DNA from: Azadirachta indica | Taxonomy: Eukaryota > Streptophyta > Magnoliopsida > Sapindales > Meliaceae | DNA length: 64,000 bases | NCBI GenBank assembly: GCA_022749755.1 | Contig: CM040440.1 | Span: forward strand, 12,511,269 to 12,575,268 | Direction of reading: 5' to 3' | Shown: in pieces, positions 1-64,000 of the stretch | Layout: every line of letters starts with the position of its first letter | Numbering within the stretch: position 1 is the stretch's first letter | Notes under the pieces: model-generated | What the model was told of the DNA's origin: nothing | Databases searched by the model: none | Seen by the model: the letters and a program-made list of their open reading frames with translations, nothing else | Program-made: the position numbers and the translations under genes

Positions 1-376
1 TAATACCTAATATCCTAAGGCCAACTGGTCTGAGAGTTATTGGCCCAAAGCTCGCTACATGAGTTAGGTTATGCACAAAAAAAAAAATGGAGATAGAAAT
101 AATCTTTGCCCAAAGAAGTTTACCTTGACAAAATTTAGAACCAATGTTGTTTGATTCTAATTAAGTCCCATAACATGTATTAGTTATAAAAGTACAAAAA
201 GAAGGTTTATGAATAATTCGACTGATGAGTATTTGGCACATATATAGTAAATTTTTAAGTGAGAGTTTGTTTATTTTGAGAAGATGAAAAGGAAAAGAAT
301 GATTTTTACTTTGAATATAAATTCTATAAATCAACTCTAAATGATATTGCTGATATTACTAGGGACTAGTAATAAG
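1..376 (+). mobile_element. 3' internal end of a family-A LTR retrotransposon
   Basis: This AT-rich stretch lies directly upstream of a polypurine tract and LTR, so by position it is the 3' internal region of an element that begins outside the window. There is no usable ORF. The motif around 359-372 (ctagggactagtaa) recurs, inverted, beside the related LTR at about 48.08 kb (tttgctagtccctagcaaatt). That repetition is the main reason to call the two elements relatives. Confidence 0.5.
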
Positions 377-390
377 CTGGTTGGGGGGTG
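377..390 (+). promoter_or_regulatory. Polypurine tract before LTR A
   Basis: The run ggttggggggtg lies immediately before an LTR that starts TGATGAATG. This is the expected primer for plus-strand DNA synthesis in Ty3/gypsy elements. Its position means the LTR that follows is a 3' LTR. Confidence 0.6.
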
Positions 391-1793
391 TGATGAATGT
401 TTAAAAGTGTAGGTTTATCAAAAGAAATATTATGATTTACACTTAATAATGTCTTTCTATTCCCCAATAATGAAGCATATTACTTTATATTGAATTGTAA
501 AACATGAATTGGACTAAATAGTTAGTTTTGTGCAGGTTTCGTATAATGAGCATATCTTTCAATCCAAATTATCAATTGATACGATTCTTGAGCTAGAAAA
601 ATATAAACTCATCATTTCACAACTTTGTAAGCCAAAGGTTGGACTAGTTCGAGTAATTAATGGGACGAAATTGGGCTTCAACAGAACTCAAGTGCATCTT
701 TGAACCAGCCCAACATGCTTCCGTATTTGGGCGGTCTCTCCCTAAATATGTAACGAAAAATTATATGGTTGGGTGATCTAGAAAGATGAGAAAGGGATCT
801 AAATTGTTTATGTTTTGTACTTTCTCAAATTTCAACTGATCGGTTAACAAAAAGAGATATCATTCTAAAAGGGTGGTGGAGAAATGCGACTTGAACATCT
901 CTGCCTATTTTCAACACAACTCATGGTCTAAGATAGAAATCAGAGCGAGATATAGACCATTAGAAAGATGAGTCATCCACCTACAACTTTAAAGAAGGTT
1001 GCTTTATGAAATTCGGTGGTTTTCATGGTCAAAGATATGTTGGAAGTTGGTAAAGTGTAATTAATTGGAAATTGACCAAATTATGTTCACACATGTGGAA
1101 TGTCTTTTGTTTTACCTATATAAAGGAAGACGTGGAAGTGAGGAGGGAGATGAGTTTTGTTTTCCATTTCTATTTTATTGTTGTAATTTGAATTTCAATT
1201 AAATGATGTATTTCTAATTTCGTAATTAGGGCTAAGGGTGAACTTTTGATGATTTTATAGTTTTGTTCTTTGATCTTTTGTTTTGCTCTTCATTGTTAAT
1301 CTTTTTATTGATTGAGTATTATATTTTGCAAGTGATTTTGAATTGTTAGAAACCTTGATTCATTGTTAACAAATGGTATATTGAATGCTTGGATATTTTC
1401 TACATATCAAGAGTAAGGCAACTTATAGTTTTTCACCATCAACTAAAAGGTAAGTCTTTTGATTTCTTTGTGCTTAAATGTTTTGTTTTCATCATCCAAT
1501 TAAGATCACTTCTTTTGATTCTTAATTGTATTTTTCTTTAAAAAAAAAGGATCAAGAATAAGTTCTATACAAATCATTAAAATGGATCCCTAATGCCCTA
1601 ATATATAATAATATAGAATTTAAATTTGACAATAAGCAAATTCACTCCATTGGAATATTCGGATTTGTAATATTTAGACCTTTGGACTTGTAGACTTAAT
1701 ATAACATATTTCCTGTGGACTGACACTCGGACTTCCGAACTTTATTACTTGAGACAACCTATACTTGGGAGTTATAACCTTTAAGTTGTAGCA
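391..1793 (+). mobile_element. 3' LTR of a Ty3/gypsy element (family A, 1,403 bp)
   Basis: It begins TG at 391 and ends CA at 1793. A TATA-like ctatataaagg lies at about 1117. The last ~100 bp carry the block typical of Athila/Tat LTR ends (tgtggactgacactcgg, then tttattacttgagacaacc). The segment from about 1230 to 1793 is closely matched, in reverse complement, by 38539-38633 plus 46675-47110, the R-U5 part of a second family-A LTR on the minus strand. The U3 halves of the two LTRs look unrelated, so they belong to different subfamilies. Because the next base belongs to the RT domain of another element, this LTR is read as the downstream end of an insertion into that RT. The boundaries rest on the TG/CA ends and the neighbouring polypurine tract. 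Confidence 0.7.
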
Positions 1794-4110
1794 AGTTGAA
1801 TGAAGCTACTTGTAAAGACCATTTCTTACTTCTGTTCATTGACCAAATGTTGGAAAGACTTGTTAGTCACTCCACTATTGCTTTCTTGATAAATATTCTG
1901 GGTATAACCAGGTTCCAATTACACTCGAAGATCAAGACAAGACAATATTTATATGTCCTTACGGTACATTTGTCTTTCAAAGAATGCTATTTGGGATATG
2001 TAATGCATCGGCTACTTTCCAACGTCGTATGATGGCCATTTTTTGTGATATGGTGGAGAAGTTCATAAAGGTTTTCATGGACGAATTTTCTGTTTTTGGC
2101 TTCTCTTTTGACAATTGCTTGGATAACTTGACTTTAGTGTTGCAACATTGTGAAGAAACTAACTTAGGCTTGAATTGGGAAAAATGCCACTTCATGGTTC
2201 AAAAAGGTATTGTTTTTGGTCATCACATCTCAGCTAAGGGGATTGAGGTTTATAGGGTAAAGATTGAGGTCATTGAGAATTGCCTCTACCCACTTTTGTG
2301 AAAGGAATCAGAAGTTTGTTGGGACATGTCAGTTTTTATCAATGTTTCATTAAGGATTTCTCTAAAATATCTAAACTTCTCTGCAATCTTCTTTGTAAAT
2401 AAGTGCTTTTTAACTTTTCTATTGATTGTTTTGTAGGCATTCAACACTTTGAAGGAAAAGTTGATTTCAACACCTATTATCGCAGTTCCAGATTGGGAAT
2501 TACTATTTGAGCTAATGAATGGTGTAAGTGACTATGCCATTGGAGCTGTGTTGGGGTAGCGAATTGGAAAGAACTTACATGTCATATATTATGCAATCAA
2601 GATCTAAACTAAGGCTTAGATGAATTATGTACCACAGAAAAGGAGTTATTGGCTGTTGTGTATGCATTTGATAAGTTTTGCTCTTACTTGGTTGGCTAAA
2701 GGGTGATAGTCTACACGGATCATTTAGCCATTAAGTACATGGTTGCGAAAAAAGATGCCAAGTCTAGATTCATTCGGTAGGTGCTTTTACTTCAAGAATT
2801 TGATTGGGAGATTAGAGACAAAAAAGAGGTTCAAAAATCTTATAGCAGACTATTTGTCTAGGTTAAAACATGAAGAGATTGTAGACAGTTTTGCAAGTAG
2901 CATTAATAAAGAATTTTCGGATGAGCAACTATTTTCTCTTAAGACATGGGGCATACCTTGGTATGCGAACATTGTGAATTATTTGGCTTGCAATATTCTC
3001 CCTGAAGATTGGTTATTTCAACAAAAGAAAAAGTTCTTTTCAGATGTTAAGCATTATTATTGGGAGGATCCAATTTTATATAAACACTACTAGGACCAAA
3101 TAATCAGCCGATGCATTTTGGAGGAAGAAACGATGAATATTCTGAAGCCTGGTCACTCATCAAAATATGGGGGACATTTTAGTGGAATTAAGACAATAAT
3201 AAGGTGCTTTAATCCAGTTTTTATTGGCCTACTTTGTTCAAAGAGTCTCATACATTTGTTGCCACTTGTGACCAATGTTAAAGGTCTGGAAAGTGTCTCT
3301 CAACAACATTCTTGAGGTGGAATTATTTGATGTATGGAGTATAGACTGTATGGGACCTTTTTCATCTTCATTCTCAAATCAATACATTTTAGTGGTGCTG
3401 GATTTTATCTCAAAATGGGTAGAAGCAATAGTTTGCTGCACTAATGATGTAAAGGTGGTCTCAAATTTACTACGTAAGCATATTTTCAACCGTTTTGGCA
3501 CACCTCGAGCAATCGTTAGTAATGGTAGGAAACATTTTTGCAACCATCAGTTTGAACTCTTGTTGAAGAAGTATGGTGTTAACTCACCAGGTAGTTACTA
3601 CTTACCACCCTCAAACTAGCGGTCAAGTGGAAATTTCAAATAGAGAGTTGAAGAGAAGTTTGGAGAAGACTGTTAGTACTTCAAAGAAGGATTGGTTGAA
3701 AAAATTGTATAATGCACTGTGGGCTTATTGTACAGCATTTAAAACACCCATCGGAATGTCTCCATATAAGCTAGTCTTTGGAAAGGCTTGCCATCTCCTA
3801 GTTAAACTTGAGCATAATGCATATTGGGCCATGAAAATGTTAAATTTAGACATAAAAGGCTGCTGGGGAGAAGAGGTTGTTATAACTCAATGAAATAGAA
3901 GAGTTTAGAAATGAAGCTTATGAGAACGTTCGAATTTATAAGGAGTGTATAAAGAAGTGGCATGACAAACACATTTTGAAGTGAGAATTTGAGGTTAGTT
4001 AGAAGGTGTTATTGTACAATTCTTGTCTTCGACTCTTCCCTGAAAAATTGCATTCTCGATGGTCGGATCCTTTTACAATGGTAAGTGTGTTTCCATATAG
4101 TGCGGTCAAA
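1794..4110 (+). pseudogene. Athila-like Ty3/gypsy pol remnant (RT, RNase H, integrase)
   Basis: Broken polyprotein of a Ty3/gypsy element. The reverse transcriptase starts at LNEATCKDHF (1796) and changes frame near 1984 to FGICNASATFQRR. Its active site reads FMDEF instead of the family's FMDDF, so a catalytic aspartate is lost. The ISAKGIEV stretch closes the RT. RNase H follows with several stops (about 2440-2900). Integrase begins near 3110 with a poor zinc-binding part (GGHFSGIK), then DVWSIDCMGPF (3322-3360), where the first catalytic Asp is kept, then [18 protein letters not shown] (3603-3656) and the C-terminal region ending near [15 protein letters not shown] (about 4055-4100). At least six frameshifts or stops make it non-functional. 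The N-terminal part (gag, protease, start of RT) is absent because LTR A abuts it. Affiliation to Athila rather than another chromovirus-free lineage also rests on the env-position ORF downstream. Confidence 0.88.
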
Positions 4111-4868
4111 ATTTCCCAAGCGCACCTGCATATACCTCTTGTGCATTTTTTCTTGCCAATTAATTTTCCCCTTCTTTAGTTTTGTTTCTGACTTTCCCTC
4201 CTCTTCTAATACAAACACAAACATAAAACACTCCCTCTTTTTCACTCATCACCCAAATTCAATTACTATACACTCATTCATTATCCTAAACACTAAACTT
4301 AAAATTTATAAACCCATTCAACATATTTTTTTATCAAATTTAAACGCTCAATTACCTGTAATCCCCTAAAATAGCAAAAATTTGCAAAAGTATAATGAGA
4401 GCAAGGAATTCAATCCCAACATTTGGATTTTCACACCTATTTCAAGTAAGTTCTCACTAGTGTGAAACTTGTTCATTAAATTGTACACTTATGGAGAAAT
4501 GTTGTTGTGATGTTAATGAAAGAAATTGAAGTGTTGAATTGTTAATTTTTCATAGAATTTATTGTGAGTATTGTGGAGAAATTAGTATTGTGGAAGTGCT
4601 TGAATTTTTGCATTGTAATTTTGGGCCAAAATTGAAGGATTGGAATATAAATTGGGTAGGTTAATAAAAGTGCACACCAAGTGTTCGATAAAATGTTTCA
4701 GTGAACTTCAATATAATAATTTTAAATTTGGTCATTGGAAAAAGCTTGGAGAAAGTTTTAGGAGTGACAGAAAGGTAGATTAAGTGGATTGAAGTACAAG
4801 ATAGAAGATAGTAAAAGTGTGCATTCCAAGTGCTCGGTAATTTGTTTGAAAGAATACTTAGAGCAAAA
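4111..4868. other. Inter-ORF spacer of the Athila-like element
   Basis: No coding similarity is visible between the integrase end and the next ORF. The stretch is AT-rich, with a C/T-rich run near 4140-4260. In Athila-type elements a spacer of this kind separates pol from the env-position ORF. Confidence 0.5.
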
Positions 4869-5880
4869 ATGGCACCTAAAAAAAGTAGTTCTTCACAAGT
4901 TTCATCATCTTTTGAAAAAAGAAAATTTGTTTCATGTGAAGCCAAACAGAAGTTTATTAAATTTCAGGGAGATGAGAAAGTGTTAATGAGGATAAGAGCA
5001 TTGAAACCAAGCCCAGAAGATGGAATGATTTTGTAATTTATTCATGATTGGAAATGCTTTAGTGAGCATAGAGAATGATCAAGTGTATGTTAGGGTTAAA
5101 AGAATTTCATTCAGTTTAGAGACCATTAACACTTATTATGGCTTACCTTCTCTTGATGCAGATGAGGATTTGTATGATGCATTCAAGAGAGATGAAGAAA
5201 ACTACACTTAGATAATTGAAGAATTATGTGTTCCCAAAACACAATGGTTAAGAGGTCATGGTAGATATAGCAAATCTCTCACTATCCCAAAAAATACACT
5301 CAATAGGTTATGCCAAAGCTTAGTATAAATTTATTTGCTCTAATCTCATGCCTACCTCTCATCTTATGCCTAAAAAGGGCCATCCTATTTTACTGTATTT
5401 GTGCTAAGATTTTCATTGATATAAGGAAAGTAATACAAGACAGCTTGGTCGCATCTATTGAAGTGAAAACAATGGGGGGACACACACACCTCTATCTCAT
5501 TACTACCTTATGCTTAAAGGCAGGGTAAGGGGTAGAGAAAATTAAGTACAAGGTGAATTTGGACTCTCTAATTGACAGAATAACAATTTTCAAGTTCAAC
5601 TGTTAGGTAGGAGGTGCATCCATCTTATCAGGCTTAGGATTTATTGTGGATGATGATAATCAAGTTCTACCACCACATAAACCATTGCCTCGACTGAGGA
5701 AAGGTTCCCTTAATACAATTACAGAGGCATACCGGTTAGCCTATAAAGTAAGATTGAGGTGTCAACAAAATCATTATGAAGCCTTACCAAATCCCCTATT
5801 TGTCCATCGAGATAATGAAGTTAGGGCTTCCTCCTCATCTCACGAAGATCCTCTGCAATCAAGGATCGCCGATATGCATT
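4869..5880 (+). pseudogene. Env-position ORF of the Athila-like element (plant transposon-protein domain type)
   Basis: A decayed ORF starts at ATG 4869 (MAPKKSSSSQVSSSFEKRKF) and is closed by a stop at 5034. It then continues in other frames: NALVSIENDQVYVRVKRISF and INTYYGLPSL (about 5050-5160), EELCVPKTQWLRGHGRYSK (about 5217-5275), and an Arg/Pro-rich tail starting near 5646. The order (KFVSCEA..., then RISFSLETIN.YYGLP, then a WLRGHGRYS-like block) resembles the 'putative plant transposon protein' domain found after pol in many Athila elements. I recall this from the family and could not align it. Its biochemical role is not established. Several frameshifts and stops rule out a functional product. 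Confidence 0.6.
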
Positions 5881-7589
5881 AAAGAATTATTCAGTAAGGC
5901 CAGGAGATTCATGATATTAAGCAAGAACAAGCAAGAATGCATCAATATCAAGTAAAATGTTTTGGTACCTTTGCTTCTTATCTGTAGAGTCTCAACCCTA
6001 ATGCACAACTTCCACCACTTTTGAAATTCCCACCCCCGCAAGGTGATAAGAATGATAGTGCACCCAGGTATGATTGATTATCCCTGATTAAACATTGATG
6101 ACAATGTTTTGAGTAAGTGTAGGGGAATAAAATCTTGAAATGCCTTATTGACTGCAATGTGCTGCCACCAGTCACACATAAAATCTATTTAGTTTTATGC
6201 TTTATTTGTCATGTTTTAGGAGTTTTCCTTTGTTTGGTTGTTAATTTTAAGTTTGTTTATTTTTGATCATTTCCTTTCAAGTTCTTGTAATTATAAACCT
6301 TTTCTTGAAAGTTGTCTTGTTTTGATGAGCTTGCTTTTGTCTTGGTTGAATGGAAAACCAATGATATTATTATGATTGTGAATACTTAAACTATGGAAAA
6401 TGATAAATGTTGTCCTAAGTTTTTGTGTTTAATTTGTCAACAAATTTATTTTACTAAACGAGTCTTTTAAAATCTTTTAGCAGAGGGTCACAAGTGCTTG
6501 TTTTTTGAAAATTTAAAGAAAGCGTATATGATCTAGTAAGGATATTGCACCTTAGTGAACTCTAATACTCAGTTGATGGTCACTTGAGGCGAATTTATAA
6601 AGGATATTTCATTAAGGAAAAGAATTAAACCATCTTCGGAGAGTTTGAGCCTTTCAAGCCAATTTTGAAACAATCAATCTTTAGTTCACCAGTTTGAGCT
6701 TAATTTTCTTATTTTACCCTCATTACAGTAAAAATAAACTATAATTCATAGCTCTTAGTTTTAACACCCTAAGTGCTTATATCCTTTTTAGGCTATTCAA
6801 TTAAGAGAGGTTGGGTGAAGTACAAAAATAAGCCAAATCCTTATCGAGGAACCAAGTTTCACACCTAGGTAAGTGTAGATAACTCGTGTCAAAAGGTAAG
6901 GATAAAGCTAAAAAAAATATCTTACAGAGTAACCAAGTCTTATGTCAAGGTAAGCATGAAGAACTCGCATTGCAAGGTAAGAATAAGGCGAAAAAAAAAT
7001 GAAGTAAATAAATAAGTGTGGGGGTGTGCAAAATGGAGAGGTGAACAGAGAAAAGAAGCATGGAATAGAAGAATAAGTTTTAGAAGGATTAAGGTAATTA
7101 GGGTATTGAAACTTCACTTAAAGAATCTAAATCCTCTACCTTGACCTTAGCTTGTCATTACAAGTCATACAAGTCCTAAGGATCCTTAATATAATGTCTT
7201 AATCCATTAGTAGAGAGTGACTTGAACATTAAGTGTATGAAGTTCCCTAGGTGTTCAATTTCAGCTTAATTGTGAGCATAATCTAATCTGAATTGAAAGA
7301 CAATGAAGCATGAGTAGAAACTCACGCGTGTACAAGGAATTTTTGAGTTGCATTTTGAATGATTGCATTGTGCAGCTCTTCAAGTTAGTTTACGAGATAA
7401 ATGATTGCATTTTGAATGTCTCCTCAATTTAAGTACAACATTTGATCTATGAGGCTTGTTATTGTTTTGAAAAAAGGCTTGCTCATTGGTTAATTAATCT
7501 CAATTGTGAATTTTTTCTTTTTATTAAATAATCTTCCCGTATCTCTTTTTCATATTGGTTTAAATTGCTTGAGGACAAGTAGGCATTCA
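5881..7589 (+). mobile_element. 3' untranslated region of the Athila-like element
   Basis: No gene is seen here. It contains a short two-copy tandem repeat at about 6848-7005. Each unit of ~80 bp carries accaagt...ggtaag...aactcg...aaggtaag...aagg. A G-rich gtgtgggggtgtgcaaaa follows at 7016. Such G-rich motifs and short repeats are usual in the long 3' UTR of Athila/Tat elements. Confidence 0.5.
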
Positions 7590-7603
7590 AACGTGAGGGT
7601 ATT
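7590..7603 (+). promoter_or_regulatory. Polypurine tract before LTR B
   Basis: The motif gaggacaagtaggcattc lies at 7571-7588, followed by acgtgagggtatt up to the LTR. This is the usual 3' junction of Athila-like elements. Confidence 0.55.
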
Positions 7604-8984
7604 TGATAAGTGCGTAAAATACGCGCTTATTATTCACTCTTAAACTGGATTTATTTGTTTAATCCTCAAGCCTTATTGGTATTTTATGTGTTTTGATTGC
7701 ATTGTGCAGAAAATGAGAAAACTAACCATTTAAAACGATTTCGGCTCAAAAAGGAAGATGTTCGAAAACGAAATTGCAAGAGAATTAATGGTCAAAATGT
7801 AAGACATATGGGGACTAAACTGCAAGGTTCCCAAACTTTAGAAGAAGACAGTAAGGCGCGGCAAACGGTGCACTAGCACCATCAGCCAGCACAGCTGTGC
7901 CATCCATGCATCCTGTCTTGGGCCCCTGCGTTATTGTGGCACCTCGGCACCTACTACACGTTATTTGACCGTTTTCTGGACTTAATTTGAGCTCTAGAAT
8001 CATATATGAATGGATAGATTTCAGAAAGAAGTAGAGTTTTATATATTTTTAAGTATTGAAGGGGGGAGCAACTTTTAGAAGGTTTTTGGCTTGCAAGAAA
8101 AGAAAATGAGAGAACTTAGAGAGAAAGAGGGAGAAGATTGGAAGAATGTTTGGGCATCAAGTTCAAGTTTCTGAAGATCAAGACCCTTCTAATCTAGTTT
8201 TACCTCTTTCCTTTGTCTTTAAACCCTTGTTTTGAATTGAACAATTATGAAGTTATTGTTTTTATATTGTTGATCGTTAAATTCTTAATTGTGGGTTTTG
8301 AACTCTATCTAATGTGTAGCTAAACTTATTTTTTAGGACAATGATATAATCTATTTGAAGCATCCAATTTCTTCAATTGTGTTATTAGTATTGATTTTGA
8401 TATTGAGTGTTGCATATTCATTATGATGATTAATGCGTTTGAACATGTGGCCAGTATTTGAATGATTTGCGGATTAATATGAACTGAGAAGTAATTATTA
8501 TATTTTGAGCAGATAATGAATACCGTAAACTACATGTTAGATAGAAATATAATGAATCATCACCGAATGTAATGCACTTTCATTTAATTTAATTCACATA
8601 GAGATATAGTGAATTATTTAAGTGCGAAGTAGATTCGACTAATCTTAAGAGAGTCTGTCAAATAAAGTAGGATAATTAACTAGTAACACGGGTATTACAT
8701 CAAAATAACATTATTTGGAAAATTGGATGCCAACATATATGATGAAATTATTAGCCCTAAATCTTTCCATCAGCTGTATTTATTTTAATTAAATTACTCA
8801 GTAGTTTATTTTACTTCATTATTTTCAATTTTCTTAATCACATTAATTCAATCTCTTCAGATAAATTTATTACTTAATTATTTTTGGTAATTAAAAGATT
8901 AACTTTTCTCGTGGGACCGACACCTTTTTACCACTGTATTACTTGTTTGTGATATATGCATTTGTGTTCATAATATACACAACA
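7604..8984 (+). mobile_element. 3' LTR of the Athila-like element (about 1.38 kb)
   Basis: It starts TGATAAGTGCG at 7604 with a short palindromic start (gcgtaaaatacgc). It contains a GC-richer patch at 7855-7930 and ends after gggaccgacacctttttacc, then tattacttg, with a terminal CA near 8984. The starts and ends match the general form of the other Athila/Tat LTRs in the window (391-1793 and 55543-58463). The 3' boundary is approximate. No target duplication can be tested because the 5' end is missing. Confidence 0.65.
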
Positions 8985-9280
8985 AGTAACTAACCACATA
9001 ACAATTAAAAACCAAGGCTTGCTCGGTGGCCGAACACAAGACAACGTTACGACTTTTGAAATTCAAAAGAAGTGCCAATAGTGATAAAACGTACTCACAT
9101 TTCACCTTAATTCTCACGTTGACAATTAACACGTGTAAATGCTTATAATCATTACCGTCATTAGACCTTTTGTCTGACTATCATATGTTTTACCGCGATT
9201 GGTTCATCTTACCTGCAGAAAAAGCACGTCGACAAAAGATCTATTGGCAGCATTCGAATCATTCAGTTTGATTACGAATG
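8985..9280. other. Junction between LTR B and the Tat-lineage element
   Basis: About 300 bp without a gene. It may include the 3' end of the minus-strand Tat element, but I could not find a clear LTR for that element here. Confidence 0.3.
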
Positions 9281-9283
9281 GGG

Positions 9284-9291
9284 TATAAATT
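9284..9291 (+). promoter_or_regulatory. Possible TATA box for the antisense accessory ORF
   Basis: The sequence ggggtataaatttg is followed by a C/T-rich leader (cccctcttcaattcg at about 9336). It lies upstream of, and on the same strand as, the accessory ORF. The spacing to any start codon is not defined because the ORF is decayed. Confidence 0.3.
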
Positions 9292-9889
9292 TGACCCTTT
9301 CTTTTTGTTACTTTCGGTAAGCTTTCTGGCGAATCCCCTCTTCAATTCGTGAGTAAAGCTCTACTCTATCGCCTTTCGTCCTCCAGCTGACCTTTCTATT
9401 TCAATAAGTTTTTCTTTTTGTCGAACTCATTTTATTACATTCTACTTTCCAGTACGAATTTGCCATTTCTTTTATGAAACTTCATGCTTTTTCTCTTAGT
9501 TATCTTTGTAACTAGGTATCAACAAAAACTTATTTTTTATGCCTTTGAATGCTAGAATCGACTTGAAAACCATGGTGACTCATAGGAATCACTTTATAAC
9601 CTTACAAGATGTGTTGAGCTTTCCTTGTCCAAGTAGAGTATTGGCCAGGCTAAACTTGCATTCTAGAAACCTTATAGTAATCGTAAATTTGAGCAGAACC
9701 AAATTCCCCTGAATAAAACTGATACTTAGACACTACTTTGTTTAGTGGTGGACTCCAAACCGATCGGACCAGTTGTTGTTTATTTAGGTTAATTACGGCA
9801 AGACATGAGAATTTTAACATAAGAGACACCCCAGTAGCCTAAGAAGCAAAACAAGCTCGTCTAAGATAAATGATGAAGCTTAGAGCCAG

Positions 9890-12426
9890 CTTCCTTGGAG
9901 GATTAAAGCCGAACTCATTAGGGAATATGGGTGCAACCCTTTGAAAAAGGCCCAACCCTTGGCCATTTTTGATCCTAATGTCGAGATCCCTTTAACCATC
10001 TTAAACCCTAGGTTGGATGTCTTTAAGTCTTTTTACCATGAACCAGAGGTGATGATCTTATCTAATAGCTCTTTTGAACACATGCAGGGAGAAATGGACC
10101 CTGAACAGACTTAAGCGGGAGGCCAAGAAATTCTCCAAAACCTCATAGGTAGGATTACCCATCAATCGGGTCAACCCGTGTCCTCTCTTCCAGGCCCCAA
10201 ACACACATCCGAAGCACTTCCCATTCCGAGAAGGCAAGGGGACAAGAATTCGAGTGTGGAAAGTGACAAGTTTAGGGATAACCAAGATGTATTGGACTCT
10301 AAAGAAAACCCTCATGGCAGTTGGCCTGCTTTAACTCAATACCCTTCCCCCGAACTGACTAGGAAAAATAGCCTACTTGAGGCCGATAAATTTCTATCTA
10401 TCATTGTTGAGGCTGATCTGGCAACTTTTAAGAAACTCTACAACATCTCTGACTCTATTGCCCTTAGAGCCTCCGAAGCTAATGAGTTCTCTAGTTGTTC
10501 GACAATAGATGAAGTAGCCTTCAATGAGGAGTTATTTCTCCTTAAGGCTGTACTACCATTACAATTATACTTCGTTGCCCCGTTTTATGGCTTTGGGATT
10601 CCTGTTTATCTACTGAATTTAAATGGGTTGAGAACCGTTACCGGGCTGTACGTGATTTAAGCTATGGCCAAGCAAACCCCTTCGACCATAGAAGAAATTA
10701 AATATTTATTCTTACTCAAGATGGGGGTAAAGAAGTACCTAGACTTTTATTATTTTCAAGCCTGCCCCTAGGTAGACAAGTTAGTTACGAGCAATCGTAC
10801 TTGTAATAAAAGTTAGAAAGATAGATGGTTCTTTATGGGTGGAGATTGGTGCTAGTTTTCCTTGACCAAGATGAACATATACAACCCTATGCCCTATGAG
10901 TTTAGACCGATTGTTCATAAGTGTATCCCATAGCGCCAATTTGATACACTAAGTTCCATAGGTTGAATGCCTTGCTAAGGTTTGTTAACGCTCTTCTTTG
11001 TTTTTGTAGTGGCTTGGGGCTCGAAGCCAGACCTAGCCAGCCCTTTCTTGTTGAAGATCAACGCGGGGTACGCCAAGCAAACCAATCATAAGACTTTACT
11101 TTCTCCTAATCAACTCACTATTTTTGAGCTAGTTGAGGTTCTCCCTACTCGCGAAGTGTTTGAGACTACTCTTTAGGCAGAAAGAGGACTCATCTTAAAC
11201 ACCGATCAGGACGTGCCTACTACGGTAAGGCTGAATAACTCGTTCATCCTTCTTTCTCAGAACATCTTTCATTTTCGTCCGTTATAAGTCTTTTATGCTT
11301 TTATATTTTACAGTGAAGATGGCCTCGCTAAGAGGAAAAGGAATACTTCTGAGTTTGTTGGGGTCGGTTCTCTCCTCTTTTGGGACTTCAATAGCCCAGA
11401 AGCTGTAGAAGCCTGAGAAGAAGTTTAACAGGCCAAAGGGGACTGGGAGAAGAAAGCTAAATCGAAGGCAAAAGCGAAAAAGTCAGAGCATGGCTCTAAG
11501 AAAGACAAGAAGGAGCCTTCAAAAGACAAAGGAAAATGCCTTGTAAAGGCTCCCAAAAATGCCAAGAAGAGACCGTCCAAAAAATAACATACTGAGTAGG
11601 GTGAAGAAGTTAATAAGATAGACAGTTTCTCCTGATCAGATATACCAAAAGAGAAGAGGGAGCTGTTTGAGCACCTATTCTTTTCCCTTAACCGCTTAGC
11701 CTGCGTAGTTGATTTTTCTCTGTCTTCTTAGGCGAAGGTTGCAGCACAAACATTGTCCTGGAAATCATTCACCAACAGATCGATAGGGTAAGCATTTTTG
11801 ATACTTTTCTCTTGTTTTATTAAAATAACCTTATCTAACGTGTCATTCGGTTGGTGTAAGCATTCTATTATCTTAGCCTGCACATCGATAGTACAAAAGA
11901 ATGCTCCATTGTGAACGTTAACTAGTACAAATCGATCGATTAGTTAACTTCGAAGAAGAATACACTAGAGAAAAAACTAAAGGAGTAGGAGAAGCAAGAG
12001 GAAAAGTTGGTGGCTATACTGAGCGAGGAGAAGAAGAAATAGTAGGAAATGCGGCATCCTTGAAGATAAAGTCACCGATCTTGAGGCTTAGGTGTCTGCA
12101 CTCAGGTCTCGTATTGCTGACCTTGCCTATGCCAACCAAGACTTGAAGAATGAGCTCGCTCGAACTGAAGCTGAGACAGAGGAATATTGCAATGCCTTTA
12201 CCAAGGAAGCTTTGGAATAGGCCTACAAAATCTTTCAGAAGAAGTATGAAGAACTTGATCTAGGTTAGCTGTTTGAAGATTTCAACATTTTTCGACCTGC
12301 TAAGTCAGATGTTGAAGGTCCCGGGGAGACACTTGCTGAAGAGCCGGCCTAGGGTCCTAATCAAATGACCGTGCCTCTTTCTGTGACTTCGATGTTCAGC
12401 ACCATATCTTCTTTGAAGGACATTTA
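9890..12426 (+). pseudogene. Accessory ORF of the Tat element (gypsy-type 'putative transposase' family)
   Basis: The best open part is 10178-10660. It reads ...IDEVAFNEELFLLKAVLPL, then YFVAPFYGFGIPVYLLNLNG and LRTVTGLYVI. It continues after a stop with EIKYLFLLK, KKYLDFYYFQACP and RWFFMGGDW (10690-10850). This order resembles the PF04195-type domain often annotated as a 'gypsy-type transposase' and known from retrotransposon accessory ORFs. A Lys-rich segment follows (about 11430-11590), then a heptad-like region (LEDKVTDLEA, then ADLAYANQDLKNELARTEAE, about 12060-12180), and an acidic C-terminus ending near 12426. The domain order therefore fits a full-length protein, but it is interrupted by several stops. 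It lies antisense to the element's pol. The family name is from memory of its typical motifs and the function is unknown. Confidence 0.6.
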
Positions 12427-12429
12427 AGA

Positions 12430-12950
12430 AGCTTATAATTAATTTTTTTTTTTTACAAATATTATGTAAGATGTAAACGATTACTTTATCAATATAGATA
12501 TTTTTCATCTTTTTCCTCTTTTGGACTCATTAGAATAGACTGAAAATAATAGTGATAATCGCTTTATCTAAGTTAATCATTTTATCTGAAATGAGGTCAG
12601 GTTTAACGATAAATAAAATTAACATTAAGTCTAAGATTGATGTGATACTCTTACTATTCGATTTGAAGTGAGGTCAGATTTTCATGGTAATCTTGTTCTA
12701 AAATAAGGAACTTTATTTCTTTTGTTGTTTGGCTTGAATTGGGGTCGGACCTTATTATAATAATTTTTAAATAAAATCATAATTTAACAACTTTTCATCA
12801 TTGTATCTGATCTCAATTGAGGTCAAACCTTTTTGCAACATTCTGAAATTACATGTCCAAATAATCACTTTGTGATCTGAACTGAGGTAAGATATTTTTA
12901 AGTTATAGTTGTTTCAAGGGAAATATTTCTTCAACATCCTTGCGTTCCAT
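12430..12950. other. Spacer between accessory ORF and integrase end
   Basis: AT-rich, with recurrent short motifs of the form gaggtcaga/gaggtcggac/gaggtcaaac (12593, 12672, 12743, 12822, and 12884 as gaggtaaga), spaced roughly 65-80 bp. No coding similarity was seen. Confidence 0.4.
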
Positions 12951-12954
12951 GATT

Positions 12955-13245
12955 TCTTAACTTCTTTCCCATCTAGGTGTTACAATTTACAAACCCTCAA
13001 CTTAACAATCCTGAATATCTTGTACAGATCTTCTCAATTAGCCCCTAAGAACCTTCTCTAAACACGTTAGTGTTTGGGTAACCTGTTGCAGTACCAAATC
13101 CTCTTCTAGGAAAATTCTTGAATGAATATTCTTGTTATAGTACTTTGCCACTCTTTATTGATAAGCAGCCATCTTGATAAGTGCGTGGTCTCGTTTTTCT
13201 TCTAACTAATTCAGGCTTAACTCTATCAAAGTACTAAATGAGGTC
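12955..13245 (-). pseudogene. Integrase C-terminal fragment of the Tat element
   Basis: Minus-strand reading gives VILVEI near 13240, LEEKRDHALIKMAAY (about 13160-13205), then RVAKYYNKNIHSRIFLEEDL and VLQQV (about 13085-13160). It degenerates toward 12.96 kb (TPRWER). This is the region that normally follows the integrase catalytic core. The zinc-binding part and nearly all of the DDE core are missing: the join with the RNase H end lies near 13250-13270. At least three stops or frameshifts are present. Confidence 0.7.
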
Positions 13246-13264
13246 ATTTTTATCTCCACTAGTA

Positions 13265-14336
13265 TTACTGCTTTACAACTGAACCCCAGTAAGTTGGGCA
13301 TTTCGCCAGTTGCTGTCTTCCTTGTAGTATTGAGGCTAACTTGGTCAGGGTATTTGCTTTGGCATTTTTCGTTTGGAGAACCTGGGTCACTTCGACCCCC
13401 TTGAAGCGCTTTAACAATCCTATTGCCCTACTCAGATAGACATTCATACTTTCGCCCTTAGTTTGGAACTTGCCCGAGACTTGATTCAACATCAGTCATG
13501 AATCTTCCTTTATTTCGAAGCGTTTTGCCTAAATTGACGAGGCCAAACTAAGTCTTGCTAACAAGGCCTCATATTCTGCTTTGTTATTAGTCACTTGAAA
13601 TTAAAGTGTAAGGCGTAGGCTAATTTCTCATTTTTCGGCTCGATTAAGATTATATCAACTCCCTAACCTTAAGCCTTTGACGCCCCATCGACTTACAAAT
13701 ACCACAACTCAGGACCTTCTTATTCCTTCCTCATGACTTGTCCAACAGTGTTTTTGAGTAGCGTGATACCATTAGTTTCTGTTTTCCCTAAGCAGTCCTA
13801 AGTAGATTGTTCAGCCGATTTGATGCTTCCAATATCTTGAAGTGCTGTTAGTTCACCTATCCCGCGTATCATCATCTCTTTAAAACTAATCTTTCTATGA
13901 TGAAGTTTGTCAATGCTTGAGCTTTGATAACTTTGCGAGGTTAGTAGTCGATGTTGAACTTGGTGAGTTCAACTGACCACTTGACCTATTTTCTTGAGAG
14001 ATCTACCTTGTGTAATATCTACCGTAGTGGTTGATTAGTGAGAACCACTACAAAGTGTGCTTGGAAGTATGGCTGGAGCTTCAGTGCTGTCACTACTAAT
14101 GCCAGGGCCAATTTTTTAAGGGAGCAATATCTCTTTTCTGTGTCTAGCAGTGATTTACAGGTATAGTAGATTGGTTGATGCGTCCCTTCATCTTCTTTAA
14201 CTAACACAAAACTTACCACGTGGTTAGTTATCACTAGATACAAATACAGTGTGTCCTCCATCAGCGGGCTAGCCAGACAAGGCGGCTTTGCTAGATAATC
14301 TTTCAACTCTTGAAAATTGTTTTTGCATTCATTCAT
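13265..14336 (-). pseudogene. RNase H region of the Tat element
   Basis: The minus-strand ORF at 14019-14336 carries FQELKDYLAKPPCLASPL, VSFVLVKEDEGTHQPIYY, EKRYCSLKKLALALVV and VVVLTNQPLR. This is the RT-connection/RNase H start of Ty3/gypsy elements. The ORF at 13265-13492 carries LNQVSGKFQTKGESM and RAIGLLKRFKGVEV, then NAKANTLTKLASILQG, the RNase H end. The piece between them (13493-14018) is broken by stops. RNase H would remove the RNA strand during reverse transcription. It is non-functional here. Confidence 0.8.
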
Positions 14337-14547
14337 CTACCCTACGTATTTTCCTTTCTTTATAACCTGAAAAAATTGGAAAGACCTGTCAATAGCTTTG
14401 GAAATGAATCTGTTCAGCGTAGCTAACCACCTTGTTAGGTCCTATACCTCCTTCAATGTCGTCGGAGATTTCGTATCTAATATGGCTTGAATTTTCTAGG
14501 GGATTTGCCTCTATTCCCTACTTGCTCACCATGAATCTTAAGAACTT

Positions 14548-15130
14548 TTAAGAACCAACCCCAAATGCACATTTCTCAAGGTTCAACTTCATATTGTACT
14601 TCCTAGGTAAAGAAAATGTTTCTCTTAAATGCTGAACGTGATCCTCAACTTTGCGCGACCTGGTAATCATGTCGTCAATACACACCTCTATTGTTTTTCC
14701 AATTAGAGGGTTGAAAACCTTATTCACTAACCTTTGAAACTTGCCCCCCCACATCTTTTAAATCGAAGGCCATTACTTTATAGTAGTATAATCCCTGGTC
14801 AATCAGGAATGTTGTTTTTTCTTGATTGGCCTCTTACATTTGCATCTAATTATACCCTAAGAATGCATCTATGAAGCTTAATAATTTATACCCAGTTGTC
14901 AAATCTACTAGCTATTTAGGTTGGTAAAGTCTACAAAGATCCTCAATTTTTGGTTGACCTTCTTGACCATCACTACTAGCTACCTAATCGGGATAATATA
15001 TCTCTTTAATGAACCACACAATGATCAACTTGTCTACTTTTACTCAAATCGTTTCCCTCCTTTCTTGATTAAAACTTCTTCTCTTTTGCTTTATAGGTTT
15101 AAACGCTGAGTTAATCGACTAGAGATGGGA
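14548..15130 (-). pseudogene. Reverse transcriptase of the Tat element
   Basis: From 15120 downward the minus strand reads pieces similar to the RT palm (LLSFIDAFLGYN near 14870, then EANQEKTTFLIDQGLYYYKV). The open part 14548-14754 reads KFQRLVNKVFNPLIGKTIEV, then CIDDMITRSRKVEDHVQHL. The YVDD-box equivalent reads CIDDM, so both catalytic aspartates are kept, although stops occur upstream. The order gag-protease-RT-RNase H on one strand supports a single element. Confidence 0.82.
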
Positions 15131-15139
15131 AATGATCCT

Positions 15140-15657
15140 AAGGTCAATTCTTGACATAAACTTATAGCTCCAAGCATACCTATTTGCATGTTCCCTTCAA
15201 AAAGCGACCAGCCTTCCTTTTTCTTCTCTTGATAATCAAGAGTTGATTCTTATTACCCTCTTAGGCCTTAAGGGTCGATAGGCACTAATTCTAGTTCCTT
15301 CGTTGGCTTAAGTATTGGTTGCATTTTCCTCATCCTATACTTCTTTCAAGCTTGCCCATCTTCTTCCACTGCTCGATATCATCTTTATCCAATTTGTAGA
15401 TACTTTTTGTCACTATACAATATGACTGCTTTATAAAGGCCGTGAAACATGTCCATGCAACTTTTTGATCCCTCATATTACGTAAATTCCCTTGCCTACC
15501 CAAAATTTGATCTTTAAATAATGTATGCTCTCCACTGCCCTCATTTTCCTTAAAAAAGCCTTTCTACGATCATAGTGTATAGTATCTTTAGGTTCACAAA
15601 CTAAAACTCTACCATAATAGTCTTCTAATATGGTCTATCCCCTATCGTTAATGGTAA
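15140..15657 (-). other. Protease-RT linker of the Tat element
   Basis: No clean ORF. Weak minus-strand traces of the normal protease-RT linker are visible, but nothing else. The stretch is inside the element by position. Confidence 0.35.
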
Positions 15658-16245
15658 CTAAATCGAACCCAACAGAAGGATGTAAGAGTCCCCAGATCCA
15701 TATAGGGTGGTGTCTGCCGGCCCTATTCTCAAATTCTCGATCTTTGAGGAGTTTAGAGTCTCTTTAAATATTATGTTGGCGAAATTGCCCATGTTTACCA
15801 AGATCCTGTTAACCTTACCTAAACCAACCTCTAAGATTACTACTAAGGCATCATCATGGGGGTAGTGAACTTCTGCCTCGTCTTCATCAGTGAACATGAT
15901 TGGGACCGATGTGGCTTTTTTTTCTATTCAGACATCTATCACATAATGGTCCACCGACGTGTTTGGCACCAAATATCTTAAATAATTCTTTTTCACGTTG
16001 TTGGAGTTACTCGCCAATGTTGGTCCTCTTGAAATTATTATACTTCTATGGACTAGATCTTCTAGTCCTATTCTTCTGTATCCCGAGTTCTCTTTTGTTT
16101 CACACGCTCTTGCCCTATACCTATCTAGGTAATTCATTCTCACTAGGATTTCAATTTGCTTCCTCAAATCTAAACATTGATCTGTCATTTGTCCATGGTC
16201 TTGATAGAATACATACCTTTTTTCTCTATTAAGTTTAAGGGAAGG
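15658..16245 (-). pseudogene. Gag end and protease of the Tat element
   Basis: The minus strand shows a degraded zinc-knuckle-like end of gag (DHGQMTDQCLDLRKQIE near 16140-16190, with HG..T..C as in this lineage). The protease region at 15658-15897 follows: YPHDDALVVILEVG, then VNRILVNMGNFANIIF. The aspartic protease motif normally reads VDNGSSA. Here VNMGNFA lacks the catalytic Asp, so it is inactive. Gag upstream of the zinc knuckle is missing because the sequence switches to a copia-type LTR at 16246. Confidence 0.75.
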
Positions 16246-16633
16246 TGTTGGAAATTAAACTTGATTTGTCCCAAAGTAAATTAGGCTTGTAAGATTTGAC
16301 CTTAGAAATAGTGTGGCCCAATTTCTAGAAATTTGTAAGAAAATATCTAGATATTTATAAAATAAATATCTAGATATTTAATAATAAAATCTAAATAAAT
16401 AGAATAAATATATAAATATTTGTGATTAATATCTAAATATTATTATATATACTTTTAGAAGAAAATTTGTAACCACTAGATTATATGTGTGTTAGTATAA
16501 TCTTGATCGTTGGTTAAAGAGGTGCCATACTATAAATAAAAGTGAGTTCTTTCATTATATGTCAAGCCAAAAATTAAAAATTAATAAGATTGTAAACTTC
16601 TCTCTCCTTCCTTATTTATAATTATTTCTAACA
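16246..16633 (+). mobile_element. Solo copia-type LTR (388 bp)
   Basis: It starts TGTTGGAAATTAAAC and ends ttatttctaaca, with TG...CA ends typical of plant Ty1/copia LTRs. It contains repeated short atatctagatattt motifs (16341-16380), a TATA-like ctataaataaaag at 16532, and a C/T-rich run just before its end. The 5-bp flanks differ (gaagg and aattt), so no target duplication is visible, and no internal region adjoins it. Orientation is inferred from the TATA-like site. Confidence 0.65.
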
Positions 16634-18065
16634 AATTTATCTTTTTTTATAATATAAACCCTCCACCTTGCATATAAATAGTAAATTTATCAAAATACCC
16701 TCAAATTCTTTTTTTGAAAATTGTAAAATAGGATTACTTTGGATGGATTCGAACCTATAACTTAGTGAAAAAGACTAATATTTAACCACTATACAAAAAA
16801 AAAAACATTTTAAAGATATATTTTTCAATATTTAATAAATACTTTTCAAAAAATACATGTATAATAATTTCTATAATAATTAAAAGTTATTTTGTTATCA
16901 TAAAACTTATTATTCAAAAATAATTTTATAATCTTGAATTTAAAAATATTATTATCAATAAATTATAAAATTTTAAAACTATTATCTTTGTTTAGAATTT
17001 TTAAATAAAAAATTTATTTTATTTAACAATTATTTAATAATAATAATTTTTAAATGATTAGTGCTAATAATAAATTTTAGAAAAATTTTATTTTATAATA
17101 ATTTAAATTTATTTTCTTTAATAAATTTTTAAGAATAATTTTATGGATCATCATACGTAGGACCTTTAAGAACACATTATGTTAAAAATGAAAAGTAACC
17201 ATTTTTCAGTTTTAGTCTTCAAGTTCAACAGAGCAAATGTGTTCAACCTTTTTCTTCTGTATTTTTTAAAAAATCAATGATTTTTGCACTGCAATTTTCA
17301 TTTTTCCAGTAAAAAAATTAGTGTATGAATGGTGTAGATGAACAAGCTTGGTAAGGTTAGCAAGTGTTGATGGAATTGCTGAAAAAGTATCCAAGAAAGA
17401 TGAGAATTTAAGATTCTATATTGAATCTGAAATGGTGCTTGCAAGTTTCAATTCTTGTAGGGGACTGCTCCTGTTGAATTTTGGCGAATATTCCGTTAGA
17501 TATGGGTTGGACAAAGGGCTGAGCAATTGGAAAATCTTAGGAGGTAGTTCACCTTGCAATAGGCAATCTCTGGGAAATGAAGATGCCGAAAGACAAATTT
17601 GCTAGGATATCTCTGGTACTAAGAAAAAATCAGATATTTCTGTTATATACCATCACATCAAAGCCACTCCATGATTATCACTTTACAGAACTTTTAGAAA
17701 TTTGATGCTCTCAATCTACTCGGTAGTTGAGTAATCCGGCCAACTTAAGGAAATTGAAGAAAAGAAGATTGCTCCAGAACATAAGGCCATAAAACCAAAA
17801 AAAAAAAAAAAAGACATTAAAAATGGTAACAAGAACAGTAATGATGATAATAAGAACAAAAAAAGAAAAAAGAAGAGAGATGGGTGGCAACTGTAATAAG
17901 GGTTATTGAAAATCCAATTGACAATTTTAAGACAGCTGAATTTTTTATACAACATTTATTCATAAAACTCAAATTACAAAATTGAAAAGTTTAACAAGAG
18001 ACTAATTCCACATCTTTCCACCATTGATGATCAATTACATAGAGTAATGAATCTTCAAAGAAAAA
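16634..18065. other. AT-rich intergenic stretch downstream of the RLP gene
   Basis: No supported gene. From 16634 to 17200 it is very AT-rich, low-complexity sequence. An 85-codon plus-strand ORF from a TTG codon (17348-17605; SEMVLASFNSCRGLLLLNF) has no family I recognise and no ATG at its start. It is probably chance or a fragment. From 17800 there are A-rich runs, then the 3' flank of the minus-strand RLP gene. Confidence 0.4.
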
Positions 18066-20203
18066 CTAATACCTACATCTCCTTTTCCTTTCAAAAAATT
18101 TCAGTTGCAGTCGAAAAGTTTTTGCAAGCCATTCTTGTTTCCTTATGCTGAAGATGTGCCCAAGAACGACTCCTATTATCGTCCCACTTGCATATCCAAT
18201 CAAAACTATCTTCCATCCAAATGCAAATGGAGATTCCGAGTCTGGATCTTCTTGTGAATTTTCAGGTTTTTCACATTTTCTTAACAAAGGTTCTCCACAC
18301 AAATCAGGATTTCCATCAAATGAACTAAGATTAAATGTACTGAATTGTGTTCCTTGAGGTATTCGTCCTGTGAGATGGTTATTTGACACATTAAAAACCT
18401 CAAGTGTTGTAAGCTCTTCCAGTTGTTGAGGAATTTCTCCTGAGAGATTGTTATTGGAAAGGTCCAATGATTCTAGTACTATGAGATTATTGAAAGATGA
18501 TGGAATGTGACCTTCGAGATTATTGTTGGAAAGATTGATAGTTCGAAGCCCTTGTAAATTTGTAATTGATGTTGGAATCTCTCCAACAAATTTGTTGTTA
18601 GAGAGAATAATTGCTGTGATCAAATTTGAGAGCTTTTGATATGTCATCTGTGTGCCTTTGTTACATAATGTTAGAGAGTAATCAAAAGAGCCATAAATGG
18701 TGGCCATAGGAAATTTATTTGGATAAAGTTCATCTTCTAAATATTCCAACTTGCTTGCATTGATGTTTTTCATGGCATTCCAATTCTGAAAGAAGTTTGA
18801 TAGAAGATTACCTGTAAACCTATTATGAGAGAGGTCAATGATGCGCAGATTAGGAAACTCAAAACCTACTTTAGGTTCCTTAATTATTCCATAAAATTTG
18901 TTGGATTTCAAAATGAGAACTTGTAACTCTGGAAGATTTCCCAGCCAAGAAGGAAAAATATCCTTGATTTTGTTATCTCCAAGATTAAGAAATTTTAGCT
19001 TCAAACAATTGCCCAATGATTGAGGAATCCTCCCTTGCAATGAATTGTTACTTAAATCAATCATCGCTAGATTTGTTTGGTTGATGAACTTTTGAGGAAG
19101 GCTTCCATGAAAATTGTTGCCTTGCAGTTTTAGTATTGACAACTCATAACTAAAACTGACCAAACATTTTGGAAGCATGCCAGTTAAGTTATTGTAAGAC
19201 AAATCAAGAACATGAAGCCGATACAAGTTGCATATCTTGAGTGGAATTTCCCCTATCAGATGATTGTTAGAAACTAAATAGGAATGGGTAGACATTGATG
19301 GAACTGGGAGAAGTCCTTGCAGCTCATTAAACCTAAGGTCTAAAGTTGTGATAGCAGTCCATGGAAGAATAGAAAGACTCTGCTCGAAGCTTTTCAATAG
19401 ATTGGAAGAAAGGTTCAAATATTCCAAACTATTTGTACTTACATTTAAGAACCACCCAGGTACTTGGCCAGAAATCTTGTTGAAGGAAAGATCCAGAGAC
19501 ATTAATTGATCTTGGTTCTGCAAGAAACGTGGAAACTCATAAAGGTTACATGAACTGAATCCTATAACTATGAATTTCGGCAAAGTGATATTGACAATAG
19601 TTTTGGCGAGCAATGAAATCTTGTTTGACGAGAGCGTCAATATTTCTAAACTTTTCATATTAACAATGAACATGTTTAGATCTATTGTGCCACTCAAATT
19701 ATTCCTCGAAAGGTCAAGCCGTTGAAGATTCTTGAGCTCAACAATAGAACTAGGAATAAAACCTTCCAATCGATTTGAGGCAAGACGTAGATATTGCAAC
19801 TGCGTTAAGTTTCCAATTTCCATTGGTATGTGGCCAGTCAAGTGATTAGAATATAAATTGAGATCTGATAGTTTGTTCAAGTTCATCAACCAAGATGGTA
19901 TTGGACAAGATAATTGGTTATAGACCAAATGTAATACAGTAAGTTGAGTTAGGTTCATGAATGCAGAGCAGATTTCACATGTTATATCGCTATACGAAAG
20001 GTGGAATTCAGTGAGATTTTTGAGACTACGAGTCCAAGAAAAGGATTTAGAATTAAGGCCAAAGAAACTGTTGTTAGAAATTGCCAAATAACTGAGCTGA
20101 GTAAGATTTCCTATAGAAGTGAGTGACTCTCCCTTAAAGCTGTTGAAAGAAATGTCGAGATGGAGGAGTTTGTTGAGGTTACCAATCGAAGAGGATAGTT
20201 TTC
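18066..20203 (-). CDS. Receptor-like protein, exon 2 (LRRs, transmembrane segment, tail)
   Basis: Second exon of a Cf-9/RLP-type cell-surface receptor: 711 full codons plus 2 bases. It starts after the acceptor TACTTGTCAG (AG at 20205-20204); there is no ATG at the start of this ORF. It encodes about two dozen extracellular LRRs of the plant type (L..L..L.L..N.L.G.IP). An island with SLTLCNKGTQMTYQKLSNLI interrupts them, as in this class, before the last four LRRs. The LRR cap carries DGNPDLCGEPLLRKCE. An acidic juxtamembrane part (ENSQEDPDSES) leads to a single transmembrane helix with overlapping small-xxx-small motifs (IGYASGTIIGVVLG) and a short basic tail (FERKRRCRY) with no kinase. RLPs of this form usually signal through the kinase SOBIR1, which is known of the family and inferred here. 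There is no frameshift or stop until 18066. Confidence 0.9.
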
Positions 20204-20458
20204 CTGACAAGTAGCAGTTAAATTAGTATATATATTCCATAAGATATTTAATTATAAATATCATAATAATTAAATATTGACGTAGATATTGCTAATTAAT
20301 TAGCAAAAAAATCTCAGAGGAATCATCTTGCAATCCGCATTCACTAAGAGATAAAAATGTCAAGGCAAGAGAAGTATTGAAGAGGAAATCGTCATCTCAC
20401 TAAGATCCAAGTAAGACAAGGATCTTAAATTTTCCAATAGAGGTATTGGCCAACTCAC

Positions 20459-22267
20459 CTTTAAAGTTGTTATAAGAAATGTCGAGATAAAAGAGCTTGG
20501 TGAGGCTATCAATCGAAGAAAACAATGTTCCTGAAAGCCAGCAGTTAAATAAGTTAGTATTTGATGAGATTTTTAATTATAGATGAGGAATAAAATAAAA
20601 TTAATTAATGGAAAAATATTAGAGGAATTTTGCTAAAAAGGTGGAGAAGCTAACATCCATGTAAGATAACGATCTCAGATTTGCTATAGAAGTGGGCAAC
20701 TCACCCTCAAAGCTATTAGAAGAAATGTCGAGATGGCAGAGCTTGGTAAGGTTACCAATGAAAGAAGATAATTTTCCTCAAAAGTAACAGTTAAAATATT
20801 AATATATATTCCCAGAGGAATCATCTTGTAATTCACATTCACTAAGACATAAAAATGTCAAGACAAGAGAATATGGAAGAGGAAATCTTCGCCTCACTAA
20901 GATTCAAGTAAGACAAGGATCTTAAATTTTTCTATAGAAGTATTGGCCAACTCACCCTTAAAGTTGTTAGAAGAAATGTCGAGATGAAAGAGCTTGGTGA
21001 GGTTTCCAACCGAAGAAGATAATCTTCCTGAAAGTCAGCAGTTAAAAATGTTAGTATTTGATGAGATTTTTAATTATAGATAAGGAGTAAAGTAAAATTA
21101 ATTAATGGAAAAATATTAGAGGAATTTTGCTAAAAAGGTGGAGAAGCTAACATCCATGTAAGATAACGATCTTAGATTTGCTATAGAAGTGGGCAACTCA
21201 CCCTCAAAGCTATTAGAAGAAATGTCGAGATGGCGGAGCTTGGTAAGGTTACCAATGAAAGAAGATAATTTTCCTGAAAAGTAACAGTTAAAATATTAAT
21301 ATATATTCCCAGAGGAATCATCTTGTAATTCACATTCACTAAGACATAAAAATGTCAAGACAAGAGAATATGGAAGAGGAAATCTTCGCCTCACTAAGAT
21401 TCAAGTAAGACAAGGATCTTAAATTTTCCAATAGAGGTATTGGCCAACTCACCTTTAAAGTTGTTATAAGAAATGTCGAGATAAAAGAGCTTGGTGAGGC
21501 TATCAATCGAAGAAAACAATGTTCCTGAAAGCCAGCAGTTAAATAAGTTACTATTTGATGAGATTTTTAATTATAGATGAGGAATAAAGTAAAATTAATT
21601 AATGGAAAAATATTAGAGGAATTTTGCTAAAAAGGTGGAGAAGCTAACATCCATGTAAGATAACAATCTCAGATTTGCTATAGAAGTGGGCAACTCACCC
21701 TCAAAGCTATTAGAAGAAATGTCGAGATGGCGGAGCTTGGTAAGGTTACCAATGAAAGAAGATAATTTTCCTCAAAAGTAACAGTTAAAATATTAATATA
21801 TATTCCCAGAGGAATCATCTTGTAATTCACATTCACTAAGACATAAAAATGTCAAGACAAGAGAATATGGAAGAGGAAATCTTCGCCTCACTAAGATTCA
21901 AGTAAGACAAGGATCTTAAATTTTTCTATAGAAGTATTGGCCAACTCACCCTTAAAGTTGTTAGAAGAAATGTCGAGATGAAAGAGCTTGGTGAGGTTTC
22001 CAACCGAAGAAGATAATCTTCCTGAAAGTCAGCAGTTAAATATGTTAGTATTTGATGAGATTTTTAATTATAGATAAGGAGTAAAGTAAAATTAATTAAT
22101 GGAAAAATATTAGAGGAATTTTGCTAAAAAGGTGGAGAAGCTAACATCCATGTAAGATAACGATCTTAGATTTGCTATAGAAGTGGGCAACTCACCCTCA
22201 AAGCTATTAGAAGAAATGTCGAGATGGCGGAGCTTGGTAAGGTTACCAATGAAAGAAGATAATTTTC
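20459..22267 (-). repeat. Eight 72-nt intronic LRR cassettes with splice-like borders
   Basis: Minus-strand cassettes lie at 22267-22196, 22021-21950, 21770-21699, 21524-21453, 21273-21202, 21027-20956, 20776-20705 and 20530-20459. Each is exactly 72 nt, open in the RLP frame, preceded by AG (mostly TTTCAG, twice TTTGAG) and followed by GTGAGT. The phase is 1 at both ends, so each encodes one 24-residue LRR ending at the conserved Gly. Two kinds alternate: one with SSFIGNLTKL and SSNSFEG, the other with NNFKG (variants SSSVGNLTKLF and FSSIDSLTKLF). The gaps alternate between 174 and 179 nt. The same site in exon 2 reads GGGAGAGT, not GGGTGAGT, so it lacks the donor. Caveat: GGT GAG also simply codes for Gly-Glu of an LRR, and LRR-like coding continues past each donor, so the borders may be coincidental relics. 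Confidence 0.7.
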
Positions 22268-22300
22268 CTGAAAAGTAACAGTTAAAATATTAATATATAT
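20531..22300 (-). repeat. 497-bp tandem repeat in a 994-bp higher-order arrangement
   Basis: The anchor ctgaaag(c/t)cagcagtt recurs at 20531, 21028, 21525 and 22022, exactly 497 bp apart. Units 1 and 3 share the variants gccagcag and caatcgaagaaaac; units 2 and 4 share gtcagcag and caaccgaagaag. Identical variants recur every 994 bp, so a two-unit block was duplicated after the 497-bp unit had formed. Copies within a type differ by only a few bases, which suggests recent duplication or gene conversion. Confidence 0.85.
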
Positions 22301-22339
22301 TCTTAGAGGAATCATCTTGTAATTCACATTCACTAAGAC

Positions 22340-22643
22340 ATTATCTATTTCTAAAGCAAATCTAAGATCGTTATCTTACTTGTATGCTAGCTCCTCCACC
22401 TTTTCAGCAAAATTCCTCTAGTGTTTTTCTATTAATTAATCTTACTTTATTCCCTATCTATAATTAAAAGTCTTATCAAATACTAACTTATTTAACTGCT
22501 GGCTTTTAGGAAGATTATCTTCTTCGGTTGGAAACCTCACCAAGCTCTTTCATCTCGACATTTCTTCTAACAACTTTAAGGGTGAGTTGGCCAATACTTC
22601 TATAGAAAAATTTAAGATCCTTGTCTTACTTGAATCTTAGTGA
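22340..22643 (+). repeat. Inverted copy of the RLP array unit
   Basis: This block is the reverse complement of part of the 497-bp unit. It reads agcaaatctaagatcgttat, then the AT-rich spacer, then tttaactgctggcttttagg and an LRR stretch with LTKLFHLDISSNNFKGEL on the plus strand. It is flanked by unit sequence in the normal orientation: to its right, 22643-22670 holds the start of a cassette (gaaaattatcctcttc) cut off by the inversion. One complete LRR cassette lies in the inverted block. Confidence 0.85.
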
Positions 22644-22766
22644 GGTGAAGAGGATAATTTTCCTAAAAAGTAACAGTTAAATGTTAATATATATTCCATG
22701 AGATATTTAAATATAGACATCACAATAACATAACATTAGTTAGCATGAAAATCTTAGAGGAATCAC

Positions 22767-23439
22767 CTTGCAATTCGCATTTTCTGAGAGATAAAAATGT
22801 CAAAGAAGATAAAGTTGTTAAGGCGAGAGGTATGGAAGAGGACATTTTCACGTGACTAAGATCAAGCACCTTGAGATTGGGTAGCTTTTCAACAAGATTT
22901 GTTAGATTTGGGTTTTGAAGCTGCAAATGATTCCGTGATACATCAAGAAAAACCAACTGGGAGAGCTCTATTAGCTCTGATGGTATTTGACCCGAAAAGC
23001 CAGAATAAGAGAGGTTTAGATATGATAACCTACTAAGGTTAATGATCCCAGATGGGATATTGGATGAACTGAAATCATTATCAGCGAGGCTAAGCCATCG
23101 AAGATGAACTAAGTAGAACAGACTACTGTTAGAGTTGATAGAACCGTAGAGAAAACTGCTACTAAGATCGAGCTTGATAACATGACCAGTGTCTTCATCG
23201 CATTTGATGCCATCCCAAGAGCAACAGTTATTATTTTGTTTATCTGAATTCCATGAAGCAACCTTTGAGTAAGCAGAAGGATCAGAAGAAACAGTCTGAT
23301 TAATGATAAAGTTTTGCTTGAATTGCAACAAGGCAGAACGCTCATTATCATGGCAGTCTGCAAGCGTAAGATGAAATAATGAGAGTAAAACAAGGAATAT
23401 CTGGATAAAAGTGAAGGAGCACGGAGAAAATCTCATCAT
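22767..23439 (-). CDS. Receptor-like protein, exon 1 (signal peptide, LRR N-cap, first LRRs)
   Basis: First exon, 673 nt (224 codons plus 1 base), from the first of two adjacent ATGs at 23439. Residues 1-27 are a signal peptide (hydrophobic IFLVLLSLFHLTLA). The LRR N-terminal cap follows, with DCHDNERSALLQFKQNF and CCSWDGIKCDEDTGHV, the two Cys pairs usual for RLPs. Then come LRRs such as LVHLRWLSLADNDF and LSRLSYLNLSYSGFSG. The proposed donor is CAAG|GTGATT at 22767/22766, cutting a Gly codon after its first base. Joined to exon 2 it gives LSLRKCELQG then KLSSSIGNLNKL, and the 24-residue LRR spacing is exact across the junction. Total predicted length is 936 residues, normal for this family. 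Without splicing the frame ends at 22720. The junction is predicted from sequence only. Confidence 0.85.
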
Positions 23440-23499
23440 GTTTAAACGTAAGGGGGGCTGGAGAATTTTGGTTTTGATCAGGGCGGGTGAATTAAGATG

Positions 23500-23507
23500 C
23501 TTTTATA
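23500..23507 (-). promoter_or_regulatory. TATA box of the RLP gene
   Basis: The minus strand reads tttataaaagc about 60 bp upstream of the ATG at 23439. A start of transcription near 23470 would leave a leader of some 30 nt. Confidence 0.55.
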
Positions 23508-23539
23508 AATAAAATAAAGAACTATGCCATGGAACATGT

Positions 23540-26500
23540 GTCGCTTGTGCAATAACTATCACGTGCCGTTCGGGTTCAGCCAAACTTTGTTATAATAATT
23601 CAGGAGAGAGACAAAGAATTTGGTTGGTGGATGTCTTTTGATGGGACAAGCTTTTATATAAATATATATATTGCAATGCAAAGCCTATTAACGGAAGACA
23701 ACATAAATATTTAGTTCAACCAAAAAAAATTGAAAATAAAAAAAATTAACAAGTAGAAAGCGGTGATAGTTACGGTACAAGTACATTTGTTGTCTTCATG
23801 GTTTTAACTTTTACTCAACATAATTGAGATTTTATATTTTCAAATTCCTCCAAACTTCAATATTCAAATTTAAGATAAAAATAAATAAATGTTTTCTATG
23901 TGTTTCATATCCAAATAAATAAATGACTAGTAGTAATGTCTTGTTGACATGCCATATTTTAATAAAAAAAATTAATACAAAAATATCTATTGTAAAATTT
24001 ACTATTAAAGATAATTTAACTTAAATAAATAAAATAGCATTACTCTTTACACCTATATAACACATCCGTTTAACATTTAAATCTTAAACGTTATTTCTTT
24101 AGTATAAAAGTTAATTCACCATAAATTTTTAACAATTATTGACTTATGAAGAAAGAAATCAACGTTTGGAAGATTTAAAATACAAAAAGGTGTTTTTATT
24201 TCTATAATATTGATTTTAAAATGTTTACTCTTTCCCTAGCTAATTTGAAAATTATTGGACATATATAGAATACTTATCAATTATGCTTATTTTTGAGTTT
24301 TTTTTTTTATTGATGCTGTGAATTTTTCAATAACTTAAAAAGTTTTTACTTAAAAAATAAAAAGTGTTAATTTGGTGGTGATGAATATGTTTATAGTTAT
24401 GTACACAAAGAAAAATTAAGATATATATATATAGAGAGAGAGAGTAAAAAAGTTTTAACTATTACTTATATTGACATTCATAAGGATGTATAATATAAAA
24501 TTTATTTTTTAAATTTTCTTACATAGGCTTGTGATTAAAAAGGTGTTTAAAATATTTTTTAAAGTACAAGTAGATGCATATTAAGTAAATAAATAAGTGA
24601 AATTACAACTTTGTCCACTCCTCTAAAATCGTGACCATGAAAATTACTATAACCATAACATGGTTAGAATAAATCTCTATAGAAGATATAGTTGACTTAT
24701 TGTGTGTTAAGAATTTTGCAAAAAAAAAGATCCTATATTCAATGGAATAAAATTAAGCCAACTTTTTTTCCTATCATGTAGGCATAAAAAATAAAAACGT
24801 GAATATAAATCGTGGACATTAATCGGGAAGCTTGAGGTAGATTTTGTTTGGTATATTAAGGAACTGCTCAGCTGATGTGGAAAAAAAGTTGTCAAATATT
24901 GATTAAAAATGAGTGAATTCTACATGGCATGATAAAATAATTAATATTTAACTTTACTTTCAAAACACAACAATCTCAAATGAAACCGTAAAATCATTTA
25001 TAATTTGAGCTGATAGTAGAATTAATGTGAAGGGTATTGAAAATTTCTAGGCTGATGTTACATGAATGAAACCATAAAATCGTAAATAATTTGAGGTGGT
25101 AATAGAATTAATATGAAGGGTATTGAAAATTTTTCGGTTGACGTTACATTCATAGGCAACTAATAAAATACATATGAAAAGTAAATATATATACTTTTAG
25201 GAAATCTAAAATAGAGAAATTAAACTCTTCACTTCATTTATTCTTAAAGGCATATTACTTTTGTGGATAGAATGAATAAGAAAATTTTTCTGAAGAATAT
25301 GATAACAAGACATGAAAAAAATTATTTTAATATTACAAACACAAAAATAATAATAAGGAGACCATCAATTTAAGAGGAAGACTTAAAGTAAGACCATGCG
25401 TAGATTTTTGTTTTAAAAAAGATATTCCTTGTTGATTAAATTAACCAAAAAAAAGGAAGGAGAATCAAACAGAGCCACGTGTAGCTTAAAATAATGTAGA
25501 GTAACCACAATGTTAATTGTATTTAGTTGAAGTTTGATAAAAAATATAAGGAACAAATATTTTAACATGCTTAAGAGTATTTTCTAATATAAATAAAAAT
25601 ATTTCATTCTTTTTTTCTAGTGCTTGACTATTGTGAACAGAAAGATTTCTTAAGAGAAATTCATAAGTATTTATTATTTATAAAATATTTCAAAATATAA
25701 TAGTATATCAAAATATTTTTTTAAAAAAATTTCAACATCATATGTAATTTGTGAGAAAAAAAACTTAAAATATGATAATCCCAAAATAATTGTGAGAAAA
25801 AAAATCAAGAGGTTAGAAAACTTAAAAAATTAGAGAAAACACTAAAATAGCTTAATGAGATAGGTGAGACTCTTAAAAGAGCTACAAAATGGAGTAATAA
25901 AAAAGAGAGTAACTATAATTATCTATCGATGTTTCCTGCATTTGGACTAAAAAATAAGGGACTGCACTATAATAATGAATCATGTATCGAAACCAGAGAC
26001 AATTTAATGCGGCAGAAAAAAATTTTATTTTTATTTTCTGGTCCTTGATTGTTACAAATATAAAGACTTTTTAAAAAGATTTTGACAAATTTTATTGAAT
26101 AATTTAAATTTAAATATTTGTAGTTCTATGCTCAAATCGCGTTATTCATTTTCAAGAAATTTATTTAGTCATACTTTAACTTTGCAATTGGGTTGTCATC
26201 AAATTTTTTTCAGTTAAAAAATTTTAGTTATTCATTTTATCATTGTAAATATGGTCTATTATTGGTATAATTCACATTATCCTTCTATTAATTCTGAATA
26301 TAATTTATATTTTATATTATAATAAATTAATGAATTTTAAAAGTGCAATAATTAAAGTTTTTGGTACCCCTTATTTTTATTTAGCGGCTATTTTTTATCT
26401 TATTCTTCAGAGAGAAATTTTAGTGAGAAATAATTTGACAACTCATGTCTGTTTAATTATTATTAACCTTTCATTTAATAATATTATAATATTTAATGAT

Positions 26501-27180
26501 TTTATTTGACAACAATTGAAGATTAAAAATTGAATATTACTAGATATCTAAAATTTTATCCCAAAAAGTGCATTATGACCTTAATTACTGCCTTTACTGC
26601 ACTTGAATTTAGACTCTACTTCAATCATTTAAAAACCGTATGGTGTTTAATTTAATCTAGATTTCAAAATATTTAAAAAATAAATATATAGAATACATTG
26701 TTTTATTAGATATTTTTATTATTATTTTCTTCAATAATTTATCTATTAAAATAATATCTTCTTTTTCTACATGGTACTTCATATAGCCACACAAGTATTT
26801 TTCCTAAAAGTATAATAATAAATCACAACAAAAACTACAATCATAGAAAATTTTGTTAATATGGGTTATTAGGTTGAGCTAATTGCTAAATTATGTATAA
26901 ATATCTACTTTTGTAGATAAATTGTCTACTTGAATTTTTTTTTTTTTCTGAAAGAATATGCTAATAAGTCAGAGAGAGAACAATTATAATTGTAGAAAAT
27001 TATTTTAATAAAATAAATATGAAAAAGATATGAAAGAGACTACCAATTTAACACCAAAATTTAGAAGTAAGCTAGTTTCGAGTGTATGTTATTTTCTCGT
27101 AGAAGAAAAAATTTGATTTTGATATTTCGACTTTTCAACTGGGTTACCATCAAATGAAAACCTGACTTACCACTTACAAT
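23540..27180. other. AT-rich intergenic DNA with faint repeat traces
   Basis: No gene recognised; open frames are short and of biased composition. Motifs such as ctgaagaatatgataacaag (25290) and ctgaaagaatatgctaataag (26950) look like old, diverged relatives of the ~2.03-kb array to the right. A dinucleotide run (ta then ga) occurs at 24421-24446. Confidence 0.5.
24982..25153. repeat. Two-copy 86-bp tandem duplication
   Basis: Copies begin gaaaccgtaaaatc (24982) and gaaaccataaaatc (25068) and run through gaagggtattgaaaattt to ttacat. They differ at about a dozen positions. Confidence 0.7.
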
Positions 27181-28012
27181 TTGAGAAAATATAGATTTCT
27201 CTTCAAAACTGACTATTAAGTAATATACACACACACTCCAAATACACAAGCCAATTCTTTTTTAAAAATAAGATCATTAAATTACAGATAATATATGAAT
27301 GGTACAAATCGGTCATACATGTAGGTTTAAGAATTATTAGAGTGATAATTTTGATTATTCAAAGTCTACTAATGGAACATATATTAACTTTTAAAGGAAA
27401 AAAAGAAAGATTTATTTGCTTTCATGAAAATGATTTGGACACTAATTTACTCTTTGAATACATAAATTGCAATATTTTATTCGAAACTCTATTAAGTTAT
27501 ATAAAATTTAGAAAATAGTATTGAATAAAACAAATTAATAGTCCCTTATTAATTCAGTCGATTTCCTTTTTTTTTTTTTTTACTTTAAGAGTTCTTTAGA
27601 TTTAATTTAGATTTATAACAACATATTTAAGAAAATAAAGATATTGGTATTCCTTTTTGAAATATTTTTTAATATTTTTCATTAGGCAATTTATCTACAA
27701 AAATAGTAGTTTGTTTTTTCTTGTGGCACCCTTTATAGTCACCAAAGAATTTTTCTTCAAAATATGATGATAAGTCACCGCTAAAACTATAAAAAATTTT
27801 GTTGATATAAATAAGAAAGGATCTAAAATTGATAAGTACAAAGTAGAGCCAATCGTTAAATTTTAGTCGTTTTGATATTTTAAATAGATTTATTTTCTTA
27901 TTAAATAATAGAAGTTTGGTAGTAAATAATTTTAAAATAAAATTAATTTAAATGGATTTAATTTTTTATTTGAATTCCAAGATTCAAACTTTAATTTTTA
28001 CGATGCTTTCAT

Positions 28013-28051
<39 letters not shown>

Positions 28052-31000
28052 GAGGACAAGTTTGGATTAAAAGTCATCCTGAATAAATTAAAGAATAAAT
28101 AGCATGAAAATCATAAATTTTGAGAAAATACTTTAAAATTTAAATCTTAGTAACATTTTTAGACTCTTAACTCACCCTTCAAAATTATTGAAAATTATTT
28201 AAATAAAAATTAAAAAGTACAAAATCTCATCACAAAAGGTAATTAGTCAACAACACAAAATTTTACTAACTTTCTTATAAAAGAAATGGTACCTGTATAT
28301 AGGTGACTATAAAAGAAAAGCATTAATGTTCAATTTCTTCATCACTAACTATAAGATCAAGACTTTGGTTGCTGAACTACTTTGTTGGTAAAACTTCAAG
28401 TACAATGCAATAAACTTATTTGTGATGAAACAAGACACTAAAAGTTTATTACTTTTACTATGAAGAAATTTATTATTGAAGTGCATCTTTTTAGTGAACA
28501 AATTTGGTCACTATTTAATTGTAGTTAGTGACTAAGTGTCTATTTGCATGTGTTAAACAGAAAACACTAGTATACTTAATGCTCTTTTTTAGCACTTTTT
28601 TAAGAAATTTTCAGAAATACAGCTGTTGTTTGGTTAAGAGTTATAAAAAATACTTATATTATATTTTTAATACTAAATTAGGACTTTGAGTTTGTAATTA
28701 AGAAAAAACTTTGACATAAAAAAATTGTTAAAATAGACATTATAACATTTTTTTTTTATATTATTTAATACAAAAAAATTAATAATATTTTTAAAACTAA
28801 ATAATGTATAAAATTAACATCATTGCAATAGTATTTTCTAATACGAACAAATGTTTAAAAAATAAAATTAACAAATTATAAAAAATAAATTGACATTCTA
28901 TAGTATTTAAATTAACTATTATATAATATTTAATAGAGACATAATAAATATCCATATATTTGTCATATTCTTATATTCATTATTTTTAATAATAATAAAT
29001 ATTAAAAATAAAATTATTATTTAGTAATAATAATATTTTATTTGACAAAGATCTCTAAGAATAATTACTATTTGTTGTCATGATTGCTGTTAAAAAATTA
29101 AGTAAATTAATTTTGTTATAAAACTAATAATAAATTAAATAATTTTCAAAGAAAATAATCGAAATAATCAATGAAAAGAGAAATAACCAAATTGACATGC
29201 CCCTTAAAATTTGAGAAGATACCCATATCTCTTTCAAGTTGACTAGAAAGTATATATATGTATTCCAAATACACAAGTCAATTCTTTTTCAGAAACAAGA
29301 TCACTAAATTGTTTGTCATTTTTTAAAAAAAATTTAGATAATATATGAATGGTACAAATTGGTCATATATGTAGGTTTTAGAACTATTAGAGGGGTGACT
29401 TTGATTATTCAAAGTCTACTAATGGAAAATGTATAGATTTCTAATCGGAGCAAAAAGGCTTTGTTTGCTTTCATGAAAATGACTAGACTCTAAATTAGTC
29501 TTTGAATACATAATTTTTAATATTTTAATCGAAACTCTATTGAGTACTTATGTAAAATCCGCTGAATGGTATTGAATAAAGCAGACAAATGCTCCCTTAT
29601 TAATTTGATCGATTTCTTTTGAGTTTAAGAGTTGTTTAAATTTAATATGGTTTATAATAACATATTTAAGAATATGAATATGTCAGTATTAGGTTTTCTA
29701 AATATATTTTTAATATTTTTTATTAGACAATTTGCCCACAAAAATAATAGTTTCTTTTCCCTTACGAAGCTTTATATGGTCACCCAAGATTTTTTCTTAA
29801 GAATATGACGAAAAGTCACTGCTAAAACGATAATTATAAAAAATTTTGTTAATATAAATATGGAAAGAATCTAAAACTACTGATTATAAAGTAGAGCCAA
29901 TCATTAAATTTTAAATCATTTAGATATTTTAAATATATTTATTTTCATATTCAATACTAAAAATTTGGTAGTAATTAATATTTAAATAAAATTATTTTAA
30001 AGGGATTTTTTTATTTGAATTCTAGGATGCAACCTCTATTTTTAAGGATGCTTTTATATATACACATATATACAGGCCAAGTATGGATTAAAAGTCATCC
30101 AAAATAAATTAAAGAATAAATAGCATGAAAATCACGTGTTTTGAGAAAATACTTTAATATTTAAATCCTTAGTAGCATTATTAGACTCTTAACTCCCCCT
30201 TCAAATTTATCAGAAATTATTTAGATGAATATTAAACGTACAACATCTCGTCATAAAAAGTTAATTAGTCAACAACACAAAATTTTGGTAACTAATTCTT
30301 ATAATAGAAATGGTAACTTTATGTGTGTGACCATAAAAGAATAGCATTAGTGTTCATATTTTTCATCACCAGCTGTGAGATAAAGACTTTGATCACTGAA
30401 TTACTTTATTGGTAAAATTAGAAGGAAAATGCAATAAACTTATTTGTGATGAAACTACACACTAAAAGTTAATTATCATTACTATAAAGAAATTTATTAC
30501 TAAAGTGTATCCTTTTTAGTGAATAAATTTGGTGACTATTTAGTCATAGTTAGCAACTAAATGTCTGTTTACAAGTGTTAAAGACAAAACACTAGTATAC
30601 TTAATGCTTTTTTTAGCTTTTTTCTAAGCACTTTTCAGAAAAAAAACAAGGTACTGTTTGGTTAAGTGTTATAAAAAATACTTATATTATATTTTTAGTG
30701 CTAAATGAGGAGTTTGAATTTGTAATTAAGAAAATCTTTGATATTAAAAAATTATTAAAATACACATTATAACATTTTTTTTAAGTTATGTAATATATAA
30801 ATATTACTAATATTTTTTAAAATTAAATAATATATAATATTAATATCTATGCAATAGTATTTTCTAACAAAAATAGATATTTAAAAAATAAAAATGCAAA
30901 TTATAAAAGATCGATTGACATTCCATATTATTTAAATTAACTATTATATCATATTTAATAGAGACATAATAATATCCATGTATTAGCCATATTCTTATAT

Positions 31001-32345
31001 TTATTATTTTTTAATAATAATAAATATATTAAAAATAAAATAGTTATTTAGTTATAATAATATTTTTATTTGATAAGATCTCTAAGAATAATTACTATTT
31101 GTTGTCATGATTACTATTAAAAAATTAAGTAAATAAATTTGCTATAAAACTAATAGTAAATTAAATAATTTTCAAAGAAAATAATCAAAATAATCAATTA
31201 AAAGAGAAATAACCTAATTGACATGCCCCTTAAAATTTGAGAAAATCATATATCTCTTCAAAGTTCACTAGAAAGTATATATATATATATATATATTCCA
31301 AACACACAAGTCAATTCTTTTCCAGAGACAAGGTCACTAAATTTTTTGTCATTTCAAAAAAAATTGTAGATAATATATGAATGGCACAAATTGGCCATAT
31401 ATGTAGGTTTCATAACTATTAGGGTAGTGACTTTGATTATTCAAATTCTACTAATGGAATGTGTATGAATTTGTAATTGGAAAAAAAAAAGTTTTGTTTG
31501 CCTTCATGAAAATGATTGCACTCTAATTTAGTTTTTGAATACTTAATTTTTAACATTTTAATTAGAATTCTATTGAGTTATATAAAATTCACTCAATGGT
31601 ATTGAATAAAACAGATAAATACTCCCTCGTTAATTTAATCAATTTTTTTTTGAGTTTAAGGGTCGTTTAGATTTAATCTCAATTTATAATAACATATTTA
31701 AGAAAATGAATATGTTCGTATTACTTTTTCTAAATATTTTTCATTAAATAATTTATCTACAAAAATAGTAGTTTCTTTCTTATAGCAGTCTATATGGTCA
31801 TCCGAGAACTTTTCTTAAGAATATGATGAAAAGTCAATACTAAAATGACAGTTATAAAAAATTTTGTCGATATAAATATGGAAGGGATCTAAAACTGCTG
31901 ATTATGAAGTAGGGCCAATCGCTAAAATTTTATCATTTGAATATTTTAAATAGATTTATTTTCTTATTTAATATAAAAAATTTGGTAGTAATTAATATTT
32001 AAATAAAATTATTTTAAATGAATTTATTTTTTAATTCGAATTCTAGGATGCAACCTTTAATTTTTAGGATGTTTTTATATATACATATATGTACAAATCA
32101 AGTTTGGATTAAAAGTCATCTTAAATAAATTAACAAATAAATAGTATGAAAATCACAAATTTTGAGAAAATACTTTAATATTTAAATCCTTAGTAGCATT
32201 ATTAGACCCTTAACTCACACTTCAAATTTATCAAAAATTATTTATCAAAAATTAAATGAAAATTAAACGTACAAGATTTTGTCACAAAAAGGTAATTAGT
32301 CAACAACACAATTTTGGTAACTAATTCTTATAAAAGAAATGGTAA
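27180..32345. repeat. ~2.03-kb non-coding tandem repeat, about 2.5 copies
   Basis: The block beginning near tccaaatacacaag...caattcttttt occurs at about 27238, 29264 and 31296, and again within the duplication near 34331. Other shared anchors are tttggtagtaa (27915, 29964, 31981, 35015), gtgtctatttgca/gtgtctgtttaca (28539, 30567) and acactagtatacttaatgc (28564, 30589). Spacing is 2.02-2.05 kb. The third copy is cut at about 32345, where unique sequence begins. Copies 2 and 3 resemble each other more than copy 1. No ORF is conserved between copies, so the unit is probably non-coding. Confidence 0.8.
28013..28051. repeat. (CA)n/(TA)n microsatellite
   Basis: A run of ac/ca repeats is followed by ta repeats inside the first 2.03-kb unit. 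Units 2 and 3 lack the long CA run. Similar TA runs occur at about 31276-31295 and 34305-34330. Confidence 0.85.
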
Positions 32346-33880
32346 CAATGGAAAAAGTCTACTTTCTAGTTCCTTTTACATCTGTTTTTGTTTAGATTTC
32401 ATGGAATGCTGTTTTTAATATAATTTTAATCCGATATAACTTTAGAATTTGTATAGGTCATATTTTAATGGGCTTTCTTATTGTTACATTAAGGAGTTCT
32501 TTTATTGGGCTTATTTAGTTTCTACCTACGAATGCATCAGCCGGTTCAATTTTAACTAATTTTGTTTTTATGCTTTTGAGGCATTAATGGGTCAATTGAA
32601 AGAGATGAGTGGACTAAGGTCCAGAGAATTCGATACCATAGGAACCTAGGATACAAGCTCAACATATATATAGTGAAATTAAAATAATTAATTAAAAGAA
32701 TTATATCTCAATTTTACCGCAGCATATTACAAGAATTTTTTAGGTCCTTATAATTTTTTTATAATAAATTATATATATAATAATAAAATTATCATACAGA
32801 ATATGATTAAGAATATTAATAACCACCAACAAATTATAATGTCCTATAAACATATCTAATAGAGTTACACAAAAATACAAACTCTCTGCACAATAATTAT
32901 CTTTATCTAGAGTTTCACAAAAACACAAACTTTACATTAATAGGGTTATACATACACAAATACAAACTCTATAAATTAAAAATAATTATATGTAATTAAA
33001 ACCGTAAACCATTCAATACTAATCAGATACCATGACGTAGTAAGCATTAAGCCAAATAAAAATATTTTAATGGCATTCAAATTCCTTACACATTGTTATA
33101 TTAAATTATCTAATATTGTTATAAATTAATGCAAACAAATCACAATAAACTCGCGTAAGCGTATTCCAAAATCCAAACCGGGTCAACAAATAAATCAAAA
33201 CAAATTAAACAGTTGCAACCCATTAATTTATATTAATTTAAAGTAAAATACTTTTGCAGTATTTAGAAAGAAAAAGATGGACTTCTCTGTAATAGGGTAC
33301 AAATTAATTATTATACACAACAGAACCTTCCATATGCATCGAGCATCGATCGGCTCAAAGCCTACCAGCCCTGAAAGTCTTGGAATCAAGCTAATAAAAA
33401 CCCATCAGGACATCAAAACTTGATGTTGAGGAAATTAATAAGTATCTTTTTCAGAGATTGCTTTTCTCCAATGTGAGGTTCATCTCAGCTTCGGAAGATG
33501 CAGCTACTACAAACGTGTATAATGTAATCTTTCCCAAAGAGAGCCATTTTTAGAGGTGAACTTAATTTAAACGTGTATAGAAGATTTATTTTCTGTATCT
33601 ATTGTATAATATACTGTATTATTAATTCACTTCGCCAATCTTTCTCTTAGAATATTCTTAATGATTATGTTTGAATACTGGGAAAGAATGGTTATAAATA
33701 TATAGGTATTCACAGTTATGATCCATCATCAAATTTATATTGTAAATATTAAAGAACTTAGATAATTATACGCCAGAAAGAAAGAAAGAAAGAAGAAAAA
33801 GTACTAATTAACTTGCTCAGGATTGGCCGAAGCATCATTCGATCGGCGGCAGCGGTGGAGTAGCAGTGATGGTGAAAGCG
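30855..33880. repeat. 3.02-kb tandem duplication, copy 1
   Basis: Nearly identical to 33881-36898. It begins inside unit 2 of the 2.03-kb array and ends inside a partial copy of exon 1 of the unidentified minus-strand gene (33832-33880). It holds the end of array unit 2, the partial third unit, about 1.5 kb of unique sequence and the exon fragment. No complete ORF is present. Confidence 0.9.
33470..33580 (-). pseudogene. Possible second exon of the unidentified gene, copy 1
   Basis: The minus strand after gggaaag at about 33532 reads YTFVVAASSEAEMNLTLEKS and soon stops. The same block in copy 2 (about 36468-36562) reads VVAGSSEAEMNLTGEKQSL and then a longer open stretch; the copies differ by a 2-nt frameshift. 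If exon 1 is spliced at CAA|GTTAAT, this frame would continue in phase 0. This is a weak inference, as no clear donor follows. Confidence 0.3.
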
Positions 33881-34303
33881 TAGTATTTTCTAACAAAAAT
33901 AGATATTTAAAAACTAAAAATGCAAATTATAAAAGATCGATTGACATTTCATATTATTTAAATTAACTATTATATCATATTTAATAGAGACGTAATAAAT
34001 ATCCATGTATTAGTCAAATTCTTATATTTATTATTTTTAATAATAATAAATATATTAAAAATAAAATAGATATTTAGTTATAATAATATTTTTATTTGAT
34101 AAAGATCTCTAAGAATAATTACTATTTGTTGTCATTATTACTATTAAAAAATTAAGTAAATAAATTTGTTATAAAACTAATAGTAAATTAAATAATTTTC
34201 AAAGAAAATAATCAAAATAATCAATTAAAAGAGAAATAACCTAATTGCCATACCCCTTAAAATTTGAGAAAATACAAATATCTCTTCAAAGTTCATTAGA
34301 AAG

Positions 34304-34334
<31 letters not shown>

Positions 34335-36898
34335 CAAACACACAAGTCAATTCTTTTCTAGAGACAAGGTCACTAAATCTTTTGTCATTTCAAAAAAAAT
34401 TGTAGATAATATATGAATAGCACAAATTGGTCATATATGTAGGTTTCATAATTATTAGAGTAGTGACTTTGATTATTCAAATTCTACTAATGGAACGTGT
34501 ATGAATTTGTAATTGGAAAAAAGAAGTTTTGTTTGCCTTCATGAAAATGATTGCACTCTAATTTAGTTTTTGAATACTTAATTTTTAATTGTTTAATTAG
34601 AATTCTATTGAGTTGTATAAAATTCACTGAATGGTATTGAATAAAACAAATAAATACTCCCTTGTTAATTTAATCAATTTTTTTTTAGTTTAAGGGTTGT
34701 TTAGATTTAATCTCAATTTATAATAACATATTTAAGAAAATGAATATGTCTGTATTACTTTTTTAAAATATTTTTCATTAAACAATTTATCTACAAAAAT
34801 AGTAGTTTCTTTCTTATGACAGTCTATATGGTCATCCGAGAATTTTTCTTAAGAATATGATGAAAAGTCAATACTAAAATGACAGTTATAAAAAATTTTG
34901 TCAATATAAATATGGAAGGGATCTAAAACTGCTGATTATGAAGTAGAGCCAATCACTAAATTTTTATCATTTGGATATTTTAAATAGTTTTATTTTCTTA
35001 TTCAATATAAAAAATTTGGTAGTAATTAATATTTAAATAAAATTATTTTAAATGAATTTATTTTTTAATTCGAATTCTAGGATGCAACCTTTAATTTTTA
35101 GGATGTTTTTATACATACATATATGTACAAACCAAGTTTGGATTAAAAGTCATCTTAAATAAATTAAAGAATAAATAGTCTGAAAATCACAAGTTTTAAG
35201 AAAATACTTTAATAGTTAAATCCTTAGTAGCATTATTAGACTCTTAACTCACACTTCAAATTTATCAAAAATTATTAGATGAAAATTAAACGTATAAGAT
35301 TTTGTCACAAAAAGGTAATTAGTCAACAATCAATTTTGGTAACTAATTCTTAGAAAAGAAATGGTAACAATGGAAAAAGTCTACTTTCTCATTCCTTTTA
35401 CATCTTCTTTTGTTTAGATTTCATGTAATGCTATTTTTAATATAATTTTAATCAGATATAACTTTAGGATTTGTATACGTCATATTTTAATGGGCTTTCT
35501 TAATGTTACAGTAAGGTGTTCTTCTACTGAGCTTAATTAGTTTCTACCTATGAATGCATCAGCCGGTTCAATTTTAACTATTTTTTTTTAATCCTTTTGA
35601 GGCATTAATGGGTCAATTGAAAGAGATGAATGGACTAAGAGTCCAAAGAATCCCGTACGATAGGAACCTAGGATACAAGCTCAACGTATATATTGTGAAA
35701 TTAAAATAATTAATTAAAAGAATTATATCTCAATTTTACCGCAGCATATTACAAGAATTTTTTAGGTCTTTATAATTTTTTTATAATAAATTATATATAT
35801 ATAATAATAAAATTATCATACAGAATATGATTAAGAATATTAATAACCACCAACAAATTATAATGTCCTATAAACATATCTAATAGAGTTACACAAAAAT
35901 ACAAACTCTCTGCACAATAATTATCTTTATCTAGAGTTTCACAAAAACACAAACTTTACATTAATAGGGTTATATATACACAAATACAAACTCTATAAAT
36001 TAAAAATAATTATATGTAATTAAAACCATAAACCATTCAATACTAATCAGATACCATAATGTAGTAAGCATTAAGCCAAATAAAAATATTTTAATGGCAT
36101 TCAAATTCCTTACACATTGTTATATTAAATTATCTAATATTGTTATAAATTAATGCAAACAAATCACAATAAACTCGCGTAAGCGTATTCCAAAATCCAA
36201 AACGGGTCAACAAATAAATCAAAACAAATTAAACAGTTGCAACCCATTAATTTATATTAATTTAAAGTAAAATACTTTTGCAGTATTTAGAAAGAAAAAG
36301 ATGGACTTCTCTATAATAGGGTACAAATTAATTATTATACAGAACAGAACCTTCCATATGCATCAAGCATCGATCGGCTCAAAACCTACCAGCCCTGAAA
36401 GTCTTGGAATCAAGCTAATAAAAACCCATCAGGACATCAAAACTTGATGTTGAGGAAATTAATAAGAATCTTTTTCAGAGATTGCTTTTCTCCTGTGAGG
36501 TTCATCTCAGCTTCGGAAGAGCCAGCTACTACAAACGTGTATAATGTAATCTTTCCCAAAGAGAGCCATTTTTAGAGGTGAACTTAATTTAAACGTGTAT
36601 AGAAGATTTATTTTCTGTATCTATTGTATAATATACTGTATTATTAATTCACTTCGCCAATCTTTCTCTTAGAATATTCTTAATGATTATGTTTGAATAC
36701 TGGGAAAGAATGGTTATAAATATATAGGTATTCACAGTTATGATCCATCATCAAATTTATATGGTAAATATTAAAGAATTTAGATAATTATACGCCAGAA
36801 AGAAAGAAAGAAGAAAAAGTACTAATTAACTTGCTCAGGATTGGCCGAAGCATCATTCGATGGGCGGCAGCGGTGGAGTAGCAGTGATGGTGAAAGCG
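33881..36898. repeat. 3.02-kb tandem duplication, copy 2
   Basis: Second copy of 30855-33880, with small indels and scattered base changes. The junction at 33880/33881 joins gaaagcg (exon 1 side) to tagtattttc (array side). The original sequences at both ends share TAG, a 3-bp overlap. Only this copy is linked to the rest of exon 1 and its promoter. Confidence 0.9.
36468..36562 (-). pseudogene. Possible second exon of the unidentified gene, copy 2
   Basis: Counterpart of the block in copy 1, reading YTFVVAGSSEAEMNLTGEKQ and then SLKKILINFLNIKF before a stop. It lies about 270 nt downstream of exon 1 on the minus strand. The residues match no family I can name. It could be the end of a short gene or a relic. 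Confidence 0.3.
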
Positions 36899-37145
36899 TA
36901 GCGGCGGGCGGGCAAGGCCTAGAGTTCTGGGGCCGGAGGCGAAGAAGGAAGGGGATGTTGGAGAATTGGAGCGTTGTTGCGGTTAGGTTTGTTGGGCGTT
37001 GTCTTGTGGTTGATTCGGAGAAATGGCGTTTCTTTTTGTTTCGTTTCCTTTGTGGAAAAACCAGAAGAGCAGAAACGACTTCTTTCGCTGCCAATGAACC
37101 GGAAGAAAACCACGCCCAAGAAACCACACCGCAGTAATACCCCAT
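36831..37145 (-). CDS. First exon of an unidentified gene, Ser/Pro/Arg-rich N-terminus (organelle transit peptide-like)
   Basis: The ORF starts with ATG at 37145 and reads MGYYCGVVSWAWFSSGSLAA, then a basic stretch (RKRNKKKRH), then LQFSNIPFLLRLRPQNSRPC and SPSLLLHRCRPSNDASANPE. The region is markedly GC-richer than its surroundings. It is rich in Ser, Pro, Arg and Leu with few acidic residues, as in plastid or mitochondrial targeting peptides. A possible donor (GAGCAA|GTTAATT) lies at about 36831; unspliced, the frame stops at 36822. A TATA box and a C/T-rich leader lie upstream on the same strand, so a real gene start is likely. A shorter ATG ORF in another frame (37119-36919) is an alternative. 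No downstream domain was recognised, so the product is unknown and the gene may be truncated. Confidence 0.5.
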
Positions 37146-37245
37146 TCTTTAACCTCCTGCAATGCGATTATTAAGAAGAAGAGAAGAAGATAATAGAATT
37201 AGAATGAACGCCTTTTGAATGTGTTAGCTAAGCTTCCGCTTTTGC

Positions 37246-37257
37246 TTATATATATAG
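37246..37257 (-). promoter_or_regulatory. TATA box of the unidentified gene
   Basis: The minus strand reads ctatatatataagc, about 100 bp upstream of the ATG at 37145. A C/T-rich leader (ttatcttcttctcttcttct) lies between them. Confidence 0.5.
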
Positions 37258-38337
37258 AAAGAGATAATGGAGGTAATTGGGAGTTTGCTTTGAAATCAAC
37301 TACTGGTTTGTTTACTGATCATGCCTAGCTATCCTATTATAGTGTAATTTGTTTTCCAACTAAATTAACAGACATTGGGAAACCAGTGTTTTTATTTGCT
37401 TTTAAGAAACCAAATTTCTATGAAAACGCATTACGTACACACTACCTTCACAAAATTAATCAAGCACCATGATTAATTAGGTTATGTTAACTTTTCCATT
37501 AAATAAAAAGTCAAAAATTTCCCTTTTTAATCTAAAAATTCTTAACTTATTTAATTAAATTTTTACCACGACTGGTACCACCTCTAGCTTGAAAGTCTAC
37601 CAAAAGATTCACTATATCTCTAATGACATGATTCTCAAAGTCCTTGGGCCCAAAGATTTTCTGAGTTGTGGTAGGGTTGATGAGATAGCTCTTCATGATT
37701 AATTATTCCATCTAGAGCTTAGGCTATCCTTCCAAGAGTACTTTGCTACTCTTTTCCACCACTTTAATTAGGAATACCCCATATCATTGAACCTCAATAA
37801 TTATTGGATCTTGACTGGATTTTCTGTTATTTGGTCCAGAGCAGATAACTCATCTCCTACTATAAATGAGATCAAATCCATGTACTTGATCAAGAAGAAC
37901 CCAAAATCTAACCTTGGCTTTTATTACCTTTAGTCTAGATCTACGTTGGTGAAATTAATGATTGACAATTGATCGTGAAATAAGAGCCGGAAGCGCAAAT
38001 GGTTAATTGTAATTCATACTCCACCAGTAGTTTGTGATTTATACAATAAAGCTCATTATAGTATTGATGCCAAGTTGAAAATCCTTTCGATCTAGTATAA
38101 TTAGAGCAAGTCTAGTATGTTGAAAATTACTATCGATAGCAGAACAATCTTTTCTCCAACATTTTTAACCAAGGATAGCGCAATCATCCAAACTTTTCTT
38201 TGAGAAACAATTAGAATATTGCATAGCCTCCTCCTAGTTATCAAGCCCAAGAGAATAAGATATCTTAAGAAGATGCTCTTGCATAATTTACAGTAAAGAT
38301 TGAAACAAATTTTCAAAATCAAGAGAAGAAGATATCT
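37258..38337. other. Intergenic stretch with a possible retroelement ORF fragment
   Basis: No gene is supported. Around 37870-38030 the plus strand reads LIKKNPKSNLGFYYL and later NKSRKRKWLI, which faintly resembles the accessory-ORF domain of the Tat element at 10.7-10.85 kb. A short minus-strand open stretch (about 37560-37720; GPKDFENHVIRDIVNLLVDF) was not identified. Confidence 0.25.
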
Positions 38338-38538
38338 ATGGAAAATGCTCTTGCACAATATACGAACATTTTACTTACCTCGAAACACGACTGTTTGAAA
38401 GTCAAAGTGGAGGGATTGAAGCATTCTGATGAGGCAAGGGATGTCAAGGATTTAAAGAACTTTTTATGGGATATAGAGCAATGTTTCAAGGTTGTTAAGG
38501 TACTAGAAAATGAATTGGTTTATTTCACTAGCATGCAT
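38338..38538 (+). pseudogene. Gag fragment of a Ty3/gypsy element
   Basis: From ATG 38338 the plus strand reads LKVKVEGLKHSDEARDVKDL, then KNFLWDIEQCFKVVKV and YFTSMH. This matches the start of the retrotransposon gag domain, typically ...ELENFLWDMEQYF... and then ...TSMYL. It is cut at 38538, where an inverted LTR begins, so the rest of gag was displaced by that insertion. The remainder was not found in the window. Confidence 0.65.
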
Positions 38539-38624
38539 TGTTACAACTTTTAGGTTATAATACTCAAATATAAATTGTTTCAAGTAATAAAGATTTAGAA
38601 GTCCAAGTGTTAGTCCACAGGGAA

Positions 38625-38633
38625 TTGGTTATA
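38625..38633. repeat. MULE target-site duplication, left copy
   Basis: TTGGTTATA directly before the MULE start. The same nine bases follow the MULE at 46666-46674. Confidence 0.95.
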
Positions 38634-38718
38634 GGGAAATTTTCAATAGTTACCAGTGTTTACAAGAGATTTTTTAAAATGACCATTGTACAAAATAATT
38701 TTAAAAATGACCACGAGT
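38634..38718 (+). repeat. MULE left terminal inverted repeat
   Basis: Starts gggaaattttcaatag and contains aaaatgaccattgtac and aaaaatgaccac. It aligns without gaps over most of its length with the reverse complement of 46581-46665. Confidence 0.92.
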
Positions 38719-39182
38719 TTTTTTTGGACCACTTTACCCCTGTGACCCAAATTTTCGAAACTCTTTTTTTTTCTTTCTACTCTCTTTTTCCTTCTTCCTT
38801 TCTTGCCTAGCTTTATTTACCATCCACAGTTTCTATCAGGTCTTGTTTACTGTATTTTGTAGAAGTAGTTTACTTCGGTTTCCTATTTATGAAATCAACT
38901 TCATTTGATTCAAAGAAAATCACAAGTTTATAGAGGAGAGAATTAGGTCAGTATTTGGAAAATAGTTTGAAATAAATACAAAATACATGTGACACTTTTT
39001 TTGAAAATTTGTGCACAATCAGTGAATGTAATGCAAGAAATAGTGAAAAGAAGTGTGTATTGGAAATATTGAGTGTGTTTGGTGTAATGGTTAAACAAAC
39101 AATGGAAAAAATAGGGAAGAAGATGCCTTGTGTGAGACTTTTAATCACATAGCAGAGAAATCAAAAGTAGTAAGTTTCGACC

Positions 39183-41576
39183 ATGGATAAAATTTATTAT
39201 GAACTAACATCAAACGGCAGTAAAGAATATGTCAGCGGTAGGATGATAGGATTTTTTGTTGATCGATCAATAACATATCATGGTTTTATGCAGATGATGT
39301 ATGAGGCATTTAAAATTAATTCTTCTAAATTTATTATGAAGACAAAAAACAAGTATATGGTGTGTACACAATTAGAGGCAGGTCTTATGGTAGTAGATAT
39401 CATAACTGAACTGGACTTTTGAGCATTCATGTTAGACAATAGTTCTCATATGGCCAACCAGAAGGGATATTGTCCATTGTATATTACCTTGAATCATGTA
39501 GACAGTGCAAAACAAATAAGGGTAAAAGTTTCCATTCATATTTTGCCTATGCCAACGCAGTTCATGTCTTTTAGTAAAAGCAATCAAGTAAATGATACCG
39601 CTCTACAATGATAACAATCGGTTTGAGTACATTGGGCAAGGGTTTGCAGATCAATACTTCCAACAAAGTCAAGTTCCATAGATGCCTCTAGGCCTCTAAC
39701 ACTGACCCGTTTGATGATGTGACCACTGTTGGTAGAGGTGATTCTCTTTCTTACAATAACACTATGCATCAAAATGATTACCATGATATGGAGGCAGACA
39801 TTTATAGTCCTGACATTTCTCAGCTCTGTCAACATGGAAGAAATGTTGTTGAGGAAGAAAGTGAGCCATGGGAAGCTGATTGTAACGGTCCTACTCAGAG
39901 GAGTTGCTCAACGGCAGTTCCATCATCTGACAATCAATTTATTCGGTGGTTGCTTCCGGTTGCACCATCAATAATTATGCCAAGTGATGCAATCTTGGTA
40001 ATAGATCAAGTGATGTTAGCATGGGGCAGATATTCAATACAAAGTAAGCACTTTGAGATAGGTTAGGCTTACTTGCATTAAGGAACTACTTCCAGTTCAA
40101 GGTTTACATATTAACCATGGATCGGTTTGAGGCAAAGTGTCTTGTTAAGGATAAATTCAAAGATCGCAGTCAAGTTATACTCCCTAAAATATTCGTGATG
40201 ACTTTTAGACTGATTATAGGGTATGCCCATCATACATGAAGTCATGGCATAATAAGGAACACGCCTTGAAGCTTGTGATTAGCAATCTTTCAGAGTCATT
40301 CAAGCAACTTCTTTGGTACTATCATGTGTTGATGGAAAAAAATCTAGGGATAGGGAAATCAATTAAAAAAGATGCTGACAATCACTTCTTGTACTTCTTT
40401 ATGTTATTGGGACAATATATTCGGTGATTTTGCACCATAATTCAACTAGTTATTGTTGTCGATGGAACCTTCTTGAAGGGCACTTATCATGGGTCGTTAT
40501 TTATGGCTGATGGAAATAATAAAATTTATCCTTTAATTTTTGTGTTGCTGATTTTAAGAATGACGCCTTGTGAGAGTAGTTTTTCCTAAAACTTCGGGAA
40601 GCTATCGGGTCGATTGAGAATTTGATTTTCATATCCGATCGACACATTAGCATTGAGAAGGAGATTACTATTGTATTCCTTAATGCATTCAACGGATTTT
40701 GTTCTTATCATATTTCTGAAAACGTGAAGGTTAAATACAAGATGCGTGCCTAAAAGACGGGGACTTTCATAACCCTTACTTTCTCACAGCTAAGGCATAT
40801 CGGGTTTCTGAGTGTAATGACTATATGTAAAATCTTAGGGTAATGCATCCGACAGCAGTAGATTGTTTAGAAAATGAGGTTGGTCTGCATAAATGGGCAA
40901 GAGTACACTTTCCTTCTCGGCGGTATGGCTAGCTAATCACCAATATCACTAAAAGTATAAATTCATTGTTAAGACATGTACATTCGCTTCCAATCATACC
41001 ATGGACTAATTAGATAAGATCTAATGTACAAAGGTGGTTTTATGAGCTTAAAGAGCAAGTTGCTGCCGAGATGCTTTCTTAACCTTAGCAGTGCAAGCAG
41101 TTGTTAATGAGTAACTAGAATTGTCTAGACCCATGACCATGGAACCAATGTCGTGCTACTAGTTTGAGGTAAAACGCTGAGGCATTATTAAGGTCATACA
41201 TTTACAGAATAAGACTTGTAGTTGTAGGCACTTTGATTTATCACAACTCCTATACGCTCACGCTTTTACAACATGTCGACACATCCATTTGTCATACAAT
41301 TCACTTTGTGCATACTACTACACCACTAACGCATTAATGAATGCATATGCAGATTCTATTCACTTAGTTGGAAATGGTGTGGATTGGTTGATTTTACTTG
41401 AGGTGCAAGAAATCATTAGCAAGTCGCTAAGGCAATTTCCTCCTGTCGGTTGACCAAGAAAATAAAGAATTCCTTCTATTGGAGAGGACGTGATTTGGCG
41501 TATATGTTCATATTGTCATCAGTTTGGGCACAATTGTGTTACTTGCAAAAATTTGATTCCCCTTCACCCAAACTAG
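39183..41576 (+). pseudogene. MURA-type MULE transposase, decayed
   Basis: Traces in order are as follows. An N-terminal part starts at ATG 39183 (MDKIYYELTSNG). An acidic linker follows (39720-39990). The zinc-binding DNA-binding domain region includes TMDRFEAKCLVKDKFK (about 40115-40160). Then come RDDF and PSYMKSWHNKEHALKLV (about 40193-40280). The catalytic domain has VVDGTFLKGTYHGSLF (first Asp, about 40455-40500) and FISDRHISIEKEITIVF (second Asp, about 40625-40680). A SWIM-like C-terminal part reads YANAYAHSIHLVGNGVDWL, then RIPSIGEDVIWR, and ends in a zinc knuckle C-SY-C-HQFG-H-NCVT-C at about 41510-41552. All main landmarks are present, but more than ten stops or frameshifts make it inactive. 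The order is that of plant MURA transposases. Confidence 0.88.
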
Positions 41577-41807
41577 TGAAATTTGTGTTGTTACCCATAA
41601 AATAGTTTGCTAAAACATCTGCTTTACTAAATTGTTATGCTGTTGGATTGTTGTGGGCAAATTAAAAGTTGCCAAATTTGTTGTACGAACATTTATTGTT
41701 TTCAAATTGTTGTTGTGCATTATTTACTATACAATCATCTATTTAATAATAATACTTGTATCTTAGAACTTAATTTTTGTGTGCAATACTCCCATTTGTT
41801 TGTTTTA

Positions 41808-42021
41808 GGCCTGTCTTGGGGAACAAGAGGTTTTGGAAAAATCAAAAATTGAGTTTCAAGCATGTACGAAAAAAACAACATGCTCAAAACTATGCTTTCG
41901 TGCGTAGTTAAATACCGTGATAGAATAATAATTTTGAGCATGTTATTTTTTTTTCAAGTGCTTGAAACTACATTTTCAATTTTTCTAGAATCTCCTATTC
42001 CCCATGACTGGGCTAATAACC
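41808..42021. repeat. Long inverted repeat (foldback) between the two convergent MULE genes
   Basis: The left arm (41808-41890) and right arm (41931-42021, reverse-complemented) share successive blocks: ggcctgtc.tggggaa / agcccagtcatggggaa, gagtttcaagca / tagtttcaagca, and aacatgctcaaaac / aacatgctcaaaat. The loop is about 40 nt. It lies just after the transposase end and before the Ulp1-like gene end, where both transcripts would terminate. It may be a small foldback insertion or part of a terminator region. Confidence 0.75.
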
Positions 42022-42429
42022 TAAGAACATCAATTATGCAAATAATGTCATTTTGGAGTTATGTCATGTTTGCATTAACTTGCATAAATTGGTGTAATAA
42101 AATATTTTTCCTCAAAATTTCACCTTATTTATTACCATTGGATGACAATTTTCGTTTCTAACAATATTAAAGTAGTTAAGAATTATATTAATAATTGCTT
42201 AATTACTTAATTTTGTCAATGCCCTGAAACTAATGTTTTTTAGTTTTATTTTGACGAATGTGAGTTCGAGCATAATGTTGCTAACGTATACCGGTAATAT
42301 TTGATTATATCAATATTTATCATACGAAAGTAAAAGTAGAAAATATTAAAAGTGAACTGATAAAGAGATAGACTAGTTTTAGTTAAAGCTATAATATAGA
42401 GTCTATACAAACATATACAAATGTAATAA

Positions 42430-45400
42430 TAACTTATAATAGGTGACCCCTCCATAACTCTACGGCCATCCTCTTTCTAAAGAATACCCATCTACTGGCT
42501 TAAAGTCTAAGGGTCCATCTAACCCTAGATAGCATATATACATCCAGGTGAACACACTACAATTGTCAGACATCTGCTATCATGGGACTCCATTAACAGG
42601 GTGTACAACCACAAACGCCTCTTCAAAAAACTCGAGCTCAATCTTAATGTTGTAAAAACTTGCATTATTGAGTAGGTGGTGGAGTAGCTCAGACATTAGC
42701 CACATGCCCCTAACTAACAATTGCTTAGAATGTGCGGATGGATAAAAGTCATAGACCATGATCCAACATCAGCGAAAAATGAACTGCACATACCGCCCAA
42801 TATGAGGAATTGATACAAATGGGCACATAAACCTTGTCTACTATCCACCATGCATGGTGGACAACACTGTTTCTACCTTTCACCCTTTAAGTGTGACTCA
42901 AGATTTGTTGATGAGTAGAAAACGCCCTTCTCGAGCTCCTCTTTTAGATATCCATCCCAAGCAATTTGTAAAGATGTCTGTGACAAATTCGAAAGTAATT
43001 GTTATGAGAACAATTAATTATATAACGTAACAGTGAAATAAGAAAATTGTTAAGTATTAAACTTATGAACAGATGTGTGGACGTAACTGTGTATCGTTGT
43101 GGCACCTGTTGGGAGCATGCCCTCTGCCTGTGCACAAGCAACTACATATACTTGTTCATAGGATGCAACATAAGCATCCGATTAGGATAAACATCACGGC
43201 TAGATATGTAATCACTAGATTCAATGAATTGAATGATAAAGATTGGCACATATAGTATCCTTGAACCATCGTCCCTTATCCGTTATTATACTAAGCCAAT
43301 CAGCAATTATTGTAACGGTGTGAATCTCAATGCATGCCTTTGGAGTAGCCATCCACTGCAAGAACTTTGAATATAAGTTCGCCAAAACTCCCTGAGTCAA
43401 ATCTATAACATACTCTAATGCATATTGCGGCCATTACCTCAATACCTAACGACTTCGAAACTAACCTCGTCGTTTGAACTGGTTTGTATACGGAGGGATT
43501 ACTTGGTTTGTACTCCTACCCGTATTGACTCATGTTAGTTTCTGTAGGTGCTTAAGGAAGTGCTCGATTGACATTAACATCTATAGGCACATCAACAATG
43601 CGCACTCTATCCCTACCTGCGTCATCGACTTGCAACATCCGTGAACACATAAAATACCGTTGAGCACAAAATGTTACCAAAAAATTGAAAATAGTTTCCC
43701 CTGTATTCTAAACATTCCCAAAACACAAAAACAATTAAATAAAACTCACTTTACTATATATACACATATTAGGGCCTTTGACACCCTATTTGCATCCAAA
43801 CAATGTCAATAACAATCCAACCATCTCTTTTTGCTTCTATGTGTAAGCCAAGAAATCAGCATAGAGAGCACGAATCTCCTATCCAACATCCAACTGGCAA
43901 TTTGATTGTCCTGGGACATCGACAAAAGGTGAAGGGACTTTAGGGTCCGGGTGCAAGACCTCGAGAAGTATATCATGACCTGTTGGAGAGTCTAGAGGTC
44001 ATCACGTTGAGGAACCTTCTTGGATACAATAGAGGGACAGGTATATTGCCAAAACAAAGTTCAAATTGTTAGGCAAACGTGTAAAAGGTGATTTAAAATT
44101 GATGAACTTCCCCAGTCCAAATGAAAACTTTTAACAAAATTTACCTTTCTCCTACTTTTTTTTGGACTTGGAGAAGTGAGGGGTAATGAATCCTGGGCGT
44201 CATCCTCATCGCTCGTTGCTGCTCCCTGAGAAAAACAATATATAAATGTTAGTAGATGTTGAACCAAAAAAATTAAAGATTAATTAGTTAGTGTTTGAGG
44301 TTTACCGTCAATGTCCTTGGTGACAAAGCTAGCTTATCACTGTCCACGTGGTTAGGGAGAATAGTACCAATATACTCATCGCCAAATGCTGCATTGGATT
44401 ATAAAGCATGATTGTAAGGCAACAAAATGCTTTGCCGGAGAGGCTTCTATTGTATAGATCACGGACGGAGGCTGGTTAATAGTAAGACAGCAAATGTTAT
44501 TATAAATTATAACACATTAAAGTCAAATAGTCGAATAACATTAAAGACAATATATTATTAAATTGTACCAAGCTAGCATAGACAATGTATGACTTAAGGT
44601 CTTCCTCGCGGATGTTCTTGCTTGTCACGACACATCTCAAAATACAAAGAAAACAGGAGTTGGTGCGTCCCTTTAACTTTGCTCCGACTGTGGAGATAGC
44701 CTCGTACATCTAAATCTATATGAAAATAAAAGTTTCATCATTTTAACAATATTATGTAGAGTAAAATTAAAATTATAATAAAAGTCAATATTAAAGTGAA
44801 CTTTCAAATACTTGGAATGCGATTGGAAACCCACAAAGATTGTGTAGGTTGACATGCTTCAGTCTTTTCTTCTGCTTCTGAGCCTATTTAATCTTATATA
44901 TGGGCAACTGTTGAGCCATCGCTCTACTCAACGAAAGGAAGATATATGTCCATGCAACCAACCCGTAGGAAAATCGGTTGAACTGCTCCAAGTCATCTAC
45001 TATCTGCAGTATCCATATACCGTTGCCCTTGCCCAAGGAAAAATAGGTCCATCATATGTATAGTGACAACTTCACTGCGTCAATGTTATTTATTAGCCTA
45101 AAATCGATTGCCTTGTATACTTTCTCCAAATCTTTCAATCCATACTCGCCTCTCCATTGAAGTACATATCCCTTAACCTCGTAGACCCACCTATATCACT
45201 TAGATATGGCCTAAAAGTTAATCTCGTAATCAAGCCAAACTCAATGTGTGAGAAACGTATGGTGTTGCCTTTCACTAGGAACGACATCTCCTTCTCTGCT
45301 CCCTTCATGACCACCTCGTGTAGCAGCATATTATTCACAAAGTTGCCTAAAAATTGGACATCTTTTACATCCAACATATGACTTAAATATGTCTGTTTGA

Positions 45401-45533
45401 ATAGCTCCTGTTGTGTGGGGCTTAGCTTTTTCCGCATTGCCTTCAATACTCATTCTTTCGACAGTGAGCTCACAGTAGTCAGAAAATTTTTGGCCTTTTG
45501 AATCTTTAACTCTGTTGTCATAGTAACAACCAT
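42430..45533 (-). pseudogene. DUF1985/Ulp1-like cysteine protease gene of the MULE, decayed
   Basis: Minus strand, from ATG 45533 (MVVTMTTELKIQKAKNFLTT). The DUF1985-like part reads VKDVQFLGNFVNNMLLHEVV, then VKGNTIRFSHIEFGLITRL (45250-45390). It continues in broken frames with LQIVDDLEQFNRFSYG (about 44950-45010) and TIFVGFPIAFQ (about 44820-44850). A Ser/Lys-rich linker follows near 44120-44200 (LTSPSPKKSRRKV). The Ulp1-like protease end has YVPICINSSYWAVCAV (42785-42832), VYDFYPSAHSKQ (about 42720-42765) and DNCSVFTWMYICYLGLDG (about 42525-42570). In this protease family (C48) the triad is His-Asp-Cys. Here Asp and Cys remain but the HW histidine is Tyr. Several frameshifts and stops are present. 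Known relatives would remove SUMO-like modifiers; why transposons carry them is unknown. Confidence 0.78.
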
Positions 45534-46580
45534 GTTCACTTGGATCACAAAAAAGAGCGTATGTAAGTGAAAAACATAGACAAATATTGCAAACATAAAT
45601 AAACTAAAAATGGTAAAAACAACAAACATGTATAATGGTAGAAAAAAAACAACAAACTAGAAAAATCGAAATTGCAATTTTGACGGCATTCTAATAATGC
45701 AAACATGATCAAAAGTATAGCTATAATGTGACCGAAACTCTTAGCAAAATGAAAAGTTTCTGAAAAAATTGAAACAACAGTTTCGATTACATTCAAAACT
45801 CTTAGCAAACATGATTGAAAGAAACTGTATCAATTGTAAAGCTTTATAAAAACTACATATGTAATCAAAACTAAAACCCTGAACTAAAAAAATGTGATGG
45901 AAACTATGAAAATTTTGTGATTGAAAGAATATTTTTCTACATGCGTGAAACTGTACTTTTGATTACATGATTTTCATGGTTTCAATCACGTCTTTTACAC
46001 ATTCGCATATGCATGTGTGATCAAAATTATTGCATCCTTTCTCTAATTTATCTCAATCAGCAACACCACATAACTTGCATCAAAAACACATAATCTTCAT
46101 GTATTTTAGATTGATTTTCTATCACATAATGAATAGAAATCACCAACCCGAAATTAATTTAATCAAAATAATCGTTACTTTATTCGTCACCAACAATACA
46201 CAAATTTCAGAGTTTCTTGGACTAATTTTTAACAATTGATGAATAAAGCTCTTACCCATGCTAAATCATCCTAAATCATCCATAAATCTACATAAAATGT
46301 GAAACAAAATTGACAAAACTTGCAACTCAATGGTCGAATTATCTCTGCTGTAGGCTAGCCGTCGAAAATCAGCACCTGTTTGTCACTGTCAACATGAATC
46401 CTTTGCACTCTTACACCCCTATTGATCTCCGAGTCAATGATCGCTAATTGAAGCTTCAATTACGTTGTGAGGTTTTTGCACAAAACCAAAAAAAAAAAAT
46501 TAGGGTTTCAGTGGCTTTGAATTTGATATGGCGATTTTTGTTACAAATGGTTGTAAGGGAAATTTTGTTAGAAAAATTAT

Positions 46581-46665
46581 GAGGTGGTCATTTTTGAAAT
46601 TATTTTTGTATGATGGTCATTTTAGAAAATCCTTTATGAATAATGGTTTTTGTTGAGAATTTTCT
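46581..46665 (-). repeat. MULE right terminal inverted repeat
   Basis: Its reverse complement starts agaaaattctcaac and contains aaaatgaccatcatac and aaaaatgaccacctc. It pairs with the left repeat at 38634. Confidence 0.92.
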
Positions 46666-46674
46666 TTGGTTATA
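46666..46674. repeat. MULE target-site duplication, right copy
   Basis: TTGGTTATA, identical to 38625-38633. Confidence 0.95.
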
Positions 46675-48064
46675 TTAATTCTACAAGTCTAAAGGTCAAA
46701 ATATTACAAGTCTCATTTGTCCAAATGTTATGAAAATAAAATGAATTAGTTAATTGTTATATTTAAATTCACTATTATTAGATATTAGGGATCTAGTTTG
46801 ATGATATGTATAGAAATTATTCTTGATCTTTTTAGATTAAATTAAAAATCAACTAAAAAGTGATCTTAATTAGAAGATGATTAAATTGATGATAAAAAAC
46901 TACAAGTTGCTTTGCTCATTAACATGTAGAAAAACGTTCAAGCATTCAATGCGCTTTTCATTAACAATGAATTAAGGTCTCTAACAGACCAAAAACACTT
47001 GCAAAATATAATATTCACTTAATAGAAAAGTTTGATTATGAAGTACATAAACAAAGGATCAAAGAACAACACTATAAATCATCAAAACTTCGCCTTTAGC
47101 CCTAACTATGAATTTAGAAAGCATTATTTAAAGAATAAACAAAAAAAAAAAGATTTTCCTAATGCTAAGAAAGAAAGAGGTCTCCTCCACCTCTCTCTTC
47201 TTCTCAACAACAAGGTTTATATAACCAAGATTAAGGAGAATTTGCTTGTGTGAACGCATGCATGTTACAAGTTTCGTCATAACACTGTCTATCATTTTTG
47301 GGTGCACTTTTGACTATCTTCCACTTTGTAATACAAATATATTTCTTCTTCAAAGTTATAGCCCTATGAACAAGCTTTCTAATGCTTTATGAGTTATAGC
47401 ATTTGAACATATGTAATGGATGATATGGTTAAAATAATAATGCATGTTCAAATTGAAATATTGACAGCCATTGTCAGGATGATGATTATTTTAGACTATT
47501 AAGATGCACGAATTAGTACTTGTGCATAAAATAAAAGTCGTAGTTGTCTTCCTATTGGTTCATTTCTTCAAGAAGGAATGCAGTTGGTGTAAGCTGAGAT
47601 ATTAATGGCCAAAATACAGAAGGATGTTCACAAGTCCAAGACGCAAATGGTAAGACTATGCTTCAACGTATGAATTGTGTGAAATTGAGTCAGCTTCTAT
47701 TAGAAACAAATATTATTGCATTTAGAGATGGATACACAAAGATATGATTATTAGATAAATTAGTGTTGAAGTGAGAAATATGAGGTGTACTATTTTGATT
47801 TTTTTTTTCAATTGCAACTTATTCTTGCTTGCATCTATACACAAAATACACCATATTGGTATTTTAACAAAAGTATTATATTCATATCAACTTACACAAT
47901 TATACATATTTACATGTAATTGAGTTTTATATTATAAAAACATCAAATTAAAGTTGTGGCAATCAAAGTCACAAGTTTTACTCAAATAGGGACTTTAAAT
48001 TAAATAGTACTGTAATAGTGTCTTCTAAAATATATGTGAATGATATGTTTTTAGACACTTATCA

Positions 48065-48080
48065 CCCCTCTAACTAACAT
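48065..48080 (-). promoter_or_regulatory. Polypurine tract of the minus-strand family-A element
   Basis: The minus strand reads gttagttagagggg immediately before the LTR start TGATAAGTG. It matches the arrangement at 377-390. Confidence 0.6.
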
Positions 48081-50565
48081 TTTGCTAGTCCCTAGCAAAT
48101 TATATGGTGCATAATATTAAAATTTTTAAGGTGACTTTTCACATTCTTTTTTTTGGTATAACAACAAAACAAATTGATGAGCCATATCCAAAGATTAGAG
48201 AAAAATTCACTTCCATATCAACTATAATCACATGCCTAAGTTAGAAACATATAAAGATGCATCTGTTATCAAAGCTGCATAAATCATATTTTTGTTAAAA
48301 CACATGCCAATCCCCTAATCACAAATATGAATGACATTTTCAAAAGAAAATATACCCTATAAAGTTAAGGATGGATAATATCAATAATTCAATATAGAAC
48401 GGTAAGAATGAAACAATGATAGCTCAAGTTTCACACCCCATTGAAAAAAATATTGGCCTCAAATTTTGGATAAAGATAAATAATCTCAAATCAAAATGAA
48501 TAATCAACCAAGTGCTTCTTTTTCTTTTTTTATACCTTATTCTTTAGCCCTTATTACTAATATCTATTTCAAACTACAATTTCTCAAAATCAAGGACTTT
48601 TATTAGGACGTAACAAAGGCTTGGGACAAGGTTAAGAAAAAAAATGAAAGATATGAGTAAACAAAATCATATGTTTGAGAAAATAGATGTCTTAAACATA
48701 ATAAGATGGTGCATCATTAGCAATTTTTTTTTTGGAAGAATAACAATTTATATAATTTTATATTTTTTTTTCTTTTTAATGTAAAAGTATATAAATATCT
48801 TTGAGCGCTTCTTCCTTTTCTTTTTTTTTTTCACCATCCTTTTTCTTTGAAATGTAAACTTTTCTCAATCATAAAATGGTAGTAGATAACATAAAAATGA
48901 AGTTGAAACTTCACAAGTGGAGTTAGGTATGGTAAATAGGCTAACAAATGAAAAATCTTTTATTTATTGGCTTAAAAGGGCTTACTATGGTGAAACATTT
49001 TGAAAGGTAGGCTTGAAAGGCTCAAATGGATCAAAGATTGCCTTCTATGATTTTTTGAAGAAATACAATAACTATCCATATCAACTTGCTCAATGGGCTT
49101 TCAAATACAGCAACACATTGTTTTCCTTTTCTTTGTGAAGTATTAGTTAAAAATTCAAATGTAGAGATCAATAACAAAGGCTATTTACAAATTATAAGCC
49201 AAAAAGAGTACTCTCTAAGGAAATATAATAAACTCAAAACCCACTTCGAAAAAATTATATGGCATGTAACTCTTTGAATAATTAGATTTATTTCACTCCT
49301 CAAATTTAGTTTCCTAGTTCATCACTAACTTTAACATATAACTAAAGAAAACTTGGTATGATCATTGTCTAAGCAAAGGATAACATCCAAAACAAAAACT
49401 TGAAAATTATGATTTTTTTTTTTTGGGAACGAGAAGAGAAGAAAACACCTTACCCCTTAACTTAAATGAAACATTGTCCTAAACTCTCGATGTAGATATT
49501 ATCTAAAAGTTGAAGAAGCTTATACTTGCGATGTTGCAGTCTCCTAGAAAACAAAACAAATAAAGAAAGAACACAAAAGAATTAACTATTAACACACCAA
49601 GATAAAAAAGAATGTGAAGAATAAGACAAATAATGAATTCTAGTAATAAAAAAGAATAATAGCTAAATATTAATATTTACAAATAGTTGTGATTATGGCT
49701 CACATTTTCATCTAGTTTTACTTCTAGTAACGACTTAAACATCCTCTATGAGTCGAGGATTGCCTTCCTATTCAATTTTCTTATAAATTGGCAAACAAGG
49801 TTTTTTAAAGTTAAATTCCCAATAATATAATGATCATGTTCTTCTTGGAATTCTGTGTACAAATTAAGAATTTTATGTTGAACATATCCAGTTGGATGTG
49901 ATGCAAATAAGGATGCACACAAGAGCAATAATCTAATTCAGCCACCTAGTGGTAGATCTAACTTAGCTTTCCAAGAAGTTGCTTCCATGCATAAAGTTAT
50001 TGAGTCTCAAGTTTAATATAGTCAGGGTTTATATCAGTATGCGTCTCAAGAGTCAATAAAATATTATCCAAAGAATCTCCACTTGGTCCACTCCTAATGA
50101 ATTGTATTTATCTTCTTAATTTATAGACACTTTTCCTAAAGAACAACATTGATTGTACTGTTAAAAAAAATAAAGCAAATGACATAAAAACTACTAAATA
50201 CTAATAAACAAAAAAATGTGAAAAATAAAAAAGTAATAGATCCCAATAATAAGATCATCCAATTCCAATGGGCTTCTTTTCACTGGTGAAATTATCAAAA
50301 AATGGTTTTAAATGAAGTCCATTAAAATCATTACATAAAGTGTGAGACATTTCAGAGTTTCCTTCAAAGTTAAAATCATTACACATATATGCACAAGTTT
50401 CCAAAGAATCAAAATAGCATTAAACAGTAGAGCGATGTTGAACAAGTTCAAGAACTTTAGGATTTTGATTCATTTTTTGGAGTGGTTGCAGTTTTTGAGG
50501 AAAAAGGGTAGGAATATAGTGTTTTTCAACATCACACAACTTAGGCTCATTATGATTTTTATCAC
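48081..50565 (-). mobile_element. Non-coding internal region of the minus-strand family-A element
   Basis: Between the gag end and the 3' LTR there is no recognisable protease, RT, RNase H or integrase, only low-complexity AT-rich DNA with poly-T/A runs (for example 48516, 48722, 48820, 49412). The element therefore appears to be a gag-only, non-autonomous derivative, or to have lost pol by deletion. Confidence 0.5.
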
Positions 50566-51947
50566 TCATTGATTTTGATGGTTCATTAAGATCGTTTCTT
50601 TCGAATGAAAGGTTTTATCAATAATCTCACCATTTTGAAGAGTTGTGATGAAATTGATGTCCTTAGGTTGTGTTCCATTTGAATTAGGATCATTTACCTT
50701 AAATTGACTTGCCAAATTTGGATGTGGTTGAACAAGAAATTTGCCTTTCTCTTGAACGCACAAAGCTAAGGTAAATATTGATAGTATACTGTTAATATCA
50801 TTAATGGCTTGTGATGTTTAATTGTTTATGCTCGTTTGCCCTTGTATGAACTCTTGCAATATTTCCTCAAGGGTTTTTAAATGTGTGATTAATATGGTGG
50901 AAAATTCAACAGTTTTTGTGGTGGTGGATGGACATTATGCTTATTTTTCCAACTAAAATTTTGATGATTTCTCCATTCAGGATTGTGCGTTTCATAATAC
51001 GAAGAATGGGATGGTAAAGGCTTTTTAAAAGTATTCATAGATTTTGCTTGGTCATAAAACATTTCTTTAAAAATTGGAATATTGGGACAATCTTGAGTGC
51101 AATGTCCCGTGCTTCACAAACTTCTCATACTTTATTATTATGCACAAATTTGACTTTTCCACTATCCTTTATTCTATGGCTTCAATCTTTCTAGTCAAAT
51201 TAGTAACTCTAACACTTAGATCATCTTCTCAACTCAAGTTCTATTTGCCTCCACCAAAACTAACAAGATTAAATCTAATTGAATTTTCTAAAAAATTAGT
51301 GGTTTGCCAAGATTAAGAGTTTTCAGCCAAATAATCTAAATACTCTAAAGTTTCTTTAAGATCTTTATCTAAAAATTCACCATTACATATTATTTCAACA
51401 AATTGTTTTGTCTTTGGTGTTAACCTTTCATAAAAAAAGCTTATTGTTCACCATTTTTCAAAACCATGATCTGGGCATGAATTTAATAAGTCCTTAACTC
51501 TTTCCATTGAAAATAGGTTTTATTTGCTTTTGTCTCTTGAAAGCATTCATTTTATGTGTTGGAAAAAATTTCTGTAAGAACTCAACTTGCATTTCTTGCC
51601 ATGTGCCAAGGGATTTAGGTCTTAATGAATTAAATCATGTTTTCACTTTATCTCTTGTAAGGAAAAAGGAAACAATTTTAGTCTAATCAGTTCTTCACTA
51701 TATGTTTGATCATTAAATATGGCACATACTTCCTCAAATTCTTTTAAGTACAAATAAGGACTTTCAGATTCTTAAACCATGGAAATTAGGAAGTAGAGGA
51801 ATCATGCCGAGATTAAAATTGAAATTATTTACATTAAGATGAAAAATAAAGTATGAAGGTGATGAATTTCAAGAAGGTTACAAGTATTCACACAGTTTGA
51901 ACATGTGGATTTTCATTTTCACCATGTACAGTTTCATTTTCAACCAT
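50566..51947 (-). pseudogene. Gag of the minus-strand family-A Ty3/gypsy element
   Basis: Minus strand from ATG 51947 (MVENETVHGENENPHVQTV). Then, in several frames, come YLYLKEFEEVCAIFND, EELIRLKLFPFSLQ and LGTWQEMQVEFLQKFFPTHK (about 51580-51770), the retrotransposon gag domain. A remnant of the zinc knuckle follows (TGHCTQDCPNIPIFKEMFYD, about 51045-51105). The tail, open at 50566-50763, reads GKFLVQPHPNLASQF and INFITTLQNGEIID, matching the usual end of gag (SQ..PNPKG..., ITLRSGK). Many stops and frameshifts make it dead. Its orientation matches the LTR at 38539-48064. Confidence 0.8.
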
Positions 51948-52230
51948 AGTGTTTGATGTGTTTGAATGTGAAGATAAATTAAACAAATTACTCAAAAAGG
52001 TTTGAGAATTACCTTTCACCAAGCGACAAGAGTCAAGGTCAAGGTACCATCCAAGCATAAATTAAATAAAATAAAATTCAACAACAATAATAATACATGA
52101 GAAGACAAAATGTTAGAACAATAATAATGCAAATAAATAGAAAAGAGGTGGTACAACCTTCCTTTTGACAAAAATAAAACAATTAATGAAAATAATATCA
52201 CAATAACTAACAAAATAAAAGTTAGGTGGT
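51948..52230 (-). mobile_element. 5' leader of the minus-strand family-A element
   Basis: Gag leader by position. No primer-binding site or 5' LTR was recognised to the right, so the element is truncated at about 52.2 kb. Confidence 0.4.
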
Positions 52231-55200
52231 AGAACCAACCATATATTAAGCAAAGAAAACAATATTAGTCTTACAAAAGAAATAAAATATAATAGAACAA
52301 TAATTTAAGCATGATAAATTAGCGAAATATAAATGGGTAGCTGACCCTCTCAATTAAATAAAAGATAAAAATATAAATAACAAGAAAGAAAAGTGTTAAG
52401 AGTTAACCTTTAGGGTTAGAGTTAGAGTTAGTTTAAAAACTGGTTATAAATGAAAATTTCCCTAAGACACTAACTGCTAACAAAAAAATGTCATATGATA
52501 CAATATTATTGATATATAATAATTATAATAAAAATATAAAATTCATTACTGTAAAACAATTATTGATTTTTTATTAAATATTGATCCCTATACATATAAT
52601 ATATATTATCGCTAGTTTCATATTTTCATACATATGTTTACATTATTTGTAAATTGTTAGATTTAGACATTTCGAATAACTAAGATTGAATTTGACGCAT
52701 GAAATTAATACATAACAACAACAACAGCAACAACAACAACAAAAAAATATTATAATATTTTATCTATAATGAAGAATAATGGGGTTTCTCATCTCATTAA
52801 TAATGTAGAGATTAATCTTCCCCCATTTTTCGTCTCATTGTCTATCATATTATCTCAATTTTATCCTATTTAAAGTGAATCCTCATGGGCCTCCAAATCT
52901 ATAAGGAATTTTACCAATCTTAGTGAGTTGAAAATGGCTTGTCCGTAGTGTTATTTGAATATATCTTAAATTATACACAATATATGTTGGTGACTTATCT
53001 TACTCATTAACTGACAATTATACACCTGCAATATATATTATCACAATTAACTAGATTAGGAGGTATAGTTGTAGCTAAAATATGTTTGTTGTCACAATTA
53101 ACTATATTTTTGTGATTTCTATTAGCTTCAGAGGGGTAAAAGATTACCCTTTTACAAATTGACGGAAGTAATTGAAATGTAGGTGTTTATGACAACCTGC
53201 TTAATTGAGTGCTGAAAAAGAAAATATAATTAGTTGCGAGGATTTATAAATTTGAATAGAACAATATTAACTTTCAATATATATTATATAATGTTGAAAA
53301 ATCGACATATATAAAATAATTAGCTGAAAATAATCCTTGAATAAAATAATTTATGAATAAATCAAATAATTACTAAAATGTATCAACAAGTATATATGAG
53401 GCTATACTTTTAATATAATATTTAGATTTTTATTTTGGCCCATATTATATATCCTAGTGAAGTTGAATTACATAAGGAACCCAACTTAAGCTCATTTGGG
53501 AATTAACAGCATTATGAGAATTTAAAAGCAATTCGGCTAGTAAAAGAAAACAGAAATCCAAAGCTAAAGCCCATATTGTGATCATAATTTTATCACATAT
53601 TAATTTGTTTTCCATTAAAACCCTTTGTTTTATGAGAAATCTTTTTATTGTCAAATAAACTTAAGTGTGTCTTTAATTGAAGATAAAATTTTATTTTAAT
53701 CAAGTTACTTTAAACTGCAATGAGTGTATTTAAAATATATTCTAACTCATATCATCATACTCTAAAAGGAACAAATAAAAAATCTATTTTTGTACTTATC
53801 ACTACTTTTAATTAGCCCAATTATATGAAAAGGATGCTATATAGTGTTGGTTCAATTATAATACTATTGATTAATAAAAAGACATCCTTTTTACAGTAGG
53901 AGATATTCCTTCTTGAGGTTTACACATAGCCTTTAAGGCTTTGGCTCTTTCTCTTAGAGACCTAGTCTTCTTCCTTTAGCAACAATTTAATTCTGCATTC
54001 ATTTTGCATTTCTACCTTGCCACCTACAAGCCACCAATCATACAATCTCGTAGTTACTAGTGGACACCAATTTCATTGATTCTATGATTTTATCAGTATT
54101 ACCAACAATATTAATCTACGACTTGATCCTACAACTTGAACATTATAAATAATGAAACATCGCATTGATTGGTTTATTTTAATGAACTCATCTTTTAATT
54201 CAAATTGTGTTTTTTTTTTTTTTTGGACCATTAGTTAGGCCTTGTATTTTAATATGATTTAAAGTCCTTCTTAAAGCATACAAAATTTCAACATTCCGAT
54301 TTTGGACTCAAAATTTTAAAGGAGTGGTGCGTCTGACTTCTGAATTAAAAAATTAAGTAAAGTTGTTTTATTAAAAGTGAAAAACAAAGTCACTACACGT
54401 GGTAAATTTGAAATTCATTTTGTATAACTTTTGCAGTAGAGTTTATTTAAGAAAATCTTGTATGAGTTGAGTTTTTGTAAACAGAATCTTAGTATATATT
54501 AATGTCTTTATATACAAATACTTTAAAGTTATTTTACCAAAGACATGAAGTAATATATTAACAAGCTTCAAAACTAATCTTAATTTATAATAAATAATCA
54601 ATGCAGCCCATTGGTCAGCTTTGACCATTTAAACTAACCATTGACCGTATTTTATTAACCTTTAAGATCTTAGAATTCTTTATTTTGATGATAGCCAACA
54701 TTTATTTGGATTGCCATTTGAATATCAAAGTTTTGAATTCTTCTTTTAGGATTTTAATGACAAATTACAAAGTGAATATTTAGAATGCAATTTGAACATA
54801 AAAAATATATCCAAAATTAAGGCATTATTAAGTACATTGAATTTCTTTGAGCAAACTAAAGTAAAGTTTGAAAAATTTAAGACTTACGCATTTAGGTGAT
54901 TAATTGTTTTTGAAATTATGTCCTTAAATTAGTTCAAGTTTGCATTTTATTTATTTTGTTATATTTCATGAAATACATTTTTACAAATTTTGAAATTAAA
55001 CAGACACTTATGTTTGTGAAAAATAGCATTGAATGATTTTGAATAATATGTTTGTTTTATTTACTATGTTCAAATGAAAATATTTGAAAATTAGTAATTT
55101 ACTTATCACATCCTCATAAATAATTAGGATAAACTCTGTATATAAAGAGATAAATAAATTTTATATGGGTATTTTAGTTCATTACAACTAAAAAGCTTAT

Positions 55201-55257
55201 TTAAAGTTCATACTTCACCGTTAAATTATAAATTTTTATTTATTTGATTCAAACCAT
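52231..55257. other. AT-rich intergenic DNA
   Basis: Nothing recognised. Short open frames only. A CAA/AAC trinucleotide run lies at 52709-52743 and poly-T runs at about 54208-54222. Confidence 0.5.
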
Positions 55258-55542
55258 ACTATGTTGTGGCTATGAATAGAAGAAAAAGGAGGAGAGAGGA
55301 GTACGAGGATGTAACGTGGTCATTTTGTATAGAAGTGCTCTTGCTCTTTCTCTTGTTGGATTCATTTATTGTTTTTAATGATAAATGTTATGGATGATTT
55401 CTCTATACTATTCATTAGATGAAGTTTATGGAAGCTTTTTTTTTTTTTTAACAATGCAAAAAATGGAGGATAATGTATTAAAGGACTCCTTTGCATTAAG
55501 TCTTCCAATATTCTCTTATGTTTTGATGACGATAAAGCATCT
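55258..55542 (+). mobile_element. Left piece of the copia-type 3' internal region
   Basis: The sequence ...ttatgttttgatgacgataaag before the solo LTR and aggagattattttg...gttagtgccaaaag after it together resemble the 3' untranslated end of SIRE-like copia elements. The solo LTR is therefore read as an insertion into that region. Confidence 0.4.
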
Positions 55543-55789
55543 TGATCGCAGCAACACTAACCGCAAGGATACAAGTTGTATCAAGTAATAAAGTAATAAG
55601 TATGAGTATCATCCCACGAGGATTGAATTTTTAAATTAAAGTTAAGTACTATGGTTATGGTAACTTGCTTTTATCTAGGCAACCTAATTTTATAAAATAA
55701 ATTTAACAATAAAATCACAATCAAATAACAAATCAAATTAAAAGAAATGGAAATTTCTACCAAAATATTTTTAGGGTCTTAACTTTATC

Positions 55790-56780
55790 TACCAATCCTA
55801 ACCTTTATCCTAATTAGATATTATTAATGTTTTCAAGTTCAATTCACTAATCATAGGCTAAAATTTGATCTCGCTACCTCTTCCAAGTGTGAAGTGTGAT
55901 CATATGCCTAATCTAGTTGAGTTGATATCCCTATCTAACTTGTTCAACTAAACATGCATTAAAAATAACTTGTTATTAACTATTCAAGACTCAGCTACCT
56001 CCTCGTAGATTGTAATCTTAAATGCTAATATGATTATCTAGATTCTGAGGTCCTTATGAACTTTCACAAATCTAAATTGCGTTTTTTCTATTTTGATAAA
56101 CAAATTAAACTCTCCCAAATATTAGCCTTTCACAAATCAATAAACTCATTAAAATAATAAATTGAAGACATTACGAACTAGGATAAACATAAGTGAATGA
56201 ACCATAAATATTAACAACATTAAAATATATCACAACATGATTTCAGTGGATTGATAAAGACTCTTTGATGAAGGTTCTAGGGCTTTGATTTCACTTATCT
56301 ATTCTGATGTTTCCCCTAATTAGTCATTATTAATGTGTTTTGGTCTGATTCACTAATCACAAGATGAAGATCGACCTTAGTACCTCTCTCGAGCATCAAC
56401 CAAGGTCTTACGTATAACTAAACAAGTCGACATCCCTATCTATTTCAATTATTTATATGCTTATTAAGCATTGCTTGTTATTCAACACTTGGAACTCAAT
56501 TACCCCCCAATCTCTTAAAATCCTAAGTGTTGATTAGATTATCTAGGTGTTGATCTCCTCCTTGTATCAAAACTACCTAAATTGTGTTTACTTAATCCAA
56601 TAAACAAATTAATCTTTCCCAAAAGTCAATTTATTCATCTTCAATTAACTAATTCATCAAATAACAAATTAGAAACATTAGGCAAGGTAAACACAAGTGC
56701 ATGAAACCATGATAACATTAATAACATGTCAATTACCAACAAGAAATTCATAAATGTCAATATAGTCTAAAGAATATTAC
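55790..56780 (-). repeat. ~505-bp internal duplication in the solo LTR
   Basis: Shared blocks are offset by 503-506 bp: taattag.tattattaatg (55811 and 56317), gatatccctatctaac/gacatccctatctatt (55924 and 56429), and aaacataagtgaatgaaccat/aaacacaagtgcatgaaacc (56187 and 56688). Copies are diverged (roughly 70% by eye). Confidence 0.7.
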
Positions 56781-57218
56781 AAAATATAAATTTTAACAGA
56801 TAGAAAAAAGGAAAAGAGAACACTCAGATCAAGAGATGCTCCAAGCCTTTAATTCTTCAAGAATCCCGAAAGAAACTTTAAGAAATTGTTGAACTCCAAG
56901 CCTCTCTCTCTAGCAAATTCAGCCTATCTCTCATCGTGTTTCTAACTTTAAAAACACTTTTATACTTGGTTAATGGTGGCTAAGGTTAGAATAGTATGAA
57001 AAACTAGGATAGGTTCAAATTAGGTCATCCAATCATGATTCGAGGCCCAAAAATCAAGTTTGGACATCATTAAGCATCTAGATGGCAAAAAGGCGCGGCC
57101 AAGGGCGAGGAGACGCTAAAGAGGCAGCATTGGTGGTGTGGCTGCCTGCATACTATTTCCATCGACACAAATAATATATTATTGGAAAGCTCTAAATGTC
57201 TAGCTTTTAATGCCCCAA

Positions 57219-58202
57219 CACTACTACAGAACAATTAAAAGAGCATAATAAATAGAAGACAATTTTCGTCTTTTAAAACGATTTATGAAAAAACTCTTTG
57301 ATTATAAGTAAGACTTTTATGTATAAGATTCTTCTAAATTATATATTTAGACAACAATTTTAATAAAATCAACTTCGATTTTAGAAAATAGAGAGCAATT
57401 TTTAAACTATCTTTCTTTTATAATTTTTAGAGGATAGTTTTATTAAAACTGTCTTTTTATCTTCAAAATAGAAAACAATTTTTAAACTGTCTTCTTTTTT
57501 TAATATTTAGATGACAGTTTTATTAAAAATGACTTTGAGTCTAAAAAATAGAAAATGACTTTTAATCTATCTTCTTTTCTCTAAAAAATAAAACAAGTTT
57601 TATTAAATGATCTACTCAGTTTTCAATAGAAAACTACTTTTAATCATTAGTTCTATTTTTATTCAATTTTTTACAAAAAAATTAGTTTAGTATAAAATTA
57701 ATGAATATTAATTTCAATTTTTTTAAAAAAAATACAAAAAGAAAAAAGATTACAAATATATAATATATATTTAAATATAGGGTTGGTTGCATTCAATATA
57801 CATCTAATATTTGCATATACTATGTATATTAATATTGCAAAATATAGTAGTATTATTCAATTTGGCCGATTGGTTGAAATCCTCGCATTATTGATGGAGT
57901 GCAAGGATTCAAATATTCCTATCTCATTTAAAATTGTATAGTGCAAGGGTTCAAACATTCCTATTTTACTTAAAATTGTTTTGTTATACTTTTGGAAATA
58001 GGTAAGAATTGTCTTCTTCTGCTTTTGAATACAGGTAAAAATTATTTTCTTATATTTTTGAAGAGGGATAAAAACTTTCTTCCTATATTAATGACATTCT
58101 AAGATACATTGAAAGAGGATTGTTTGCATTACATTAAAAACCATGCAAAAAATTATTTAAAACACTTTTTAACTATCTTAAATGCGTAATATTGTAGTAG
58201 TG
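57219..58202. mobile_element. Non-autonomous CACTA (En/Spm-like) element, 984 bp
   Basis: Begins CACTACTACAGAAC and ends attgtagtagtg, the inverted CACTACTACA terminus. It is flanked by the exact triplet CAA on both sides (57216-57218 and 58203-58205), the 3-bp duplication expected for CACTA transposons. Degenerate subterminal repeats of ~80 bp (aaaatagaaaacaattttta, then actgtcttc, then agttttattaaaa) fill 57360-57650. There is no ORF, so movement would need a transposase from elsewhere. Confidence 0.92.
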
Positions 58203-58463
58203 CAAATAGATCATGATTTCGAGTTTTGTAGAAGAAGTTATCACCATTTTATTATACCATATACAAAATGTCCATGTTTGCTATCCATGATATGTCTTCT
58301 ACTCCTTTGGCCTAATTCGCACCACCTTTTCCTCCACTATACTTTTCTTGCTTCCCTACATAAAAACACAAAAATTTATGAAATAATCACCTGAGTTTGA
58401 GGATATTTTACAAATATTTAAGCTTGAATGATATTAGTATGTGAGTAAAATAGTCACTCATCA

Positions 58464-59318
58464 CATGTAGGAGATTATTTTGTTATTTGTTGTTTTTGTT
58501 AGTGCCAAAAGGTGGAGATATAAAAATTTTGCAAATATCTTCTTAGTTGTAAATAAGAAAAAGAAAAATTATGCAATATTTTCATATGGTATACAATGGG
58601 GAGAGTATTATGGTATGCAATACACTTTGCAAGATAGTTGTTTTATTATTTTTTAACTTGTATCGACATGAAATGATATGTGCTTTTTGATCTATGCATA
58701 ACTTGGGTTGATTTGAACTAGTCTATAATGCATATTTTTGGTATATAAAGGGGGAGAAACAAAATACTAGGTTGATCTTATTTTCTTCTAAGTTTTTGAC
58801 GTGTGAAAAGAGGAAGTATCCTATGGTATGCCATACACTTAGGGAGAATTGTGTTCTATTTTTTATGTGTTGCATTAATTTCACATGATTAGTGCCTTTT
58901 TGATTTATAAATATGGTATGCAATATTTCTTTATTTGGCACTTTTGAAACAAAAAGGGGAAGAAATTCCTATTAGCTTAATCTTTATATTTTCCCATCCT
59001 TGTATTTGATTACGTTTGCTCAAAATGTTAGAGGAAGCTTCTAGTTTGCAAATTCTTCAAAATACCTCTAAAATATGTTTTTAAAAATTGTTATCATGCT
59101 CTTAGTTGATCTTTTTTTTTTTTTGGATAATAACAAAAGTGAGAGAAGTTTGATTGATCACCACATACTTGAATTGAAATGTATAATTTGAATTCTCATG
59201 TGGTTAAATGTTCCATCTATGCTATGATTGAGAAGGACCATCATTTTGGATTATATCAATTCATTATTTATATTCTTATTGGCAATCAATAGTTTGTCAT
59301 CATTAAAAAAGGAGAGAT
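58464..59318 (+). mobile_element. 3' internal region of a SIRE-like copia element
   Basis: Non-coding. Purine-rich tracts recur: gccaaaaggtggagat (58503), aaagggggagaaac (58747), aaaaaggggaagaaat (58952), aaaagtgagagaag (59133) and aaaaaaggagagat (59304). Each is set in similar T-rich context. Recurrent polypurine-like blocks before the LTR are seen in SIRE-type elements. No integrase, RT or gag is present. Confidence 0.55.
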
Positions 59319-60560
59319 TGTCAACCGTAAAGCTCATAACAAAAATATTGATATTTTTAACAAACTAAATTCTTTTTGTATCATTTATTGTGATGTTTTC
59401 AGTATAAAGAATTGGAGTAATTGTGAAGACTTCAAGAATATCCAAAATCAAGGATTTCAAAGACAACATAATGGATTCCCTTAAGCAAACGGAAGAGAGC
59501 CACATTGTAGAACAAAGTGACAAGCTCGGTATTTTATTCTGTATTTTATACATATAGGCTTGTGGTTTTGTAAGTGTGTCATGCATTACTATCATGCATT
59601 TCATATATTTGTCAAACAATAGACTAAAATGCAAAGTTTTGAAAATTTGGAAACTGAACCAAAATGAAAACTTTTCTAAGTTCCAGACAACTTGTTATTG
59701 TAGTTGAACCTAGTTCAAGCTAAACTGAACAAAATTGAACTGGACAGAACAAAACTGAACTAAACTGCTTTATGTGAACCAAAAACAGTCAATTTTTGGA
59801 AATAGAATGGCTTCAAGATTAAGTCAACCAAATATGAATTTATGTGTACTAAAATTCTGCATTTAACTTCTATTTTGATTTTAAAGTGATTAGGTTGACC
59901 AAATCTCAAAAATGATCGACAACTCCCAAAATTTTGAATTTTATGTTTTCTGACAGCTAGTTTTCAAAGAAATTATAAAATGAGAATTTTTCATTTTACT
60001 CATGTAAGATTTTTAAGCATATTTTCACAAACCCAAAGTTCACAGAACATAAAACATATATTCTTAAGCTTAAATTTGTGCAACACTCATTAGGATCTCC
60101 AAATGCATTCAATTTCATCATTTATACTTAAAAAGATCAATTTTGTAAGTTCATAATCTGTTTCGTTTTTTTGTTGGAAAATGGTGAATGAGGTTGGCTT
60201 TCACTTGGATTAAATAATATTATGAGTGTTTGAGATAAGTCAAACTTTGTAAGGGTTTTAACATATCATAAATCCTAGATTATGAGTGTTTGCGGTAAGT
60301 AAACACTTGTAAGGTTTAATATGTACCTGAAAATTCTGTTGGTTATAATTTGAAGTCTTATGGGATCAATATTTGGTTTTTAATGAAATCTTCAAGTGGA
60401 GCATGAAAAGTGGAGGTAGGCCTAGTTGTTGCCGAACCACTGTAAATCTTGTGCTCATCTTTTTATCCCTTACACTCTTATATTGGTGTTTTGGGTTGAA
60501 ATTCGAATTTGTTGTTAATATTTTTTGGAAACCTAATTCACCCCTTTCTTGGGTTGCACA
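59319..60560 (+). mobile_element. LTR of a SIRE-like copia element (1,242 bp)
   Basis: Starts TGTCAACCG directly after the last purine tract and ends gggttgcaca. Just before the end is aacctaattcacccctttc, a block common near the end of SIRE-like LTRs. A two-copy motif (tatgagtgttt.agataagt..aactttgtaagg, 60222 and 60281) lies in the 3' third. The LTR is preceded by the element's 3' end, so it is a 3' LTR. The 5' part of the element is not in the window. Confidence 0.6.
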
Positions 60561-62818
60561 TTAGTATTTCAAAAATTTGAGAATTGATGGTGGGAGAATC
60601 GAATAAGAATCTAGCAAGACCAAATCCCATGACAAGAAAATTTTTGGTGCTTCATTTGTGACAGTCTACATCGAGCGAGCAAATACCCAAAGCGAAAAAT
60701 GCTTTATGTTTTAGTTATGGAAGATGATTGTTCAAAAACTGAGGCAAAAGAGAAAGGCATGCAAGAAATATAAACACTCATAAATTTGCTTGAGACTTTT
60801 CGATATATTTTCTCCGGTGTAATTATAGCTGACCTCAATGTCGAAGGGACTTTGCCAGTAACACCACCGGTGCCCATTGGCCATTTTCTAGTGCTCCAAG
60901 AGTAAGACTAAAGAGGACAATAACCCCGGTAGCCTTGTTCAAGACTGATGCTGAGCCGAATCCTGTAGTCTTGTCACGTTGTCATGACCTTTGAAGTGTA
61001 ACAACTATGTTTGTTGACTGAAATTCTTCTCACATGGCGTCGACGTGGTAATAAGTCATTTCTCAAGCACATATAGCATCTGCGTGATAGAAGTAGCGAG
61101 TTTTCAACATTGACATTATCTATTAAAAATAAAAAATAATTTTATTTATCAACTATTATCAATGATTAAGTTTAACAATATCACCTAGTAGCACAAGAAA
61201 TTTGATAACTAACAAAATTGGAGGTATTTAATATTATTTAATTAATAAAAGGGGAAATTTGAAATTAGCCCTTTATCCTTATTTTTATGTTGTTTTTTGA
61301 ACTCGTTTTATTTATTTATTAGTCTAACATTTACGAGCCATCCACTAGAGAAACGAAAAACCCAACCATTGTGAGCTTCACCACTACTGCCACATTACTA
61401 TCAGAAAAATACAGCATTAGTTTAAAAAATCACAGACTTTCATACCTTATCTAACGTCTCCATCGTTCAACTGACTAAAACTCTAATAAAAGCTACCAAA
61501 GCAGCCGCACACCATCGACATAATTTGCTGTAAATCATGGTGAGTTTTCGACTACTATCACCACCATTTTGCTTCTTGCCACAATAAATACCAATTTTGA
61601 CTCTATTAATAGGTGATTTTTCTTTTCGGCTTTCAATGCCATAGCTGAATGTTACATTTATTGTTTTGTTTTGTAATTGCCAATATTTGTTTTGTCAATT
61701 TATATTAACTGGGTCCTTCTACAGTATCGGAAAAAAAATTACCAGTGTCGATAATGTCAAAATTTTAGACCATTGGATGAGATCAATGGTCCATCATTTT
61801 TCTTTCTTTTAAAATATTTATTTACTTATTAAAATTATTATTTTAATTTACCGGTTGTATAAATTTCTTTTGACTTTTAGTCAATCTCAAACTCCTTTCT
61901 GTAACCTAATTTCAGTGATTTATAAACTTCTCTCTCACAATTACTACGAACAAATCCAACATTCGTCTTTTTGGTTGAAGATTTCCAAACATCAATTAAT
62001 ATGAGATTTATTTTTCACTCTATTTCATTGATTTATTTGTAAAAATAAAATATCATAGTTCAAAAAAGATGATGTGAGTTTTTTTTGGTAAATTTTGTCA
62101 CTTTGTAGTTAAAGATTATGAAACATATTGGATTAAAAAATAATTTAGCAACTACTGTAGGTTTATTTGTTTGTAGAAGTTTGTCTCTATGTAATTAAGT
62201 AACCTATTGAATTAAGTATTGTAGTTAATTATTAAATGAGGGTGTGGATTTTCTTCGAAAACTTTTGCCTTGTTTATTTTTTAAAAGAGGCAACAATAAT
62301 TATGTACATTAATTAATAATTCTATAATTTTATTCATTAATCATGGCTTGTTGTCAAAACTTAATTAAAAAACTTAATTTATGTAAAAACAATGTCGTTT
62401 GACTATCAAAATTGTGCCTAAATGATATTGGTTTAGTTGTTAATACTATAGTCTCATGGAATCCTAATACTCATTGTTTAGTGTCAATGATTTTTGCCAT
62501 AGTTTTGTTGTTTTGTGAGAAAACACCACTTCTATCCATTAGCCTTAATACTTTCTCAAAAGTATCAAAAGTCTAGTATTAACAATGCTCATTTTTTCAG
62601 TAGTGTTTACACACTATAAGTGATAGGACAAAGAGAAGAGCAAAAAGGATGGGATAATGATAGTCCAAGGTAGAGGAAAAAGGGCGTTAAAGTAGTGGGG
62701 ATAATAACAATAGTAATTGAGGAATTGGTAGTGGAGAATGCAGTAATAAGTCAACAATATAGTATAAAGAATAATAATAAAGTGCACAAAAAGCCAAAAA
62801 AAGAAGATAGCTATTCTT

Positions 62819-62856
<38 letters not shown>

Positions 62857-64000
62857 ACCTTAGAGAATATATGCTTATATGGGTGGCCTTGCTTGGCTAT
62901 GACTGGCCAATACCAAGAAACCTTAATTTTCCATTTTATATATTTATTTTTTGACTTTGGCCTATCCTCTTACATAGGTCAAAACACTAAAACATATGGC
63001 AAGTGGTGAGTAGCACTTATGGCCTTATCTAAAATTACCTACCACATATCACACCCTTATTTGCTCTGAAGATTACCTTATCTCTTACATGACGTATGTC
63101 ATAGCCTTATTTGCTTTCTGTTGTGGTCCTATGCCACTTCCAATTCAAATGGTCTTGCTTGCTAGCATCAAGTGATAACATTACAGGTGGTTACTAGGAT
63201 CAAGTCAAATTGTAGCATTACGGGGCAAGGTTAGCAGATCTCCCCATATAGCTAGTTGGCTTTGAGTATATTTTCTTAAAAGTATCAAAACAACTTGGAG
63301 AAAAGATCCTTTTGTATTCGAGATTAGTTTTTATGTGGGATTGCCTACTTCATCCCTTTGCTCACAGACCATAGGTATTGGCACGTGGTAGACCCTTTCT
63401 TAGTGAACTTCTTGTCATTATTTAAGTAGCGATCCTTACTTAGATAGAAATGTATTCTAGGAAGGTTTTTCACACGGCAAATTGTTCCATAAAGTGCTGA
63501 TTAGTACACTATAAACTTACTTATTGCCACGTGTCTAGCCAATATTTACCTTATAACAATGTTCAATTAGGCCTAAAATAAATTTTAAAAGTTGAAAATT
63601 ATTAAAAGTATTTTGAAACCAACCTTGGTTTATGAAACCTAAGAAAGCCAAGCTAATGTTGTTTTATGTGATAATGAATGTTAATGGCAAGATAGAGTGT
63701 TTCCATATGTGTCAATAGTCACTATTGAATGGTGAACTAAGAAAATCATTGTGCAAGAGGTGAGTGAGTATTTACTCACGAGTCAACTACTTTTGAGCTT
63801 AAATATTTATAAAAAGAGAACCTTAAACTAAATGAATTTGTGTGCTGTCTGTAGAGATGTAAGAAAAGTAGAATTAAGGAGAAGTTGGTGCATATTGAGC
63901 CAAAAGAGTGGAAAAGATATCATGGGCAGCGAAAATTAACAAGCTAAGTATAGTTTACTTAAATGATCCTAACTTCTTACATAACTTGGAATCGCATTCA
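60561..64000. other. Intergenic DNA, no gene recognised
   Basis: No ORF with recognisable features. A purine-rich start of possible element ends (aggggaaatttgaaattagccc, 61250) has no partner in the window. The last 1.1 kb is less AT-rich and may belong to an element or gene that continues beyond the window. Confidence 0.4.
62821..62852. repeat. (GA)n microsatellite
   Basis: About 15 GA repeats in a row. Confidence 0.95.

Follow-up and report, generated by a model that had tools for sequence, protein, structure and literature searches.

The sole intron of a gene for an LRR receptor-like protein (RLP) in Azadirachta indica (neem) carries an array of repeated, exon-like sequence, which is probably a decaying tandem exon duplication within an RLP gene cluster. 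The anatomy of the array, the related modules in paralogous genes, the dead donor sites and the lack of detected constraint were observed directly. The normal product of the gene is most likely a receptor of 936 amino acids, obtained by direct splicing of exon 1 to exon 2. The preliminary description of this intron had regarded eight 72-nt segments in it as stored mini-exons, from which receptors with zero to eight additional LRRs could be made. The whole stretch of DNA analysed, here called the window, comprises 64,000 nt (C1:12511269-12575268) of a genome of 280.8 Mb in 21 contigs.

The Receptor Gene

Joined to each other, exon 1 and exon 2 (Table 1) encode an intact LRR receptor-like protein of 936 amino acids. 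A Pfam scan of the joined protein identified LRRNT_2 (PF08263) at residues 30-81 and LRR families above the cut-off, and no kinase family was matched by the window protein. A putative membrane span, IVLIGYASGTIIGVVLGHIF, was assigned by eye. The protein consists of an N-terminal LRRNT and an extracellular LRR array, and is kinase-less with a short tail after the span, as is characteristic of an RLP. In a scan of the Protein Data Bank, its relatives were mostly plant LRR receptors. Among the best 120 of 7199 protein database matches, the closest were a 'Receptor-like protein' from Melia azedarach and RLP6/RLP7 from Citrus; four Melia azedarach entries showed 73-78% identity over 97-100% of the protein, and none of these 120 was more than 80% identical, so that they include no recognizable entry from the species itself. 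With the exon 2 protein, at least 102 matches were identified in the neem genome, several of them clustered around the window gene on C1. Elsewhere in the window, a reverse transcriptase fragment (RVT_1, PF00078) is present on the forward strand at 1867-2301, a retrotransposon remnant.

Table 1. Features of the receptor gene and of its intron (positions in the window)
Feature	Position	Strand	Remarks
Exon 1 of RLP gene	22767..23439	-	673 nt; LRRNT, first LRRs, signal peptide judged by eye; ends CAAG/GTGATT, phase 1
Sole intron	20204..22766	-	2563 nt; GT-AG, phase 1, 31.7% GC
Exon 2	18066..20203	-	2138 nt; rest of LRRs, stop; membrane-spanning end judged by eye
Likely original short intron	22663..22766	-	104 nt; ends TAG, own acceptor at 22664-22663
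Inverted copy of A-tail, intron and B segment	22349..22651	+	94% complementary to 21880-22182
Partner arm of predicted stem	21880..22182	-	166 nt between arms
497-nt unit 1 (A segment + B module)	21771..22267	-	
497-nt unit 2	21274..21770	-	21 differences from unit 1
497-nt unit 3	20777..21273	-	1 of 497 positions differs from unit 1
Unit 4	20280..20776	-	diverges toward intron end near exon 2
72-nt segment A1	22196..22267	-	
72-nt segment B1	21950..22021	-	
72-nt segment A2	21699..21770	-	GAG precedes
72-nt segment B2	21453..21524	-	
72-nt segment A3	21202..21273	-	
72-nt segment B3	20956..21027	-	
72-nt segment A4	20705..20776	-	GAG precedes
72-nt segment B4	20459..20530	-	
Dead three-LRR module B1	21819..22021	-	203 nt; contains stops; AT replaces GT of donor
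Dead module B2	21322..21524	-	203 nt; stops; donor AT
Dead module B3	20825..21027	-	203 nt; stops; donor AT
Dead module B4	20327..20530	-	204 nt; stops; donor AT

Organization of the Intron

The intron is built from a repeat of 497 nt, present in about four copies, each of which contains one A and one B segment. All four B modules are dead, with a broken frame, stops and AT in place of the donor GT; the three window modules that were aligned share a deletion of 16-17 nt and an insertion of 1 nt. Behind the A segments, exon-2-like LRR sequence continues for 28 more codons before a stop is reached. Downstream of the B segments, sequence resembling the end of exon 1 was identified, and this sequence, like the acceptor copy close to exon 1 (Table 1), is absent from the preliminary description. 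The stretch bordering exon 1 that is listed as the likely original intron compares with an intron of 102 nt in the paralog L043. Between this stretch and the inverted copy lies a stub which resembles the start of exon 2.

Diversifying selection on the segments was considered for the differences between B1 and B2, since 10 of 72 positions differ in the segment compared to 11 of 425 in the rest of the unit (Fisher 2e-4). This was rejected: the differences between units 1 and 2 cluster at unit positions 220-343, beyond the limits of the B segment. Because the patch exceeds the segment and both copies lie within dead modules, mosaic duplication or conversion is likelier.

The 72-nt Segments and Their Borders

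The basic description of the eight segments was confirmed. Each one is 72 nt long, open, encodes one 24-residue LRR and is directly followed by GTGAGT, and each is preceded by AG, in the form of CAG for six and GAG for two of them (at 21770 and 20776). Both ends are in phase 1, as are the exon 1 donor and the exon 2 acceptor, and when all eight are inserted together, a single open frame continues to the normal stop. These features are what would be expected of real mini-exons used in variable number, a reading which is nonetheless unlikely. In its favour, the left borders copy the true end of the intron, and the segments are separated by 174-179 nt of 29-32% GC. The donors match the consensus at seven to eight of nine positions, compared to seven of nine for the exon 1 donor of the gene, so that the splice signals appear adequate. 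Moreover, no indel or stop was found within the first 72 nt of 13 aligned module rows, in comparison to about eight or nine separate lesions in the remainder (hand count), for which a chance of about 0.03-0.04 under an even spread was calculated by hand.

GTGAGT occurs eight times in the intron, whereas 1000 mononucleotide shuffles contained it 0.30 times on average. Since the segments are copies, with four distinct 72-nt sequences among them, these are not eight independent events. GAG is a rare form of acceptor, and its presence at two of the eight segments speaks against their use as exons.

A different origin is indicated by the start of exon 2 in related genes. At 72 nt into exon 2, GTGAGT is present in 8 of 13 genes (L042, L043, L044 and L047-L051) and GTGAGC in L052, and the same position reads GAGAGT in the remaining four (the window gene, L039, L040 and L041). 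In the nine genes with GTGAGT or GTGAGC, the hexamer lies inside a continuous coding match in one frame, where it forms part of Gly-Glu codons. The distance of 72 nt results from the length of an LRR, which is 24 residues. It follows that the left border of the segments was copied from the intron end, whereas the right border descends from coding sequence. The claim that the borders mark stored exons was therefore not upheld, and the caveat attached to it, that they could be relics of duplicated coding DNA, turned out to be the better-supported reading.

Related Arrays in Paralogous Genes

For comparison, 18 loci were taken from the genome. The 497-nt unit itself gave 43 matches in the genome, 38 of them on C1. 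Seven paralogs (L043, L044 and L047-L051) contain short introns without an array, and three distinct paralogs contain arrays in the same intron, with two modules in L039, four in L040 and four in L042. In the arrays of L039, L040/L041 and L042, the unit is 219 nt long, encodes three LRRs, is in phase 1 at both ends and terminates at a donor of the exon 1 type. The right border of this unit thus differs from that of the 72-nt segments, which also argues against the latter as stored exons. Repeats that carry intron ends, share one phase and resemble exons of the same gene are the hallmark of tandem exon duplication; the 219-nt modules of these paralogs fit this pattern, and in the window gene they are degraded. 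In L044, the exon 2 acceptor (L044:3976) is GAG instead of CAG, and the exon 2 match of this locus contains four stops.

Four of the ten distinct paralog modules can be joined to the exons without a stop (L039c1, L040c1, L040c2 and L042c4). In silico splicing read through to proteins of 1009 amino acids with L039c1, 1009 with L040c1, 1082 with L040c1+c2 and 1050 with L042c4. With other modules the frame ended early, at 263 (L039c2), 294 (L040c3) and 326 amino acids (L042c2), and the combination L040c1+c2+c4 ended at 443, due to a stop formed at the c4 junction. L040c3 contains a stop, and L039c2 and L042c1-c3 contain frame changes or internal stops, the latter being present in L042c1 and L042c3.

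That the array or its inverted copy is an artefact of the assembly was also considered. The loci L040 (C1:267000-275000) and L041 (C1:12710500-12718500) are located 12.4 Mb apart and share 99.6% identity across 7.9 kb, where they are separated by 2 mismatches as against 14 gap openings. This suggests an assembly duplicate or indel errors in the consensus, and the frameshift in exon 2 of L041 may be such an error. In addition, a 1.4-kb copy of the 3' end of the window gene is located about 40 kb away (L046:4724-6143, C1 ~12.489 Mb); it is 99.7% identical, with no mismatches and two gap openings. For the array and its inverted copy, an artefact is nonetheless extremely improbable: other paralogs hold related arrays of different sequence, and the arms of the inverted repeat differ at 18 of 303 positions, unlike those of a fold-back read.

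Constraint on the Array Sequence

Omega was determined by a purpose-made codon model of the MG94 type on FastTree trees, in short tests of 23-73 codons for the array sequence. For the five internally open paralog modules, a value of 0.96 was obtained, which is not different from 1; here, omega 0.5 was disfavoured (2dlnL 5.8) and 0.6 was not rejected (2.96). All ten paralog modules gave 0.89, again not different from 1. In five of the genes, omega was 0.50 for exon 1 (2dlnL against 1 = 19.8) and 0.67 for exon 2 over its first 240 codons (8.9); matched exon pieces of 73 codons gave 0.455 (10.7) and 0.494 (4.5). By these values, the full modules seem to be under weaker constraint than exon 1. The fitted transition bias was also higher for modules (4.9-8.7) than for exons (1.8-2.6).

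For the 72-nt part, omega was 0.84 in the ten paralog modules, with neither 1 nor 0.5 rejected (2dlnL 2.0 for the latter), and 0.97 when the four window sequences were added (14 in total), with neither 1 nor 0.7 rejected (1.2 for the latter). Nine pieces comprising the first 72 nt of exon 2 gave 0.53, and omega 1 was not rejected at 5% (3.54). Because the data are too few, the constraint on the 72-nt parts is not separable from that on exon 2. Taken together, coding constraint on the array sequence was not detected in these short tests, with which an omega of 0.6-0.7 is compatible, and the same holds for purifying selection on the segments, which counts against their being stored or used as exons.

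Origin of the Array

A decaying tandem exon duplication would have started from an ancestral intron of perhaps 100 nt, flanked by similar LRR codons on either side. Unequal recombination between these codons could have generated units composed of the intron end, the start of exon 2 and the end of exon 1. In the paralogs, such units would be the 219-nt modules of three LRRs in phase 1/1. In the window gene, they would have been reduced to stubs of 72 nt by additional duplication, by deletion and insertion, by loss of donors and by one inversion. These stubs stay open, and each would terminate at an inherited pair of Gly-Glu codons which by chance reads GTGAGT.

Inserts in Melia azedarach Proteins

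A protein search aimed at the segment region identified the Melia azedarach entries P0002, P0005 and P0062, and other LRR proteins as the remainder (best 120 of 4508). In P0004, exon 1 is joined directly to exon 2 with no insert. P0002 contains two exact 24-residue inserts at the junction, and P0005 contains two 24-residue inserts and one module of 73 residues. Inserts of 24 residues at the intron position are thus present in two of four close Melia gene models, the support for which is uncertain. P0006 contains a module-like stretch as well as the sequence FCLSG, which resembles the translation of an intron end. The remaining aligned entries, P0010, P0026 and P0062, are less alike at the junction. 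The inserts in P0002 and P0005, along with their absence from P0004, are what variable use of mini-exons would produce, but FCLSG in P0006 implies that the Melia models may be unsupported predictions.

Since the Melia models carry none or two of the 24-residue inserts, they hint at the intron as a live reservoir, in which the 72-nt segments are sometimes spliced in as mini-exons to give a receptor of variable length. The predicted hairpin of the intron could then tune the use of the segments or give rise to small RNAs against sister receptors. Such a reservoir seems improbable.

The Inverted Copy and the Predicted Hairpin

The inverted copy in the intron had been overlooked in the preliminary description. 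Together with its partner arm, it would form a stem of 303 nt, 94% of which is paired. No difference was found over 138 nt which include segment B1 (partner 22023-21886); 17 of the 159 positions before this identical part differ, and one of the six positions after it. For 22660-21870, the predicted RNA fold has an energy of -486.3 kcal/mol, compared to a mean of -161 (sd 5.8) for 20 shuffles. The stem, if formed, would pair the borders of B1, a further point against the use of this segment as an exon.

A near-perfect inverted repeat of this length is the kind of structure from which a long intronic RNA hairpin could be diced to small RNAs acting on the RLP transcripts of the cluster. This function is quite doubtful for the neem intron. 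The 283 21-mers of the partner arm were compared to 15 coding sequences, and with up to one mismatch, 20 of them match coding exons of L042, 14 those of L043 and 7 those of L044; five shuffled arms gave no match to L043, even at three mismatches. However, there is a single perfect 21-mer among the 15 coding sequences, and none with up to one mismatch to the exons of the gene itself, of L039 or of L040. For the exons of the gene itself, four 21-mers match with up to two and 28 with up to three mismatches, and nine more distant paralogs were not matched by any stem 21-mer even at three mismatches. For L039, L040 and L042, the stem fits the intron array better than the exons (counted at up to three mismatches), the highest number of perfect sense-arm 21-mers in such an array being 20, in L039. 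In addition, no inverted counterpart was found in L039-L044, and a search of the window against Rfam gave no match at the gathering score.

Comparison with Known Systems

As a decaying tandem exon duplication, the array may represent an intermediate stage in the gain and loss of repeats by LRR receptor genes. LRR modules which are duplicated into an intron along with their splice sites could be tried, skipped and lost without harm to the receptor. If any of the segments were spliced in, plants would have a receptor whose length is varied by splicing. At the same time, the intron serves as a warning that frame-neutral LRR segments with splice-like borders can arise simply from GGT GAG as codons for Gly-Glu.

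In the literature, no report was found on tandem exon duplication of plant LRRs, on exon skipping in LRR-RLPs, or on unequal crossing-over and LRR number; this is a weak negative, in a search that covered few subscription journals. At the level of protein records, the RLPs from Melia and Citrus are similar to the neem protein, for which LRRNT_2 and LRRs but no kinase were matched in Pfam. The four close Melia models differ from one another in their 24-residue inserts. The tomato Cf-2/Cf-5 (Hcr2) receptors form a clustered RLP family in which the number of LRRs changes by unequal recombination, the extra repeats being located within the coding sequence. In neem, by contrast, the repeats are intronic and most of the modules are broken.

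In rice, antisense small RNAs derived from pseudogenes are reported (PMC2708354), which speaks for the small-RNA reading of the neem hairpin. The rice loci consist of duplicated gene fragments that could yield antisense small RNAs; the neem array likewise consists of duplicated fragments, but its inverted fragment lies inside the intron of the gene itself. For VLR2 of the crab Eriocheir sinensis, ten isoforms are described which differ in the length of the LRR region and are attributed to alternative splicing, the reading frames of all ten having been amplified (PMC10045472). As described there, crab VLR2 works in the way that was first proposed for the neem segments, but it is a different gene in a different lineage, and for the neem segments splicing of this kind is a prediction from the DNA.
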